From Bacillota bacterium (GTDB lineage Bacteria; Bacillota; Limnochordia; Darwinibacteriales; Darwinibacteriaceae), in assembly GCA_012521465.1 (NCBI GenBank), contig JAAYMI010000148.1:1-42652 (forward strand): a DNA stretch of 42,652 bases, in the 5' to 3' direction. A program made the position numbers and the translations under genes. Below, piece after piece: positions 1 through 42,652 of the stretch. How positions within the stretch are numbered: position 1 is the stretch's first letter; each line of letters begins with the position of its first letter. The notes under the pieces are model-generated. The model worked only from the letters and a program-made list of their open reading frames with translations. It was not told where the DNA came from and ran no database searches.

Positions 1-1075
1 ACAAGATCAGATTCACAGTTTGGCCGAGGTTGGTGGCAAAATCCTTGAGCTGCACTGCGAGGGCATTAGCTTCGCCATCATCCAGCTCGCCGAAGTCGAG
101 GGAGTCCACCAGTTCTTCTAGCAGACGGGGAAGCTCTGTGCGGGCAAAGTCTCGCCAGTTGCCGTCATCGAGCGCGGTAGTGGGCGGTGTGATCAAGGGC
201 AAAATGGCGTCGAAATATCGGGCTGCCTCCATGGTTACTTGATCCAAAGTCAGGCGGAGGTCTACCAGCAGCACTGCCGGAACCAGGCCTTCCAGCTTGC
301 CGATGAGGCTTACGCCTGTGCGGTGGAGGGCGAAGAACTTCTCCCGGCTCAGTTCCTGGCTGAAGCAGGTGGTGGCAACTTCCTCCAGGTTGTGAGCCTC
401 ATCGATCACCACTGCATCGTATTTGGGCAGGATACTGCCGCCCGCCTGAAGGTCCGCCAGGAACAGCGCTTGATTCGTGACAATCAGCTGTGCCCGGCTC
501 AGTTTGTGACGCAGCTTCCAGTAGAAGCACTGATCGAACAGCGGGCAGAGTTCTTCCGGGCAGGTTTCCTTTTCACAGCACACCACGTTCCAGATTGCGG
601 TTGGGATTTGCGGCACTTCACTGCGGTCTCCCGTGGTGGTTGCCGCAGCCCAGTCCAGTAACTGTCGCCAGCTCGGATCAGTGAGATGCAGGAGATTCTT
701 TTGGGTTTGTTCCTGAAGGCGCGCCAGGCAGAGGTAGTTGCGCCTGCCCTTAAACACCTCTGCTGTAAACTCCACCGGTAACGCCTGCGCCAAGAAGGGC
801 AGATCCTTGGTGAAGAGCTGCTCCTGCAGTGTGATGGTGTGGGTGGCTACAACTGCCCGCTTGCCTTCGCCGGCGGCGTAGTAGATGAGGGGGATCAGAT
901 AAGCCAAGCTCTTACCCACCCCGGTCCCTGCCTCTACCAAGGCGTGGCGCTGACCTGCCAGGGCGTGGGCAATGTGCTCGGCCATGACCAGCTGTTCTTG
1001 GCGAAACTCATAGCCCGGAAGGTACTGGGCAAGCAGCCCAGATGGGCCGAAAATACTCTCTGCATCGAACTGCAC
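1..1075 (-). CDS. dinG: DinG/XPD-type ATP-dependent DNA helicase (3' end cut off by window edge)
   Basis: This is a superfamily 2 DNA helicase that unwinds DNA using ATP and probably acts in repair or resolution of unusual DNA structures. About 358 codons are present. The translation shows the N-terminal YEFRQEQ element (about residues 22-28), Walker A AGTGVGKS (49-56) and the DEAH box (225-228). Between them lies an XPD-like cysteine set: C116, then C172, C177 and C183, with C166 and C167 nearby, as expected for an iron-sulfur cluster domain. The C-terminal helicase half lies outside the window. I chose the GTG start at 1075 because an in-frame TAG stands just upstream and AAAGGCGG precedes it at a normal distance. 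The family call is firm; the exact role (DinG or another XPD-like helicase) is less so. Confidence 0.9.
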   Translation of the reverse strand, partial: MQFDAESIFGPSGLLAQYLPGYEFRQEQLVMAEHIAHALAGQRHALVEAGTGVGKSLAYLIPLIYYAAGEGKRAVVATHTITLQEQLFTKDLPFLAQALPVEFTAEVFKGRRNYLCLARLQEQTQKNLLHLTDPSWRQLLDWAAATTTGDRSEVPQIPTAIWNVVCCEKETCPEELCPLFDQCFYWKLRHKLSRAQLIVTNQALFLADLQAGGSILPKYDAVVIDEAHNLEEVATTCFSQELSREKFFALHRTGVSLIGKLEGLVPAVLLVDLRLTLDQVTMEAARYFDAILPLITPPTTALDDGNWRDFARTELPRLLEELVDSLDFGELDDGEANALAVQLKDFATNLGQTVNLIL

Positions 1076-1162
1076 TCCAAAACCGCCTTTCTACAAGGAC
1101 TGCTGATCTATTATACCATTAGCTGCAGCCCCATGGAGGATAAGGCGGTTGTGTCTCCCAGA

Positions 1163-1189
1163 CAAAAAAAGTGGGAGGAGGCCTCCCAC
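1163..1189 (-). terminator. Rho-independent terminator of hsp20
   Basis: An 8-bp GC-rich stem (GTGGGAGG / CCTCCCAC, 3-nt loop, 1171-1189) is followed on the minus strand by a run of seven T (1164-1170). It sits 10 bp past the hsp20 stop codon and isolates that gene from the helicase downstream. Confidence 0.9.
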
Positions 1190-1198
1190 TCGTGCGGT

Positions 1199-1615
1199 TT
1201 ACTGAATTGGAATCTGCCGACGATTAGGCTGGTCGGGACTGGGCTTGGGCAGCGTGACTTCCAGCACGCCGTGGCGGTATTGAGCTTTAACTTGGCTGGG
1301 ATCTACATTCCCCACATAGAAGCTGCGCTGACTGGCCACCTGCCTCCGTTCCCGCCGCAGGTAATTGCGGCCGTCCTCCTCCTGGTAGGCCTCCTGTTTG
1401 ACCCCGATCGTGAGATAACCGTCGTTGAAGTCAAGGGTAATGTTTTCTTTGGGGACACCAGGCAGCTCTGCAGTGATTTCGTAGCTGTCTCCCGCATCCT
1501 TGATATCTACACTAAAGGCATGCCAAGATTGGAAAATGGGCTCTGGCCAGGAAAACCCAAACCAGGGGTTCCCTCTCCGACTTCTGTAAGGACTGACGTG
1601 AAACACAACTTCCAC
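1199..1615 (-). CDS. Hsp20 / alpha-crystallin family small heat-shock protein
   Basis: A 138-residue ATP-independent holdase chaperone that binds unfolding proteins in the cytoplasm. The alpha-crystallin domain spans roughly residues 33-127. It includes the typical entry VDIKDAGDSYEITAELPGV and the late GVLEVTLPK strand (GxLxxxxPK), and a short tail with an IPI motif (IxI/V oligomerisation element) follows. The length is normal for the family. The gene stands alone between its own terminator and an upstream region with two CtsR-like operators and a candidate promoter, so heat-shock control by CtsR is likely. No CtsR gene is visible here. Confidence 0.95.
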   Translation of the reverse strand: MEVVFHVSPYRSRRGNPWFGFSWPEPIFQSWHAFSVDIKDAGDSYEITAELPGVPKENITLDFNDGYLTIGVKQEAYQEEDGRNYLRRERRQVASQRSFYVGNVDPSQVKAQYRHGVLEVTLPKPSPDQPNRRQIPIQ

Positions 1616-1647
1616 CTCCGTTTAGGTCTAGCTTGTTTTCTAAGTCT

Positions 1648-1676
1648 AGCTTAGCCTTAAGGTCAGGGAAAGTCAA
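1648..1676 (-). promoter_or_regulatory. Candidate hsp20 promoter
   Basis: On the minus strand, TTGACT (1676-1671) is separated by 17 bp from TAAGCT (1653-1648). The -35 element lies inside the first CtsR-like operator, the usual arrangement for CtsR repression. The -10 match is weak, so the call is tentative. Confidence 0.5.
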
Positions 1677-1677
1677 A
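1661..1677 (+). promoter_or_regulatory. CtsR-like operator, copy 1
   Basis: The heptads GGTCAGG and AGTCAAA are separated by three bases (GAA), matching the published CtsR direct-repeat layout (A/GGTCAAA-NAN-A/GGTCAAA) with two changes in the first heptad. It overlaps the candidate -35 of hsp20. CtsR is the class III heat-shock repressor of Bacillota. Confidence 0.7.
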
Positions 1678-1760
1678 CGCCTTCAGAACGGCCAATCCGG
1701 CTTCAAGTGTTATTTTTCCCAGGTTTTCTCCTTCACATGCCGCCGCGCTCCTGATTTCAA

Positions 1761-1777
1761 GGTCAGGCAAGGTCAAA
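1761..1777 (+). promoter_or_regulatory. CtsR-like operator, copy 2
   Basis: The heptads GGTCAGG and GGTCAAA are separated by CAA. The second heptad is a perfect CtsR consensus. The site lies exactly 100 bp from copy 1 in the same orientation, with no convincing -10 at the right distance on the minus strand. It may be an auxiliary operator or serve a second promoter. Confidence 0.65.
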
Positions 1778-1873
1778 CACAGAGATGGAATGAAGGTAAG
1801 GGCCGTTTTATCCAGAATTAGCAGGTGAGCAGCTGATTGCGGTAACCAGATGGAGAGTATTGGAGGGACAACC

Positions 1874-2800
1874 GTGGCGACAACCACATCGAAATTCGGT
1901 ACAGGCAAACGGGAGGGCCATGATGCGGCACCGTTTTACGATTTGAATATTTACGAGAGTGATCTCCGGGGAATCCTAGACGGGATACTTCGGGCAGGGC
2001 CTACTGTGAGGCGAAGCGTTCCCCAAAGGCCGCTGGAGGAATGGGCAGACCGGATCTACTGCGCTTCTTCCGAGGCGATGGACGCGATCCCTGATGAGAG
2101 CGTGGGCCTGGCCTTTACCTCGCCACCGTACAATGCCGGGAAGGAGTACGACCTAGATCTATCCCTACCGGAGTATCTGGGGCTGATCGGCCGGGTGGGG
2201 AGCGAAGTCTACCGCGTCCTAAAGCCAGGTGGGCGTTATGTAGTGAATATCGCTAATCTGGGACGGAAGCCGTACATTCCACTCCACTCCTATTTCTATC
2301 TAGTGCACGGCTTGGTGGGATTTCAGCCAGCGGGGGAAGTTATCTGGCAGAAGAGCAGGGGGATGAACAGCAGCTGTGCATGGGGCTCATGGATGTCTGC
2401 GAAAGCACCTCGCTTGCGGGACATCCATGAGTACCTCTTGGTGTTTGTCAAAGATGAGTTCGGCCGCCCCGATCCAGGTGCATCGGATATCACGCGGGAA
2501 GAGTTCATGGAAAGCACCCTGTCTGTGTGGGAGATTCCGCCCGAATCAGCCCGAAAAGTGGGGCACCCCGCGCCTTTTCCTGTAGAACTTGCCGAACGGG
2601 TGATCAAGCTCTATTCATATACTTCTGATGTGATTCTGGACCCCTTCGCAGGTTCTGGGACCACTTGCTTGGCGGCAGCGTTAAGCGGCCGCCGCTATGT
2701 GGGATATGACATCTCCCTTGAGTACTGCCAGCTTGCCGAAGCAAGGATCAGAGAAGCGCTTGGCCCCGAGGGCGAGCAGCTCCGCTTACCTCTTGATTAA
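1874..2800 (+). CDS. Site-specific DNA methyltransferase, beta-class (N4-cytosine or N6-adenine)
   Basis: A 308-residue SAM-dependent DNA methyltransferase. Catalytic motif IV, TSPPYN (residues 82-87), comes before the SAM-binding motif DPFAGSGTT (256-264), which is the beta-class order. TSPPY, rather than DPPY, is more typical of N4-cytosine enzymes but does not exclude adenine. The GTG at 1874 is preferred over the ATG at 1850 because GGAGGG (1862-1867) lies 6 bp upstream of it. No restriction endonuclease or specificity subunit adjoins it, so it appears to be an orphan methylase. The target sequence cannot be read from the protein. Confidence 0.9.
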
Positions 2801-2802
2801 GA

Positions 2803-2826
2803 CAACCCCTCCCCGTGGAGGGGAGG
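2803..2826. terminator. Hairpin between convergent genes
   Basis: A 7-bp stem CCCCTCC / GGAGGGG (2806-2812 and 2817-2823) lies between the stops of the methyltransferase and the convergent HAD gene. Neither side has a real T-run, so it is a stem-loop with possible weak terminator activity in either direction. Confidence 0.4.
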
Positions 2827-2827
2827 T

Positions 2828-3610
2828 TTATGATGTGCGAATTCTGTGGGCAATAGTCCCTAGGTTCTCCACTACGAAGTCGGGCTGGACTTCAGATCGC
2901 TCTAAATCAGCTAGCTGGGTTTCGCCGCTCAGTACCAAGATGCTCTTGATGCCGGCGGCTCTGCCCATGGCGATATCTGTGTAAAGCCGGTCGCCAACCA
3001 TGGCCACCGTCTCTGGATCCTCCAGTCCGTACTTGGCTCTGAGGGCCTCGACCATCTCGGGGTACGGCTTCCCGATAATCTTCGGCTCCACCCCTGTAGA
3101 AGCCTTAATGAGAGCGATCATGGAGCCGGCATCGGGGATTGGCCCTGTAGGCGTAGGGCAGTTGATGTCGGGGTGGGTAGCCATGAAGGGGATTCCTTTC
3201 CGGATTAGGTCGCAGGCGGTGCGCAGTTTGGCGTAGGTGAGGGTCATATCAAAGCCCAACACCACCAGCTCCGGCTCCTCGGCTGTCAGTTCAAAACCGG
3301 CTTCCTGGAACTCTTCTTCTAAATCGGGAGTGCCCATGAGGTAGAGTTTTTTCGGGTAGTTGTATTTCAACAGATGGTAAATTGTGGCTTCACCCGATGT
3401 GAAAACCTGGTCGTCTGTGATGTCAAGGCCCATTCTCCGGATTTTTTCCACATAGTACCTACCGTGGCGGGAAGAGTTGTTGGTTACGAAGATGAAGTTC
3501 TTGTTTTGGGACCGGACTGTGTTCACAAAGTCCAGTGACCAGGGAAAAATCTTGTCACCCAAATAGAACGTGCCATCTAGATCGAGAAGAAATGTACGAA
3601 TGCGGTGCAT
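2828..3610 (-). CDS. HAD-superfamily hydrolase, subfamily IIA (NagD / p-nitrophenylphosphatase type)
   Basis: A 260-residue cytoplasmic phosphatase. It has HAD motif I LLDLDGTFYLG (nucleophile Asp with the +2 Asp) near residue 8, motif II VTNNSS around residue 42, the conserved Lys in IIGKPYPE, and motif IV MVGDRLYTDI with acidic metal ligands. The large cap between motifs II and III is that of the IIA group (NagD, AraL, phosphoglycolate phosphatase-like). Members dephosphorylate sugar phosphates or similar metabolites; the substrate here cannot be told. The ribosome site upstream of ATG 3610 is weak (AAAGG about 13 bp away). It stands alone, convergent with the methyltransferase. Confidence 0.92.
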   Translation of the reverse strand: MHRIRTFLLDLDGTFYLGDKIFPWSLDFVNTVRSQNKNFIFVTNNSSRHGRYYVEKIRRMGLDITDDQVFTSGEATIYHLLKYNYPKKLYLMGTPDLEEEFQEAGFELTAEEPELVVLGFDMTLTYAKLRTACDLIRKGIPFMATHPDINCPTPTGPIPDAGSMIALIKASTGVEPKIIGKPYPEMVEALRAKYGLEDPETVAMVGDRLYTDIAMGRAAGIKSILVLSGETQLADLERSEVQPDFVVENLGTIAHRIRTS

Positions 3611-3740
3611 TTTCTGGCTCAGCCTTTCTACGTGTAGTCCCTAACTTGTTCGCCGTGGCGGCCTGTTCCCCTGCACGGCTTTCGGAAGGAGCATATCCAT
3701 GCACGGACAATTCTCGCATAAGTTAAGCGGAGGTGAGGGT

Positions 3741-4424
3741 ATGGTTTGTCGGTGTGAGATAGGCAGTGGGCGGAGCTGCTTGGAAAGCGTCCCGATATTC
3801 CGCGGCCTTACCCCAAATGAACAGCGGGAGATCGCCCAGATCACAAATGAGCGGCACTTCCGCAGAGGTGAACTGATTTTCACCCCAGGGGACGAAAACC
3901 ATAACCTTTACGTGATCCACAAAGGTCAGGTGAAGCTGTCCCGCATCAGCGAAGCGGGCAAAGAACAGATTCTGCGGATTGCTGGACCAGGAGACTTCTT
4001 CGGGGAATTGGCATTGTTCAGCCGCCTGCCTGCGGCCACCCAGGCCCAGGCCATGCAGGACTTGGTGATGTGTGTAATTGACGGCGAGCGCCTGCGCGAC
4101 CTGCTGCTGAAATACCCTTTGATCGCTTTGAAAGTCGTGGAAGAGCTGAGTGCTCGCCTGGAGACGGCGGAGAACATGATCGAAAGCCTGGCTCTCCACA
4201 GTGTGGATCAGCGCATCGCGCAGGCTCTGCTTGAGTACGGCGCTGATCGATTCGAGCTGGCTATCAGCAAGGGCGATTTGGCTGCAAGCTTGGGCATGAC
4301 ACAGGAGACCCTCAGCCGCAAGCTCTCGGCCTGGCAGGTGCAGGGCATAATCAAGCAGACAGGCCAGCGGGGAATCGAGATCCTCAACCGCGCAGGCCTG
4401 GAAAAGCTGGCGGAATCAGGCTAA
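3741..4424 (+). CDS. Crp/Fnr family transcriptional regulator with FNR-like cysteines
   Basis: A 227-residue DNA-binding regulator. An N-terminal cyclic-nucleotide-binding-like beta barrel (about 20-130, with GDFFGELAL) is followed by a dimer helix and a C-terminal winged helix (about 165-227). The recognition helix carries ETLSR, the ExxSR pattern FNR uses to read TTGAT half-sites. Three cysteines near the start (C3, C5, C13) and C111, which aligns with the fourth cluster ligand of E. coli FNR (C122), suggest an oxygen- or NO-sensing iron-sulfur cluster. The ATG at 3741 is chosen over an earlier in-frame ATG at 3699 because GGAGGTGA lies just before it. It is convergent with lacI, and its targets are unknown. 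Confidence 0.9.
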   Translation: MVCRCEIGSGRSCLESVPIFRGLTPNEQREIAQITNERHFRRGELIFTPGDENHNLYVIHKGQVKLSRISEAGKEQILRIAGPGDFFGELALFSRLPAATQAQAMQDLVMCVIDGERLRDLLLKYPLIALKVVEELSARLETAENMIESLALHSVDQRIAQALLEYGADRFELAISKGDLAASLGMTQETLSRKLSAWQVQGIIKQTGQRGIEILNRAGLEKLAESG

Positions 4425-4429
4425 AGCGC

Positions 4430-5443
4430 CTACTTGGCGGGGGCACAGGACTCCCGCACCACCAGCTCCGGCTGGAGCACAACTGTGGTGATGCGTTTTC
4501 CCCGCAGTTTATCTAGGAGCAGTTCCATGCTGAGTTTTCCAGCATGGTACTTCGGCTGCGCCACTGTGGTTAATCCGGGTGAGCTCAGTTCTGCATACAC
4601 TAGGTCATCGAAACCCACTACCGATACGTCTTGGGGGACTTTCAGGTCAAGGGCGTGCAGGGCCTTGATGGCCCCTAGGGCTACCGCATCGCTGCACGCG
4701 AAGATGGCCGTTGGCCTCTCCTCTGGTGCTGCAGCGGCATAGAGCCGATATACTTCTTGCTGGGCTTGTTTCCAATCCCAGGCCACATGAATGATCTGGC
4801 TTGCTACATCCTTTCTCCTCTGCACAACTTCGCGAAAACCGATATCCCGCTCTAGGCCGTGGCGGTCAGCAGAGCGCGCACTTAAGTGCAGCAGGCGGCG
4901 GTGCCCTAGGCCCAAGAGATATTCCGCGGCCAGGTGGGCACCCCTTCGCTGATCCACCAGGACAGCGGGGATATCCAGTTCATCGATGGAGAACAACAGC
5001 GAGACAATGGGCGTATCATTCTCGATGAATCTCTCGAGGAGAGGCAGGTAAGTGGGGACAAACGGTTCGTAGAGCAGCAATCCGTCAACCTGCTTGTCCC
5101 ACATCACATTGAGGTAGGTCTCAATATTGCTTTTATTTCTTTGATGGGTGTACAGAATGGTGCTGAACCCCAGGGCTTCGCTGGCATCCTGAATACCCTG
5201 GACCATCTCCGCAATAAACGAGCCTGAAACCTCAGAGAGGAGAAGGCCGATGAAGGTGCTCTGCTGCTTTCTGAGCCCGCGGGCTATGATGTTGGGCCGG
5301 TACTGAAGCTCGGCGGCCGCCTCCAGGACGCGCCGGCGCGTCTCCTCGCTGACCTTATTGCGGTATTTATTGTTCAACACCCGGCTTGCTGTGCAGGTTG
5401 AGACCTGCGCCCTCTTCGCTACATCCGCCAGTGTCACCTTCAT
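4430..5443 (-). CDS. LacI family transcriptional regulator
   Basis: A 337-residue sugar-responsive repressor. The N-terminal LacI helix-turn-helix (residues 1-50: VTLADVAKRAQVSTCTASRVL) is followed by the hinge region and a periplasmic-binding-protein-like effector domain (about 60-335). I use ATG 5443 because GGAGGG sits 7 bp upstream; an upstream in-frame extension has no LacI homology. It is divergent from the UroD-like gene at 5581 and is the obvious local regulator of the 5.5-13.2 kb sugar locus. A palindrome with a central CG, typical of LacI-family sites, occurs in front of both transcription units. The inducer is probably the transported sugar or a product of it. Confidence 0.93.
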   Translation of the reverse strand: MKVTLADVAKRAQVSTCTASRVLNNKYRNKVSEETRRRVLEAAAELQYRPNIIARGLRKQQSTFIGLLLSEVSGSFIAEMVQGIQDASEALGFSTILYTHQRNKSNIETYLNVMWDKQVDGLLLYEPFVPTYLPLLERFIENDTPIVSLLFSIDELDIPAVLVDQRRGAHLAAEYLLGLGHRRLLHLSARSADRHGLERDIGFREVVQRRKDVASQIIHVAWDWKQAQQEVYRLYAAAAPEERPTAIFACSDAVALGAIKALHALDLKVPQDVSVVGFDDLVYAELSSPGLTTVAQPKYHAGKLSMELLLDKLRGKRITTVVLQPELVVRESCAPAK

Positions 5444-5480
5444 GGACGTACCCTCCACTTCACAACAACTTCCAGCTCGG

Positions 5481-5516
5481 CAGGATAAACGATTAACTCG
5501 TAGTATTAAATTAGCA
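5481..5516 (+). repeat. Operator/promoter module, copy 1 (LacI-type palindrome)
   Basis: These 36 bp match 6795-6830 at 34 positions, and weaker similarity continues about 20 bp further. The module contains GATAAACGATTAAC (5484-5497), a 14-bp imperfect palindrome centred on CG (10 of 14 positions symmetric), the usual form of a LacI-family operator. It lies in the divergent lacI / UroD-like intergenic region, just downstream of the lacI -10, so it could control both directions. Confidence 0.75.
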
Positions 5517-5536
5517 TAAGTATAAGGGAAAATCAA
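5508..5536 (-). promoter_or_regulatory. Candidate lacI promoter
   Basis: On the minus strand, TTGATT (5536-5531), 17 bp, then TAATTT (5513-5508). The LacI-type palindrome lies about 11 bp downstream of the -10, a position suited to autorepression. Confidence 0.5.
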
Positions 5537-5580
5537 CATCAGCAGGGTTGGCCGCACCCTATGGAAGGGGAAAGCAGTTC

Positions 5581-6723
5581 GTGCAGCAGAGAGATTATCA
5601 GGCCCATAACGAGAATGTGGAAAGATTGTGGAATGAATTTCGCAGCGGGAACCCCAGCCGTGTGCCGGTTCTATTCATGATGAATCCCCGGATGATCATC
5701 TTGGACCCGAACTTAAGCGATGGAGTCACATTTGAACAGTATATTGCCGATCCCCTGGTCATGATGGAGACACAGCTGCGGTTTCAGCAGTGGCGGAGAA
5801 TGAATGTCTGGGCTGACTGGGAGATGGGAATGCCGCAGGAGAAGTGGGACGCTGTCTATGTTGATTACCAAAACGCTGGTGAAGGAGCATGGTTCGGCTG
5901 CAGGATCGAGTTCAGCGGCGGCATGCCAAGATGTGTCCCTCTGTTAGAAGATAAGAAGGATCTTTCGCACCTCTACATTAAGGATCCCATTACTGGTCAC
6001 ATACCTCAGATCAGTGAAGCATACCAGTTTATGAAGGATAAAGTCGCGCAGGGATGGGAATATGCCGGGATTCCTGTCGATGGCGTTCATCCACCATTTC
6101 TCGGCACTGATGGGCCGTTTACTATTGCCGCGGAACTTCGGGGATCGACACAGCTCTGCATTGATCTGTATGAGGATCCGCAGTTTGCCCACGACCTCTT
6201 GGATTTTGTGACCAGCCAAACCATCAGGCGTATTAAGGCATGGGCGCAGGCAGTGGGTCACTCCTTTCCTGTTGATGGTTGGTACTTCGCTGATGATTGC
6301 GTTGAGTTTTTGTCGTTGGAGCACTATCAGGAATTCGTCCTTCCCTATCATAAGCGCTTGATCAGCGAGCTGTCATATGGCAAGAATAAGATCCACTTGT
6401 GCGGGAGAGTCCAGCACTTACTGCCCACGATTCACCGTGAGCTCAACATTGACCTGTTCAACCTCGGCTATCCCACCGATATGGGCGAACTCCGCCAGGA
6501 GTTAGGTCCCGACGTGGAACTCCAGGGCAACATCAATCCCATGCTCCTCCATACAGGCACACCGGCTGCTATCGAGCAGGCAGTAAACGAGCTGCTCGGA
6601 TCGGGAGTTATGGCAGGAAAACGGTTTGTGCTGTGTGACGGCCACAATATGGTACCCACCACACCCCTTGAGAATATGGCAGCCATGTACGAAGCTGGCG
6701 TGAAATATGGGAGATACCGCTAG
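5581..6723 (+). CDS. UroD-superfamily protein with methyltransferase-type H-x-C...C zinc motif
   Basis: A 380-residue TIM-barrel protein of the uroporphyrinogen decarboxylase superfamily (URO-D domain over most of its length). It carries IHLCGRVQHL (H-x-C-G) and later VLCDGHN, together matching the His-Cys...Cys zinc site of MtaA/MtbA-type cobamide:thiol methyltransferases. True haem-pathway UroD lacks this site. It is therefore more likely a methyl-group or thiol-chemistry enzyme than a decarboxylase. GTG 5581 is favoured because GGAAGGGG precedes it; a TTG at 5548 in the same frame has no good ribosome site. It is divergent from lacI and begins the sugar locus. No corrinoid protein is encoded nearby. 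The substrate is unknown. Confidence 0.82.
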   Translation: MQQRDYQAHNENVERLWNEFRSGNPSRVPVLFMMNPRMIILDPNLSDGVTFEQYIADPLVMMETQLRFQQWRRMNVWADWEMGMPQEKWDAVYVDYQNAGEGAWFGCRIEFSGGMPRCVPLLEDKKDLSHLYIKDPITGHIPQISEAYQFMKDKVAQGWEYAGIPVDGVHPPFLGTDGPFTIAAELRGSTQLCIDLYEDPQFAHDLLDFVTSQTIRRIKAWAQAVGHSFPVDGWYFADDCVEFLSLEHYQEFVLPYHKRLISELSYGKNKIHLCGRVQHLLPTIHRELNIDLFNLGYPTDMGELRQELGPDVELQGNINPMLLHTGTPAAIEQAVNELLGSGVMAGKRFVLCDGHNMVPTTPLENMAAMYEAGVKYGRYR

Positions 6724-6794
6724 CTGGTCTGCTGAATATCGGTAAGATCACTCCAAAGCCCTAAAGATCTCTTAAAGAAAAATTCCGCGCGCAG

Positions 6795-6830
6795 CAGGAT
6801 AAACGATTAACCCGTAGAATTAAATTAGCA
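6795..6830 (+). repeat. Operator/promoter module, copy 2 (LacI-type palindrome)
   Basis: This is the second copy of the module at 5481-5516 (34 of 36 identical), with the same palindrome GATAAACGATTAAC at 6798-6811. It lies 32 bp upstream of the isomerase gene, so the genes from 6862 on appear to form a second transcription unit under the same regulator. I could not settle on a convincing -35/-10 pair. Confidence 0.75.
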
Positions 6831-6861
6831 CAGTTTAAGAGAAAGCAAAAGAGGTGTAGTC

Positions 6862-7692
6862 ATGAAGTTAGCTGTTAGCATGTGGAGTGTTCATGCCCTC
6901 GCCTTTGGCGGCAAAATGGATGTGGCCGATTTCATTCGCTACAGCGCTACTCTGCCGGTGCAGGGCGTCGAGTTGCTGGACTGTTTCTGGAAGGATATGG
7001 AGAAGGAAATTGCACAGGTAAACAAACTCACTGAGGAGTACGGGCTGCAGGTGGCCTGCTATGCCATTGGCAACAACTTTGTGAACACTGACGCAGATGC
7101 TCGCCGCGCTGAGGTACAGAAGGTTAAGGATGCAGTGGATGTGGCGAAACGCCTCAACACCAAAGTGGTACGGGTCTTTTCAGGCGATGCCACGGAGGGC
7201 GTAGAATTTGCGGTTGCCCGGGAATGGATCATTGCCGGCCTGAAGGAAGGGGCAGAGTATGCGGCACAGCACGGCATCAACCTTGCCCTGGAGAACCACG
7301 GGTTGTTTGCTGGGCGGGCTGAACAGATTGAGGAGATTATCCGGGAGATCAACAACCCCTATTTCGGCAGCACGTTTGACACAGGCAACTTCCTGCTGGT
7401 CAATGACGAGCCTACCCAGGCTATCAAGCGCCTTGCGAACATGGTGAAGCATGTCCACGTGAAAGACTTTGCCGAAGTGGACGCGTCCTACACGGGTCAA
7501 ACCTACGTAGGCATCGACCAACGGCGGTTTATTGGCACTGTTGCCCTTGAGGGCAGCGTAGATTTGAGAAGTATTTTTGCTGATTTAAGGCAGGCAAACT
7601 ACAGCGGTTGGCTGTCGCTGGAGTATGAAGGCCCGGGTGACCCACAAAAGGGCACCGAAGACAGCCTTAACGCACTGGCTGAGATTCTGTAA
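6862..7692 (+). CDS. Sugar phosphate isomerase/epimerase (xylose-isomerase-like TIM barrel)
   Basis: A 276-residue single-domain AP-endonuclease-2 / xylose-isomerase-like TIM barrel (spanning almost the full length), of the type that interconverts ketoses and aldoses or epimerises sugars or inositols. Conserved metal-site elements are visible: LALENHG (Glu, His), STFDTGNFL (Asp), VKHVHVKD (His, Asp) and LSLEYEG near the C-terminus (Glu). GAGGTG precedes the ATG by 6 bp. It is the first gene behind operator copy 2 and is followed by the transporter genes, so it probably acts on the imported sugar or its oxidation product. The substrate cannot be assigned. Confidence 0.9.
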   Translation: MKLAVSMWSVHALAFGGKMDVADFIRYSATLPVQGVELLDCFWKDMEKEIAQVNKLTEEYGLQVACYAIGNNFVNTDADARRAEVQKVKDAVDVAKRLNTKVVRVFSGDATEGVEFAVAREWIIAGLKEGAEYAAQHGINLALENHGLFAGRAEQIEEIIREINNPYFGSTFDTGNFLLVNDEPTQAIKRLANMVKHVHVKDFAEVDASYTGQTYVGIDQRRFIGTVALEGSVDLRSIFADLRQANYSGWLSLEYEGPGDPQKGTEDSLNALAEIL

Positions 7693-7779
7693 CACACAGC
7701 TTTGGGGGTGGTGGCTAAATCGACGGGGATTTCCAAGGAATGGGCGGTCAACAATACTTAAGTAAGGAGTTGAGAGTGA

Positions 7780-9045
7780 ATGAAGCGCACAGTATTGGCA
7801 TTCTTGCTGGTTTTGCTCGTTTCCGCACTTGCATATGCAGAGCCGGTCACAATTGAATACTGGACAGGTTGGGGCGGCGAAGAACTCGAGGACATCCAAA
7901 AGTACGTGATCGATGAGTTCATGAAAGAGAACCCAGATATTATCGTGCAAACGTCCACTATTTTTGGTTCCTATGACAAGTTGCTCACGGCGATTGCCGC
8001 TGGTACACCGCCTGATGTGGTTTCCGCTGTTTGGGAAACACAGATCCCTGGCTTGGCTGAACGGGGAGCCCTCATGAACTTGGATGAGTTTGCAGCCAAG
8101 TCTGAGCTGTATGATCCCGATGACTTCTATCCTGCAAACTACCGGCAGTCCCTGTATAAAGGCAGTCTGTACGGGATTCCTGCTACAACCAACACGTCCT
8201 TTATCGTATACAACAAAGATCTGTTCCGGGAAGTCGGGCTTGATCCGGAGAATCCTCCCCGCACCCTTGATGAACTGGTCCATGCCGCAGACCTTCTCAC
8301 CAAGAGAGATGAGAACGGCAAGATCGTAAGACTCGGCTATGACGCTGCTGGGTCCGGCCTGTGGGTCTGGGGACATGTGTTTGGCGGCAAGTTCTTTGAC
8401 GAAGAGAACGACGTATTCACCATCAACTCGCCAGAGAACATCAAGGCACTTACCTGGATGGTAGACTATGTCAACCGCTACGGCGGCATGCAGGTTGTGC
8501 AGGAGTTCATCTCTGGACTGGGCAACTACTGGAGCCCGCAGAACCCGCTGTTTGCTGGGCAAGTGGCCATGGCTGGTTTCGGCGAGTGGATCGTCCAGTT
8601 TAACGAGCGCTACGGCCCAATCGACTACGGGATTATGGCCTTCCCGGCACCTGAAGGCGGCGTCCAGAACTTCACAACTGTAGGCGGCAGCATGTTCTGC
8701 ATTCCTACTGGTGCTAAACATCCTGAAGCCGCATGGCGCTTCATCGAGTACATCACTGGACCTAAGGGCGTTGAGCAGATGGCGAGAACACTGACCAACA
8801 TGCCTCCTCGCCGTTCGGTTGCTGAGAAGCTCGTCCATGACCTGCCAGTAATCAACTTCGGTCTGCATGCTCTGGAGAGTCCAAAGGCAGCTTCTGGCGG
8901 CCCACTCACACCAATCGACCAATTCTTCCTCGACACCCTCGGCCAATATGTTGACCAAGCGCTGTACGGCCAGCTGTCACCTGAGGAAGCCCTCAATCAA
9001 GCTCAGCAGATGGTGCAGTTTGAGTACGAAATGGCGGCTTTCTAG
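7780..9045 (+). CDS. Sugar ABC transporter substrate-binding protein (family 1)
   Basis: A 421-residue extracytoplasmic solute-binding protein. A classic signal peptide (residues 1-20, ending AYA before EPVTIEYW) has a signal-peptidase-I-type cleavage site and no lipobox cysteine. The mature part has the family-1 (MalE-like) pattern, with EYWTGWGGEE at the start and PDVVSAVW and YGIPATTNTSFIVYNKDLF further in. It delivers a sugar or oligosaccharide to the two permeases that follow. TAAGGAG lies upstream of ATG 7780. A strong intercistronic hairpin follows the stop codon and may keep this gene's mRNA more abundant than the permeases'. Confidence 0.93.
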   Translation: MKRTVLAFLLVLLVSALAYAEPVTIEYWTGWGGEELEDIQKYVIDEFMKENPDIIVQTSTIFGSYDKLLTAIAAGTPPDVVSAVWETQIPGLAERGALMNLDEFAAKSELYDPDDFYPANYRQSLYKGSLYGIPATTNTSFIVYNKDLFREVGLDPENPPRTLDELVHAADLLTKRDENGKIVRLGYDAAGSGLWVWGHVFGGKFFDEENDVFTINSPENIKALTWMVDYVNRYGGMQVVQEFISGLGNYWSPQNPLFAGQVAMAGFGEWIVQFNERYGPIDYGIMAFPAPEGGVQNFTTVGGSMFCIPTGAKHPEAAWRFIEYITGPKGVEQMARTLTNMPPRRSVAEKLVHDLPVINFGLHALESPKAASGGPLTPIDQFFLDTLGQYVDQALYGQLSPEEALNQAQQMVQFEYEMAAF

Positions 9046-9063
9046 AATTGACTCAGCAGTTCG

Positions 9064-9090
9064 GGAGAAGGGGTCAGACTCCCCTTCTCC
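9064..9090 (+). other. Intercistronic stem-loop between binding protein and permease
   Basis: A perfect 10-bp stem GGAGAAGGGG / CCCCTTCTCC (9064-9073, 9081-9090) with a 7-nt loop. No long T-run follows (TCCTTTAGG). It probably protects the upstream transcript end or terminates partially, giving more binding protein than permease. Confidence 0.7.
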
Positions 9091-9111
9091 TCCTTTAGGG
9101 GAGGGATGCTT

Positions 9112-10014
9112 ATGCGCCGCTCGCTGAGGAAGTTGGCGATGGGGCTGTTTTTTGTGGGACCGTGGGTCATCGGGTTCTTGGGGTTTACCCTTTACCCGAT
9201 GGTGATGTCCGCTTACTACAGCTTGACGAATTACAATCTCGTAAACCCACCAAAGTACATTGGTTGGAACAACTATATCCGCCTGCTGCAGATGGATCCG
9301 CAGTTTAAGACGGCAATCGGCAACACCATGTACATGGTGTTATTTGGCCTGCCGATATGGCTTTTCGTCGCGCTTGTCATGGCAGTCTTACTTAACGAAA
9401 AAGGTAAGTTAACCACGTTCTTTCGCACGCTCTTTTACCTGCCGTCAGTAGTTCCTACCGTGGCTGCGTCTGTGCTGTGGATGTGGGTCTTGAATCCCCA
9501 GTATGGAATTGTGAACACGCTCCTCAAATCTCTTGGCTTTAGCGGGCCGGGTTGGTTTACCGACCCAAAATGGAGCAAGCCGGGGCTGATTCTCATGGGA
9601 GCCTGGGCCACAGGGGGAACCATGATCATCTTCTTGGCCGGCCTGCAGAATGTCCCAGAAGCTCTGTATGAATCGGCCGAGCTCGATGGGGCAGGGTGGT
9701 GGAGGAAGCTCGTTCATATTACGCTGCCCATCTTAACGCCCACGATCTTCTTCAATCTCATTATGGGCATGATCTCCACTTTTCAATATTTCACCCAAGC
9801 CTTTGTCATCAGCCGCGGCGCAGGTTCGAACGTTCCGCCTGGAGGTCCGCTGGGCTCAACGCTGTTTTATGCGATTTACCTCTACCAGAATGCATTCTCC
9901 TACCTGCGTATGGGCTATGCTGCGGCAATGGCATGGCTGCTGTTCATCGTCATTCTAGTATCTACCCTGCTCTTATTCCGCAGTTCAGGAAAGTGGGTGC
10001 ATTATGACACTTAA
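9112..10014 (+). CDS. Sugar ABC transporter permease (MalF/UgpA type)
   Basis: A roughly 300-residue inner-membrane permease of the CUT1 family with multiple hydrophobic segments, starting near residue 10 (MGLFFVGPWVIGFLGF). The cytoplasmic EAA loop (ESAELDGAGWWRKLVHITLP), which docks the ATPase, is clear at about residue 195. ATG 9112 is favoured over ATG 9106 because GGGGAGGG abuts 9106 but is well spaced from 9112. It overlaps the next permease by 11 bp. No ATPase gene is present in the operon. Confidence 0.93.
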   Translation: MRRSLRKLAMGLFFVGPWVIGFLGFTLYPMVMSAYYSLTNYNLVNPPKYIGWNNYIRLLQMDPQFKTAIGNTMYMVLFGLPIWLFVALVMAVLLNEKGKLTTFFRTLFYLPSVVPTVAASVLWMWVLNPQYGIVNTLLKSLGFSGPGWFTDPKWSKPGLILMGAWATGGTMIIFLAGLQNVPEALYESAELDGAGWWRKLVHITLPILTPTIFFNLIMGMISTFQYFTQAFVISRGAGSNVPPGGPLGSTLFYAIYLYQNAFSYLRMGYAAAMAWLLFIVILVSTLLLFRSSGKWVHYDT

Positions 10015-10873
10015 TACTCTGAGCTCGAACAGGTGGCGCAGCAAAAGAAGGCAGGAAATCGTTCGGGTAGTGCTCGTGACACTTCTGCGAGTCGCCCTAG
10101 GTTTCATGGTAGCGGTACCCTTTTTCTGGCTGGTCACTACCAGCCTTAAGCCAGAGAACCAGCTGTTCCGGGTGCCAGTGGTGTGGATCCCACAGCCGAT
10201 CATGTGGTCCAACTACGTCCGGGCTGTGCAGTACATTCCGTTTTTCACCTATCTCAAGAACACCTTGACCATCGCGGTTCCGGCCACCGTGTTCACCACC
10301 GTATCTTCGTCTTTTGTGGCGTACGGGTTCTCCCGGATTCAGTGGCCCGGCAGGGATGCTGTGTTCATGGTGCTGATTTCCACGATGATGCTGCCGTATC
10401 AGGTGACCATGGTGCCGCTGTTTGTGGTGTTTAAGAACCTAGGCTGGATTGACACCTACAGGCCGCTGGTGGTTCCGACGTTATTTGGAGGAGCGTTCTA
10501 CATCTTCCTCATCCGGCAGTTTTTGATGTCACTGCCCATGGACCTGCAGGATGCTGCCCGGATTGACGGATGTTCGGAACTGCGGATCTACGCTCAGATC
10601 ATGCTGCCTTTGACAAAACCGGCCTTGGCCACAACCGCGCTTTTGACCTTTATTGGCTACTGGAATGAGTTCTTGATGCCCCTAATTTACATCAATACGA
10701 ACGACAAATTCCCGCTGGCCTTAGGTCTGCAGCAGTTCCAGCGGCAGTACGGCGCCGAGTGGGCGCTGCTCATGGCAGCCTCCACGCTGATGACCATCCC
10801 GATTATCATCTTGTTTTTCGCAACCCAAAAGACCTTTATCCGCGGCATTGCCTTAACAGGAATCAAGGGATAG
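10004..10873 (+). CDS. Sugar ABC transporter permease (MalG/UgpE type)
   Basis: A 289-residue partner permease. The N-terminal half has the MalG-type entry with FFWLVTTSLKP, followed by several membrane spans, and the EAA loop DAARIDGCSELRIYAQIMLP is at about residue 190. Its start lies inside the end of the previous permease gene, giving translational coupling. With the binding protein at 7780 and the permease at 9112 it forms a CUT1 importer that must borrow an ATPase (MsmX/UgpC type) from elsewhere. Confidence 0.93.
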   Translation: MTLNTLSSNRWRSKRRQEIVRVVLVTLLRVALGFMVAVPFFWLVTTSLKPENQLFRVPVVWIPQPIMWSNYVRAVQYIPFFTYLKNTLTIAVPATVFTTVSSSFVAYGFSRIQWPGRDAVFMVLISTMMLPYQVTMVPLFVVFKNLGWIDTYRPLVVPTLFGGAFYIFLIRQFLMSLPMDLQDAARIDGCSELRIYAQIMLPLTKPALATTALLTFIGYWNEFLMPLIYINTNDKFPLALGLQQFQRQYGAEWALLMAASTLMTIPIIILFFATQKTFIRGIALTGIKG

Positions 10874-10896
10874 CTTACAATAGAGGGGAAGCAGAG

Positions 10897-12147
10897 ATGA
10901 ACGCAAAAGATAAGCAGATTATCAGGGAACTCGCTAAACGAGTGGCGGAAGTTGCGGAACTACCAATCATGGCAGAACGGCGGCGGCTGTGGAAAGCCCA
11001 CAACAGTTTGAAATCGGAGCGGCCCATGGTGTACGTGTCGGCGGAAGGCGCTTGGCGGGAGCTTCTGCCCCAGGAAACGCTGCAGTGCACCGATGAAGAG
11101 GCCCGGCGCATTGAGTACAACCTCCGCACGCGGCTGTACATGTATGAAAACTTCAACGACGACCGGGTGATTGAGAGAGTATGGGTGGTGTACAAGTGCA
11201 TCCATCACTCCAGCTGGGGTTTAGAGCCGCGCTTTAGGCCCAGCTCTGTGACGGGAGCGTGGGGCTACGATCCGGTCCTCACAAGTTACGACGACCTAGA
11301 TAAGCTTGTACCGCCTAAAGTGGAACACGATGAGGAGGAGACTTGCCGCCGTGAGGCACTGGCCCATGAGCTATTCGACGGGATTTTGGATGTAGTAACC
11401 CTTGGCGTGAACAACATCGAGTTCCATCTTATGAACCAGTACTGCAAGCTGAGGGGCCTGGATCAGGTGATGCTGGACATGTACGACTGCCCCGATATGG
11501 TCCACGCCACCATGCGCATCCTGCAAGAGGGTCATCAGGCCATCATTGACCAGTACAAAGAGTTGAACCTCCTCAGTCTAAACAACGAGGATTACTACCA
11601 CCTCGCGGGAGATGTTGGCTTTTCGTGCTCTGGAGTGACTTACACAACTGAGCTGCCTCAGGCGGACTGCAATCCAGAAAGGGTGCGCACCATCGACATG
11701 TGGGGCTCGGCCGAGGCTCAAGATATGACTCACATTTCACCCGCGATGTTTAAGGAATTTGTCTTCCCCTACGAGTGCAAGCTCCTAGAGCAGTTCGGCC
11801 TGACGGGATACGGCTGCTGTGAGGATTTGACCCGCAAACTGGAGACAGTCATGACCATCCCCAATTTGCGGCGCATTTCCGTCTCTCCTTGGGCTGATGT
11901 GAAGAAGTGTGCCGAGCAGATTCAAGGGCGGTTCATTCTCTCTTGGAAGCCGCATCCCGGCACAATTGTGGGTGAGTTCGATCCAGACTATGTCCGCCAG
12001 TACATCACTGAGGCCATTCTCGCGGCAAAGGGATGCACGATGGACATTGTCTTGAAGGACACCCACACCTGCAACAACGATCCCCAGCGGTTTACGATCT
12101 TTACCACGATCGCGAAAGAGTTGGCCACGAGCGGTCTGTGGGGTTAG
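10897..12147 (+). CDS. UroD/MetE-like superfamily protein (uncharacterised)
   Basis: A 416-residue protein related to the uroporphyrinogen decarboxylase / cobalamin-independent methionine synthase barrel superfamily. The sequence around GYGCCEDL and the later KDTHTCNNDP occupy the places where related methyltransferases carry zinc ligands (His/Cys then Cys), here giving a Cys-Cys...His-x-Cys pattern. ATG 10897 is used because AGAGGGGA lies 8 bp before it; an in-frame extension to 10759 only overlaps the permease. It is diverged from the UroD-like protein at 5581, so the locus has two different paralogues. The function is unknown; a role in processing the imported compound is inferred from position. 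Confidence 0.78.
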   Translation: MNAKDKQIIRELAKRVAEVAELPIMAERRRLWKAHNSLKSERPMVYVSAEGAWRELLPQETLQCTDEEARRIEYNLRTRLYMYENFNDDRVIERVWVVYKCIHHSSWGLEPRFRPSSVTGAWGYDPVLTSYDDLDKLVPPKVEHDEEETCRREALAHELFDGILDVVTLGVNNIEFHLMNQYCKLRGLDQVMLDMYDCPDMVHATMRILQEGHQAIIDQYKELNLLSLNNEDYYHLAGDVGFSCSGVTYTTELPQADCNPERVRTIDMWGSAEAQDMTHISPAMFKEFVFPYECKLLEQFGLTGYGCCEDLTRKLETVMTIPNLRRISVSPWADVKKCAEQIQGRFILSWKPHPGTIVGEFDPDYVRQYITEAILAAKGCTMDIVLKDTHTCNNDPQRFTIFTTIAKELATSGLWG

Positions 12148-12193
12148 GTGAGTACCGATAACAGGATTACATTTGGAAAGGAAGGCATGTTAG

Positions 12194-13246
12194 ATGAAAG
12201 TAGCGATTATTGGCTGTGGAACGATTGCCAATGCAGCTCACATTCCAGCCTATCTGAAGAACCCGAAAGCAGAGATCAAGTACTTCTGCGACATTATCCC
12301 CGAAAGGGCACAGGCGGCTGTGGCGAAGTACGGCTGCGGGACTGCCATCACTGACTACAGAGAAATCCTAGCAGATGAAGAAGTCACTGCTGTCTCCGTC
12401 TGCACACCCAACAACGTTCACGCGCCCATCACCATCGACTGTCTCCGCGCCGGCAAGCACGTGCTGTGTGAGAAGCCCGCTGCCCGCACTTACGAAGAAG
12501 CACTGGAGATGCAGCGTGCCCAGAACGAAACGGGCAGAGTGCTAAATATCGGTGTTGTCAACCGATTCAACACCGCGGTCAACCTAATTAAGCAGTACAT
12601 TGACAGCGGCAAACTGGGAGAAATCTACCACGTCTACGTCAGCTTCCGCTCACACCGCTCCATTCCTGGGCTGGGTGGCGACTTCACTACCAAGGCTGTG
12701 GCCGGAGGCGGTGCCCTGATAGACTGGGGCGTGCATTTCTTGGATATTGTGATGTACTGCTGCGGCGATCCTCAGCCCCGGACAGTTACAGGCGAGGTTT
12801 TCTGCAAGCTCGGTAAGGACCTCAAAGGATACGCCTACAAAGACATGTGGGCAGGGCCTCCGAAGTACGACGGCACCTACGATGTGGAGGATTCCGTCGC
12901 CGGCATGATCCGCACCGATGGGCCCGTGATCACTGTGCACGGGGCGTGGGCGCAGAATATCGCTGAGAATGAAATGTTTATCGATTTCATGGGCGACAAG
13001 GCCGGCATCCGCCTGCAGTATGGTAAGGACTTCACAGTCTACACAGCAGAACACGGCGCACTGGTGCAGTATAAGCCGGAGTTCAAGATGGAGGACATGT
13101 TCCAGAACGAAATCGATGCCTTCATCGACTGCATCGAGACGGGGAAGAAACTGCCTTCCCACATCGATACTGTGATTATCACGGCCAAGATTATGCAAGC
13201 CATCTACGATTCAGCTGAGCAGCACAAGGAGATTTCTTTCGCGTAG
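12194..13246 (+). CDS. Gfo/Idh/MocA family NAD(P)-dependent oxidoreductase
   Basis: A 350-residue sugar or inositol dehydrogenase-like protein. An N-terminal Rossmann fold with VAIIGCGTIANAAHIPAY (residues 3-20) binds NAD(P). VLCEKPAARTYEEAL follows at about residue 93, with the family's catalytic Lys in EKP. The C-terminal alpha/beta domain (about 130-345) includes GGGALIDWGVHFLD, holding the conserved Asp and His. AGGAAGG lies 8 bp before the ATG. It is the last gene of the LacI locus and is followed by a strong terminator. It probably oxidises the sugar that the isomerase then handles. Confidence 0.94.
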   Translation: MKVAIIGCGTIANAAHIPAYLKNPKAEIKYFCDIIPERAQAAVAKYGCGTAITDYREILADEEVTAVSVCTPNNVHAPITIDCLRAGKHVLCEKPAARTYEEALEMQRAQNETGRVLNIGVVNRFNTAVNLIKQYIDSGKLGEIYHVYVSFRSHRSIPGLGGDFTTKAVAGGGALIDWGVHFLDIVMYCCGDPQPRTVTGEVFCKLGKDLKGYAYKDMWAGPPKYDGTYDVEDSVAGMIRTDGPVITVHGAWAQNIAENEMFIDFMGDKAGIRLQYGKDFTVYTAEHGALVQYKPEFKMEDMFQNEIDAFIDCIETGKKLPSHIDTVIITAKIMQAIYDSAEQHKEISFA

Positions 13247-13262
13247 TTCCCACCAGAAGCAG

Positions 13263-13295
13263 GAAGGGCAGCACTATCGCTGCCCTTCAGTTTTT
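13263..13295 (+). terminator. Rho-independent terminator of the LacI-controlled operon
   Basis: A perfect 10-bp stem GAAGGGCAGC / GCTGCCCTTC with a 6-nt loop is followed by CAG and five T. It lies 16 bp after the oxidoreductase stop. Confidence 0.92.
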
Positions 13296-13302
13296 CATGG
13301 GA

Positions 13303-14082
13303 TCAGTCAAACTCGCAGACAAGCCCATCATAGGCCAGGGTGACTCTCTCGCTCAAACCCCGCCGAACGATCGCCTCCTGCAGCTCAGCTGCACGCAGGG
13401 ATGGGTGAAAGTGAGTGAGATAAGTGTGGCAGGGCTGCAGCGTCTCCAACTCAGCCAGAATATCATCGACTTTGAGATGGGCTGCTTCCGTGATGAGAAC
13501 AGAGTCCTCTGAGATCAAACCGGCGATCTCCTGCAGCCCCTTACCGAGATTTCCTGTGTAGACAAAGCGGCGGTTCTTTGCGGTGATGGCAAACGAATAA
13601 CTCTGATACCGCCACGCTCGTGAAAATGGCTCACCAGCAGCCCTCGCTCTGTAGGGATTTAGGTGTTTATTGAGCTGTGCCTCAAACACCAGATGTTCAT
13701 TTACGGCGTGGGGCTCCGCTGTGATCCCGTGGATATCCACAGGATAGCCCAGCCATTCGATAGGCAGATAGCAAGCATTCAGAAATGTGGTTAGCGGCTC
13801 GATGCCCTCACTCGGGAACAGAATCTGGATGCTTGTTTGCTTTCCAAGGTGCATCGCGGTTTTTAGAACTTGAATTAGGCCAACATGGTGGTCAGCGTGC
13901 ATGTGACTTACGACAACAGACCGGATCTTGCGGTGGTCAAGCCTTGCGCGGGCCAGAAGTGAGCTGGCTGCATCAGCTGGGTCAATGATGTGCAGTTCTC
14001 CGTTTAGTTCCAGGACGATCGTCTGACTGAAGCGATCCTGCACAGGCAAGCCTGATGCAGTTCCGAGAAAGAACACTCTCAT
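13303..14082 (-). CDS. MBL-fold metallo-hydrolase (RNase Z / PhnP-like), second of a pair
   Basis: A 259-residue metallo-beta-lactamase-fold hydrolase. The zinc motif HMHADHH is at about residues 60-66. Later ligands are plausible at YTGNLG (where related enzymes have a Gly-Asp) and LTHFHPS near the C-terminus. The metal-bridging Asp of most relatives (SGD) reads TGN here, a notable change that could leave one metal weakly bound or the enzyme altered. The opening RVFFLGTASGLPVQDR resembles RNase Z-like phosphodiesterases. The start overlaps the stop of the upstream MBL gene by 4 bp, so the two are translationally coupled. The substrate is unknown; a phosphodiester is suggested by the UgpB-like transporter upstream. 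Confidence 0.85.
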   Translation of the reverse strand: MRVFFLGTASGLPVQDRFSQTIVLELNGELHIIDPADAASSLLARARLDHRKIRSVVVSHMHADHHVGLIQVLKTAMHLGKQTSIQILFPSEGIEPLTTFLNACYLPIEWLGYPVDIHGITAEPHAVNEHLVFEAQLNKHLNPYRARAAGEPFSRAWRYQSYSFAITAKNRRFVYTGNLGKGLQEIAGLISEDSVLITEAAHLKVDDILAELETLQPCHTYLTHFHPSLRAAELQEAIVRRGLSERVTLAYDGLVCEFD

Positions 14083-14849
14083 AGCCTGCTAACCCAGAGC
14101 AGCCGCTCGCCTTCGTGGGCGAAACTGGCGTTGTGGAATATGGCCTTCGCCGATGCAAGCGCTTCCCTGCGCCGCGCTTCTGAGGTGTGGATCAGCTTCA
14201 GCAGTCTAACGCCCGCTTCTTTGGCGGTCAGTGCAGCTTCTTTCCCTCCTGAGTGACCTGAGGGATTGTGATCGGGTGCTTGTGCTCCGTAGGACACTTC
14301 ATGGACAAGCACATCCGCTCCACGACTGAGCTTGATCAGGTCCTGGTTGTACGCAGTATCTCCACTAAAGACAGCCGACGCACCTGTGGGATCATCAAAA
14401 CGATAGCACAGGCCAGGGACTGGGTGAATGCTCGCACATGTGCTCACCTTTAGAACGCCAAGATTGAAGGTGTCACCAGGGTGAACCGGATGAACTTCTA
14501 TCTCAGGAACGACATTGGGGTACTGCTCCTCCTTAAGGAATTTGCAGGATAGCTCCACAGTCGCGGCGATTTCCGCGGCGGGTCCCCAAACATGAAGCTT
14601 CTTTTCCTTGCTTTCCTGCGGGGAGCGTCCTTTATAATATAATAAATGGGGAAGCCCTGCGTAGTGATCGTGATGGCAGTGGGTGATGAGAAGGTGCTCA
14701 ACAGACATGGGGTTTAGGCCGAAGCGCTGCATGCCAAAGCTACCCCACCACCCACAATCCAGCATTACATTCTCGTTGATAATACAGCACGCAGTGTCAC
14801 GATTGGCTTCTGGAATTACGGAAGCAGTTCCAATGAATAGAATGTCCAT
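14079..14849 (-). CDS. MBL-fold metallo-hydrolase (RNase Z / PhnP-like), first of a pair
   Basis: A 256-residue metallo-beta-lactamase-fold enzyme. It begins MDILFIGTASVIPEANRDTA, has the zinc motif HCHHDHYAG at about residue 57, and keeps the canonical FSGDTAYN and the late HTSEARR. Unlike its neighbour it retains the full ligand set. ATG 14849 is chosen over a longer in-frame start at 14912 because AAAGGATA stands 6 bp before it and the fold begins there. It follows the UgpB-like gene after an 80-bp gap holding a hairpin, which makes it part of the transporter operon. Confidence 0.88.
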   Translation of the reverse strand: MDILFIGTASVIPEANRDTACCIINENVMLDCGWWGSFGMQRFGLNPMSVEHLLITHCHHDHYAGLPHLLYYKGRSPQESKEKKLHVWGPAAEIAATVELSCKFLKEEQYPNVVPEIEVHPVHPGDTFNLGVLKVSTCASIHPVPGLCYRFDDPTGASAVFSGDTAYNQDLIKLSRGADVLVHEVSYGAQAPDHNPSGHSGGKEAALTAKEAGVRLLKLIHTSEARRREALASAKAIFHNASFAHEGERLLWVSRL

Positions 14850-14873
14850 AGCGTATCCTTTCTGTCTATGTCC

Positions 14874-14897
14874 GGGCCGCCGGGGACTGAGCGGCCC
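14874..14897 (-). other. Intercistronic stem-loop after the UgpB-like gene
   Basis: A 7-bp all-GC stem GGGCCGC / GCGGCCC with a 10-nt loop, between the binding-protein stop and the MBL gene. There is no T-run, so it is more likely an mRNA-stabilising hairpin than a full terminator. Confidence 0.55.
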
Positions 14898-14929
14898 AGA
14901 CTTGGTGGTCATGAGTGTACAGCAAGAGG

Positions 14930-16210
14930 TTATCTAGTGAAACCTCCGCGGCGTGCTTCACGGGTTAACTCTTCAGCAGCCTGCCGTAGTGCCTCTCTTA
15001 CAGGCTGACCTTCCAGCATAATCCGTATGAGGGCTTCTTGGATGATTGCACTGCCTCGAGGAATGTGCATGTAGGTGGCCTGCGGGACTGCATACGGTAG
15101 TTGCTTAACGGCGGTCTCGAAATTCGGGTCTTGCGCGAAGCGCTCTTGCATTACGGGTAGGGCTGCTGAGGATTGACGAAGCGGCATGTAACCGGTCTTC
15201 AGGGACAGCCACGCGGCTTGCTCAGTCGATGTCATGAACTTGAGGAACTTCCATGCCGCTTCCTTTTTCTCACTGCTGATATTCTTCATGATCACGAAGC
15301 TGTTACCGCCGGTGGCGACGGCCCGCTGCGTTCCCATCGGCACAAATCCAACTCCGTATTCAAACCGGTCTTCTACGGCATTTGCCAAGTTGGTCAGCAC
15401 ACCAGTGGACTGGATCACCATAGCTGCTCTTCCCGTGGTGAAATCAATGCCCGCATCTACTTCACCGCTCCGGAGAACAAAGCGCCCGCCGCTGCCGGGT
15501 GCGAAGAACTCGCGGAATCTTTCGATGGCTCCAATAGAGTTCTCATCTGTCGCGAAGTGCCAGTTGTAGTTCTCGTCCGAGATGAGTCCACCGTGGGAGA
15601 GGATCATATACTCGAATGACCAGGTGTCGTTGTTGTGGCTGAAACCGTAGATCGGGTTGCTGCTGTCGCCTTGATCCAGATCGTCCAGGATCTTAATCCA
15701 CTCAGTAAACTCGTCCCAAGTCTCAGGTGCTCTTTGCGGCAGGCCTGCCTGTGCCAAGAGGTCCTTGTTGTAGTACAGCACAGGGGTACTCCGGGCAAAG
15801 GGCAGGGCGTACAAACCGCCGCTTACGTATCCATCGGCCAACAGACCTGGGAAGATGTCATCAAGGTCGTAATCCTCGTCAATGTACTCTTCTAGGTTGA
15901 CCAGCTGGCCGGCAACAGCGAAGGGTACCACGGCTGTAACTTCTAGGTTGACTACATCTGGTACTACACCTGCGGATACAGCTGCGATCAGTTTTTGCTG
16001 TGTGTCAAAGTAGTTTCCTTGGTAGTGGGCGGTAACCTTGATTTCTGACTGGCTGGCGTTGAACATATCCACCAATTCCCGTAGCGCTTCACCGGGAGTT
16101 CCACCAAGGCCATACCACAGTTCCAGCTCAATCTGGGCAGCCAAGCCGTATTGCCCGACTCCCAATACCAATATGACGACCAGAATACCCAATAACCCTT
16201 TCTTCATCAT
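14930..16210 (-). CDS. UgpB-like ABC transporter substrate-binding protein
   Basis: A 426-residue binding protein. The signal peptide (about residues 1-25, ending GLAA before QIELELWY) has no lipobox cysteine. The start of the mature protein, ELWYGLGGTPGEALRELV followed by FNASQSEIKVTAHYQGNY, closely follows the UgpB pattern of glycerol-3-phosphate / glycerophosphodiester binding proteins (W..GG..GE..., FN.SQ...V...Y.G.Y). PDVVNLEV and YYNKDLLAQAG are general family-1 motifs. GGAGGAG precedes the ATG. The ligand is inferred, and general sugar-binding relatives share part of this pattern. Confidence 0.87.
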   Translation of the reverse strand: MMKKGLLGILVVILVLGVGQYGLAAQIELELWYGLGGTPGEALRELVDMFNASQSEIKVTAHYQGNYFDTQQKLIAAVSAGVVPDVVNLEVTAVVPFAVAGQLVNLEEYIDEDYDLDDIFPGLLADGYVSGGLYALPFARSTPVLYYNKDLLAQAGLPQRAPETWDEFTEWIKILDDLDQGDSSNPIYGFSHNNDTWSFEYMILSHGGLISDENYNWHFATDENSIGAIERFREFFAPGSGGRFVLRSGEVDAGIDFTTGRAAMVIQSTGVLTNLANAVEDRFEYGVGFVPMGTQRAVATGGNSFVIMKNISSEKKEAAWKFLKFMTSTEQAAWLSLKTGYMPLRQSSAALPVMQERFAQDPNFETAVKQLPYAVPQATYMHIPRGSAIIQEALIRIMLEGQPVREALRQAAEELTREARRGGFTR

Positions 16211-16270
16211 ACGCTTCTCCTCCTTAATCGAGATGTCTGCCTTCGTGCTTCCCTACGTCAATCCGCTTGC

Positions 16271-17134
16271 TTATCCTTTCAACCCTGTATGTGCCACCCC
16301 CTCAATGATGTATCGCTGCGCAAATATGAACACGATGATCACCGGCATCAGTACAAAAACAGTGCCTGCCATGAGGACGTTCCATTCTGTCATCCCCTCC
16401 TGTACTCTGAGCATAGCCAGGCCGATAGGGAGGGTCCTCATTCTTTCCGAGTTTGTAACAATTAGCGGCCAAAGATAGGCATTCCACTTCCAGAGAAAAG
16501 AGAACAAGCCAAACGTGATCATGATGGGGCGGGAGAGCGGCAGCACAACATGCCGCAGGGTGAGGAGATGGCCTGCCCCATCTAGCTTAGCTGCATCTAG
16601 TAAATCGATTGGGGTCTGGAGAAAGCTCTGGCGCATGAGGAAGATGCCAAAACCGCTGGCGATGCTGGGCACGATCAGGCCAAGATAACTGTCTATCCAG
16701 CGCAGTTTAGAAATGACCCTGTAGTTCGGCAGAATAGAGGCTTCCTGTGGAATCATCATGGTAGATAAGAACACAACGAACACAAGCTGATTCCACCGCG
16801 TTGGGATGCACGCAAGGGCATAGGCGGCAAGGACGCAGCACGCCAAGCTCAAACCCACACCTACCACGCTCACAATCACGCTGTTAACGTAGAATTGCCC
16901 AAAAGGCGCTGCTTGCCAGGCCTTGACGTAGTTCTCCCATCGCAGCGTCTCCGGAAACCATACTGGGGGAAACACAAAGATTTCCCGGAAACTCTTGAGT
17001 GACGTTGTGACCAGCCAGAAAAATGGGGCACCGATGGTTCCCGCAATAATCCACAGCACGGCATGGGCCAGGAACTTGTTCAGGAGTTCTCTGCGGTACT
17101 TGGATCGCTTCAGGCGAGCTGTGATGCCAGTCAT
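16271..17134 (-). CDS. ABC transporter permease (UgpE/MalG type)
   Basis: A roughly 287-residue CUT1 permease with FFWLVTTSLKS near the N-terminus, several membrane spans, and the EAA loop DAAKLDGAGHLLTLRHVVLP at about residue 190. I start at ATG 17134, which overlaps the TAA of the upstream permease by one base (TAATG), a typical coupled start; a GTG at 17149 lies too close to the AAAGGTGG ribosome site. It is the second membrane component of the importer served by the UgpB-like protein. The ATPase is missing from the operon. Confidence 0.92.
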   Translation of the reverse strand: MTGITARLKRSKYRRELLNKFLAHAVLWIIAGTIGAPFFWLVTTSLKSFREIFVFPPVWFPETLRWENYVKAWQAAPFGQFYVNSVIVSVVGVGLSLACCVLAAYALACIPTRWNQLVFVVFLSTMMIPQEASILPNYRVISKLRWIDSYLGLIVPSIASGFGIFLMRQSFLQTPIDLLDAAKLDGAGHLLTLRHVVLPLSRPIMITFGLFSFLWKWNAYLWPLIVTNSERMRTLPIGLAMLRVQEGMTEWNVLMAGTVFVLMPVIIVFIFAQRYIIEGVAHTGLKG

Positions 17135-18027
17135 TAATAGTGCACCCACCTTTCTGAAAGGCGTAACTGCATGATTGTAAGTCCGAGGATAAGCGCCAAC
17201 AGGTTTACGGCCATAGCCGAGGCATAGCCCATATCAAAATACTGGAATGCCTGCTGATACAAGTAATAAACGTACACGTTCGTACTGTGCAGGGGGCCGC
17301 CTTGGGTCATAACGGCGACGGCATCAAAGATTTGGAAGGAATTGATCACAACGGTAATCGTAAGGAAGAACGTAATGGAAGAAAGCAGTGGGAAGGTAAT
17401 ATAGCGAAAGATCTGCAGCGGCGAGGCGCCGTCAATACGCGCCGCTTCATAAAGGCTTTGGGGGATTGACTGGAGGCCCGCCAAATAGATTACGGCATCG
17501 TAGCCGACCCCTTTCCAGATGCTCATAAGAATGATGGCCGGCAGAGCCCAGGAGGTACTGCTCAGCCATCCTGGCCCGTTGATCCCGATCAGAGCGAGGA
17601 GGCTGTTGAGCAGGCCGAACCCAGGGTCAAAAATCCAGATCCACAGGATAGCGATGGCAGCCGTGGAAGTGAGGCTTGGAGTGAAGATAATCGCTCGATA
17701 GATGGATTGTCCGCGGATTTTTGCATTCATGATCAGCGCAATCAGCAGCGACAGCGGCAGGCGAATGAACAGCATAGCGCCTGCAAAGGAGGCCGTGTTG
17801 AGAAGTACGCGGCGGTAAATGCGGTCGGTAAAAACACGGACGTAGTTCTCCAGACCGACGAAGTACTTCTGGCCTGTCAGCACATTAGACTCAAATACCG
17901 CGTAGTAGAGGTTATAGAACATGGGGTAAAAAGTGAATACACCAAATAGAATCAGAGCCGGAAGTACAAACATCCAGAAGATCAAGCTGTTGCGGAACGA
18001 CTGCTTCTTTACTCTCCAATTCATCAT
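17134..18027 (-). CDS. ABC transporter permease (UgpA/MalF type)
   Basis: A 297-residue CUT1 permease: a first membrane span at about residues 14-36 (IFWMFVLPALILFGVFTFYP), five or so more spans, and the EAA loop EAARIDGASPLQIFRYITFP at about residue 205. GAGGAGGT lies upstream of the MM start. The gene begins 13 bp after the DeoR-type regulator stop, so regulator and transporter are co-transcribed. Confidence 0.92.
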   Translation of the reverse strand: MMNWRVKKQSFRNSLIFWMFVLPALILFGVFTFYPMFYNLYYAVFESNVLTGQKYFVGLENYVRVFTDRIYRRVLLNTASFAGAMLFIRLPLSLLIALIMNAKIRGQSIYRAIIFTPSLTSTAAIAILWIWIFDPGFGLLNSLLALIGINGPGWLSSTSWALPAIILMSIWKGVGYDAVIYLAGLQSIPQSLYEAARIDGASPLQIFRYITFPLLSSITFFLTITVVINSFQIFDAVAVMTQGGPLHSTNVYVYYLYQQAFQYFDMGYASAMAVNLLALILGLTIMQLRLSERWVHY

Positions 18028-18040
18028 AGGGGTGACCTCC

Positions 18041-18811
18041 TCACACGACTACAACCTGAAGTCCCCTCTTTTCGAACTCATACCGCATCTCAGGGCTGAT
18101 ACGGTCGTCAGTGACCAGTGTGTCGATCTCGGAAAGGGGTGTAACGAGCTCAAGGAACTGCTTCCCTACTTTGCTCGCATCCATCACAAGAATGGTGCGC
18201 TTGGCGATCCTGATCATTTCCCGCTTGACTTCCGCCATATAGTGGAACCTATCGGTCACGCCGACAGACAAATCTATGCCCAGGGCACCGATGATAGCCT
18301 TACTGACTGAGCGAGTGTTCCTGATACTCTGCACGGCGATGGGACCAGAAAGACCGAACATACTGTCTCGCTTGTAGACACTGCCGCCCGTCAGCGTCAC
18401 ATCTGTGCTCTTGGATTTCCCCTGGACCTCATAGGCAATGTTCACGGAGTTGGTCAGGATGCTCACTCCATCTGGCAGGCGCTTTGCCACCTCCAAGACT
18501 GTGGAGCCGGCATCAATACAGATCGCTTCACCGGGCGCAACCATGGCAGCGGCAGCTTCCGCGATGCGCTGTTTTTCGGCCAAGAAGGGGATTTCGCGTG
18601 GTGGCTGCTGCTCCAGCGGCACGGCACCACCCCAGGTTCGCTTTACCAACCCGGCTGTCTCCAGCTCTGTGAGATCACGACGGATGGTGTGCTGTGAGAC
18701 ACCCAGCCGGACGGAAAGCTCCTTCACATCCCCATAGCCTTGTTCCATGATCAGCGCGAGGATAGCTTTGTGCCGCTCGGCGACATTGTCTAGACGCACG
18801 GCTTCTGACAA
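18041..18811 (-). CDS. DeoR family transcriptional regulator
   Basis: A 256-residue repressor. The N-terminal DeoR helix-turn-helix (about residues 9-60: RHKAILALI... LGVSQHTIRRDLTELE) is followed by the phosphosugar-sensing DeoR C-terminal domain (about 75-235), with IDAGSTVLEVAK and ALGIDLSVGVTD. DeoR members usually sense a phosphorylated sugar or polyol; GlpR senses glycerol-3-phosphate. I favour the TTG at 18811, which follows AAAGGGGG by 8 bp and gives the usual family length. A longer ATG start at 18910 adds about 33 residues without homology. It is first in the operon with the UgpABE-like transporter. Confidence 0.9.
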   Translation of the reverse strand: MSEAVRLDNVAERHKAILALIMEQGYGDVKELSVRLGVSQHTIRRDLTELETAGLVKRTWGGAVPLEQQPPREIPFLAEKQRIAEAAAAMVAPGEAICIDAGSTVLEVAKRLPDGVSILTNSVNIAYEVQGKSKSTDVTLTGGSVYKRDSMFGLSGPIAVQSIRNTRSVSKAIIGALGIDLSVGVTDRFHYMAEVKREMIRIAKRTILVMDASKVGKQFLELVTPLSEIDTLVTDDRISPEMRYEFEKRGLQVVVV

Positions 18812-18848
18812 TTGGAAAGCCCCCTTTGGCCACTTGTGTATATGTTTG

Positions 18849-18864
18849 TGCTCGAATCCGAGCA
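18849..18864. promoter_or_regulatory. Candidate DeoR operator palindrome
   Basis: TGCTCG-AATC-CGAGCA is an inverted repeat with 6-bp arms, 38 bp upstream of the deoR-type start. Its position suits autoregulation of the whole operon, but no second copy confirms it. Confidence 0.4.
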
Positions 18865-18981
18865 TCATATGTACTAAAACGAGAATACTGTGCACGAACT
18901 CAATATACAATAAAATGCGAAGGATGTCAAATAGATCTTAACTGGTTATTTTCGCGGATGTTGCTGCAATGCCCACAATAG

Positions 18982-19018
18982 CAAAAGCCAGCCGAACCTT
19001 ATCAAGGCTCGGCTGGCT
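18982..19018 (-). terminator. Rho-independent terminator of the LplABC-like operon
   Basis: A 10-bp stem AGCCAGCCGA / TCGGCTGGCT, with an inner CCTT/AAGG pairing, lies 36 bp past the last permease stop. It is followed on the minus strand by TTTTGCTATT. The stem is strong and the T-run modest. Confidence 0.75.
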
Positions 19019-19053
19019 GCGATTGAAGTCTGCTCAAGACAAGTTCGCCTGGA

Positions 19054-19902
19054 CTACTCCTTAGTAGCCCCTAAGACAATCCCCTGCACGAAGTGCTTCT
19101 GAATGAAGGGGAACACCACAATCAAAACGCTCACACCAATGACCACTGCTGCCATGCGGGTATTAGCCAGCACCACATCAGTGCCGCTTGTGGCATCGCT
19201 CAGCATGGACACTTCCCGAAGTGCGATCTGGATGGTGGTTTTCGCTTTGTTGGTAATGTAAAGCAGCGGCTCCCTAAACTGATTCCACCGACCAACGATC
19301 TGGAAGAGGCCCACGGCCGCAAGGCCCGGTTTGCTCACAGGCAGAAACACCCGAGCAAAGATGGTGAAATCGCCGGCACCGTCCAGGCGGGCTGCTTCCA
19401 AGAGCGATAAGGGTACGCTGCGGAAGTAGTTGAACAGCAGCAGAACGGTAAAGCCCGAAGCCATCCCCGCCACGATGAGCGATGTATAGGTGTTAAGCAG
19501 GCCCAGCTGCCGGTTCACGATATACAAAGGCACCATGATCGCTTCTCCTGGCACTGTCATGGTGAGCAGCATCAGCCAGATAATGGGCTTGCGCAGAGGA
19601 AACTCTCGGTGGAGCAGGCAGTAGGCGGCCATGGAACAAACGGTCATGTGCAGAAACGATCCGATGGCTGTCACATAGACACTGTTCATAAACGGACGCC
19701 AAAACTGCAGTTTGCGCCAAGCTGTCTGGTAGCCAATGGTGCTGAACTCCTTAGGCCAGAGGTGGATTCCAGGCTGGACTGCTGCGAGATTGCTGGAAAA
19801 CGACAGAGCGAGGGCGTTCAGGAGAGGCACCACTGTAACGAGGATTAGAATGACCATGACACAGCACAAAATCCAATCTGCGATGGTAAGTTTAGTGCGC
19901 AT
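19054..19902 (-). CDS. ABC transporter permease (LplC/YtcP-like)
   Basis: A 282-residue inner-membrane permease. It has an early span at about residues 9-33, the LplC-type segment LNALALSFSSNLAAVQPGI, and the EAA loop EAARLDGAGDFTIFARVFLP at about residue 180. AAGGAGGG lies 6 bp before the ATG. It is the last gene of the ROK-headed transporter operon and pairs with the LplB-like permease upstream. Such transporters usually import oligosaccharides; the substrate is unknown. Confidence 0.92.
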   Translation of the reverse strand: MRTKLTIADWILCCVMVILILVTVVPLLNALALSFSSNLAAVQPGIHLWPKEFSTIGYQTAWRKLQFWRPFMNSVYVTAIGSFLHMTVCSMAAYCLLHREFPLRKPIIWLMLLTMTVPGEAIMVPLYIVNRQLGLLNTYTSLIVAGMASGFTVLLLFNYFRSVPLSLLEAARLDGAGDFTIFARVFLPVSKPGLAAVGLFQIVGRWNQFREPLLYITNKAKTTIQIALREVSMLSDATSGTDVVLANTRMAAVVIGVSVLIVVFPFIQKHFVQGIVLGATKE

Positions 19903-19914
19903 GCGGGTCCCTCC

Positions 19915-20802
19915 TTACGCCAAGTCTGTCTGGTCCACCCGCATGGCCCGACGCAGGAAGCCAACGGTAAACAGACCTACCAGTGCAACTAGGAATGAGG
20001 CTGCTGTGGCATGGCCAAGCCTAAACTGGACCATACCCAGATCATACACATAGGTCATCAGTACGTTGATGGTGCGGGTGGTGGCCGCATTACGGAGAAT
20101 GAAGACCTGGTCGAAAATGCGCAGTGCGCCGACGGCAGAGAGCATAAATACCACTCCGACTGTTGGCAGGAGGAGGGGTACGGTAAGCTTCGTGATCTTC
20201 TGCCAGCGGCTGGCGCCGTCCACCGTGGCCGCTTCGTAGATCTGGGGGTCGAGGGAACTTAAGGCCGCGTAATAAATGACCGCGTTATAGCCCGTGCCCT
20301 TCCAGGAGTTGAGGAGGATGAGCGTGGGCCTGATCCAGCTCGTGTCTGCTAAGAAGTGGATTGGCCGTGCTCCGAACAGTTTGAGGAGCTCATTCACTAG
20401 GCCCCTGTCGGGAGACAGGACTTGAATCCAGATTCCTCCCACTACCACCCATGAGAAGAGGTGGGGCGTATAGATAACGGTTTGGGTTAGTTTGCGCAGA
20501 GAGGCGAAGGGAACCTCGTGGAGAGCAATCGCAACAACAAAGGGGACGATAACTCCTAGGGCGATCATACCGCCGCTTAAGACCAGGGTATTAGTGAGCG
20601 CCTGCCAAAATGTACGGTCCTTCAGCACTTCCCGATAGTTCGCCAACCCTACGTAGTCTCCGCCACCCAAGAGTCTGGGCTTTTGAGTGCTGGTGTGCAC
20701 TCCTTGGATAATCGGATAGATGGAAAAAACCAAAAAATAAGCGATGGTTGGGATCGCCATCAAGTACAGCTGAGCGTATTTGCGAAGCCGCAGCTTGCCC
20801 AT
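19915..20802 (-). CDS. ABC transporter permease (LplB-like)
   Basis: A 295-residue permease. It starts MGKLRLRKYAQLYLMAIPTI, has the LplB-type sequence LGGGDYVGLANYREVLKDRT after the first span, and the EAA loop EAATVDGASRWQKITKLTVP. ATG 20802 is chosen because GAGGAGG precedes it; an in-frame extension to 20871 runs into the intergenic region without homology. It lies between the binding protein (82 bp upstream) and the LplC-like permease (12 bp downstream). Confidence 0.92.
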   Translation of the reverse strand: MGKLRLRKYAQLYLMAIPTIAYFLVFSIYPIIQGVHTSTQKPRLLGGGDYVGLANYREVLKDRTFWQALTNTLVLSGGMIALGVIVPFVVAIALHEVPFASLRKLTQTVIYTPHLFSWVVVGGIWIQVLSPDRGLVNELLKLFGARPIHFLADTSWIRPTLILLNSWKGTGYNAVIYYAALSSLDPQIYEAATVDGASRWQKITKLTVPLLLPTVGVVFMLSAVGALRIFDQVFILRNAATTRTINVLMTYVYDLGMVQFRLGHATAASFLVALVGLFTVGFLRRAMRVDQTDLA

Positions 20803-20884
20803 GCGGCATCCTCCTCTCAAGAATCCATGGAGAGTGGTGCGCCGCCCAAGGTGAGCGGAGAGGCGGCGCACCCGACCTAATGGT

Positions 20885-22246
20885 TTAGTAGTCGATCAAC
20901 CCTGCATCCAGGAGTTCTTGGCGCATCTGGCGCACGGCGTCGGCTACGGGCATCTTGCCGGTGATAGCCATAAAGGCATACTGGTTCACAATGGGTTCTG
21001 CTCTTGGCCAGTCAGCTGTGGAGATCTCAAGCGTGGCGTACTTATTGATGATCTCCTCTGCTTCCTTCACGCCAGGCAGATCACCGAATGGGTTAACGAC
21101 GTTCTTGTTGTACCAGCGCGGTACACCGTGGTCCATGTTGTGCAGCTTGCCGATTTCCGTCAGCTCCAAGGTGCCGTCCGGATGCTCGATGTAGTCATGG
21201 CCCTTAACACCGAGCGAACCCATGCGGATACCGGCCTCGGTATGCCAGAACTCCAAGAACTTCTTGGCACCTTCTGGGTTCTGAGCATTGATCGGGATGG
21301 CCCAGATGCTGGGGTCACCACGGCGGAGCATGCGTTCGCCGTTGGGTCCGACAGGACCAGCGATTCCCATCGCCCTAAACTCGGTATTGGGATCTTCGTT
21401 CAGGCGGGTATTGTTGTACAGGCCAACCCACATATCCCAGTAGGTGTTCATGCCAAGGCGGTCCGCCAGGAAGAGGTTCCGCATATCTGCGGTGGTATTG
21501 GTGACGAAGTTAGGATCGAGAATACCCTCGTCGTACAGCCTCTTCAGCCACTCGTAGCCGGGGATGGCAGCATCGCTGGCGTAGGGAATGGTGCGGCGGC
21601 CATCCTCATCGATAACGTAGCGCTGCTTCACACCGAAGGCACCCATGAAGGGTTGGATATCATACAGACCAGCGGTGCTCAGGCCATAGGTATCATCGAT
21701 GCCGTTGCCGTCGGGATCCTGTTCCTTGAAGGCCTTCAGGACATTATAGAAGTCATCGAGGGTCTCAGGAATGTCCAGACCAAGTTTCTCCAACCAGTCG
21801 GCCCGGATAACAGGCATGGTGCCGCCTTCATACTTGTTGAACACCGAATAAATCTCCCCATCTGGATAGCGGAGCATTTCCCACTCTTCGGTGGGGATGA
21901 CATCCGGATCAGACAGGATCGGCGAATTCTTGATAAAGTCGGTCAGCGGCATCAGGGCTCCTTCAGCCACTAAGACGTCCATAAATGGTGTGTTGAGGTA
22001 AATCAAGTCAAAGCGCTCGCCAGCCCGCAGGGCGGTCTGGAGGAAGTCATCGCCGGATGGGCGGATCCATTCCACTTCGATGCCAAGGTGTTCGCTGACT
22101 TCCTTGGCGAAGAGTTCCACTTCTTCTGGATCCTTACCGCCGGAAATGCTGCTCACGATCCGGAGTTTTGCGGCGCTAGCCACAGGTGCCACAACGACTA
22201 CTACTGCCAAAACGAGGCAGAGCCAGAGGATAATCCGATTGCGCAT
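20885..22246 (-). CDS. LplA-like ABC transporter substrate-binding protein
   Basis: A 453-residue extracytoplasmic binding protein. The signal peptide (residues 1-27, ending ASA before AKLRIV) has a cysteine in its hydrophobic core (WLCLV) but no lipobox. An EF-hand-like DPDGNGIDDTYGLS segment at about residue 175 is typical of the LplA group and probably binds calcium. AAGGAGGT lies 8 bp before the ATG. It is preceded by the ROK regulator and followed by LplB/LplC-like permeases; no ATPase is present. Confidence 0.9.
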   Translation of the reverse strand: MRNRIILWLCLVLAVVVVVAPVASAAKLRIVSSISGGKDPEEVELFAKEVSEHLGIEVEWIRPSGDDFLQTALRAGERFDLIYLNTPFMDVLVAEGALMPLTDFIKNSPILSDPDVIPTEEWEMLRYPDGEIYSVFNKYEGGTMPVIRADWLEKLGLDIPETLDDFYNVLKAFKEQDPDGNGIDDTYGLSTAGLYDIQPFMGAFGVKQRYVIDEDGRRTIPYASDAAIPGYEWLKRLYDEGILDPNFVTNTTADMRNLFLADRLGMNTYWDMWVGLYNNTRLNEDPNTEFRAMGIAGPVGPNGERMLRRGDPSIWAIPINAQNPEGAKKFLEFWHTEAGIRMGSLGVKGHDYIEHPDGTLELTEIGKLHNMDHGVPRWYNKNVVNPFGDLPGVKEAEEIINKYATLEISTADWPRAEPIVNQYAFMAITGKMPVADAVRQMRQELLDAGLIDY

Positions 22247-22313
22247 ACAAAATTACCTCCTTAGTTTTAGTCATCCCTCAAGACGAGAAACTAACCAGCG
22301 CAGCCTTGAGCTA

Positions 22314-23504
22314 TCACCCCCTAAACTCGCTGATGTATTCATGAGGATAGGCGAAGAAGTGTTCCTGCACCAAGATTGAGGCGCCTTTTGCCACCATGTT
22401 ATCTGCTGATGGAGAGAAACGCAGTGTAACGCTTTCCTGCAGCAGTGGGTGGACAACTTCCTGCAGCCCTTGGTGGAGCCTTTTCTCTAGATACTTATCT
22501 AAATGGGCTATTTCTCCGCCCATAATCACACATTCCGGGTCAAAAATGTTGACTAGATTGCCAATGTGCACCGCCGCGGTGCTGGCGTAATCGTTCAAGA
22601 CCTGCTCTAGGGCGGAACTGCCTGCTGCAAGTCTTTCGCTGAGCTGTTCTACGGAATGGATCGGGTATCCGCAGGCCTGCGAGGCTTTTGCCAAGAGAAC
22701 AGGGATGGCCAGCTCGGTTTCAAGGCAGCCGCGTTTGCCGCACAGGCACTGCCGGCCGTTGGGATTAGCCATGATGTGGCCGAATTCTCCCGCCATACCT
22801 TTATGTCCCCGCAGGGGCTGTCCAGCGCAGAAGATGCCAGCTCCGATTCCTTCCCCCACCATGATGTAGATGAAGTCTTTCAAATCGTCAGCTACTCCAA
22901 ACCATTTCTCATACAGTGCTGCCACATCCGCGTCATTGCCCACAAAAATGGGTACGTTGATCTCCTGGGAAAGCGCCTTTTGGAGGTCTAAAGTGTACCA
23001 GCCTGACCGCTGCACGGCCCCCACAATGACCCGCCAGCGGCTGCTGAGGGGCAGGGGGTGAGCGATACCTATCCCAATCACCTCAAACTCCTGCATCATC
23101 TCCGTGGCCGTGCGGGTGAGGATATCCAGCAGGTTTGGAGCAGAAAACTCTTCGTTCTCGGTACTGAGGGGCAGCCGAACAGTCTTGAGGGCATTTCCCT
23201 TCAGATCCGTGACCATGAACTCGATCCTGGTACGGGCCAGGTCAATCCCGAGGATGCGCAGGCTGTCCTGATTTAGCTTCAGCATCACAGGACGGCGGCC
23301 AACGCCGGACTTAGCTTTGTAGCTTTCATAGACCAAGTTGGCATTGATAAGTGAGTCCACGATTTCAGTGACAACTGGTTTGCTCAGTCCGCTTAAACGG
23401 GCCAACTCTGATCGAGAAATGGGTCCATGGTTCCGTACAAGCGAAAGTAAGGCAGCGCGATTGTGTTCCCGATTGTCCTGCGAGTTCATTCCATAGCGGC
23501 GCAT
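22314..23504 (-). CDS. ROK family transcriptional repressor (NagC/XylR type)
   Basis: A 396-residue sugar-responsive regulator. The N-terminal winged helix (about 10-70) includes SRSELARLSGLSKPVVTEIV. The ROK kinase-like domain (about 80-390) has the zinc motif CLCGKRGCLE at about residue 250 and the GEFGHI signature just before it. The DLARTR and VGNDADVAA motifs of the sugar-binding fold are present, so sugar binding is likely. The ribosome site AAAGGAC fits ATG 23504. It heads the operon with the LplABC-like transporter, 67 bp upstream of the binding-protein gene. Confidence 0.93.
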   Translation of the reverse strand: MRRYGMNSQDNREHNRAALLSLVRNHGPISRSELARLSGLSKPVVTEIVDSLINANLVYESYKAKSGVGRRPVMLKLNQDSLRILGIDLARTRIEFMVTDLKGNALKTVRLPLSTENEEFSAPNLLDILTRTATEMMQEFEVIGIGIAHPLPLSSRWRVIVGAVQRSGWYTLDLQKALSQEINVPIFVGNDADVAALYEKWFGVADDLKDFIYIMVGEGIGAGIFCAGQPLRGHKGMAGEFGHIMANPNGRQCLCGKRGCLETELAIPVLLAKASQACGYPIHSVEQLSERLAAGSSALEQVLNDYASTAAVHIGNLVNIFDPECVIMGGEIAHLDKYLEKRLHQGLQEVVHPLLQESVTLRFSPSADNMVAKGASILVQEHFFAYPHEYISEFRG

Positions 23505-23518
23505 AGTTCCAGTCCTTT

Positions 23519-23533
23519 GTTAGTTATCCTAAC
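23519..23533. promoter_or_regulatory. Candidate ROK-repressor operator
   Basis: The inverted repeat GTTAG-TTATC-CTAAC lies 15 bp upstream of the ROK regulator start. TTAG...CTAA is the core seen in XylR-type operators. It is a single site and unconfirmed. Confidence 0.45.
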
Positions 23534-23709
23534 TTACTTACTGGAATCATTCTCCGCATTGATTAAAGATCCTCCTGTTTATTTCGCAATCGGGAATAGA
23601 AATTTAAGAACTGGATGGGTAGTGCCGCAAAGCTTAGCAAATTCTGGGAAGGATTTTTCAGCTCATACAGCGAACAATAATGCATATCATTAGCATGGAG
23701 GTGTTGCAG

Positions 23710-24327
23710 TTGGCGGTGAAACTGGCTGTAATTTACTACAGCTCCACGGGGACGAATTACAAACTGGCGAAAAAGGCTGCTGAAACAGCTGAAGCGCTGG
23801 GCGCCGAGGTAAAGCTGCTTAAGGTGCGAGAAACAGCTCCCCAGGCTGCTGTAGAATCCAGCCCGGCCTGGAAAGCTCATGCGGAGGCAACGGCACACAT
23901 TCCCGAGGCGTCGCCCGATGATATTGTGTGGGCCGATGCCATCATTTTCAGCACACCTACCAGATTTGGAGTCGCCTCATCCCAGATGCGGGCGTTCATC
24001 GACACGCTCGGCCCCATTTGGGCCAAGGGGCACACAGTAAATAAAGTAGTCAGCGCTATGACTTCCGCACAGAACCCCCACGGTGGGCAGGAAGCGACCA
24101 TCCTTTCTCTGTATACGACCATGTACCACTGGGGTGCTATCGTGGTGACACCTGGGTACACTGACAACTCGATCTTTGCTGCTGGAGGCAATCCCTACGG
24201 TACATCAGTGAGCGTCGACCAACAGGGCAACATGGTGGAAGACGTGTTTGCGGCAGTGGAACATCAGACGAAACGAGTCCTGCAAGTAGCAGAATGGGTT
24301 GTGGCAGGTAGGAACCAGTCTATGTGA
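23710..24327 (+). CDS. wrbA: WrbA-like NAD(P)H:quinone oxidoreductase (flavodoxin fold)
   Basis: A 205-residue FMN-binding flavodoxin-fold protein that reduces quinones by two electrons and protects against redox cycling. The FMN phosphate loop YSSTGTNYKLAK is at about residues 9-20, and the WrbA hallmark PTRFGVASSQMRAFIDTLG follows in the middle, before the dimer interface TMYHWGAIVVTPGY. I place the start at TTG 23710 because GGAGGTG (23697-23703) stands 6 bp before it; an ATG at 23680 has no ribosome site. It is monocistronic with its own terminator. Confidence 0.92.
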   Translation: MAVKLAVIYYSSTGTNYKLAKKAAETAEALGAEVKLLKVRETAPQAAVESSPAWKAHAEATAHIPEASPDDIVWADAIIFSTPTRFGVASSQMRAFIDTLGPIWAKGHTVNKVVSAMTSAQNPHGGQEATILSLYTTMYHWGAIVVTPGYTDNSIFAAGGNPYGTSVSVDQQGNMVEDVFAAVEHQTKRVLQVAEWVVAGRNQSM

Positions 24328-24348
24328 GTAAAACATCTTTCCCCCGAG

Positions 24349-24380
24349 AAGCTGTCCGTTAAGGGCAGCTTTTCCTTTTC
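24349..24380 (+). terminator. Rho-independent terminator of the wrbA-like gene
   Basis: A 9-bp stem AAGCTGTCC / GGGCAGCTT (one T-G pair) with a 5-nt loop is followed by TTCCTTTTC. Confidence 0.8.
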
Positions 24381-24424
24381 TAGGGAATAATCTGTAATGT
24401 ATAATCGGTGAAGGGGGTGGCGTA

Positions 24425-25090
24425 ATGGCAGTTAGAACGGTGGAGTTGTTCGATCTTAGTGAATGCCCTGTGCCGTGGGCTTTTGAGGAGAAACAGTATC
24501 CGTGGGAAGTGCTGCCGGAAATCGGCCGGCTGGTTAGGGAGCTTGCTGCAGAGCTCAGCCATGATTATACGCAGGCATCAGAGCATGTCTGGGTAGGCAG
24601 GGGCACTGTTATTGCCCCAAACGTGGTTTTGGTAGGCCCAGCTGTGATCGGTCCAAACTGCGAGCTAAGACCTGGTGCTTATATCCGTGAGAATGTGATT
24701 GTCGGCGAGGGCGTTGTGATTGGTAATTCCACAGAACTGAAGAACGCTATTCTGTTCAACGGCGTGCAGGTTCCCCATTTCAACTACGTAGGTGATTCTA
24801 TCCTTGGGGCGGGGGCGCATCTGGGAGCGGGGGCAATCTGCTCAAATTTCAAGTCCACTAAGGATCATATCAAAGTGCGGACTGCACACGAAGTGATTAA
24901 CACTGGGCTGCGCAAATTTGGAGCGCTCCTTGGCGACCGGGCAGAAGTGGGCTGCGGCGCTGTCCTTAACCCTGGGACTGTGGTGGGTCGCGACAGCATA
25001 ATCTATCCCCTGTGCTCTGTGCGGGGAGTTGTGCCAGCCCGGAGTATCATGAAGTCTGCTGGCTGCGTTGTTCCGCGCCTGGAGGCTTAA
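24425..25090 (+). CDS. Left-handed beta-helix acyltransferase (GlmU C-terminal-like)
   Basis: A 221-residue hexapeptide-repeat protein. Isoleucine-patch repeats run from about residue 55 to 210. The segment VPHFNYVGDS and GAGAICSNFK (about 118-142) closely matches the GlmU acetyltransferase active site (catalytic His, YxGD, GAGxxxxNxxx). The nucleotidyltransferase domain of GlmU is absent, so it is a free-standing acetyltransferase-like protein. It may act on glucosamine-1-phosphate or another amino sugar nucleotide precursor. AAGGGGGTGG precedes the ATG. Its stop overlaps the convergent HD-GYP gene by 4 bp. Confidence 0.85.
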   Translation: MAVRTVELFDLSECPVPWAFEEKQYPWEVLPEIGRLVRELAAELSHDYTQASEHVWVGRGTVIAPNVVLVGPAVIGPNCELRPGAYIRENVIVGEGVVIGNSTELKNAILFNGVQVPHFNYVGDSILGAGAHLGAGAICSNFKSTKDHIKVRTAHEVINTGLRKFGALLGDRAEVGCGAVLNPGTVVGRDSIIYPLCSVRGVVPARSIMKSAGCVVPRLEA

Positions 25091-26100
25091 ACAGTCTCCA
25101 CAGCAACGCTTTCCTCCCCTAGTTCATCCCAAATCCTGGCGAACTTGTCCTGAACCGCCAGAAAGGCATCCACGATTTCGGGATCGAAGTGCGTGCCGCT
25201 GCCCTTGCAGATGATCTGCACGGCCGTTTCATGGCAGTATCGTTTCTTGTAAGGCCGCTGGCTGCGCAGGGAATCATACACATCACAGACGGCGGCAATT
25301 CTAGCGCTTAATGGGATCTCTTCTCCCTTCAGCCTCTTGGGATAGCCAGAACCATCGAACTTCTCATGGTGAGCGGCAACAATCTCCCGAGCTGTGCGGA
25401 GAAAGCTTAAAACCGCTTCAGACGTCGTTTGGGCATGGCGGCAGATCGAATCTAGAATCTGCTCGCCGTAGACAGGGTGCCTTTTGATGGCCTCCCATTC
25501 ATGGGGCTCAAGCTTATCTGGTTTCATGAGCACTGCATCGGGGATCGCCACTTTGCCGATATCGTGGAGTCCAATTGTGTCCACAATATTGCGGTGCAGG
25601 GCAGGATCCACCTGAAGATAGGTGCAGAGCACATCAGCATAGGCACCTAAGCGGCGCGAATGATAGCCAGTGAACTGCTGATCACGCATTTCGGCAAGGT
25701 CCACTAAAGCTCCCACTGCCGCATGCTGGACGCGGGTGAGCTCCACTGTTTCGTGGTAGAGTTTATCTGCCCGACGGCGCAGGTAATCCACCACCGCAGA
25801 CGTCCACAGCGAGACAGCGGCAAACATGATCAGGCGGATCACCCAGGCTGAGGCGAGCTGAGGGACCATCGCGACTGTGTCCCGGGGAATCATCCAGCCC
25901 GAAAGGAGAATACCGCTGGCTAAAGCGATCACGAGGGATGCCTGCCAGTTTACGGCCAGAGCAGCCAGGATAATTGGTAGGTAGAACAGGTGGGTCCACG
26001 CATTGTGGGTGCCGCCTGTAACCCAAACCAGGACATAGAGAACCGGTAGAACTGCGGTGCAGCCGATCAGTATCCAGAAACGCTTGGGCCGAACGTCCAT
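25087..26100 (-). CDS. Membrane-anchored HD-GYP domain phosphodiesterase
   Basis: A 337-residue protein. The N-terminal third (residues 8-110) has about four or five hydrophobic segments. A linker helix is followed by an HD-GYP domain (about 135-325) with intact motifs GLHDIGKVAIPD, HPVYGE, AAHHEKFDGSGYP and CDVYDSLRSQRPYK. HD-GYP proteins hydrolyse cyclic-di-GMP or related dinucleotides. The HHE..DGSGYP core suggests an active enzyme, with the membrane part as a likely sensor. GGGAGGG precedes ATG 26100. It follows alaX by 64 bp and is probably the last gene of the PAP2-alaX operon. Confidence 0.92.
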   Translation of the reverse strand: MDVRPKRFWILIGCTAVLPVLYVLVWVTGGTHNAWTHLFYLPIILAALAVNWQASLVIALASGILLSGWMIPRDTVAMVPQLASAWVIRLIMFAAVSLWTSAVVDYLRRRADKLYHETVELTRVQHAAVGALVDLAEMRDQQFTGYHSRRLGAYADVLCTYLQVDPALHRNIVDTIGLHDIGKVAIPDAVLMKPDKLEPHEWEAIKRHPVYGEQILDSICRHAQTTSEAVLSFLRTAREIVAAHHEKFDGSGYPKRLKGEEIPLSARIAAVCDVYDSLRSQRPYKKRYCHETAVQIICKGSGTHFDPEIVDAFLAVQDKFARIWDELGEESVAVETV

Positions 26101-26164
26101 GGTGACCCTCCCATCCCGGCGCCTGCTTTATATGCTGCGCTGATTAGTTTCTATGGGTAGACAT

Positions 26165-27340
26165 CTATTTCGTGAGCTGTGCAGAGTATTCCTGCAGGAA
26201 CTGACGGAATCTTCCCAGATTACATGAATCATGGAAAAACACCTGCGCTAGCTGGGCACTGCCGCCCCCTTTGCCTCCCAATGGAAGGGCATGTTCTTTG
26301 ATCAACTTTCCGCAGTGCGGTTCTTCCCCCAAACTCTGGGCAATGACCAGCCGGCTGCCTGCTTCGATCGCGGCGAAATATGGCCCCTGGGCAGTGATGT
26401 GGCGCGCTAGGGCCTGCGCTTCCTCTACCGAATTTCCCCCCAGAACATGATAGATAAACCTGTGCTGAGCTGCAGCTGTGAGTTCCTTGGCCTGATACTG
26501 CCAGAGTCTGCTCTGCACTTCGGCCAGCTGCGCTTCCAGATCCCGCCGGAGCTCAAGGTCGGCTTTGACCTTGGCGGCCAGTTCTGGAACGGCTGTAGAC
26601 AGCAGCGCGCTGACTTCCACGATGAGTCTGTGCTTTTCGCCGTAGTCAGAGAGGGCCCGCTTGCCGCAGAGGAAGTACACCCTCGTCATCCCTTTATACT
26701 TCTCCGCTTTCATAATCTTTAGAATCCCAATCTGACCGGTGCTTCTAAGATGCGTCCCACCGCAGGGGGAGTAGTCGTATCCGGCAATCTCCACGATCCG
26801 GATGTCTGAGGACACGGTAGGAGCTTTCCGGAGAGGAAGCTTGGCTGCTTCCTCAGGCGAAGTCAGGTGAATTACCACCGGCAGATCCTCGTAGATCAGC
26901 TCATTGACCTTTTGTTCTACCGCGCCGAGCACATCCTCGTCCATTTCGGCCGCGGTGATATCAATGGTGGTGTAGTTTTCCCCCAGGTGAAAGCCTCTTG
27001 TTTCCCAACCGTACGTATTGGCAAATACTGCCGACAAAAGGTGCTGTCCCGTGTGGTGCTGCATGTAGTAAAACCGCCTCCCCCAGTCGAGGCGGAGCTC
27101 GACGGGACCTTGGGTGAGCGGTCTATCTACCACATGCACTGCTTGTCCAGCCTCTTCGAATACGTCGAGGACCCGTGCGCCATCAATCCAGCCCGTATCG
27201 TGAGGCTGGCCGCCGCCGGTGGGGTAGAAGATCGTATCCTTGAGGACAACGTGATATTGCCCGGCCACAGACTTGACAGCTTCTACTTCTGTCTGGAACT
27301 CAGTGAGGAACGGATCGGTGTAATAGGTGTATTTCAGCAT
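26165..27340 (-). CDS. alaX: AlaX-L type alanyl-tRNA editing protein
   Basis: A 391-residue free-standing editing factor that hydrolyses mischarged tRNA (Ser- or Gly-tRNA-Ala). The N-terminal domain has FYPTGGGQPHDTG; the zinc ligands HHTGQHLLSA (HxxxH) at about residue 95 and SPCGGTHLRSTG (CxxxH) at about 195 form the AlaRS editing site. A coiled-coil-like stretch is followed by a DHHA1-like C-terminal domain with GGKGGGSAQLAQV. The length fits the long AlaX-L form. AAGGAGGT lies right before the ATG. It starts 10 bp after the PAP2 gene, so they are co-transcribed. Confidence 0.94.
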   Translation of the reverse strand: MLKYTYYTDPFLTEFQTEVEAVKSVAGQYHVVLKDTIFYPTGGGQPHDTGWIDGARVLDVFEEAGQAVHVVDRPLTQGPVELRLDWGRRFYYMQHHTGQHLLSAVFANTYGWETRGFHLGENYTTIDITAAEMDEDVLGAVEQKVNELIYEDLPVVIHLTSPEEAAKLPLRKAPTVSSDIRIVEIAGYDYSPCGGTHLRSTGQIGILKIMKAEKYKGMTRVYFLCGKRALSDYGEKHRLIVEVSALLSTAVPELAAKVKADLELRRDLEAQLAEVQSRLWQYQAKELTAAAQHRFIYHVLGGNSVEEAQALARHITAQGPYFAAIEAGSRLVIAQSLGEEPHCGKLIKEHALPLGGKGGGSAQLAQVFFHDSCNLGRFRQFLQEYSAQLTK

Positions 27341-27350
27341 AGGTACCTCC

Positions 27351-28226
27351 TTAAGCAGCGGGTGGTGCAGTAAGCGTGTGCTTCTCTGACTTAGCCAATC
27401 CTAATCCTACAAACAACAAGGGAGCACCGCAGGCGGTCCAAAATCCCAATATGGTATAGCGCAGGAGATCGCCCGTGGTGCCGGGCAGCTGGTTAGTGAT
27501 GGGCTTGAGCAGGAACCTGAGGCCGAACAGGCCTGCGATGCCTAAGAGAAGTTTTAGCGCATTCTGCGTAAGAGTGCCTTTGGGGGAGAAGTCCACCGTG
27601 CCCACTTCTACAGCATAGCCCAGCAGGGCTCCCAGCATGAAGCCTACGGTCACGGGTCCATCGCCGGTGGGGTGAATGAGGTACAGCGCCAGCGCAGCCG
27701 CCAGACCTCCCCAGAACCAAGTCTTGAGGGGCATGTTCTGGGGAATCCTGGCCTGCACCACCTGATACCCTCCCAGAAGCAGCGCTCCCACCGCGATTCC
27801 CACCAGGATATCAATGGGATAGTGCACACCCAGGTAGATGCGGGAGAAGCTGATTAAGGCGATCAGGACCGCTGCTCCAGCCCACGCCCAGCCTTTTCTG
27901 AGATGGAGGGCTAAAAACCCCCAGAAGGTGGTACTGCCTTGGGCGTGGCCGCTGGGGAAGGAGTAGCCCTCCTGCACTGTCAACCGCAGCTCTTCGGGAG
28001 GGCGGGGAACAGCAAAGAGGTACTTCAGGGCTGAGTTAATGTAAGCGGAAAAGGCAAAGAAGGCCGCAAACCGAATACCAAAGCGCTTATTGATCAGCCA
28101 GTACACAATGGGCAGGGCCACCATATAGTACTCCACTGAACCCAGAGCAGTAATTCCCAGAAACACATTGGTCAGCCACGGCTGGGCGAACTGCCGAACC
28201 CACAGAATGAAACTTGTGTCAGCCAC
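27351..28226 (-). CDS. Membrane PAP2-family phosphatase
   Basis: A 291-residue integral membrane phosphatase with about seven or eight hydrophobic segments. The three phosphatase motifs are intact: KYLFAVPRPP (KxxxxxxRP, about residue 70), SFPSGHAQ (PSGH, about 91) and SRIYLGVHYPID (SRxxxxxHxxxD, about 132). PAP2 enzymes remove phosphate from lipid phosphates such as undecaprenyl pyrophosphate or phosphatidate; the substrate is not clear. The start is GTG 28226 with GGAGGG 6 bp before it. It is the first gene of a PAP2-alaX-HD-GYP unit, divergent from the alcohol dehydrogenase. Confidence 0.92.
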   Translation of the reverse strand: MADTSFILWVRQFAQPWLTNVFLGITALGSVEYYMVALPIVYWLINKRFGIRFAAFFAFSAYINSALKYLFAVPRPPEELRLTVQEGYSFPSGHAQGSTTFWGFLALHLRKGWAWAGAAVLIALISFSRIYLGVHYPIDILVGIAVGALLLGGYQVVQARIPQNMPLKTWFWGGLAAALALYLIHPTGDGPVTVGFMLGALLGYAVEVGTVDFSPKGTLTQNALKLLLGIAGLFGLRFLLKPITNQLPGTTGDLLRYTILGFWTACGAPLLFVGLGLAKSEKHTLTAPPAA

Positions 28227-28342
28227 GCTAATCCCTCCAATGTTTTTCCCAGGCAGGAGTTGCCAAGGGCAAAATTGTAGATAGGAACTAGCGAATACTT
28301 CGGATTAGATCGGGGAAACTCCTTTCCCAATGGAGGTAGAAA

Positions 28343-29608
28343 ATGGAACTCTATGCTCGAGCAAGACAGCTAGTGGAAGAGTTTGGTGGACAGCGCTATC
28401 GCTTTGGGTCAGGAGCCCTGATGGCGGCTGCGCCTTGGGCACGGGAGTTTGGGAGAAAAGCACTAGTTGTGGGAAACAGGCGCCACCTCGAGCCCGTCTT
28501 CGACCTGATCATTTTCCAACTGCAGCAGCTGGGCGTGGAAGTCGCCGGCGGTGAACCGATTCCTGGAGCAGGAGCCAACACGCCTGCGCCAGATGTGGCC
28601 CGGATCCGCGACGCGATTTGCGAGCACAATCCAGATGTGGTAATTGCCGTAGGAGGCGGCAGCACCATTGATGGGGTGAAGGCTGCGGCTGCCTGGTCTG
28701 TGCTGGGCGGGGAGCTGGCTGGTTATTTCGGCACAGGTGAGGTTTCCAAGGCGCTGAAGGCATCCGGCAGAGAGATGCTGCCCCTGATCGCGGTGCAGAC
28801 CGCCGCGGGGTCTGGAGCCCACCTCACGAAATATGCCAACGTTACTTTCCCAGATGCAGGGCAGAAAAAGCTCATGGTGGACGAAGCTTTGGTGCCCGCG
28901 CGGGCGGTGTTTGACTACAGCGTGACAAAGACTGTGCCTGTGAACGTGAGCCTCGATGGGGCCTTAGATGGCATGAGCCACCTTTTGGAAGTCTTCTTTG
29001 GCGTGGGTGAAGCTGCAAGAGATCGAGCAGCAGAGCTGGTGGAAGCGGGCCTGCCTTTGATTTTGCGGGCCGCTCCCCGCCTGGTCGCGGATCCAAGTGA
29101 CAATCAGGTTCGGGAGGAGCTTGGCCTTGCCACCGATCTCGGTGCCTACGCCATCATGATCGGGGGGACAAATGGACCCCACCTCACCAGCTTTTCCCTG
29201 GTGAACTTGGCGAGCCACGGCCGGGCCTGCGCCATCTTGGGGCCGTACTATGCTGCATTCTTCGCACCTGCGATCACTACCCAGCTGCAGCTTGTGGGTG
29301 AGATCCTAGCGCGGCATGGGCATCTTGAACCCGCTGGGCTGGGCCTGACAGGGCGGGAGTTGGGCCTGGCGGTGGCCGAGGGGATGCTCAGCTTCCTCAA
29401 GTCCTTGGGGTATCCCACGAGCCTGGGAGAACTGCCGGGCTTTGACTCCGCATATATTGAGCAAGCTCTGCAGGCGGCGGCAGATCCACAGCTTGCCATG
29501 AAGCTGCAGAACATGCCCATTCCGTTCACTCCTGAAGATATCGAAACGTACATGCGCCCTCTGCTAGAAGCAGCAGTCCGCGGCGATCTAGGGCTGGTAC
29601 CCCACTGA
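28343..29608 (+). CDS. Iron-containing (group III) alcohol dehydrogenase
   Basis: A 421-residue dehydrogenase. The N-terminal NAD(P)-binding half contains VIAVGGGSTIDGVKAAA (GGGSxxD, about residue 100), and the C-terminal helical metal-binding half contains DGALDGMSHLLEVF, supplying the Asp and His metal ligands. ASHGRACAILGP stands where FucO-like enzymes have PHG, and NGPHLTSFSL lies before it; the spacing differs from the FucO set, so I cannot map the third and fourth ligands with certainty. It reduces an aldehyde or ketone or oxidises an alcohol, substrate unknown. GGAGGT precedes ATG 28343. It is monocistronic. Confidence 0.9.
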   Translation: MELYARARQLVEEFGGQRYRFGSGALMAAAPWAREFGRKALVVGNRRHLEPVFDLIIFQLQQLGVEVAGGEPIPGAGANTPAPDVARIRDAICEHNPDVVIAVGGGSTIDGVKAAAAWSVLGGELAGYFGTGEVSKALKASGREMLPLIAVQTAAGSGAHLTKYANVTFPDAGQKKLMVDEALVPARAVFDYSVTKTVPVNVSLDGALDGMSHLLEVFFGVGEAARDRAAELVEAGLPLILRAAPRLVADPSDNQVREELGLATDLGAYAIMIGGTNGPHLTSFSLVNLASHGRACAILGPYYAAFFAPAITTQLQLVGEILARHGHLEPAGLGLTGRELGLAVAEGMLSFLKSLGYPTSLGELPGFDSAYIEQALQAAADPQLAMKLQNMPIPFTPEDIETYMRPLLEAAVRGDLGLVPH

Positions 29609-29626
29609 TCCCGCGGACCTGCGTGG

Positions 29627-30142
29627 TTATTCAAAAATCTTCTGAGCTCGCTTGAGCTTCAGCATGCGGCGGCCGTAGAAGGTGACCGGGACCGCCGCTA
29701 GGGCCGCAGCGAACAGATTCAGCCAACCAACCTTGAGTTCAGTGCCGAAGACGTACATGAGGCCTACGCCTAGGTTGATGGCTCCCACAGCGCCGATCAT
29801 GAGGCAGATCTGGCCGTAGTGGCGGATCCTCGACTCCCGGTCTGAGTAGAGCTCAAACGGGCCATCTGCGGTCTTTTTGCGGAAGTAGACCCAGCGGATA
29901 TAGCTGCCTACCATCTCTACGCCTACCTCTTCCAAGAACCGGATGTAGGCCTGGCTTTCGAGGTGAGAGGGGATGTTTTCCAGGAGCTGAATGCGGTAGG
30001 TGTATTCGCCCGGCTCCCCTTCCTCAAAAGTGTAGCGAGGAAACGAATAGTGCACAAGCTGAAGACCCTTGGCTGACATGTCGTTCAGCCATTTTTCTTC
30101 CTTCTCGTAATCCATAAACAGCTTCATGATGCTGTGGCGCAT
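29627..30142 (-). CDS. DUF2812 domain membrane protein
   Basis: A 171-residue protein of the DUF2812 family. A cytosolic N-terminal domain (about 1-120) starts MKLFMDYEKEEKWLNDMSAKG, a family hallmark. Two membrane segments (about 118-155) and a basic tail follow. Its molecular function is unknown. These proteins are commonly paired with PadR-type regulators, as here: the start overlaps the PadR stop (TGATG), with GGAGGGG as ribosome site. The pair is expected to respond to a compound that inactivates the PadR repressor. Confidence 0.88.
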   Translation of the reverse strand: MRHSIMKLFMDYEKEEKWLNDMSAKGLQLVHYSFPRYTFEEGEPGEYTYRIQLLENIPSHLESQAYIRFLEEVGVEMVGSYIRWVYFRKKTADGPFELYSDRESRIRHYGQICLMIGAVGAINLGVGLMYVFGTELKVGWLNLFAAALAAVPVTFYGRRMLKLKRAQKIFE

Positions 30143-30468
30143 CAGTTCACCCCTCCCAAAATGCGCTGCCCGTTGTGGAGCAGCTCCTCTAGGCGCTTGA
30201 TTTCCTGGTTCAATATTTGCTTTCCTTGCTCAGTAATGCAGTATTCCTTGCGAGTTTTGTCCCCACTGTGATCCACAGCGCTGATCCAGCCCCGTTCTAG
30301 GAGGCTGTTCAGAGCGCCGTAGAGCGTTCCCGGGGCGAGAATGACGCGCCCGCCTGTCATCTCCTTCACCAGCTGCATGATGCCGTAGCCGTGCAGAGGG
30401 CTGTGCAGGGCGAGCAAAATGTAGTATACGCCTTCCGTTAGTGCAGAATAGCCTTGTTCCTCAGGCAT
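30142..30468 (-). CDS. PadR family transcriptional regulator
   Basis: A 108-residue winged-helix repressor with the PadR core: YYILLALHSPLHGYGIMQLV (about 11-30), VILAPGTLYGALNSLLERGWI (about 36-56) and KEYCITEQGKQIL. The dimerisation helix is at the C-terminus. It is the first gene of the PadR-DUF2812 pair, and its own promoter is studded with CGATATA repeats. The ATG has AAGGAG 6 bp upstream. Confidence 0.94.
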   Translation of the reverse strand: MPEEQGYSALTEGVYYILLALHSPLHGYGIMQLVKEMTGGRVILAPGTLYGALNSLLERGWISAVDHSGDKTRKEYCITEQGKQILNQEIKRLEELLHNGQRILGGVN

Positions 30469-30495
30469 GGCTGACTCCTTTCTTTATTATCGAAC

Positions 30496-30556
30496 CACGA
30501 TATATCGTGTGACGATATAAATATATCGCCTGTCGATATAACTGTCAACGATATAT
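30496..30556 (-). promoter_or_regulatory. PadR promoter with CGATATA operator array
   Basis: On the minus strand, TTGACA (30548-30543), 17 bp, TATATT (30525-30520) is a near-consensus promoter. Around it lie the perfect 14-bp palindrome CACGATATATCGTG (30496-30509), the inverted pair CGATATA-AA-TATATCG (30513-30528) and further CGATATA units at 30534 and 30549. Their start positions (30498, 30513, 30534, 30549) step by 15, 21 and 15 bp. This is a plausible autoregulatory operator set. Confidence 0.75.
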
Positions 30557-30658
30557 TGCTGTTTATTTTGTTAGAAAAGAGAAAAACCGTGGGACTCTCT
30601 GTGGTACTGACGAAGCGGAGTACTTGGGGCTATTCGCGCCTTGGCGGAGGAACGGAAT

Positions 30659-30694
30659 ATGATGGTGACAAGTGAAATCTCACAGGAGGCGTAA
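30659..30694 (+). CDS. Possible 11-residue leader peptide upstream of hppA
   Basis: A minute reading frame (MMVTSEISQEA) begins 8 bp after GGAGG (30646-30650), and its last codons and stop lie within the hppA ribosome site AGGAGGCG, five bases before the hppA start. It could couple translation of hppA to an upstream ribosome or be chance. There is no homology evidence. Confidence 0.3.
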   Translation: MMVTSEISQEA

Positions 30695-30699
30695 CGTAA

Positions 30700-32769
30700 A
30701 TGGTGTCGTATGGATTTGCCGCTGTTGCTTCCCTACTTGCCTTTGCCCTTGCCGCATGCCTCAGCTCCTGGGTGCGGCAGCAGCCGCCGGGAGGCAAGGA
30801 AGTTAACCGGATCGGAGGACTGATTGCACAGGGTGCCAGGACTTTTCTGAGGCGAGAATACACCTTGCTGGGATGGTTTGTCCTCGGCGCTAGTATCCTG
30901 ATCATTCTGTTTCTGCCTCGGCCTTTCTGGCAAGGCAGCATAAAGGACAATCTCTGGCTGGCCGCGGCCTATATTGCCGGCGCAGTCTTTTCAGGATTTG
31001 CAGGTTATGTGGGCATGGCGGTGGCAACAATGGCCAATACCCGGACCGCTGAGGCTGCTACTAAGGGCAAGGTTCCGGCCTTCTTAACTGGTTTTCGCGG
31101 TGGGGCCGTAATGGGCATGGCAGTCGTGGGTGCAAGCTTGCTTGGCGTCACCGGAGTAACCTTCCTCACCAAAGATCCCACAATTACACTAGGCTTCAGC
31201 CTTGGGGCTTCGTCCTTGGCATTGTTTGCCAAGGCAGGAGGCGGCATCTTCACGAAAACGGCGGACATCGCGGCTGACCTCGTGGGAAAAGTTGAGCTGG
31301 ACATTCCGGAAGACGACCCCCGCAATCCAGCGGTTATCGCTGACAACGTCGGAGATAACGTCGGCGACGTGGCCGGTATGGGTGCGGACCTGTTTGACTC
31401 CCATGTTGCTTCGCTCTCTGCGGCGTTGGTCTTAGCTGCTTCTCTTGACGGTGGTTTGGGCAAGAACGTTGCCATGGTGTTTGCCTTTGCCGCAGCGGGC
31501 TTAGTGGCATCAGTAGTTGGAGTAATGGCCGCCCGGCTCAAAGAAAACGGTGATCCCACCACTGCTTTAAACAACTCTACCTATACAACTACCGGTCTGT
31601 ATGTAGTATTGAGTGCAGTTATCACGATTATTGGCGGTTTTAACTGGCTGTACTGGGGTGCCACGATGGTTGGTCTGTTGGTCGGCACTATTATCGGAAT
31701 CTCCTCTAACTATTTCACCAACGACAGGCGTAAGCCCGTGGAACAAGTAGCCAGAGTGTCCCAGTCTGGTCCTGCCTTTACCATCATTTCTGGGATCAGC
31801 TACGGTTTGGCCAGCGTGTTCCCGGCGCTGGTAGGTATTGGCGTGGCAGCGCTCTTGTCTTTTTCATTGACTAACGGCATCGTGCCAGAAACGATCACTG
31901 ATGCTCTGTTCGGGATAGCCATGGCCGCTGTCGGCATGCTCTCCATCGTGGGCATGGTGATTTCCAACGACGCGTATGGGCCGATTGTAGATAACGCCAG
32001 AGGCTTGGTGGAAATGGCCAACCTAGGCGATAGGGCCCTGGATATTACGGATGAGCTTGACAGTGCTGGTAATACTGTGAAGGCCATCACGAAAGGCTTT
32101 GCCATCGGCGCAGCAGGCCTTACCGTCATCTCCCTACTCGGCGCGTTCATGGCAGAAGCCAACGACGTACTGGGCGCTCATGCCATGGCGCTGATTAAGG
32201 GCTTTGATGTGATGAATCCGCGAGTCTTCTTCGGACTCTTGGTGGGTTCAGCAGTGCCAGCTGTATTCTCTGCTATGCTCATGCTGGGCGTGAACCGGAA
32301 CGCCGAGCGGCTGGTGGATGAGATTCACCGCCAGTTCAAGCAGATTAAGGGCCTGAAGGAGGGTAAGGCTGATCCGGAATATGACCGCTGCATCACCATT
32401 GCCACTGAAGGGGCGCTGAAAGAGCTAATTCCTGCCGGCGCGATGGCGATTGCTGTAACCTTCGCGGTGGGATTCATCGGCGGCATCCCCGCGGTAGGCG
32501 GGTTCCTGGCGGGCAATATTGTCTCGGGGCTGCTCTTGGCGCTCTTCATGAGCAACGCTGGCGGTCTGTGGGACAACGCCAAGAAGCTAGTTGAGTCAGG
32601 CAGCTTTGGTGGTAAGGGTTCCGCCGCCCATAAGGCTGCTGTGATCGGCGATACTGTCGGCGATCCGTGCAAAGACACGGCTGGGCCTTCCATCAACACC
32701 CAGATCACGGTCGTGTCCCTCGTAGCTTCGCTGGCTGTGGGGCTATTCGCTCTGTTTTCACTGTTCTAA
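30700..32769 (+). CDS. hppA: Membrane-bound proton-translocating pyrophosphatase
   Basis: A 689-residue integral membrane pump with about 15-16 hydrophobic segments that couples pyrophosphate hydrolysis to ion export. The pyrophosphate site shows DNVGDNVGDVAGMGADLFDS (about residues 211-230) and the C-terminal GDTVGDPCKDTAGPS. The segment GNTVKAITKGFAIG (about 462-475) has Lys and Thr at the positions that separate K+-independent enzymes (Lys, Thr) from K+-dependent ones (Ala, Gly/Ala), suggesting a K+-independent H+ pump. AGGAGGCG precedes the ATG. It recycles biosynthetic pyrophosphate into ion gradient, useful in an energy-limited anaerobe. A terminator follows. Confidence 0.97.
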   Translation: MVSYGFAAVASLLAFALAACLSSWVRQQPPGGKEVNRIGGLIAQGARTFLRREYTLLGWFVLGASILIILFLPRPFWQGSIKDNLWLAAAYIAGAVFSGFAGYVGMAVATMANTRTAEAATKGKVPAFLTGFRGGAVMGMAVVGASLLGVTGVTFLTKDPTITLGFSLGASSLALFAKAGGGIFTKTADIAADLVGKVELDIPEDDPRNPAVIADNVGDNVGDVAGMGADLFDSHVASLSAALVLAASLDGGLGKNVAMVFAFAAAGLVASVVGVMAARLKENGDPTTALNNSTYTTTGLYVVLSAVITIIGGFNWLYWGATMVGLLVGTIIGISSNYFTNDRRKPVEQVARVSQSGPAFTIISGISYGLASVFPALVGIGVAALLSFSLTNGIVPETITDALFGIAMAAVGMLSIVGMVISNDAYGPIVDNARGLVEMANLGDRALDITDELDSAGNTVKAITKGFAIGAAGLTVISLLGAFMAEANDVLGAHAMALIKGFDVMNPRVFFGLLVGSAVPAVFSAMLMLGVNRNAERLVDEIHRQFKQIKGLKEGKADPEYDRCITIATEGALKELIPAGAMAIAVTFAVGFIGGIPAVGGFLAGNIVSGLLLALFMSNAGGLWDNAKKLVESGSFGGKGSAAHKAAVIGDTVGDPCKDTAGPSINTQITVVSLVASLAVGLFALFSLF

Positions 32770-32789
32770 GGTAGTACGGCAGGTGTAAG

Positions 32790-32820
32790 AAAGCCCCGGG
32801 CGCAGTGTCCCGGGGCTTTT
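32790..32820. terminator. Bidirectional rho-independent terminator between hppA and pepF
   Basis: An 11-bp stem AAAGCCCCGGG / CCCGGGGCTTT with an 8-nt loop; T-rich on the plus side (TTTTCC) and TTTCTT on the minus side. It lies between the convergent stops. Confidence 0.9.
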
Positions 32821-32826
32821 CCGCGG

Positions 32827-34638
32827 CTAGAAGCTTTTGTCCAGTTCTGCGATGAGCGATCCGACATAGGCCACAGCCTCTTTGATGGGCTCGGGTTTTT
32901 CCATATCCACACCGGCCAGCTTGATGAGCTCTAATGGCCGCAAGGTGCCGCCGGCCCTCAGAGCGTCGAGCCAGCGTTCCACTGCGGGCTGACCTTCCTC
33001 TTGAATATGTTTGGCACAGACGGTGGAAACAGTGAGCCCGGCCGAGTAAGTATAGGGGTAGAGGCCCATGTAGTAGTGGGGCTGGCGCATCCACGTAAGG
33101 GTGGCTCCTTCATCGATCACGACGTCCTCACCCCAGAATTCCTGCAGGACACTGCCCTTTAGGTCGCACAGCAGATTGGCCGTAATGGGCTGGCCCTGCT
33201 CTGCCATGCGGTAAACCCGCCGCTGCAGCTCCGCCTCGAGCATGTGGGTAACGTAGTTGTGGTAGTAAGTCTCAAGGCTCTGCAGGATCACCCAGCGCCG
33301 CATCCGGGAATCAGCCGCCCGAGAGATGAGGTGCTGGGCCAGGAGCCGCTCGTGCATGGTGGAAGGAGCCTCCACGAAATACGTCGAGGGGCGTGTGTTG
33401 GTAAAGGTCTGGTGGCTGCCTGCAAGGGCAAAGTGCCCAGCGTGTCCCAGCTCATGGGCCAGGGTAAAGGCACTGCGCATGTGATCTGCCCACGTGACGA
33501 GAATAAAGGGATGGACGCCGTAAGGACTGGAACAGAATGCACCCGTAGACTTACCGATGTTATCGGCGCGGTCCACCCACCGGTCCGTGAGGGCTCTGCG
33601 CATGATCTCCACATATTCGTCGCCCAGCACCGCCAGGGCTTCTAGGATTGTCCTGCCTGCCTCTTCATAAGTGGTGGACGGCTGGAAGTCTGGATCGAGA
33701 GGTGCCTTCAGATCGCAGAACCGCATCTCATCTAGGCCCAAAACCCTCTTCTTGAGGCGCGCCAAGCGCCGCATGTGGGGAGCAAGCTCTTTCTGGATGA
33801 TATCGTGGAGATTGTGGTACATTTCGAGGGTAACATGCTGCCGCTGCAGGAGCATCTCAAATACCGAATCATAGCCGCGCTGCCGCGCCAAAATGACCTG
33901 CTTTTTCACCTCGGCACCGTAGGTGGAGGCGTAGGTATGCTTATACTGCAGCAGAGTGCGGGTAAACGAGGCAAAAGCGTTCCGCCGCAGCTCGGTATCT
34001 GGTGAGCTCTCGTACTTCTCCTCAAAGAGCGCGAAGGAATTGGGCAGCGAGCGCCCGTGTCCATCTTCTATGGGAGCGAACTGCATATCCGCGGCTTTGG
34101 ACGTCTGGTAAATGATATACGGTGCGTCCAGCACTTCGCCCAGGGCGGCCAAAGTCTCTTCTGTCTGCGGATGCAGCCGGTAGGGTTTGGTCTCCAACAA
34201 ATCCCGGAGGAACTTCCTAAAGACCGCGAGGCCAGGATTTGTTTCCAGGTAGCCTTCCAGCTGTTCTTCTGGGAGCTCGAGAATCTCTGATTCCACAAAG
34301 GACAGTGCCGCCTGGACCTTGGCGAAGAGGGCACCTGCTTTTTGGCGCCGTTCCTGATTGGCCGCATCGGTGCCATCCGCTTCCAGATGCAGGCTGGCGT
34401 AAGTATAGACCCGCACCAGGCGGATATATAGTTTTTCCCAGGCTGCGAGGCAGTCGAGGAGGACCTGGGAACCCTCTCCGAGGCGGTTCTTATAGTGTGT
34501 GACGGTGACAATATCGCGTTCAACTGCCTGCAGCTCTTGCTCCCAGTCCTGGGGAGTGGGGAACAAGTCTTCCAGGCGCCAGGTTTCTTCCACGGGAACT
34601 TGGGCTCTAGTCAGGCGGGTCGGTAATTGTGTGGACAT
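32827..34638 (-). CDS. pepF: Oligoendopeptidase F (M3 family)
   Basis: A 603-residue cytoplasmic zinc metallopeptidase that cuts short peptides. The N-terminal M3 domain (about 120-190) is followed by the catalytic domain with TLAHELGHAGHF (HExxH, about residue 393) and the downstream Glu zinc ligand in FVEAPSTMHERLL. Length and layout are typical of PepF. ATG 34638 is chosen because AAAGGTGG lies 6 bp before it; a longer in-frame start at 34743 extends into the upstream intergenic region. It is divergent from the BMP-family gene. Confidence 0.95.
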   Translation of the reverse strand: MSTQLPTRLTRAQVPVEETWRLEDLFPTPQDWEQELQAVERDIVTVTHYKNRLGEGSQVLLDCLAAWEKLYIRLVRVYTYASLHLEADGTDAANQERRQKAGALFAKVQAALSFVESEILELPEEQLEGYLETNPGLAVFRKFLRDLLETKPYRLHPQTEETLAALGEVLDAPYIIYQTSKAADMQFAPIEDGHGRSLPNSFALFEEKYESSPDTELRRNAFASFTRTLLQYKHTYASTYGAEVKKQVILARQRGYDSVFEMLLQRQHVTLEMYHNLHDIIQKELAPHMRRLARLKKRVLGLDEMRFCDLKAPLDPDFQPSTTYEEAGRTILEALAVLGDEYVEIMRRALTDRWVDRADNIGKSTGAFCSSPYGVHPFILVTWADHMRSAFTLAHELGHAGHFALAGSHQTFTNTRPSTYFVEAPSTMHERLLAQHLISRAADSRMRRWVILQSLETYYHNYVTHMLEAELQRRVYRMAEQGQPITANLLCDLKGSVLQEFWGEDVVIDEGATLTWMRQPHYYMGLYPYTYSAGLTVSTVCAKHIQEEGQPAVERWLDALRAGGTLRPLELIKLAGVDMEKPEPIKEAVAYVGSLIAELDKSF

Positions 34639-34813
34639 GGGTACCACCTTTCTTCCAGGATTTGCATCAGTGTTTATTCCATAATTCTTCTTCCCAGTTC
34701 CGAGTCCTTTTTTGTGGATCATCTCAACTGCAATCCGGCGCACAGGGCGGAAGGAGTTTTCTAAGGCATGCCGAAAAATAGAGGTGAAACAAAACTATAC
34801 AGGAGGTCGTGGC

Positions 34814-35788
34814 ATGGCAAAAAGATTTAGTTTCTTATTGGTCGTCGCGTTAGTATTCAGCCTACTCACCGGTGCCGCCTTTGCTGAGCAAGTCCGGGTT
34901 GGCTTGGTCCTTTCAGAGGGTGGGCTGGGTGACCAATCCTTTAACGATGCAGCGTTCCGCGGGCTTTTGCGGGCCAGAGATGAACTTGGGATTTACTTCA
35001 GCTATGTAGAACCCTTTGATATCTCCGAAATGGAAGACCATCAGCGCTTCTTTGCTGATGCCGGCATGGATCTGGTCATCGCGATTGGTTTCACCCATGA
35101 AAGTGCGATGTACTCTGTAGCCCCAGACTATCCAGACACAAAGTTTGCGATTGTTGATACAGTTGTAGATCTGCCCAACGTTGCTTCCCTTGTATTCGAG
35201 GAGCATGAGGGTTCATTCCTCGTAGGTGTGGTTGCCGGTCTCATGACCAAGAGCAACAAGATCGGTTTTGTGGGCGGCATGGAAGTACCCCTCATCCGTA
35301 AGTTCCAAGTGGGCTTCGAAGAGGGCGTCCGCTATGTGAATCCGAATGCAGAGGTATTTGTGGGCTATGTAGGCGACTTCAACGACCCAGGCCGCGGCAA
35401 AGAAATGGCGATCAGCCAGTATGAGCGCGGTGCGGACGTTGTTTATCATGCTGCGGGCGGTACCGGCTTGGGTGTGATTGAAGCAGCAGCTGACAATGGT
35501 TTCTATGCCATCGGCGTAGACTCTGATCAAGACCACCTGGCTCCTGGAACGGTCTTGACCAGCATGGTGAAACGCGTCGACCTGGCCGTGTTCGAAACCA
35601 TTAAGGACGTGGTGGAAGGCAAGTTTGCGGCTGGCGTGCGCAGCTTTGGCGTTGTTGACGGCGGTGTAGGAACCAGCGAGTTCAACTTCACCAAGCACAT
35701 TGTACCTGAATCCGTACGGCAGAAGGTAGAAGAAGCCAGACAGAAGATCATCTCTGGCGAGATTGTGGTCACTGACCCAACGAAATAG
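34814..35788 (+). CDS. BMP/PnrA family ABC transporter substrate-binding protein
   Basis: A 324-residue binding protein of the basic membrane protein family, which bind purine nucleosides in characterised cases (PnrA, BmpA). The signal peptide (residues 1-23, ending AFA before EQVRVGLV) has no lipobox cysteine, though most relatives are lipoproteins. The mature start VGLVLSEGGLGDQSFNDAAF is the family signature; VYHAAGGTGLGVIEAA and the later IGVDSDQD are also typical. ATG 34814 follows AGGAGGT. It is the first gene of a complete importer (ATPase and two permeases follow). A terminator-like hairpin follows its stop. Confidence 0.94.
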   Translation: MAKRFSFLLVVALVFSLLTGAAFAEQVRVGLVLSEGGLGDQSFNDAAFRGLLRARDELGIYFSYVEPFDISEMEDHQRFFADAGMDLVIAIGFTHESAMYSVAPDYPDTKFAIVDTVVDLPNVASLVFEEHEGSFLVGVVAGLMTKSNKIGFVGGMEVPLIRKFQVGFEEGVRYVNPNAEVFVGYVGDFNDPGRGKEMAISQYERGADVVYHAAGGTGLGVIEAAADNGFYAIGVDSDQDHLAPGTVLTSMVKRVDLAVFETIKDVVEGKFAAGVRSFGVVDGGVGTSEFNFTKHIVPESVRQKVEEARQKIISGEIVVTDPTK

Positions 35789-35824
35789 CTCAGGCGCTAA
35801 GCAGTAGAACTTGAAAGGGATAAG

Positions 35825-35849
35825 GGGAGCAGTCACTGCTCCCTTTTTT
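35825..35849 (+). terminator. Intra-operon terminator/attenuator after the BMP-family gene
   Basis: An 8-bp perfect stem GGGAGCAG / CTGCTCCC, 3-nt loop, then six T. By form it is a strong intrinsic terminator, placed 36 bp after the binding-protein stop and 22 bp before the ATPase start. Partial readthrough would give more binding protein than ATPase and permeases. Confidence 0.85.
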
Positions 35850-35870
35850 CCCGATATAGGAGGCTTACCC

Positions 35871-37421
35871 ATGGCAACCGTCCTGGAAATGAAGGGGATC
35901 ACTAAACAGTTCCCCGGGGTGCTTGCTAACGACAACATTTCCTTGGATGTGGAAGAAGGGGAAATCCATGCGCTAGTGGGTGAGAACGGCTCAGGTAAAT
36001 CTACCTTGATGAGCATATTGTACGGGATCTACCGGGCAGATGCCGGCGAGATCTATGTGCGCGGTAAGAAGGTGGAGATCACCGAACCTCGTGATGCCAT
36101 CAACCTCAAGATTGGTATGGTGTTCCAGCACTTTATGCTGGTGGAGCCCCTCACTGTGGCGGAGAACATCGTCTTAGGTTCCGAGCTGAGGCGTGGACCG
36201 TTCCTCGATTACGATCAGGCTGTGCGGGAAGTGGAACGGCTGTCCGAGAGCTATGGGCTGAAGATCGATCCCCACGCCAAGATCCAAGACATATCTGTCG
36301 GCCTGCAGCAGCGGGTGGAGATTCTCAAAGCCCTATACAGGGGTGCCGAGATCTTGATCCTCGACGAACCCACGGCGGTCCTCACCCCGCAGGAAGTAGA
36401 TGACCTTATTGAGGTCATGCGCAATTTGCGTGCAAAAGGCACCAGTATCATATTTATTACCCATAAAATCCGGGAAGTTCTGGCCATCTCTGACCGGGTC
36501 ACGGTGCTGCGCCGGGGCAAGAAGGTGGGAACCAAACCGACCAGCGAAACAAATGCCCAAGATCTGGCAGAAATGATGGTGGGCCGCGAAGTGCTGCTGG
36601 AAGTGAAAAAGGACAAAGCAGAACCTGGAGAAGAAGTGCTCCAGATTCGGAACTTGGTCGTGAAAGATAGACGGGGTGCCCTCAAGGTAAACGGAGCGAG
36701 CCTAGCAGTGCGCCGCGGAGAGATACTGGGCATCGCCGGAGTTGAGGGCAACGGCCAGACTGAGCTCGTGGAGGCCATCGCCGGGCTGATTCGGCCTGAG
36801 TCAGGGCAGATTCTGCTCAACGACCGCGACATTACCCAGTGGTCGCCGCTCCGCATCAAGCAGGCTGGGCTGGGATACGTTCCGGAAGACCGCCACAGAC
36901 GCGGCTTGATCCTCGATTATACCGTGGCAGAAAACCTGATCTTAGGGCTCCACACGGAGGCCCCCTACAAGAGGAGGTTTGGCCTGCAGGATTTCCGGGC
37001 CACCAAGGACAACGCCGCCAAGTTAGTCGAAGCATTCGATATCCGGCCGCCGTTTCCCCATCAACCGGCCCGGAAGCTTTCCGGCGGCAACCAGCAGAAA
37101 GTGGTTGTGGCCCGGGAGTTTGACCGCAATCCTGATCTCTTAATCTGCGCCCAGCCTACCCGCGGCGTGGACATCGGCGCGATCGAGTTTATCCACCGCC
37201 AGGTTGTGGCTCAGCGGGACCGGGGTGCCGCAGTGCTGCTCGTCTCCGCAGAACTGGACGAGATTTTGTCCCTCAGCGACCGCATTGCGGTGATGTACAA
37301 CGGCAAGATTGTGGCCGTAATGCCGGTAGAGGAAGCGGACGAACACAAACTGGGCTTCCTTATGCTGGGCGGGCGCTTGGAGGATTATCAAGCTGGGGGA
37401 GGGAACAGCGTTGCTGGATAG
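35871..37421 (+). CDS. ABC transporter ATP-binding protein (tandem NBDs, BMP/nucleoside type)
   Basis: A 516-residue ATPase with two nucleotide-binding domains, as in RbsA/YufO-type importers. The first has Walker A GENGSGKST (residues 37-45), signature SVGLQQRVEIL and Walker B ILILDEPTAVL. The second has a degenerate Walker A GVEGNGQTE lacking the usual Lys, signature LSGGNQQKVVVA and LLICAQPTRGVDIG in place of Walker B, a normal asymmetry in this family. ATG 35871 is used because ATAGGAGG precedes it; an in-frame start at 35811 runs through the terminator. The next permease starts 11 bp before its stop. Confidence 0.95.
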   Translation: MATVLEMKGITKQFPGVLANDNISLDVEEGEIHALVGENGSGKSTLMSILYGIYRADAGEIYVRGKKVEITEPRDAINLKIGMVFQHFMLVEPLTVAENIVLGSELRRGPFLDYDQAVREVERLSESYGLKIDPHAKIQDISVGLQQRVEILKALYRGAEILILDEPTAVLTPQEVDDLIEVMRNLRAKGTSIIFITHKIREVLAISDRVTVLRRGKKVGTKPTSETNAQDLAEMMVGREVLLEVKKDKAEPGEEVLQIRNLVVKDRRGALKVNGASLAVRRGEILGIAGVEGNGQTELVEAIAGLIRPESGQILLNDRDITQWSPLRIKQAGLGYVPEDRHRRGLILDYTVAENLILGLHTEAPYKRRFGLQDFRATKDNAAKLVEAFDIRPPFPHQPARKLSGGNQQKVVVAREFDRNPDLLICAQPTRGVDIGAIEFIHRQVVAQRDRGAAVLLVSAELDEILSLSDRIAVMYNGKIVAVMPVEEADEHKLGFLMLGGRLEDYQAGGGNSVAG

Positions 37422-38454
37422 AATGAAGCGCATACCGTACCATGTGGTTTTGGCGCCCATCTTGGCTGTGCTGTTGGCCATGGTGGTAGGGTCAGGGTTT
37501 ATTCTCACCGTTGGGGAAAGCCCGTTTGCCGCCTATCGAGTCCTCCTGCAGGAATCCTTCGGCTCCATGCGCGGCTTTGCCACCACTTTGCAGCGGGCTA
37601 CACCTCTGATGTTTACGGGACTGGCCGTTGCCTTTGCCTTCCGGGCGGGGCTGTTCAACATTGGGGCAGAGGGCCAGCTCTATATCGGTGCCTTTGCCGC
37701 AGCTTGGGTTGGGTTTACCTTCACCAATCTGCCGAAGTTCATCCACCTGCCCTTTGCCATCCTGGCGAGCATGGTAGGCGGGGCCATTTGGGCGGCTGTG
37801 TCTGGCCTGCTGAAAGCTAAGTTCGGCATCCATGAAGTGATCAACTCCATTATGATGAACTATATCGCTTACTTCCTCACAGACTGGCTGGTCACGGGTC
37901 CGTTTCAGGGCAGCACGATGATCCCTGAGACCAAGCGGGTAGCTGCCAGCGCCACGCTCTCTCGGCTCATGCCGCCGACGCGGCTCACCACTGCTTTATA
38001 CGTCGCCCTTTTAGCTGCGGCAATCGTGTATTTTATCATGTGGAGAACTAAGCTGGGCTATGAAATCCGGGCAGTTGGCCTCAATCCCACAGCAGCGGAG
38101 TATGGCGGCATCAGCGTCGCGAGAATTACGGTAGCTGCCATGGCCATCAGTGGTGCATTGGCAGGCCTTGCAGGGATGGAACAGATTTTGGGCCTTAACA
38201 ACCGTTTCATCCAGCGGTTTTCGCCCGACCTGGGGTTTATGGGTGTGGCTGTAGCTCTCCTGGGCAAGAATCACCCCGTTGGCATCGTCCTGGCGGCGGT
38301 GCTCTTTGGTGCCCTGCAAACGGGGGCAGCGGCGATGGACCGCTTAACCAGCGTGCCCCGTGAGCTGATCACCATTCTGCAGGGTGTGATCATCTTCTTC
38401 ATCGCTGCGGAGTATCTCTTCAGCCGCTTTCTTAAGGTAAAGGGGGAAGCGTAG
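37411..38454 (+). CDS. ABC transporter permease (BMP/nucleoside importer, first)
   Basis: A 347-residue membrane permease of the RbsC-like family used by nucleoside importers (YufP/NupP type), with about nine or ten spans. Recognisable segments are ATPLMFTGLAVAFAFRAGLF with NIGAEGQLYIGAF, FGIHEVINSIMMNYIA and GMEQILGLN. The start is a TTG with GGGGGAGGG 7 bp upstream, overlapping the ATPase gene; an ATG at 37423 is a weaker alternative. The second permease begins directly after its stop. Confidence 0.93.
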   Translation: MLDRMKRIPYHVVLAPILAVLLAMVVGSGFILTVGESPFAAYRVLLQESFGSMRGFATTLQRATPLMFTGLAVAFAFRAGLFNIGAEGQLYIGAFAAAWVGFTFTNLPKFIHLPFAILASMVGGAIWAAVSGLLKAKFGIHEVINSIMMNYIAYFLTDWLVTGPFQGSTMIPETKRVAASATLSRLMPPTRLTTALYVALLAAAIVYFIMWRTKLGYEIRAVGLNPTAAEYGGISVARITVAAMAISGALAGLAGMEQILGLNNRFIQRFSPDLGFMGVAVALLGKNHPVGIVLAAVLFGALQTGAAAMDRLTSVPRELITILQGVIIFFIAAEYLFSRFLKVKGEA

Positions 38455-39387
38455 ATGTGGGATCTAATTGGGCTGCTGGTGAATACCACTGTTTTCGCTG
38501 CAACTCTCCGCATGGCCACCCCCTTGCTGTTTACGGCGGTGGGAGGCCTCTTTTCTGAACGGAGCGGCGTGGTCAACATCGGGCTGGAAGGCATGATGCT
38601 GATCGGCGCTTTTACTGCCGTTGCCGTGTCGTACTTTACCGGTTCGCCTTGGATTGGAGTCCTCGGTGCCCTGGCGGCAGGTAGCTTGATGGGCTTTCTG
38701 CACGGCGTGGCTTCCATCAAGTACCGGGCTAATCAGGTGGTGAGCGGAACAGCGATCAACATTTTCGCCGGAGGACTCACAGTCTACCTCCAGCGGCTGA
38801 TCTTTAAGATGGCGGGAGTATCCGAGGCTGTACCCCGGATAGTTGACGTGGAGCTTCCTATAATCAGCAGGATTCCCTGGATCGGTCCGGTGATCGGGCG
38901 GCAGAATCCCATGGTTTATCTAGCTCTCCTCACTGTATTTGCAGCCCACATCGTGATCTTCAAGACCGTGTGGGGCCTCAGGCTCCGCTCAGTGGGCGAA
39001 CACCCTGGGGCGGCAGACAGCGTAGGAATCAACGTTTACAAGACCCGCTACATCGCGGTCACCCTCAGCGGCGCTTTGGCCGGCGTGGGTGGCGCCTATC
39101 TCTCCGTGGCGCATCTCAGCCGGTTTGTTGAGGGGATGACGGCGGGACGGGGGTTCATTGCCCTGGCCGCGATGATCTTCGGCAAGTGGAATCCCATCGG
39201 GGCTTTAGGAGCTTGCCTGTTCTTTGGCTACGCAGACGCCATGCAGATGCGCCTCCAGGAAATCGGGATTCCCACGCAGTTTGTGCAGATGATGCCGTAT
39301 GTCCTCACCATGATTGCTCTGATCGGGTTCATTGGGCGGGCTGTAGCTCCTAAGGCTTCTGGTCAGCCGTATGTGAAGGAAGGTTAA
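38455..39387 (+). CDS. ABC transporter permease (BMP/nucleoside importer, second)
   Basis: A 310-residue partner permease (YufQ/NupQ type), with about eight to ten spans. Family segments include ATPLLFTAVGGLFSERSGVV with NIGLEGMMLIGAF, YRANQVVSGTAINIFAGG and RSVGEHPGAADSVGINV. Its ATG immediately follows the TAG of the first permease (GTAGATG), with AAGGGGG as ribosome site. Together the two form the heteromeric channel; the PHP hydrolase follows after 12 bp. Confidence 0.94.
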   Translation: MWDLIGLLVNTTVFAATLRMATPLLFTAVGGLFSERSGVVNIGLEGMMLIGAFTAVAVSYFTGSPWIGVLGALAAGSLMGFLHGVASIKYRANQVVSGTAINIFAGGLTVYLQRLIFKMAGVSEAVPRIVDVELPIISRIPWIGPVIGRQNPMVYLALLTVFAAHIVIFKTVWGLRLRSVGEHPGAADSVGINVYKTRYIAVTLSGALAGVGGAYLSVAHLSRFVEGMTAGRGFIALAAMIFGKWNPIGALGACLFFGYADAMQMRLQEIGIPTQFVQMMPYVLTMIALIGFIGRAVAPKASGQPYVKEG

Positions 39388-39399
39388 GGAGGCGGGTTC

Positions 39400-40845
39400 A
39401 TGCGCCGGGCATTTCAGAAGATTATTAGGCTCCATCCCGAGGATACGAAAAAGCTTGTTCCCATTCCCATTGAGATTCCCACCGGGACAGAGGCACTGCG
39501 CATCAAGTTCAGCTACTCTCCGATGGAGGTTGATGACCTGGAGTTAGGCAGGAACCTGATGCGCGCCAAGGTGAAATCGTATGCCGCGGCCTGCGAGGGC
39601 GACCCCAATATTCCCCCTGCTGTGCAGGCGTTTTGGCTGCAGCTGGCGCAGGATGTGGACCGTTTCCTGCCGCTGCGCAATCTTTTGAACTTCTCCCTCT
39701 ACGACCCTACGGGCCGTTTCCGGGGCCGCTGGGACTCGCCCCAGTATTTTGGCAGATGGGCGGAAATGGGGCCAGACCTCAGCCGAGGCTTTATCTGTGG
39801 TGGGGTCACTGCCGGCGAATGGACTTTGGAACTGGAAGTCCATGCCCTGCTGTCCAAAGAGGTCGAAGCGGTCCTTGAGGTTGAAATCTTGGGCGCAGAC
39901 GCTCCCCGGTGGTTTGCAGGTGAGATGCACTCCCATACCAACCACAGCGACGGCAGAGCTTCCTTGGCTGAAGTACGCCAAGCTGTGCGGGAGCACGGGT
40001 TGGACTTTATGGTGCTGTCCGATCACAACACCATCGCGGCTCACCCCGACATTCCGAAAGAAAACCGCCAGCCCTTGGTGATTCCTGGACTGGAGTGGAC
40101 CACCTTCCACGGCCATGCTGTGGCGGTGGGGGTGAGGGAGTACATCGATTGGCGGGCCGAGAAACAAGATACACTGCACGAGAAGACAGCAGCTGTGCAC
40201 AGGCAGGGCGGACTGGTAAGTATTGCCCACCCGTTTACTGTGGGCGACCCCTTCTGCACGGGGTGCGAGTGGGAGTACGCCAATGTGGATCCCCGCGACG
40301 TGGATCTAGTGGAGATTTGGTCTGGCTCGTGGCAGAAACACGCCATTCCCAACTGGCGGGCGCTCACGTGGTGGGATGAGCTGCTCAATCGGGGCTGCCG
40401 GATTACGGGCGTTGGCGCACGGGACCTGCACCGCTTGGAACAGCTCGATGAACCTGATACCGCTAATACCTACGTCTGGGCACCGATATGTTCCGAAGAA
40501 GAGATTATTGCCGCCCTGAAGCGCGGCGCAGTGCAGGTTTCCCAAGGAGCGCTGGCGGAGTTAGGGGTACAGACGAAAAGCGGAGCTGTCTATACGATAG
40601 GGGATACCATCCCGCGCCATGAACAAGCAGAGGCTGAGCTGCACGTCAGTGTCAGTGGTTTGGAAGGTGCTGGTGAGCTGCGCCTGATCGGAAACGGCAG
40701 AGTGATTCAGCGGGTCAGGGGATATAGCGGCGAACCCGTTGCCTTTGCCGTGCCAGGCGAGATTAGCTGGCTGAGGGTGCAGGTGCACCGCACCACTGCC
40801 GATGAAACCCCTCTCCTGATCACAAATCCCGTCTACTTTAGTTAA
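39400..40845 (+). CDS. CehA/McbA-type PHP-domain metallohydrolase
   Basis: A 481-residue protein. An N-terminal beta-rich region (about 1-165) is followed by a PHP hydrolase domain (about 170-370): EMHSHTNHSDG (HxH and Asp ligands), VLSDHNTIAAH, IPGLEWTTFHGHAVAVG, LVSIAHPF and GVGARDLHRL (late Asp-x-His). A C-terminal beta domain (about 385-480) may bind a ligand. CehA/McbA relatives hydrolyse esters or phosphodiesters, but the real substrate is rarely known. AAGGAGG precedes the ATG. It is the last gene of the BMP-family importer operon, so its substrate is likely the imported compound or a product of it. No signal peptide is seen. Confidence 0.88.
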   Translation: MRRAFQKIIRLHPEDTKKLVPIPIEIPTGTEALRIKFSYSPMEVDDLELGRNLMRAKVKSYAAACEGDPNIPPAVQAFWLQLAQDVDRFLPLRNLLNFSLYDPTGRFRGRWDSPQYFGRWAEMGPDLSRGFICGGVTAGEWTLELEVHALLSKEVEAVLEVEILGADAPRWFAGEMHSHTNHSDGRASLAEVRQAVREHGLDFMVLSDHNTIAAHPDIPKENRQPLVIPGLEWTTFHGHAVAVGVREYIDWRAEKQDTLHEKTAAVHRQGGLVSIAHPFTVGDPFCTGCEWEYANVDPRDVDLVEIWSGSWQKHAIPNWRALTWWDELLNRGCRITGVGARDLHRLEQLDEPDTANTYVWAPICSEEEIIAALKRGAVQVSQGALAELGVQTKSGAVYTIGDTIPRHEQAEAELHVSVSGLEGAGELRLIGNGRVIQRVRGYSGEPVAFAVPGEISWLRVQVHRTTADETPLLITNPVYFS

Positions 40846-40851
40846 TTTCCT

Positions 40852-40880
40852 TTGACATTCCCCCAGCGGGGATGTAAAAT
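40852..40880 (+). promoter_or_regulatory. Promoter of the T-box-controlled gene
   Basis: A consensus TTGACA (40852-40857), exactly 17 bp, then TAAAAT (40875-40880) preceded by TG. This is the strongest promoter match in the window. It lies 6 bp past the PHP hydrolase stop. Confidence 0.92.
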
Positions 40881-40895
40881 AGAGATAATATCAAA

Positions 40896-41147
40896 ATGAG
40901 CAACGGCGATGATAGGGAGAAGTACATTCATCAGCGACTTACAGAGAGCCAAGGGGTGGTGGAACTTGGCAGTCAAGATGGGCGGAAATACACCCTTGAG
41001 CTGCGAGCTGAATTAGCAGTAGGCTTAGCCGTATGCCGGCGTTAACGGCTGCGGGAGTGATGGCTCCCTAAGAGTGGGTTCCGTATGGAATCAATTCAGG
41101 TGGTACCGCGGCTTATAGTCGTCCTGTGCAGCAGGACGGCTTTTTTT
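40896..41147 (+). promoter_or_regulatory. T-box leader, candidate tyrosine specifier UAC
   Basis: The leader senses uncharged tRNA. It has GGAGAAGTAC in the Stem I lower part (from 40916), the apical ACAGAGAGCC (about 40941) and the antiterminator T-box CAGGTGGTACCGCG (41097-41110). The terminator stem GTCGTCCTG / CAGGACGGC (41118-41126, 41132-41140) is followed by seven T. The specifier region reads GGAAATACACCC followed by CTTGAG, placing UAC (Tyr) at 40989-40991 in the usual setting before ACC. The T-box base after UGG is U, pairing with discriminator A73 as in tRNA-Tyr, not with G73 of tRNA-Trp. It fills the 328-bp gap before the lyase gene. The T-box is certain; the amino acid is likely. 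Confidence 0.93.
41118..41147 (+). terminator. T-box intrinsic terminator
   Basis: A 9-bp stem GTCGTCCTG / CAGGACGGC with a 5-nt loop, then seven T. The alternative to this helix is the antiterminator formed with 41097-41110. Confidence 0.93.
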
Positions 41148-41173
41148 ATTACATTCAACCTGGAGGGATAGAA

Positions 41174-42625
41174 ATGACCCATATTCACTTTTTCTCAGGC
41201 GAGCAGATTCCGGTGGAGATGCACAAGACGAAAATCCTGCAGAAGCTCACCCTCATACCAACACAGGAGCGCTTGGCGGCCATTGCGGCAGCAGGCTACA
41301 ACACGTTCTTGCTGCAGAACGCACAGGTGTTCTTGGATATGCTCACTGACAGCGGCACCAATGCTATGAGCGATCAGCAGCTGGCAGCCATGATGGTGGC
41401 AGATGACAGCTACGCTGGGTCCCAGACCTTTACCAGACTGGAGCGGGTGTGCCGGGCGATCTTTGAAAAGGAACAGTTCATTCCCGCGCACCAAGGCAGA
41501 GCATGCGAGCACCTTTTGGCCCAAGTATTAGTGAAGCCCGGCCAGCTTGTGCCCATGAATTACCACTTCACTACAACAAAGGCGCATATCGTGCGGATGG
41601 GGGGCATAGTGGTTGAGCTTCCCCATGCTGAAGCACTGGATCCGGAGAGCACCTGCCCATTTAAGGGGAATATGGATGTGGGCGCCCTGCGCCGGCTGCT
41701 GGAGGAAGAGGGACCGGAGAGCGTGGCGTTTGTGCGGATGGAGGCGGGAACTAACTTAATTGGGGGCCAGCCCTTCAGCCTCGCCAACCTGGAGGATGTC
41801 TACGCGGTCTGCCGTGAGTTCGGAGTACTGCTGATCTTGGATGCAAGTCTGCTTGCGGACAATCTCTATTTCATCAAAGCTAGGGAAGAGGCCTGTCGGG
41901 AAATGTCCATTGCTCAGATCACCAAAGCAATAGCCAAGAACACTGATGTGATCTACTTCTCCGCCCGCAAGCTTGGCTGCGCTAGGGGTGGTGGGATCTG
42001 CACCAGCGATGGGCAGCTGGCGGCAAGCCTGAAGGAACTGCTCCCCCTATTTGAGGGATTCCTTACATATGGTGGTATGAGCGTGCGGGAAATGGAAGCC
42101 CTGGCGGTGGGTCTAGAAGAGACCTTGGACGAAGATATGATCAGCCAAGGCCCCCAGTTTATCGCCTACATGGTGGATGAGCTGCACAAACAGGGAGTGC
42201 CCGTTGTGAATCCTCCTGGAGGATTAGGGTGCCATCTTGATGCCAAACGGTTCCTCCCGCACGTGCCTCAGAATCAGTACCCAGCCGGTGCCTTAGCGGC
42301 AGCGCTGTACATCGTGAGCGGAATCCGGGGGATGGAGCGGGGAACGCTGTCAGAGCAGCGCAATCCTGACGGTACAGAACCTCTCGCGGATATGGAGCTT
42401 CTGCGCCTTGCACTGCCCCGGCGAGTGTTTACCCTATCTCAGGTGAAGTACGCGGTTGACCGGATTACATGGCTCTACGAGAACCGCGACCTCGTGGGTG
42501 GGCTGCAATTTGTGGAAGAACCCGCGACCCTGCGCTTCTTCCTGGGACGATTGGCACCGATTGGCGACTGGCCGATGCAGCTTGCCCAGGCATTGGAGAA
42601 AAATCTCAGCTTCAGTACCCTCTAG
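41174..42625 (+). CDS. PLP-dependent beta-eliminating lyase (tyrosine phenol-lyase-like)
   Basis: A 483-residue fold-type-I PLP enzyme related to tyrosine phenol-lyase (TPL) and tryptophanase. Visible: LTDSGTNAMSD (substrate carboxylate), DDSYAGSQTF (Tyr71 of TPL), AHQGRACE (Arg100), YHFTTTKAH (TPL-type Thr124, tryptophanase has Asp), TNLIGGQP (Asn185), the PLP lysine in FSARKLGC, GIRGMERG (Arg381) and LRFFLGRL (TPL-type Phe448). The segment ILDASLLADN keeps Asp214, but the Arg217 of TPL and tryptophanase is Leu. TPL splits tyrosine to phenol, pyruvate and ammonia, reversibly; whether this protein does so is uncertain. ATG 41174 has GGAGGG upstream. It is controlled by the T-box leader just before it. 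Confidence 0.88.
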   Translation: MTHIHFFSGEQIPVEMHKTKILQKLTLIPTQERLAAIAAAGYNTFLLQNAQVFLDMLTDSGTNAMSDQQLAAMMVADDSYAGSQTFTRLERVCRAIFEKEQFIPAHQGRACEHLLAQVLVKPGQLVPMNYHFTTTKAHIVRMGGIVVELPHAEALDPESTCPFKGNMDVGALRRLLEEEGPESVAFVRMEAGTNLIGGQPFSLANLEDVYAVCREFGVLLILDASLLADNLYFIKAREEACREMSIAQITKAIAKNTDVIYFSARKLGCARGGGICTSDGQLAASLKELLPLFEGFLTYGGMSVREMEALAVGLEETLDEDMISQGPQFIAYMVDELHKQGVPVVNPPGGLGCHLDAKRFLPHVPQNQYPAGALAAALYIVSGIRGMERGTLSEQRNPDGTEPLADMELLRLALPRRVFTLSQVKYAVDRITWLYENRDLVGGLQFVEEPATLRFFLGRLAPIGDWPMQLAQALEKNLSFSTL

Positions 42626-42652
42626 ACTTGCAGAATGACAAGGCCGCCGCGA

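Follow-up and report, generated by a model that had tools for sequence, protein, structure and literature searches.

A tyrosine-type T-box leader precedes a separate branch of the tyrosine phenol-lyase/tryptophanase family in Bacillota: a possible route to tyrosine

In the draft genome of an anaerobic member of the Bacillota (Limnochordia, Darwinibacteriaceae), a complete T-box leader of the tyrosine type is found directly upstream of a gene encoding a beta-eliminating-lyase-like protein. Judged by its sequence, this protein is not a standard tyrosine phenol-lyase (TPL) but belongs to a separate branch outside TPL and tryptophanase, which is designated clade X in the following. The interpretation that is favored here, with rather more confidence than doubt, is that clade X comprises an anabolic or salvage enzyme under a canonical tyrosine T-box, which would form tyrosine, probably from phenol, pyruvate, and ammonia; this chemistry is inferred and not shown. 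The stretch of DNA analyzed, referred to as the window, comprises 42,652 nucleotides of contig JAAYMI010000148.1 (assembly GCA_012521465.1).

Leader architecture and enzyme identity

The T-box leader RNA, reaching from Stem I to the antiterminator, occupies positions 40900 to 41129 of the plus strand. It is matched by the Rfam family RF00230 over the full length of the model (1-219) with 137.3 bits against a gathering score of 93 (E 1.3e-30), which is the sole Rfam match in the window and the best score among the 11 T-boxes of the genome. A predicted sigma-70-type promoter lies upstream on the same strand at 40852-40880 (-35 element TTGACA at 40852-40857, 17-nt spacer, -10 element TAAAAT at 40875-40880). 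It shares 11 of 12 positions with the consensus and is the single match of the consensus scan in the region, with 0.6 expected in shuffles; it begins exactly at the nucleotide where the initial annotation had set the start of the unit. In the Rfam covariance alignment, the tyrosine codon UAC is placed at 40989-40991 (+) in the specifier loop, flanked as GGAAA-UAC-ACCC. The T-box sequence UGGU is read at 41101-41104 (+). From 41117 to 41149 (+), the terminator scan and RNA folding give an intrinsic terminator, AGTCGTCCTG TGC AGCAGGACGGCT (41117-41141) followed by a T tract, with 11 pairs and -17.2 kcal/mol, which overlaps the 3′ arm of the antiterminator. By direct reading, a ribosome-binding site, GGAGGG (41162-41167, +), is located 6 nt ahead of the ATG of the clade-X gene (41174-42625, +; 483 amino acids); the contig, and the window with it, stops at 42652, and nothing downstream of that gene is visible. 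Covariance score, a specifier and UGGN consistent with one tRNA, and the overlap of terminator and antiterminator all meet what defines a T-box leader, and the leader is complete, as had been proposed from the letters alone; the covariance-model search with specifier prediction that had been suggested as a check has borne this out. Switching by uncharged tRNA-Tyr is inferred.

The compatibility of UGGU with tRNA-Tyr, likewise claimed at the outset, is upheld by an internal control, namely the other T-boxes of the same genome. The fourth base of the T-box sequence follows the tRNA class, with UGGU at tyrS, UGGC at trpS and serS, and UGGA at thrS and cysE, which is in line with the usual discriminator bases. 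According to textbook assignments, UGGU presumably fits A73 of tRNA-Tyr and would not fit G73 of tRNA-Trp. For a check of A73, a tRNA-Tyr gene was not located in the draft window genome with two patterns, and no inference is drawn from this.

The encoded protein was characterized by NCBIfam and Pfam profiles, PDB homology, alignment, a phylogenetic tree, and an AlphaFold model. It belongs to the PF01212/PRK13238 family (NF009709, 589.9 versus 285 bits; PF01212, 168.6 versus 27) and contains the catalytic lysine as Lys266, which corresponds to K257 of TPL. The description as a TPL-like gene directly downstream of the T-box stands insofar as the protein belongs to the beta-eliminating-lyase family and its closest solved relatives are TPLs, with about 40% identity; it does not stand as far as membership in the TPL equivalog TIGR02618 is concerned, where the score of 434.2 bits (406-476 for the orthologues) is below the cut-off of 720.7. 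Neither of the tryptophanase equivalogs is reached (TIGR02617, 337 versus a cut-off of 825.8; NF053783, 371 versus 750). The AlphaFold model, built with 34 own sequences (pLDDT 86.9), finds its best structural matches among TPLs (TM 0.88/0.93). In a maximum-likelihood tree, 61 clade-X sequences are split from TPL plus tryptophanase by a branch with 100/100 support.

Five positions separate TPL (T124, M288, M379, R381, F448) from tryptophanase (D, F, V, I, H) (PMC5805759), and R381 is needed for activity on tyrosine (PMC5805759; also PMC3870968). All full-length clade-X sequences aligned carry T, F, M, R, and F at these positions (T133, F296, M387, R389, and F455 in the window protein), so that four of the five are TPL-type and only M288 is replaced, by Phe. 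Compared with the TPLs of C. freundii and E. herbicola (PDB 2EZ1, 1C7G, 9J3U), clade X has the fold and the catalytic lysine in common, and the phenol-site residues T124, M379, R381, F448, F449, F123, and F36 are kept. With tryptophanase (tryptophan indole-lyase) it shares the superfamily and the Phe at the M288 position, while D137, I396, and H463 of that enzyme are absent and T, R, and F are found instead. A Trp specifier or a tryptophanase identity is ruled out by UAC, UGGU, and these residues.

Besides the M288 exchange, every clade-X member differs from TPL by R217 to Leu, K256 to Arg, E69 to Asp, and N262 to Arg together with a one-residue deletion (L226, R265, and R271 in the window protein at R217, K256, and N262), changes that are seen in no TPL or tryptophanase compared. 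In TPL, the four residues are taken to contact O3′ of PLP and the monovalent cation (K+); an arginine of clade X may stand in for the cation, which is a guess. It is from this constellation that the first alternative draws its support. Clade X could supply tyrosine without free phenol, either by releasing or remodeling it from some other aromatic amino acid that is modified or beta-substituted, or by beta-replacement with a different donor. The invariant exchanges and the deletion suggest altered PLP chemistry, and the regulation says only that the product relieves a shortage of tyrosine. Set against this are the mostly TPL-type specificity positions, including R381 and T124, and the lack of a conserved partner gene for another substrate next to clade X, and this alternative is regarded as unlikely, though worth keeping in mind.

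Conservation of the T-box and its absence from sampled true TPLs

Relatives of the protein turned up at 49 loci in the homologue scan, which took one genome per species; 47 of these loci fall in the same close clade. A T-box directly upstream of the clade-X gene is found in the close relative L012 and in L013, L014, L028, L038 (Halothermothrix MAG), L041 (Bacilli MAG), L049 (Clostridiales MAG), and L056 (the cultured Acidaminobacter hydrogenoformans DSM 2784). In the window's class, for which 73 genomes were surveyed, all 18 clade-X genes of the window's order that have upstream sequence are preceded by a T-box. A sample of 391 Clostridia contained 29 genomes with a clade-X gene, at least five of them with a T-box that exceeds the gathering score (L120, L124, L132, L133, L134); for a sixth, L137, there is pattern evidence only. 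Variant T-box cores in Clostridia, UGGUAACACG and UGGUAUCACG, were missed by the strict core pattern and recovered by Rfam. Additional T-boxes were observed downstream of clade-X genes, namely a UGG (Trp) T-box just behind the gene at L048:7509-7756 and a second T-box at L133:1115-1351.

Leaving duplicates out, all 27 distinct T-boxes on clade-X genes have a UAC specifier, never one for Phe or Trp; the sequence around UAC varies among these leaders, and they span several Bacillota lineages. The genome survey for T-boxes next to TPL-like genes that had been suggested returned the same specifier in every distinct T-box found on clade-X genes, and the conflict noted at the outset, a tyrosine T-box on a lyase-like gene, is a real and deeply conserved paradox. 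The uniform specifier also bears on the idea that this tyrosine-regulated gene makes a different compound in aromatic shortage, be it another aromatic amino acid or a signaling aromatic. That the substrate is unproven and that Phe stands at the M288 position, as it does in tryptophanase, leaves room for it; the exclusive tyrosine specifier in 27 leaders speaks against it, as do R381 and T124, which argue for a hydroxyphenyl ring, and it is considered improbable.

The window's bacterial family also encodes true TPLs, which exceed the cut-off of TIGR02618 with 845-856 bits. The window genome has one of its own on contig C85 (G000; L144:2-1099, minus strand), which is cut by the contig end and scores 663 bits over 366 residues. 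The true TPLs sampled in the same class show no T-box core within about 1.5 kb of upstream sequence, nor did the genome-wide T-box search detect a T-box on the contig with the TPL fragment of the window genome. Accordingly, the T-box goes with clade X and not with the catabolic enzyme. Within the window genome, where target genes were named from their own sequences, T-boxes precede nine synthetase genes (trpS, ileS, thrS, leuS, valS, metS, pheS, tyrS, serS), cysE, and the clade-X gene. The tyrS gene (L010) has its own UAC T-box, and that of cysE has the Cys specifier UGC. Among the T-boxes found, the tyrosine regulon thus consists of tyrS and clade X, and the only other target that is not a synthetase, cysE, is biosynthetic.

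Across the loci examined, no conserved neighbors naming a substrate were found, and the clade-X gene usually stands alone; an ilvE-like aminotransferase gene adjoins it in two loci only (L012, L013). Upstream of T-box-less clade-X members, no pattern of Tyr-rich leader peptides was seen, and no tyrosine-linked leader is evident in proteobacterial, acidobacterial, and other non-Bacillota members. The same enzyme, with 65-68% identity, occurs in phototrophic and aromatic-degrading Proteobacteria of the genera Rhodopseudomonas, Rhodoplanes, Aromatoleum, Brachymonas, and Rhodocyclus (L019-L037). Neither a tyrosine-linked leader nor conserved neighbors are evident at these loci; horizontal transfer is likely, and the role of the enzyme there is unknown.

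Tyrosine supply and a second leader type

In the window genome, which is 98.6% complete, profile searches did not find prephenate dehydrogenase (tyrA, PF02153) or prephenate dehydratase (pheA, PF00800), while chorismate synthase (aroC) was found; 14 of 14 control genomes were positive for the tyrA, pheA, and aroC profiles. The absence of tyrA and pheA rests on profile searches of draft genomes. Within the window's family, tyrA is missing in 22 of 23 genomes and clade X in 13 of 23. In the three family members tested for it (the window genome, L012, and L013), pheA was also not found and chorismate synthase is kept, the picture of apparent Phe/Tyr auxotrophs with a shikimate pathway. In a named set of genomes, no tyrA hit was obtained in 6 of 9 with T-box and clade X versus 3 of 39 others, the six being phylogenetically clustered; several T-box/clade-X genomes of neighboring families keep tyrA. 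As a general rule, a role of clade X as strict replacement of tyrA is ruled out, since class-wide it is found both with and without tyrA and the greater part of the tyrA-less family does not have it. Given this distribution, it looks like a salvage route, present in part of the tyrosine auxotrophs and also in part of the prototrophs. True indolepyruvate oxidoreductase, considered as a further way to salvage aromatics, gave only sub-cut-off matches in the window genome, and a phenol source did not come to light.

A different leader is seen at many clade-X genes that lack a T-box; in it, tandem 8-nt units NAGNNYGG (consensus GGTAGGATGGTAGG) lie close to the start of the transcript, in many cases with a terminator behind them, and there is no Rfam family for it. 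It is located 100-330 nt upstream of the clade-X gene in L116, L117, L118, L119, L121, L131, L122, L123, L125, L126, L129, and L048; in L017, L039, and L060 the repeat is near the ribosome-binding site, and L038 has both a T-box and the repeat (L038:5933). With a weight matrix derived from clade-X leaders only, the surroundings of tyrA, up to 20 kb per region, were scored in 15 genomes with T-box-less clade X. In four genomes (L146; L150, at about 8796; L153; L156, at L156:8878), the best repeat site of the region precedes aroF, which encodes DAHP synthase as judged from its sequence, by at most 100 nt, and in one (L159) it lies just upstream of tyrA. These 5 of 15 compare with 0.29 expected by area and with a maximum of 3 among 200 column-permuted matrices, and the count remained 5 of 15 when each genome's own clade-X sites were left out of the matrix. 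The definition of the motif came after the clade-X leaders had been viewed and preceded the scoring of most aroF/tyrA regions; an earlier look with looser patterns had already given two aroF cases. The repeat sites ahead of aroF and tyrA suggest an aromatic (tyrosine) regulon in these Clostridia. T-box-less clade X thus tends to be under the same control as the entry into aromatic amino-acid synthesis, which, on the strength of motif comparison, would be a second, independent regulatory link to that pathway. That clade X is catabolic after all, with the tyrosine T-box signaling some other state such as growth arrest, or pyruvate and ammonia salvage in amino-acid shortage, can appeal to the well-studied family members TPL and tryptophanase, which degrade their own amino acids in vivo, but is very hard to reconcile with true TPL paralogues without T-boxes in the same family, with the motif shared with aroF/tyrA, and with a pairing kept across several Bacillota lineages in spite of the self-defeating destruction of tyrosine upon tyrosine starvation.

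Proposed role of clade X

For the favored interpretation of clade X as a tyrosine-forming enzyme, the following scenario is proposed. The T-box would read the charging of tRNA-Tyr through the UAC specifier and UGGU; uncharged tRNA-Tyr would stabilize the antiterminator, and the clade-X gene would be transcribed. Most likely working as a TPL in reverse, the enzyme would then build L-tyrosine out of phenol with either pyruvate and ammonia or a C3 donor of the serine type. The TPL reaction is reversible, and the reverse direction is used industrially for the production of tyrosine and L-DOPA. Switching by tRNA-Tyr, the reaction direction, and the substrates are all inferred, and there is still room for a serine-type donor or for a different hydroxyphenyl substrate. 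This step would constitute a chorismate-independent salvage, analogous to the indole salvage by TrpB, the beta subunit of tryptophan synthase, in which a free aromatic ring and a C3 unit are joined to an amino acid; the analogy is functional only, since TrpB is of fold-type II, uses indole and serine, and has no homology to clade X.

Concerning its regulation, the leader resembles tyrS-type T-boxes (RF00230; B. subtilis tyrS) in Stem I with UAC, in UGGU, and in the antiterminator/terminator switch, while its target is a TPL-family enzyme and not a synthetase. That a tyrosine-forming enzyme outside the canonical set can be placed under a T-box has a precedent: in the B. cereus group, phenylalanine 4-hydroxylase has a tyrosine T-box (PMC2494555). 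Different from clade X, that enzyme is a hydroxylase using phenylalanine and belongs to an unrelated protein family.

In favor of tyrosine formation, the complete T-box, the 27 of 27 UAC specifiers, the 18 of 18 T-boxes in the order, the separate clade, the four of five TPL-type residues, the lack of T-boxes on sampled true TPLs, the biosynthetic target cysE, the failure of profile searches to find tyrA and pheA, and the repeat common to aroF/tyrA were counted. Counted against it were the lack of a known activity of any clade-X member, the replacement of R217, K256, E69, and N262, by which the reaction could differ, and the lack of an identified phenol source and of an evident tyrosine-linked leader in non-Bacillota members. 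Many T-box/clade-X genomes moreover keep tyrA and most of the tyrA-less family lacks clade X, which thus does not strictly replace tyrA and is not indispensable there. The idea put forward at the outset, a lyase working in the synthetic direction or repurposed for supplying tyrosine, is in this way supported by comparative evidence, the reaction itself remaining an inference. A more far-reaching version, to which somewhat less than an even chance is given, would see clade X as a dedicated natural tyrosine synthase, independent of chorismate and using phenol, pyruvate, and ammonia, which is controlled by a T-box in some lineages and by the undescribed repeat leader shared with aroF/tyrA in others and which, where tyrA is missing, may even be the sole supply of tyrosine from within the cell.

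Neither T-boxes nor the lyase fold are new; a dedicated branch of the TPL/tryptophanase family that would be induced by tyrosine starvation is, as far as could be found, undescribed. The open-access papers searched include none that deals with T-box control of a TPL or with an anabolic role of TPL, and no organism is known to make its own tyrosine with a TPL-type enzyme. There is a substantial chance that clade X represents a new route to tyrosine. If so, it would be a new entry point into an amino acid, and phenol, a waste product of protein fermentation, would become a recyclable building block in anaerobic communities. Predictions of auxotrophy that rest on tyrA alone would change, and a ready set of synthesis-adapted enzymes would be at hand for biocatalysis. 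The automatic family name "tryptophanase" would in that case be misleading for the whole of clade X.

Upstream of the T-box unit, at 34712-40845, the window encodes a Bmp/PnrA-type substrate-binding protein, an ABC ATPase, and two permeases, followed by a weakly matching PHP-domain-like protein. These genes are kept in the close relative L012 and are apparently unrelated to the T-box unit.
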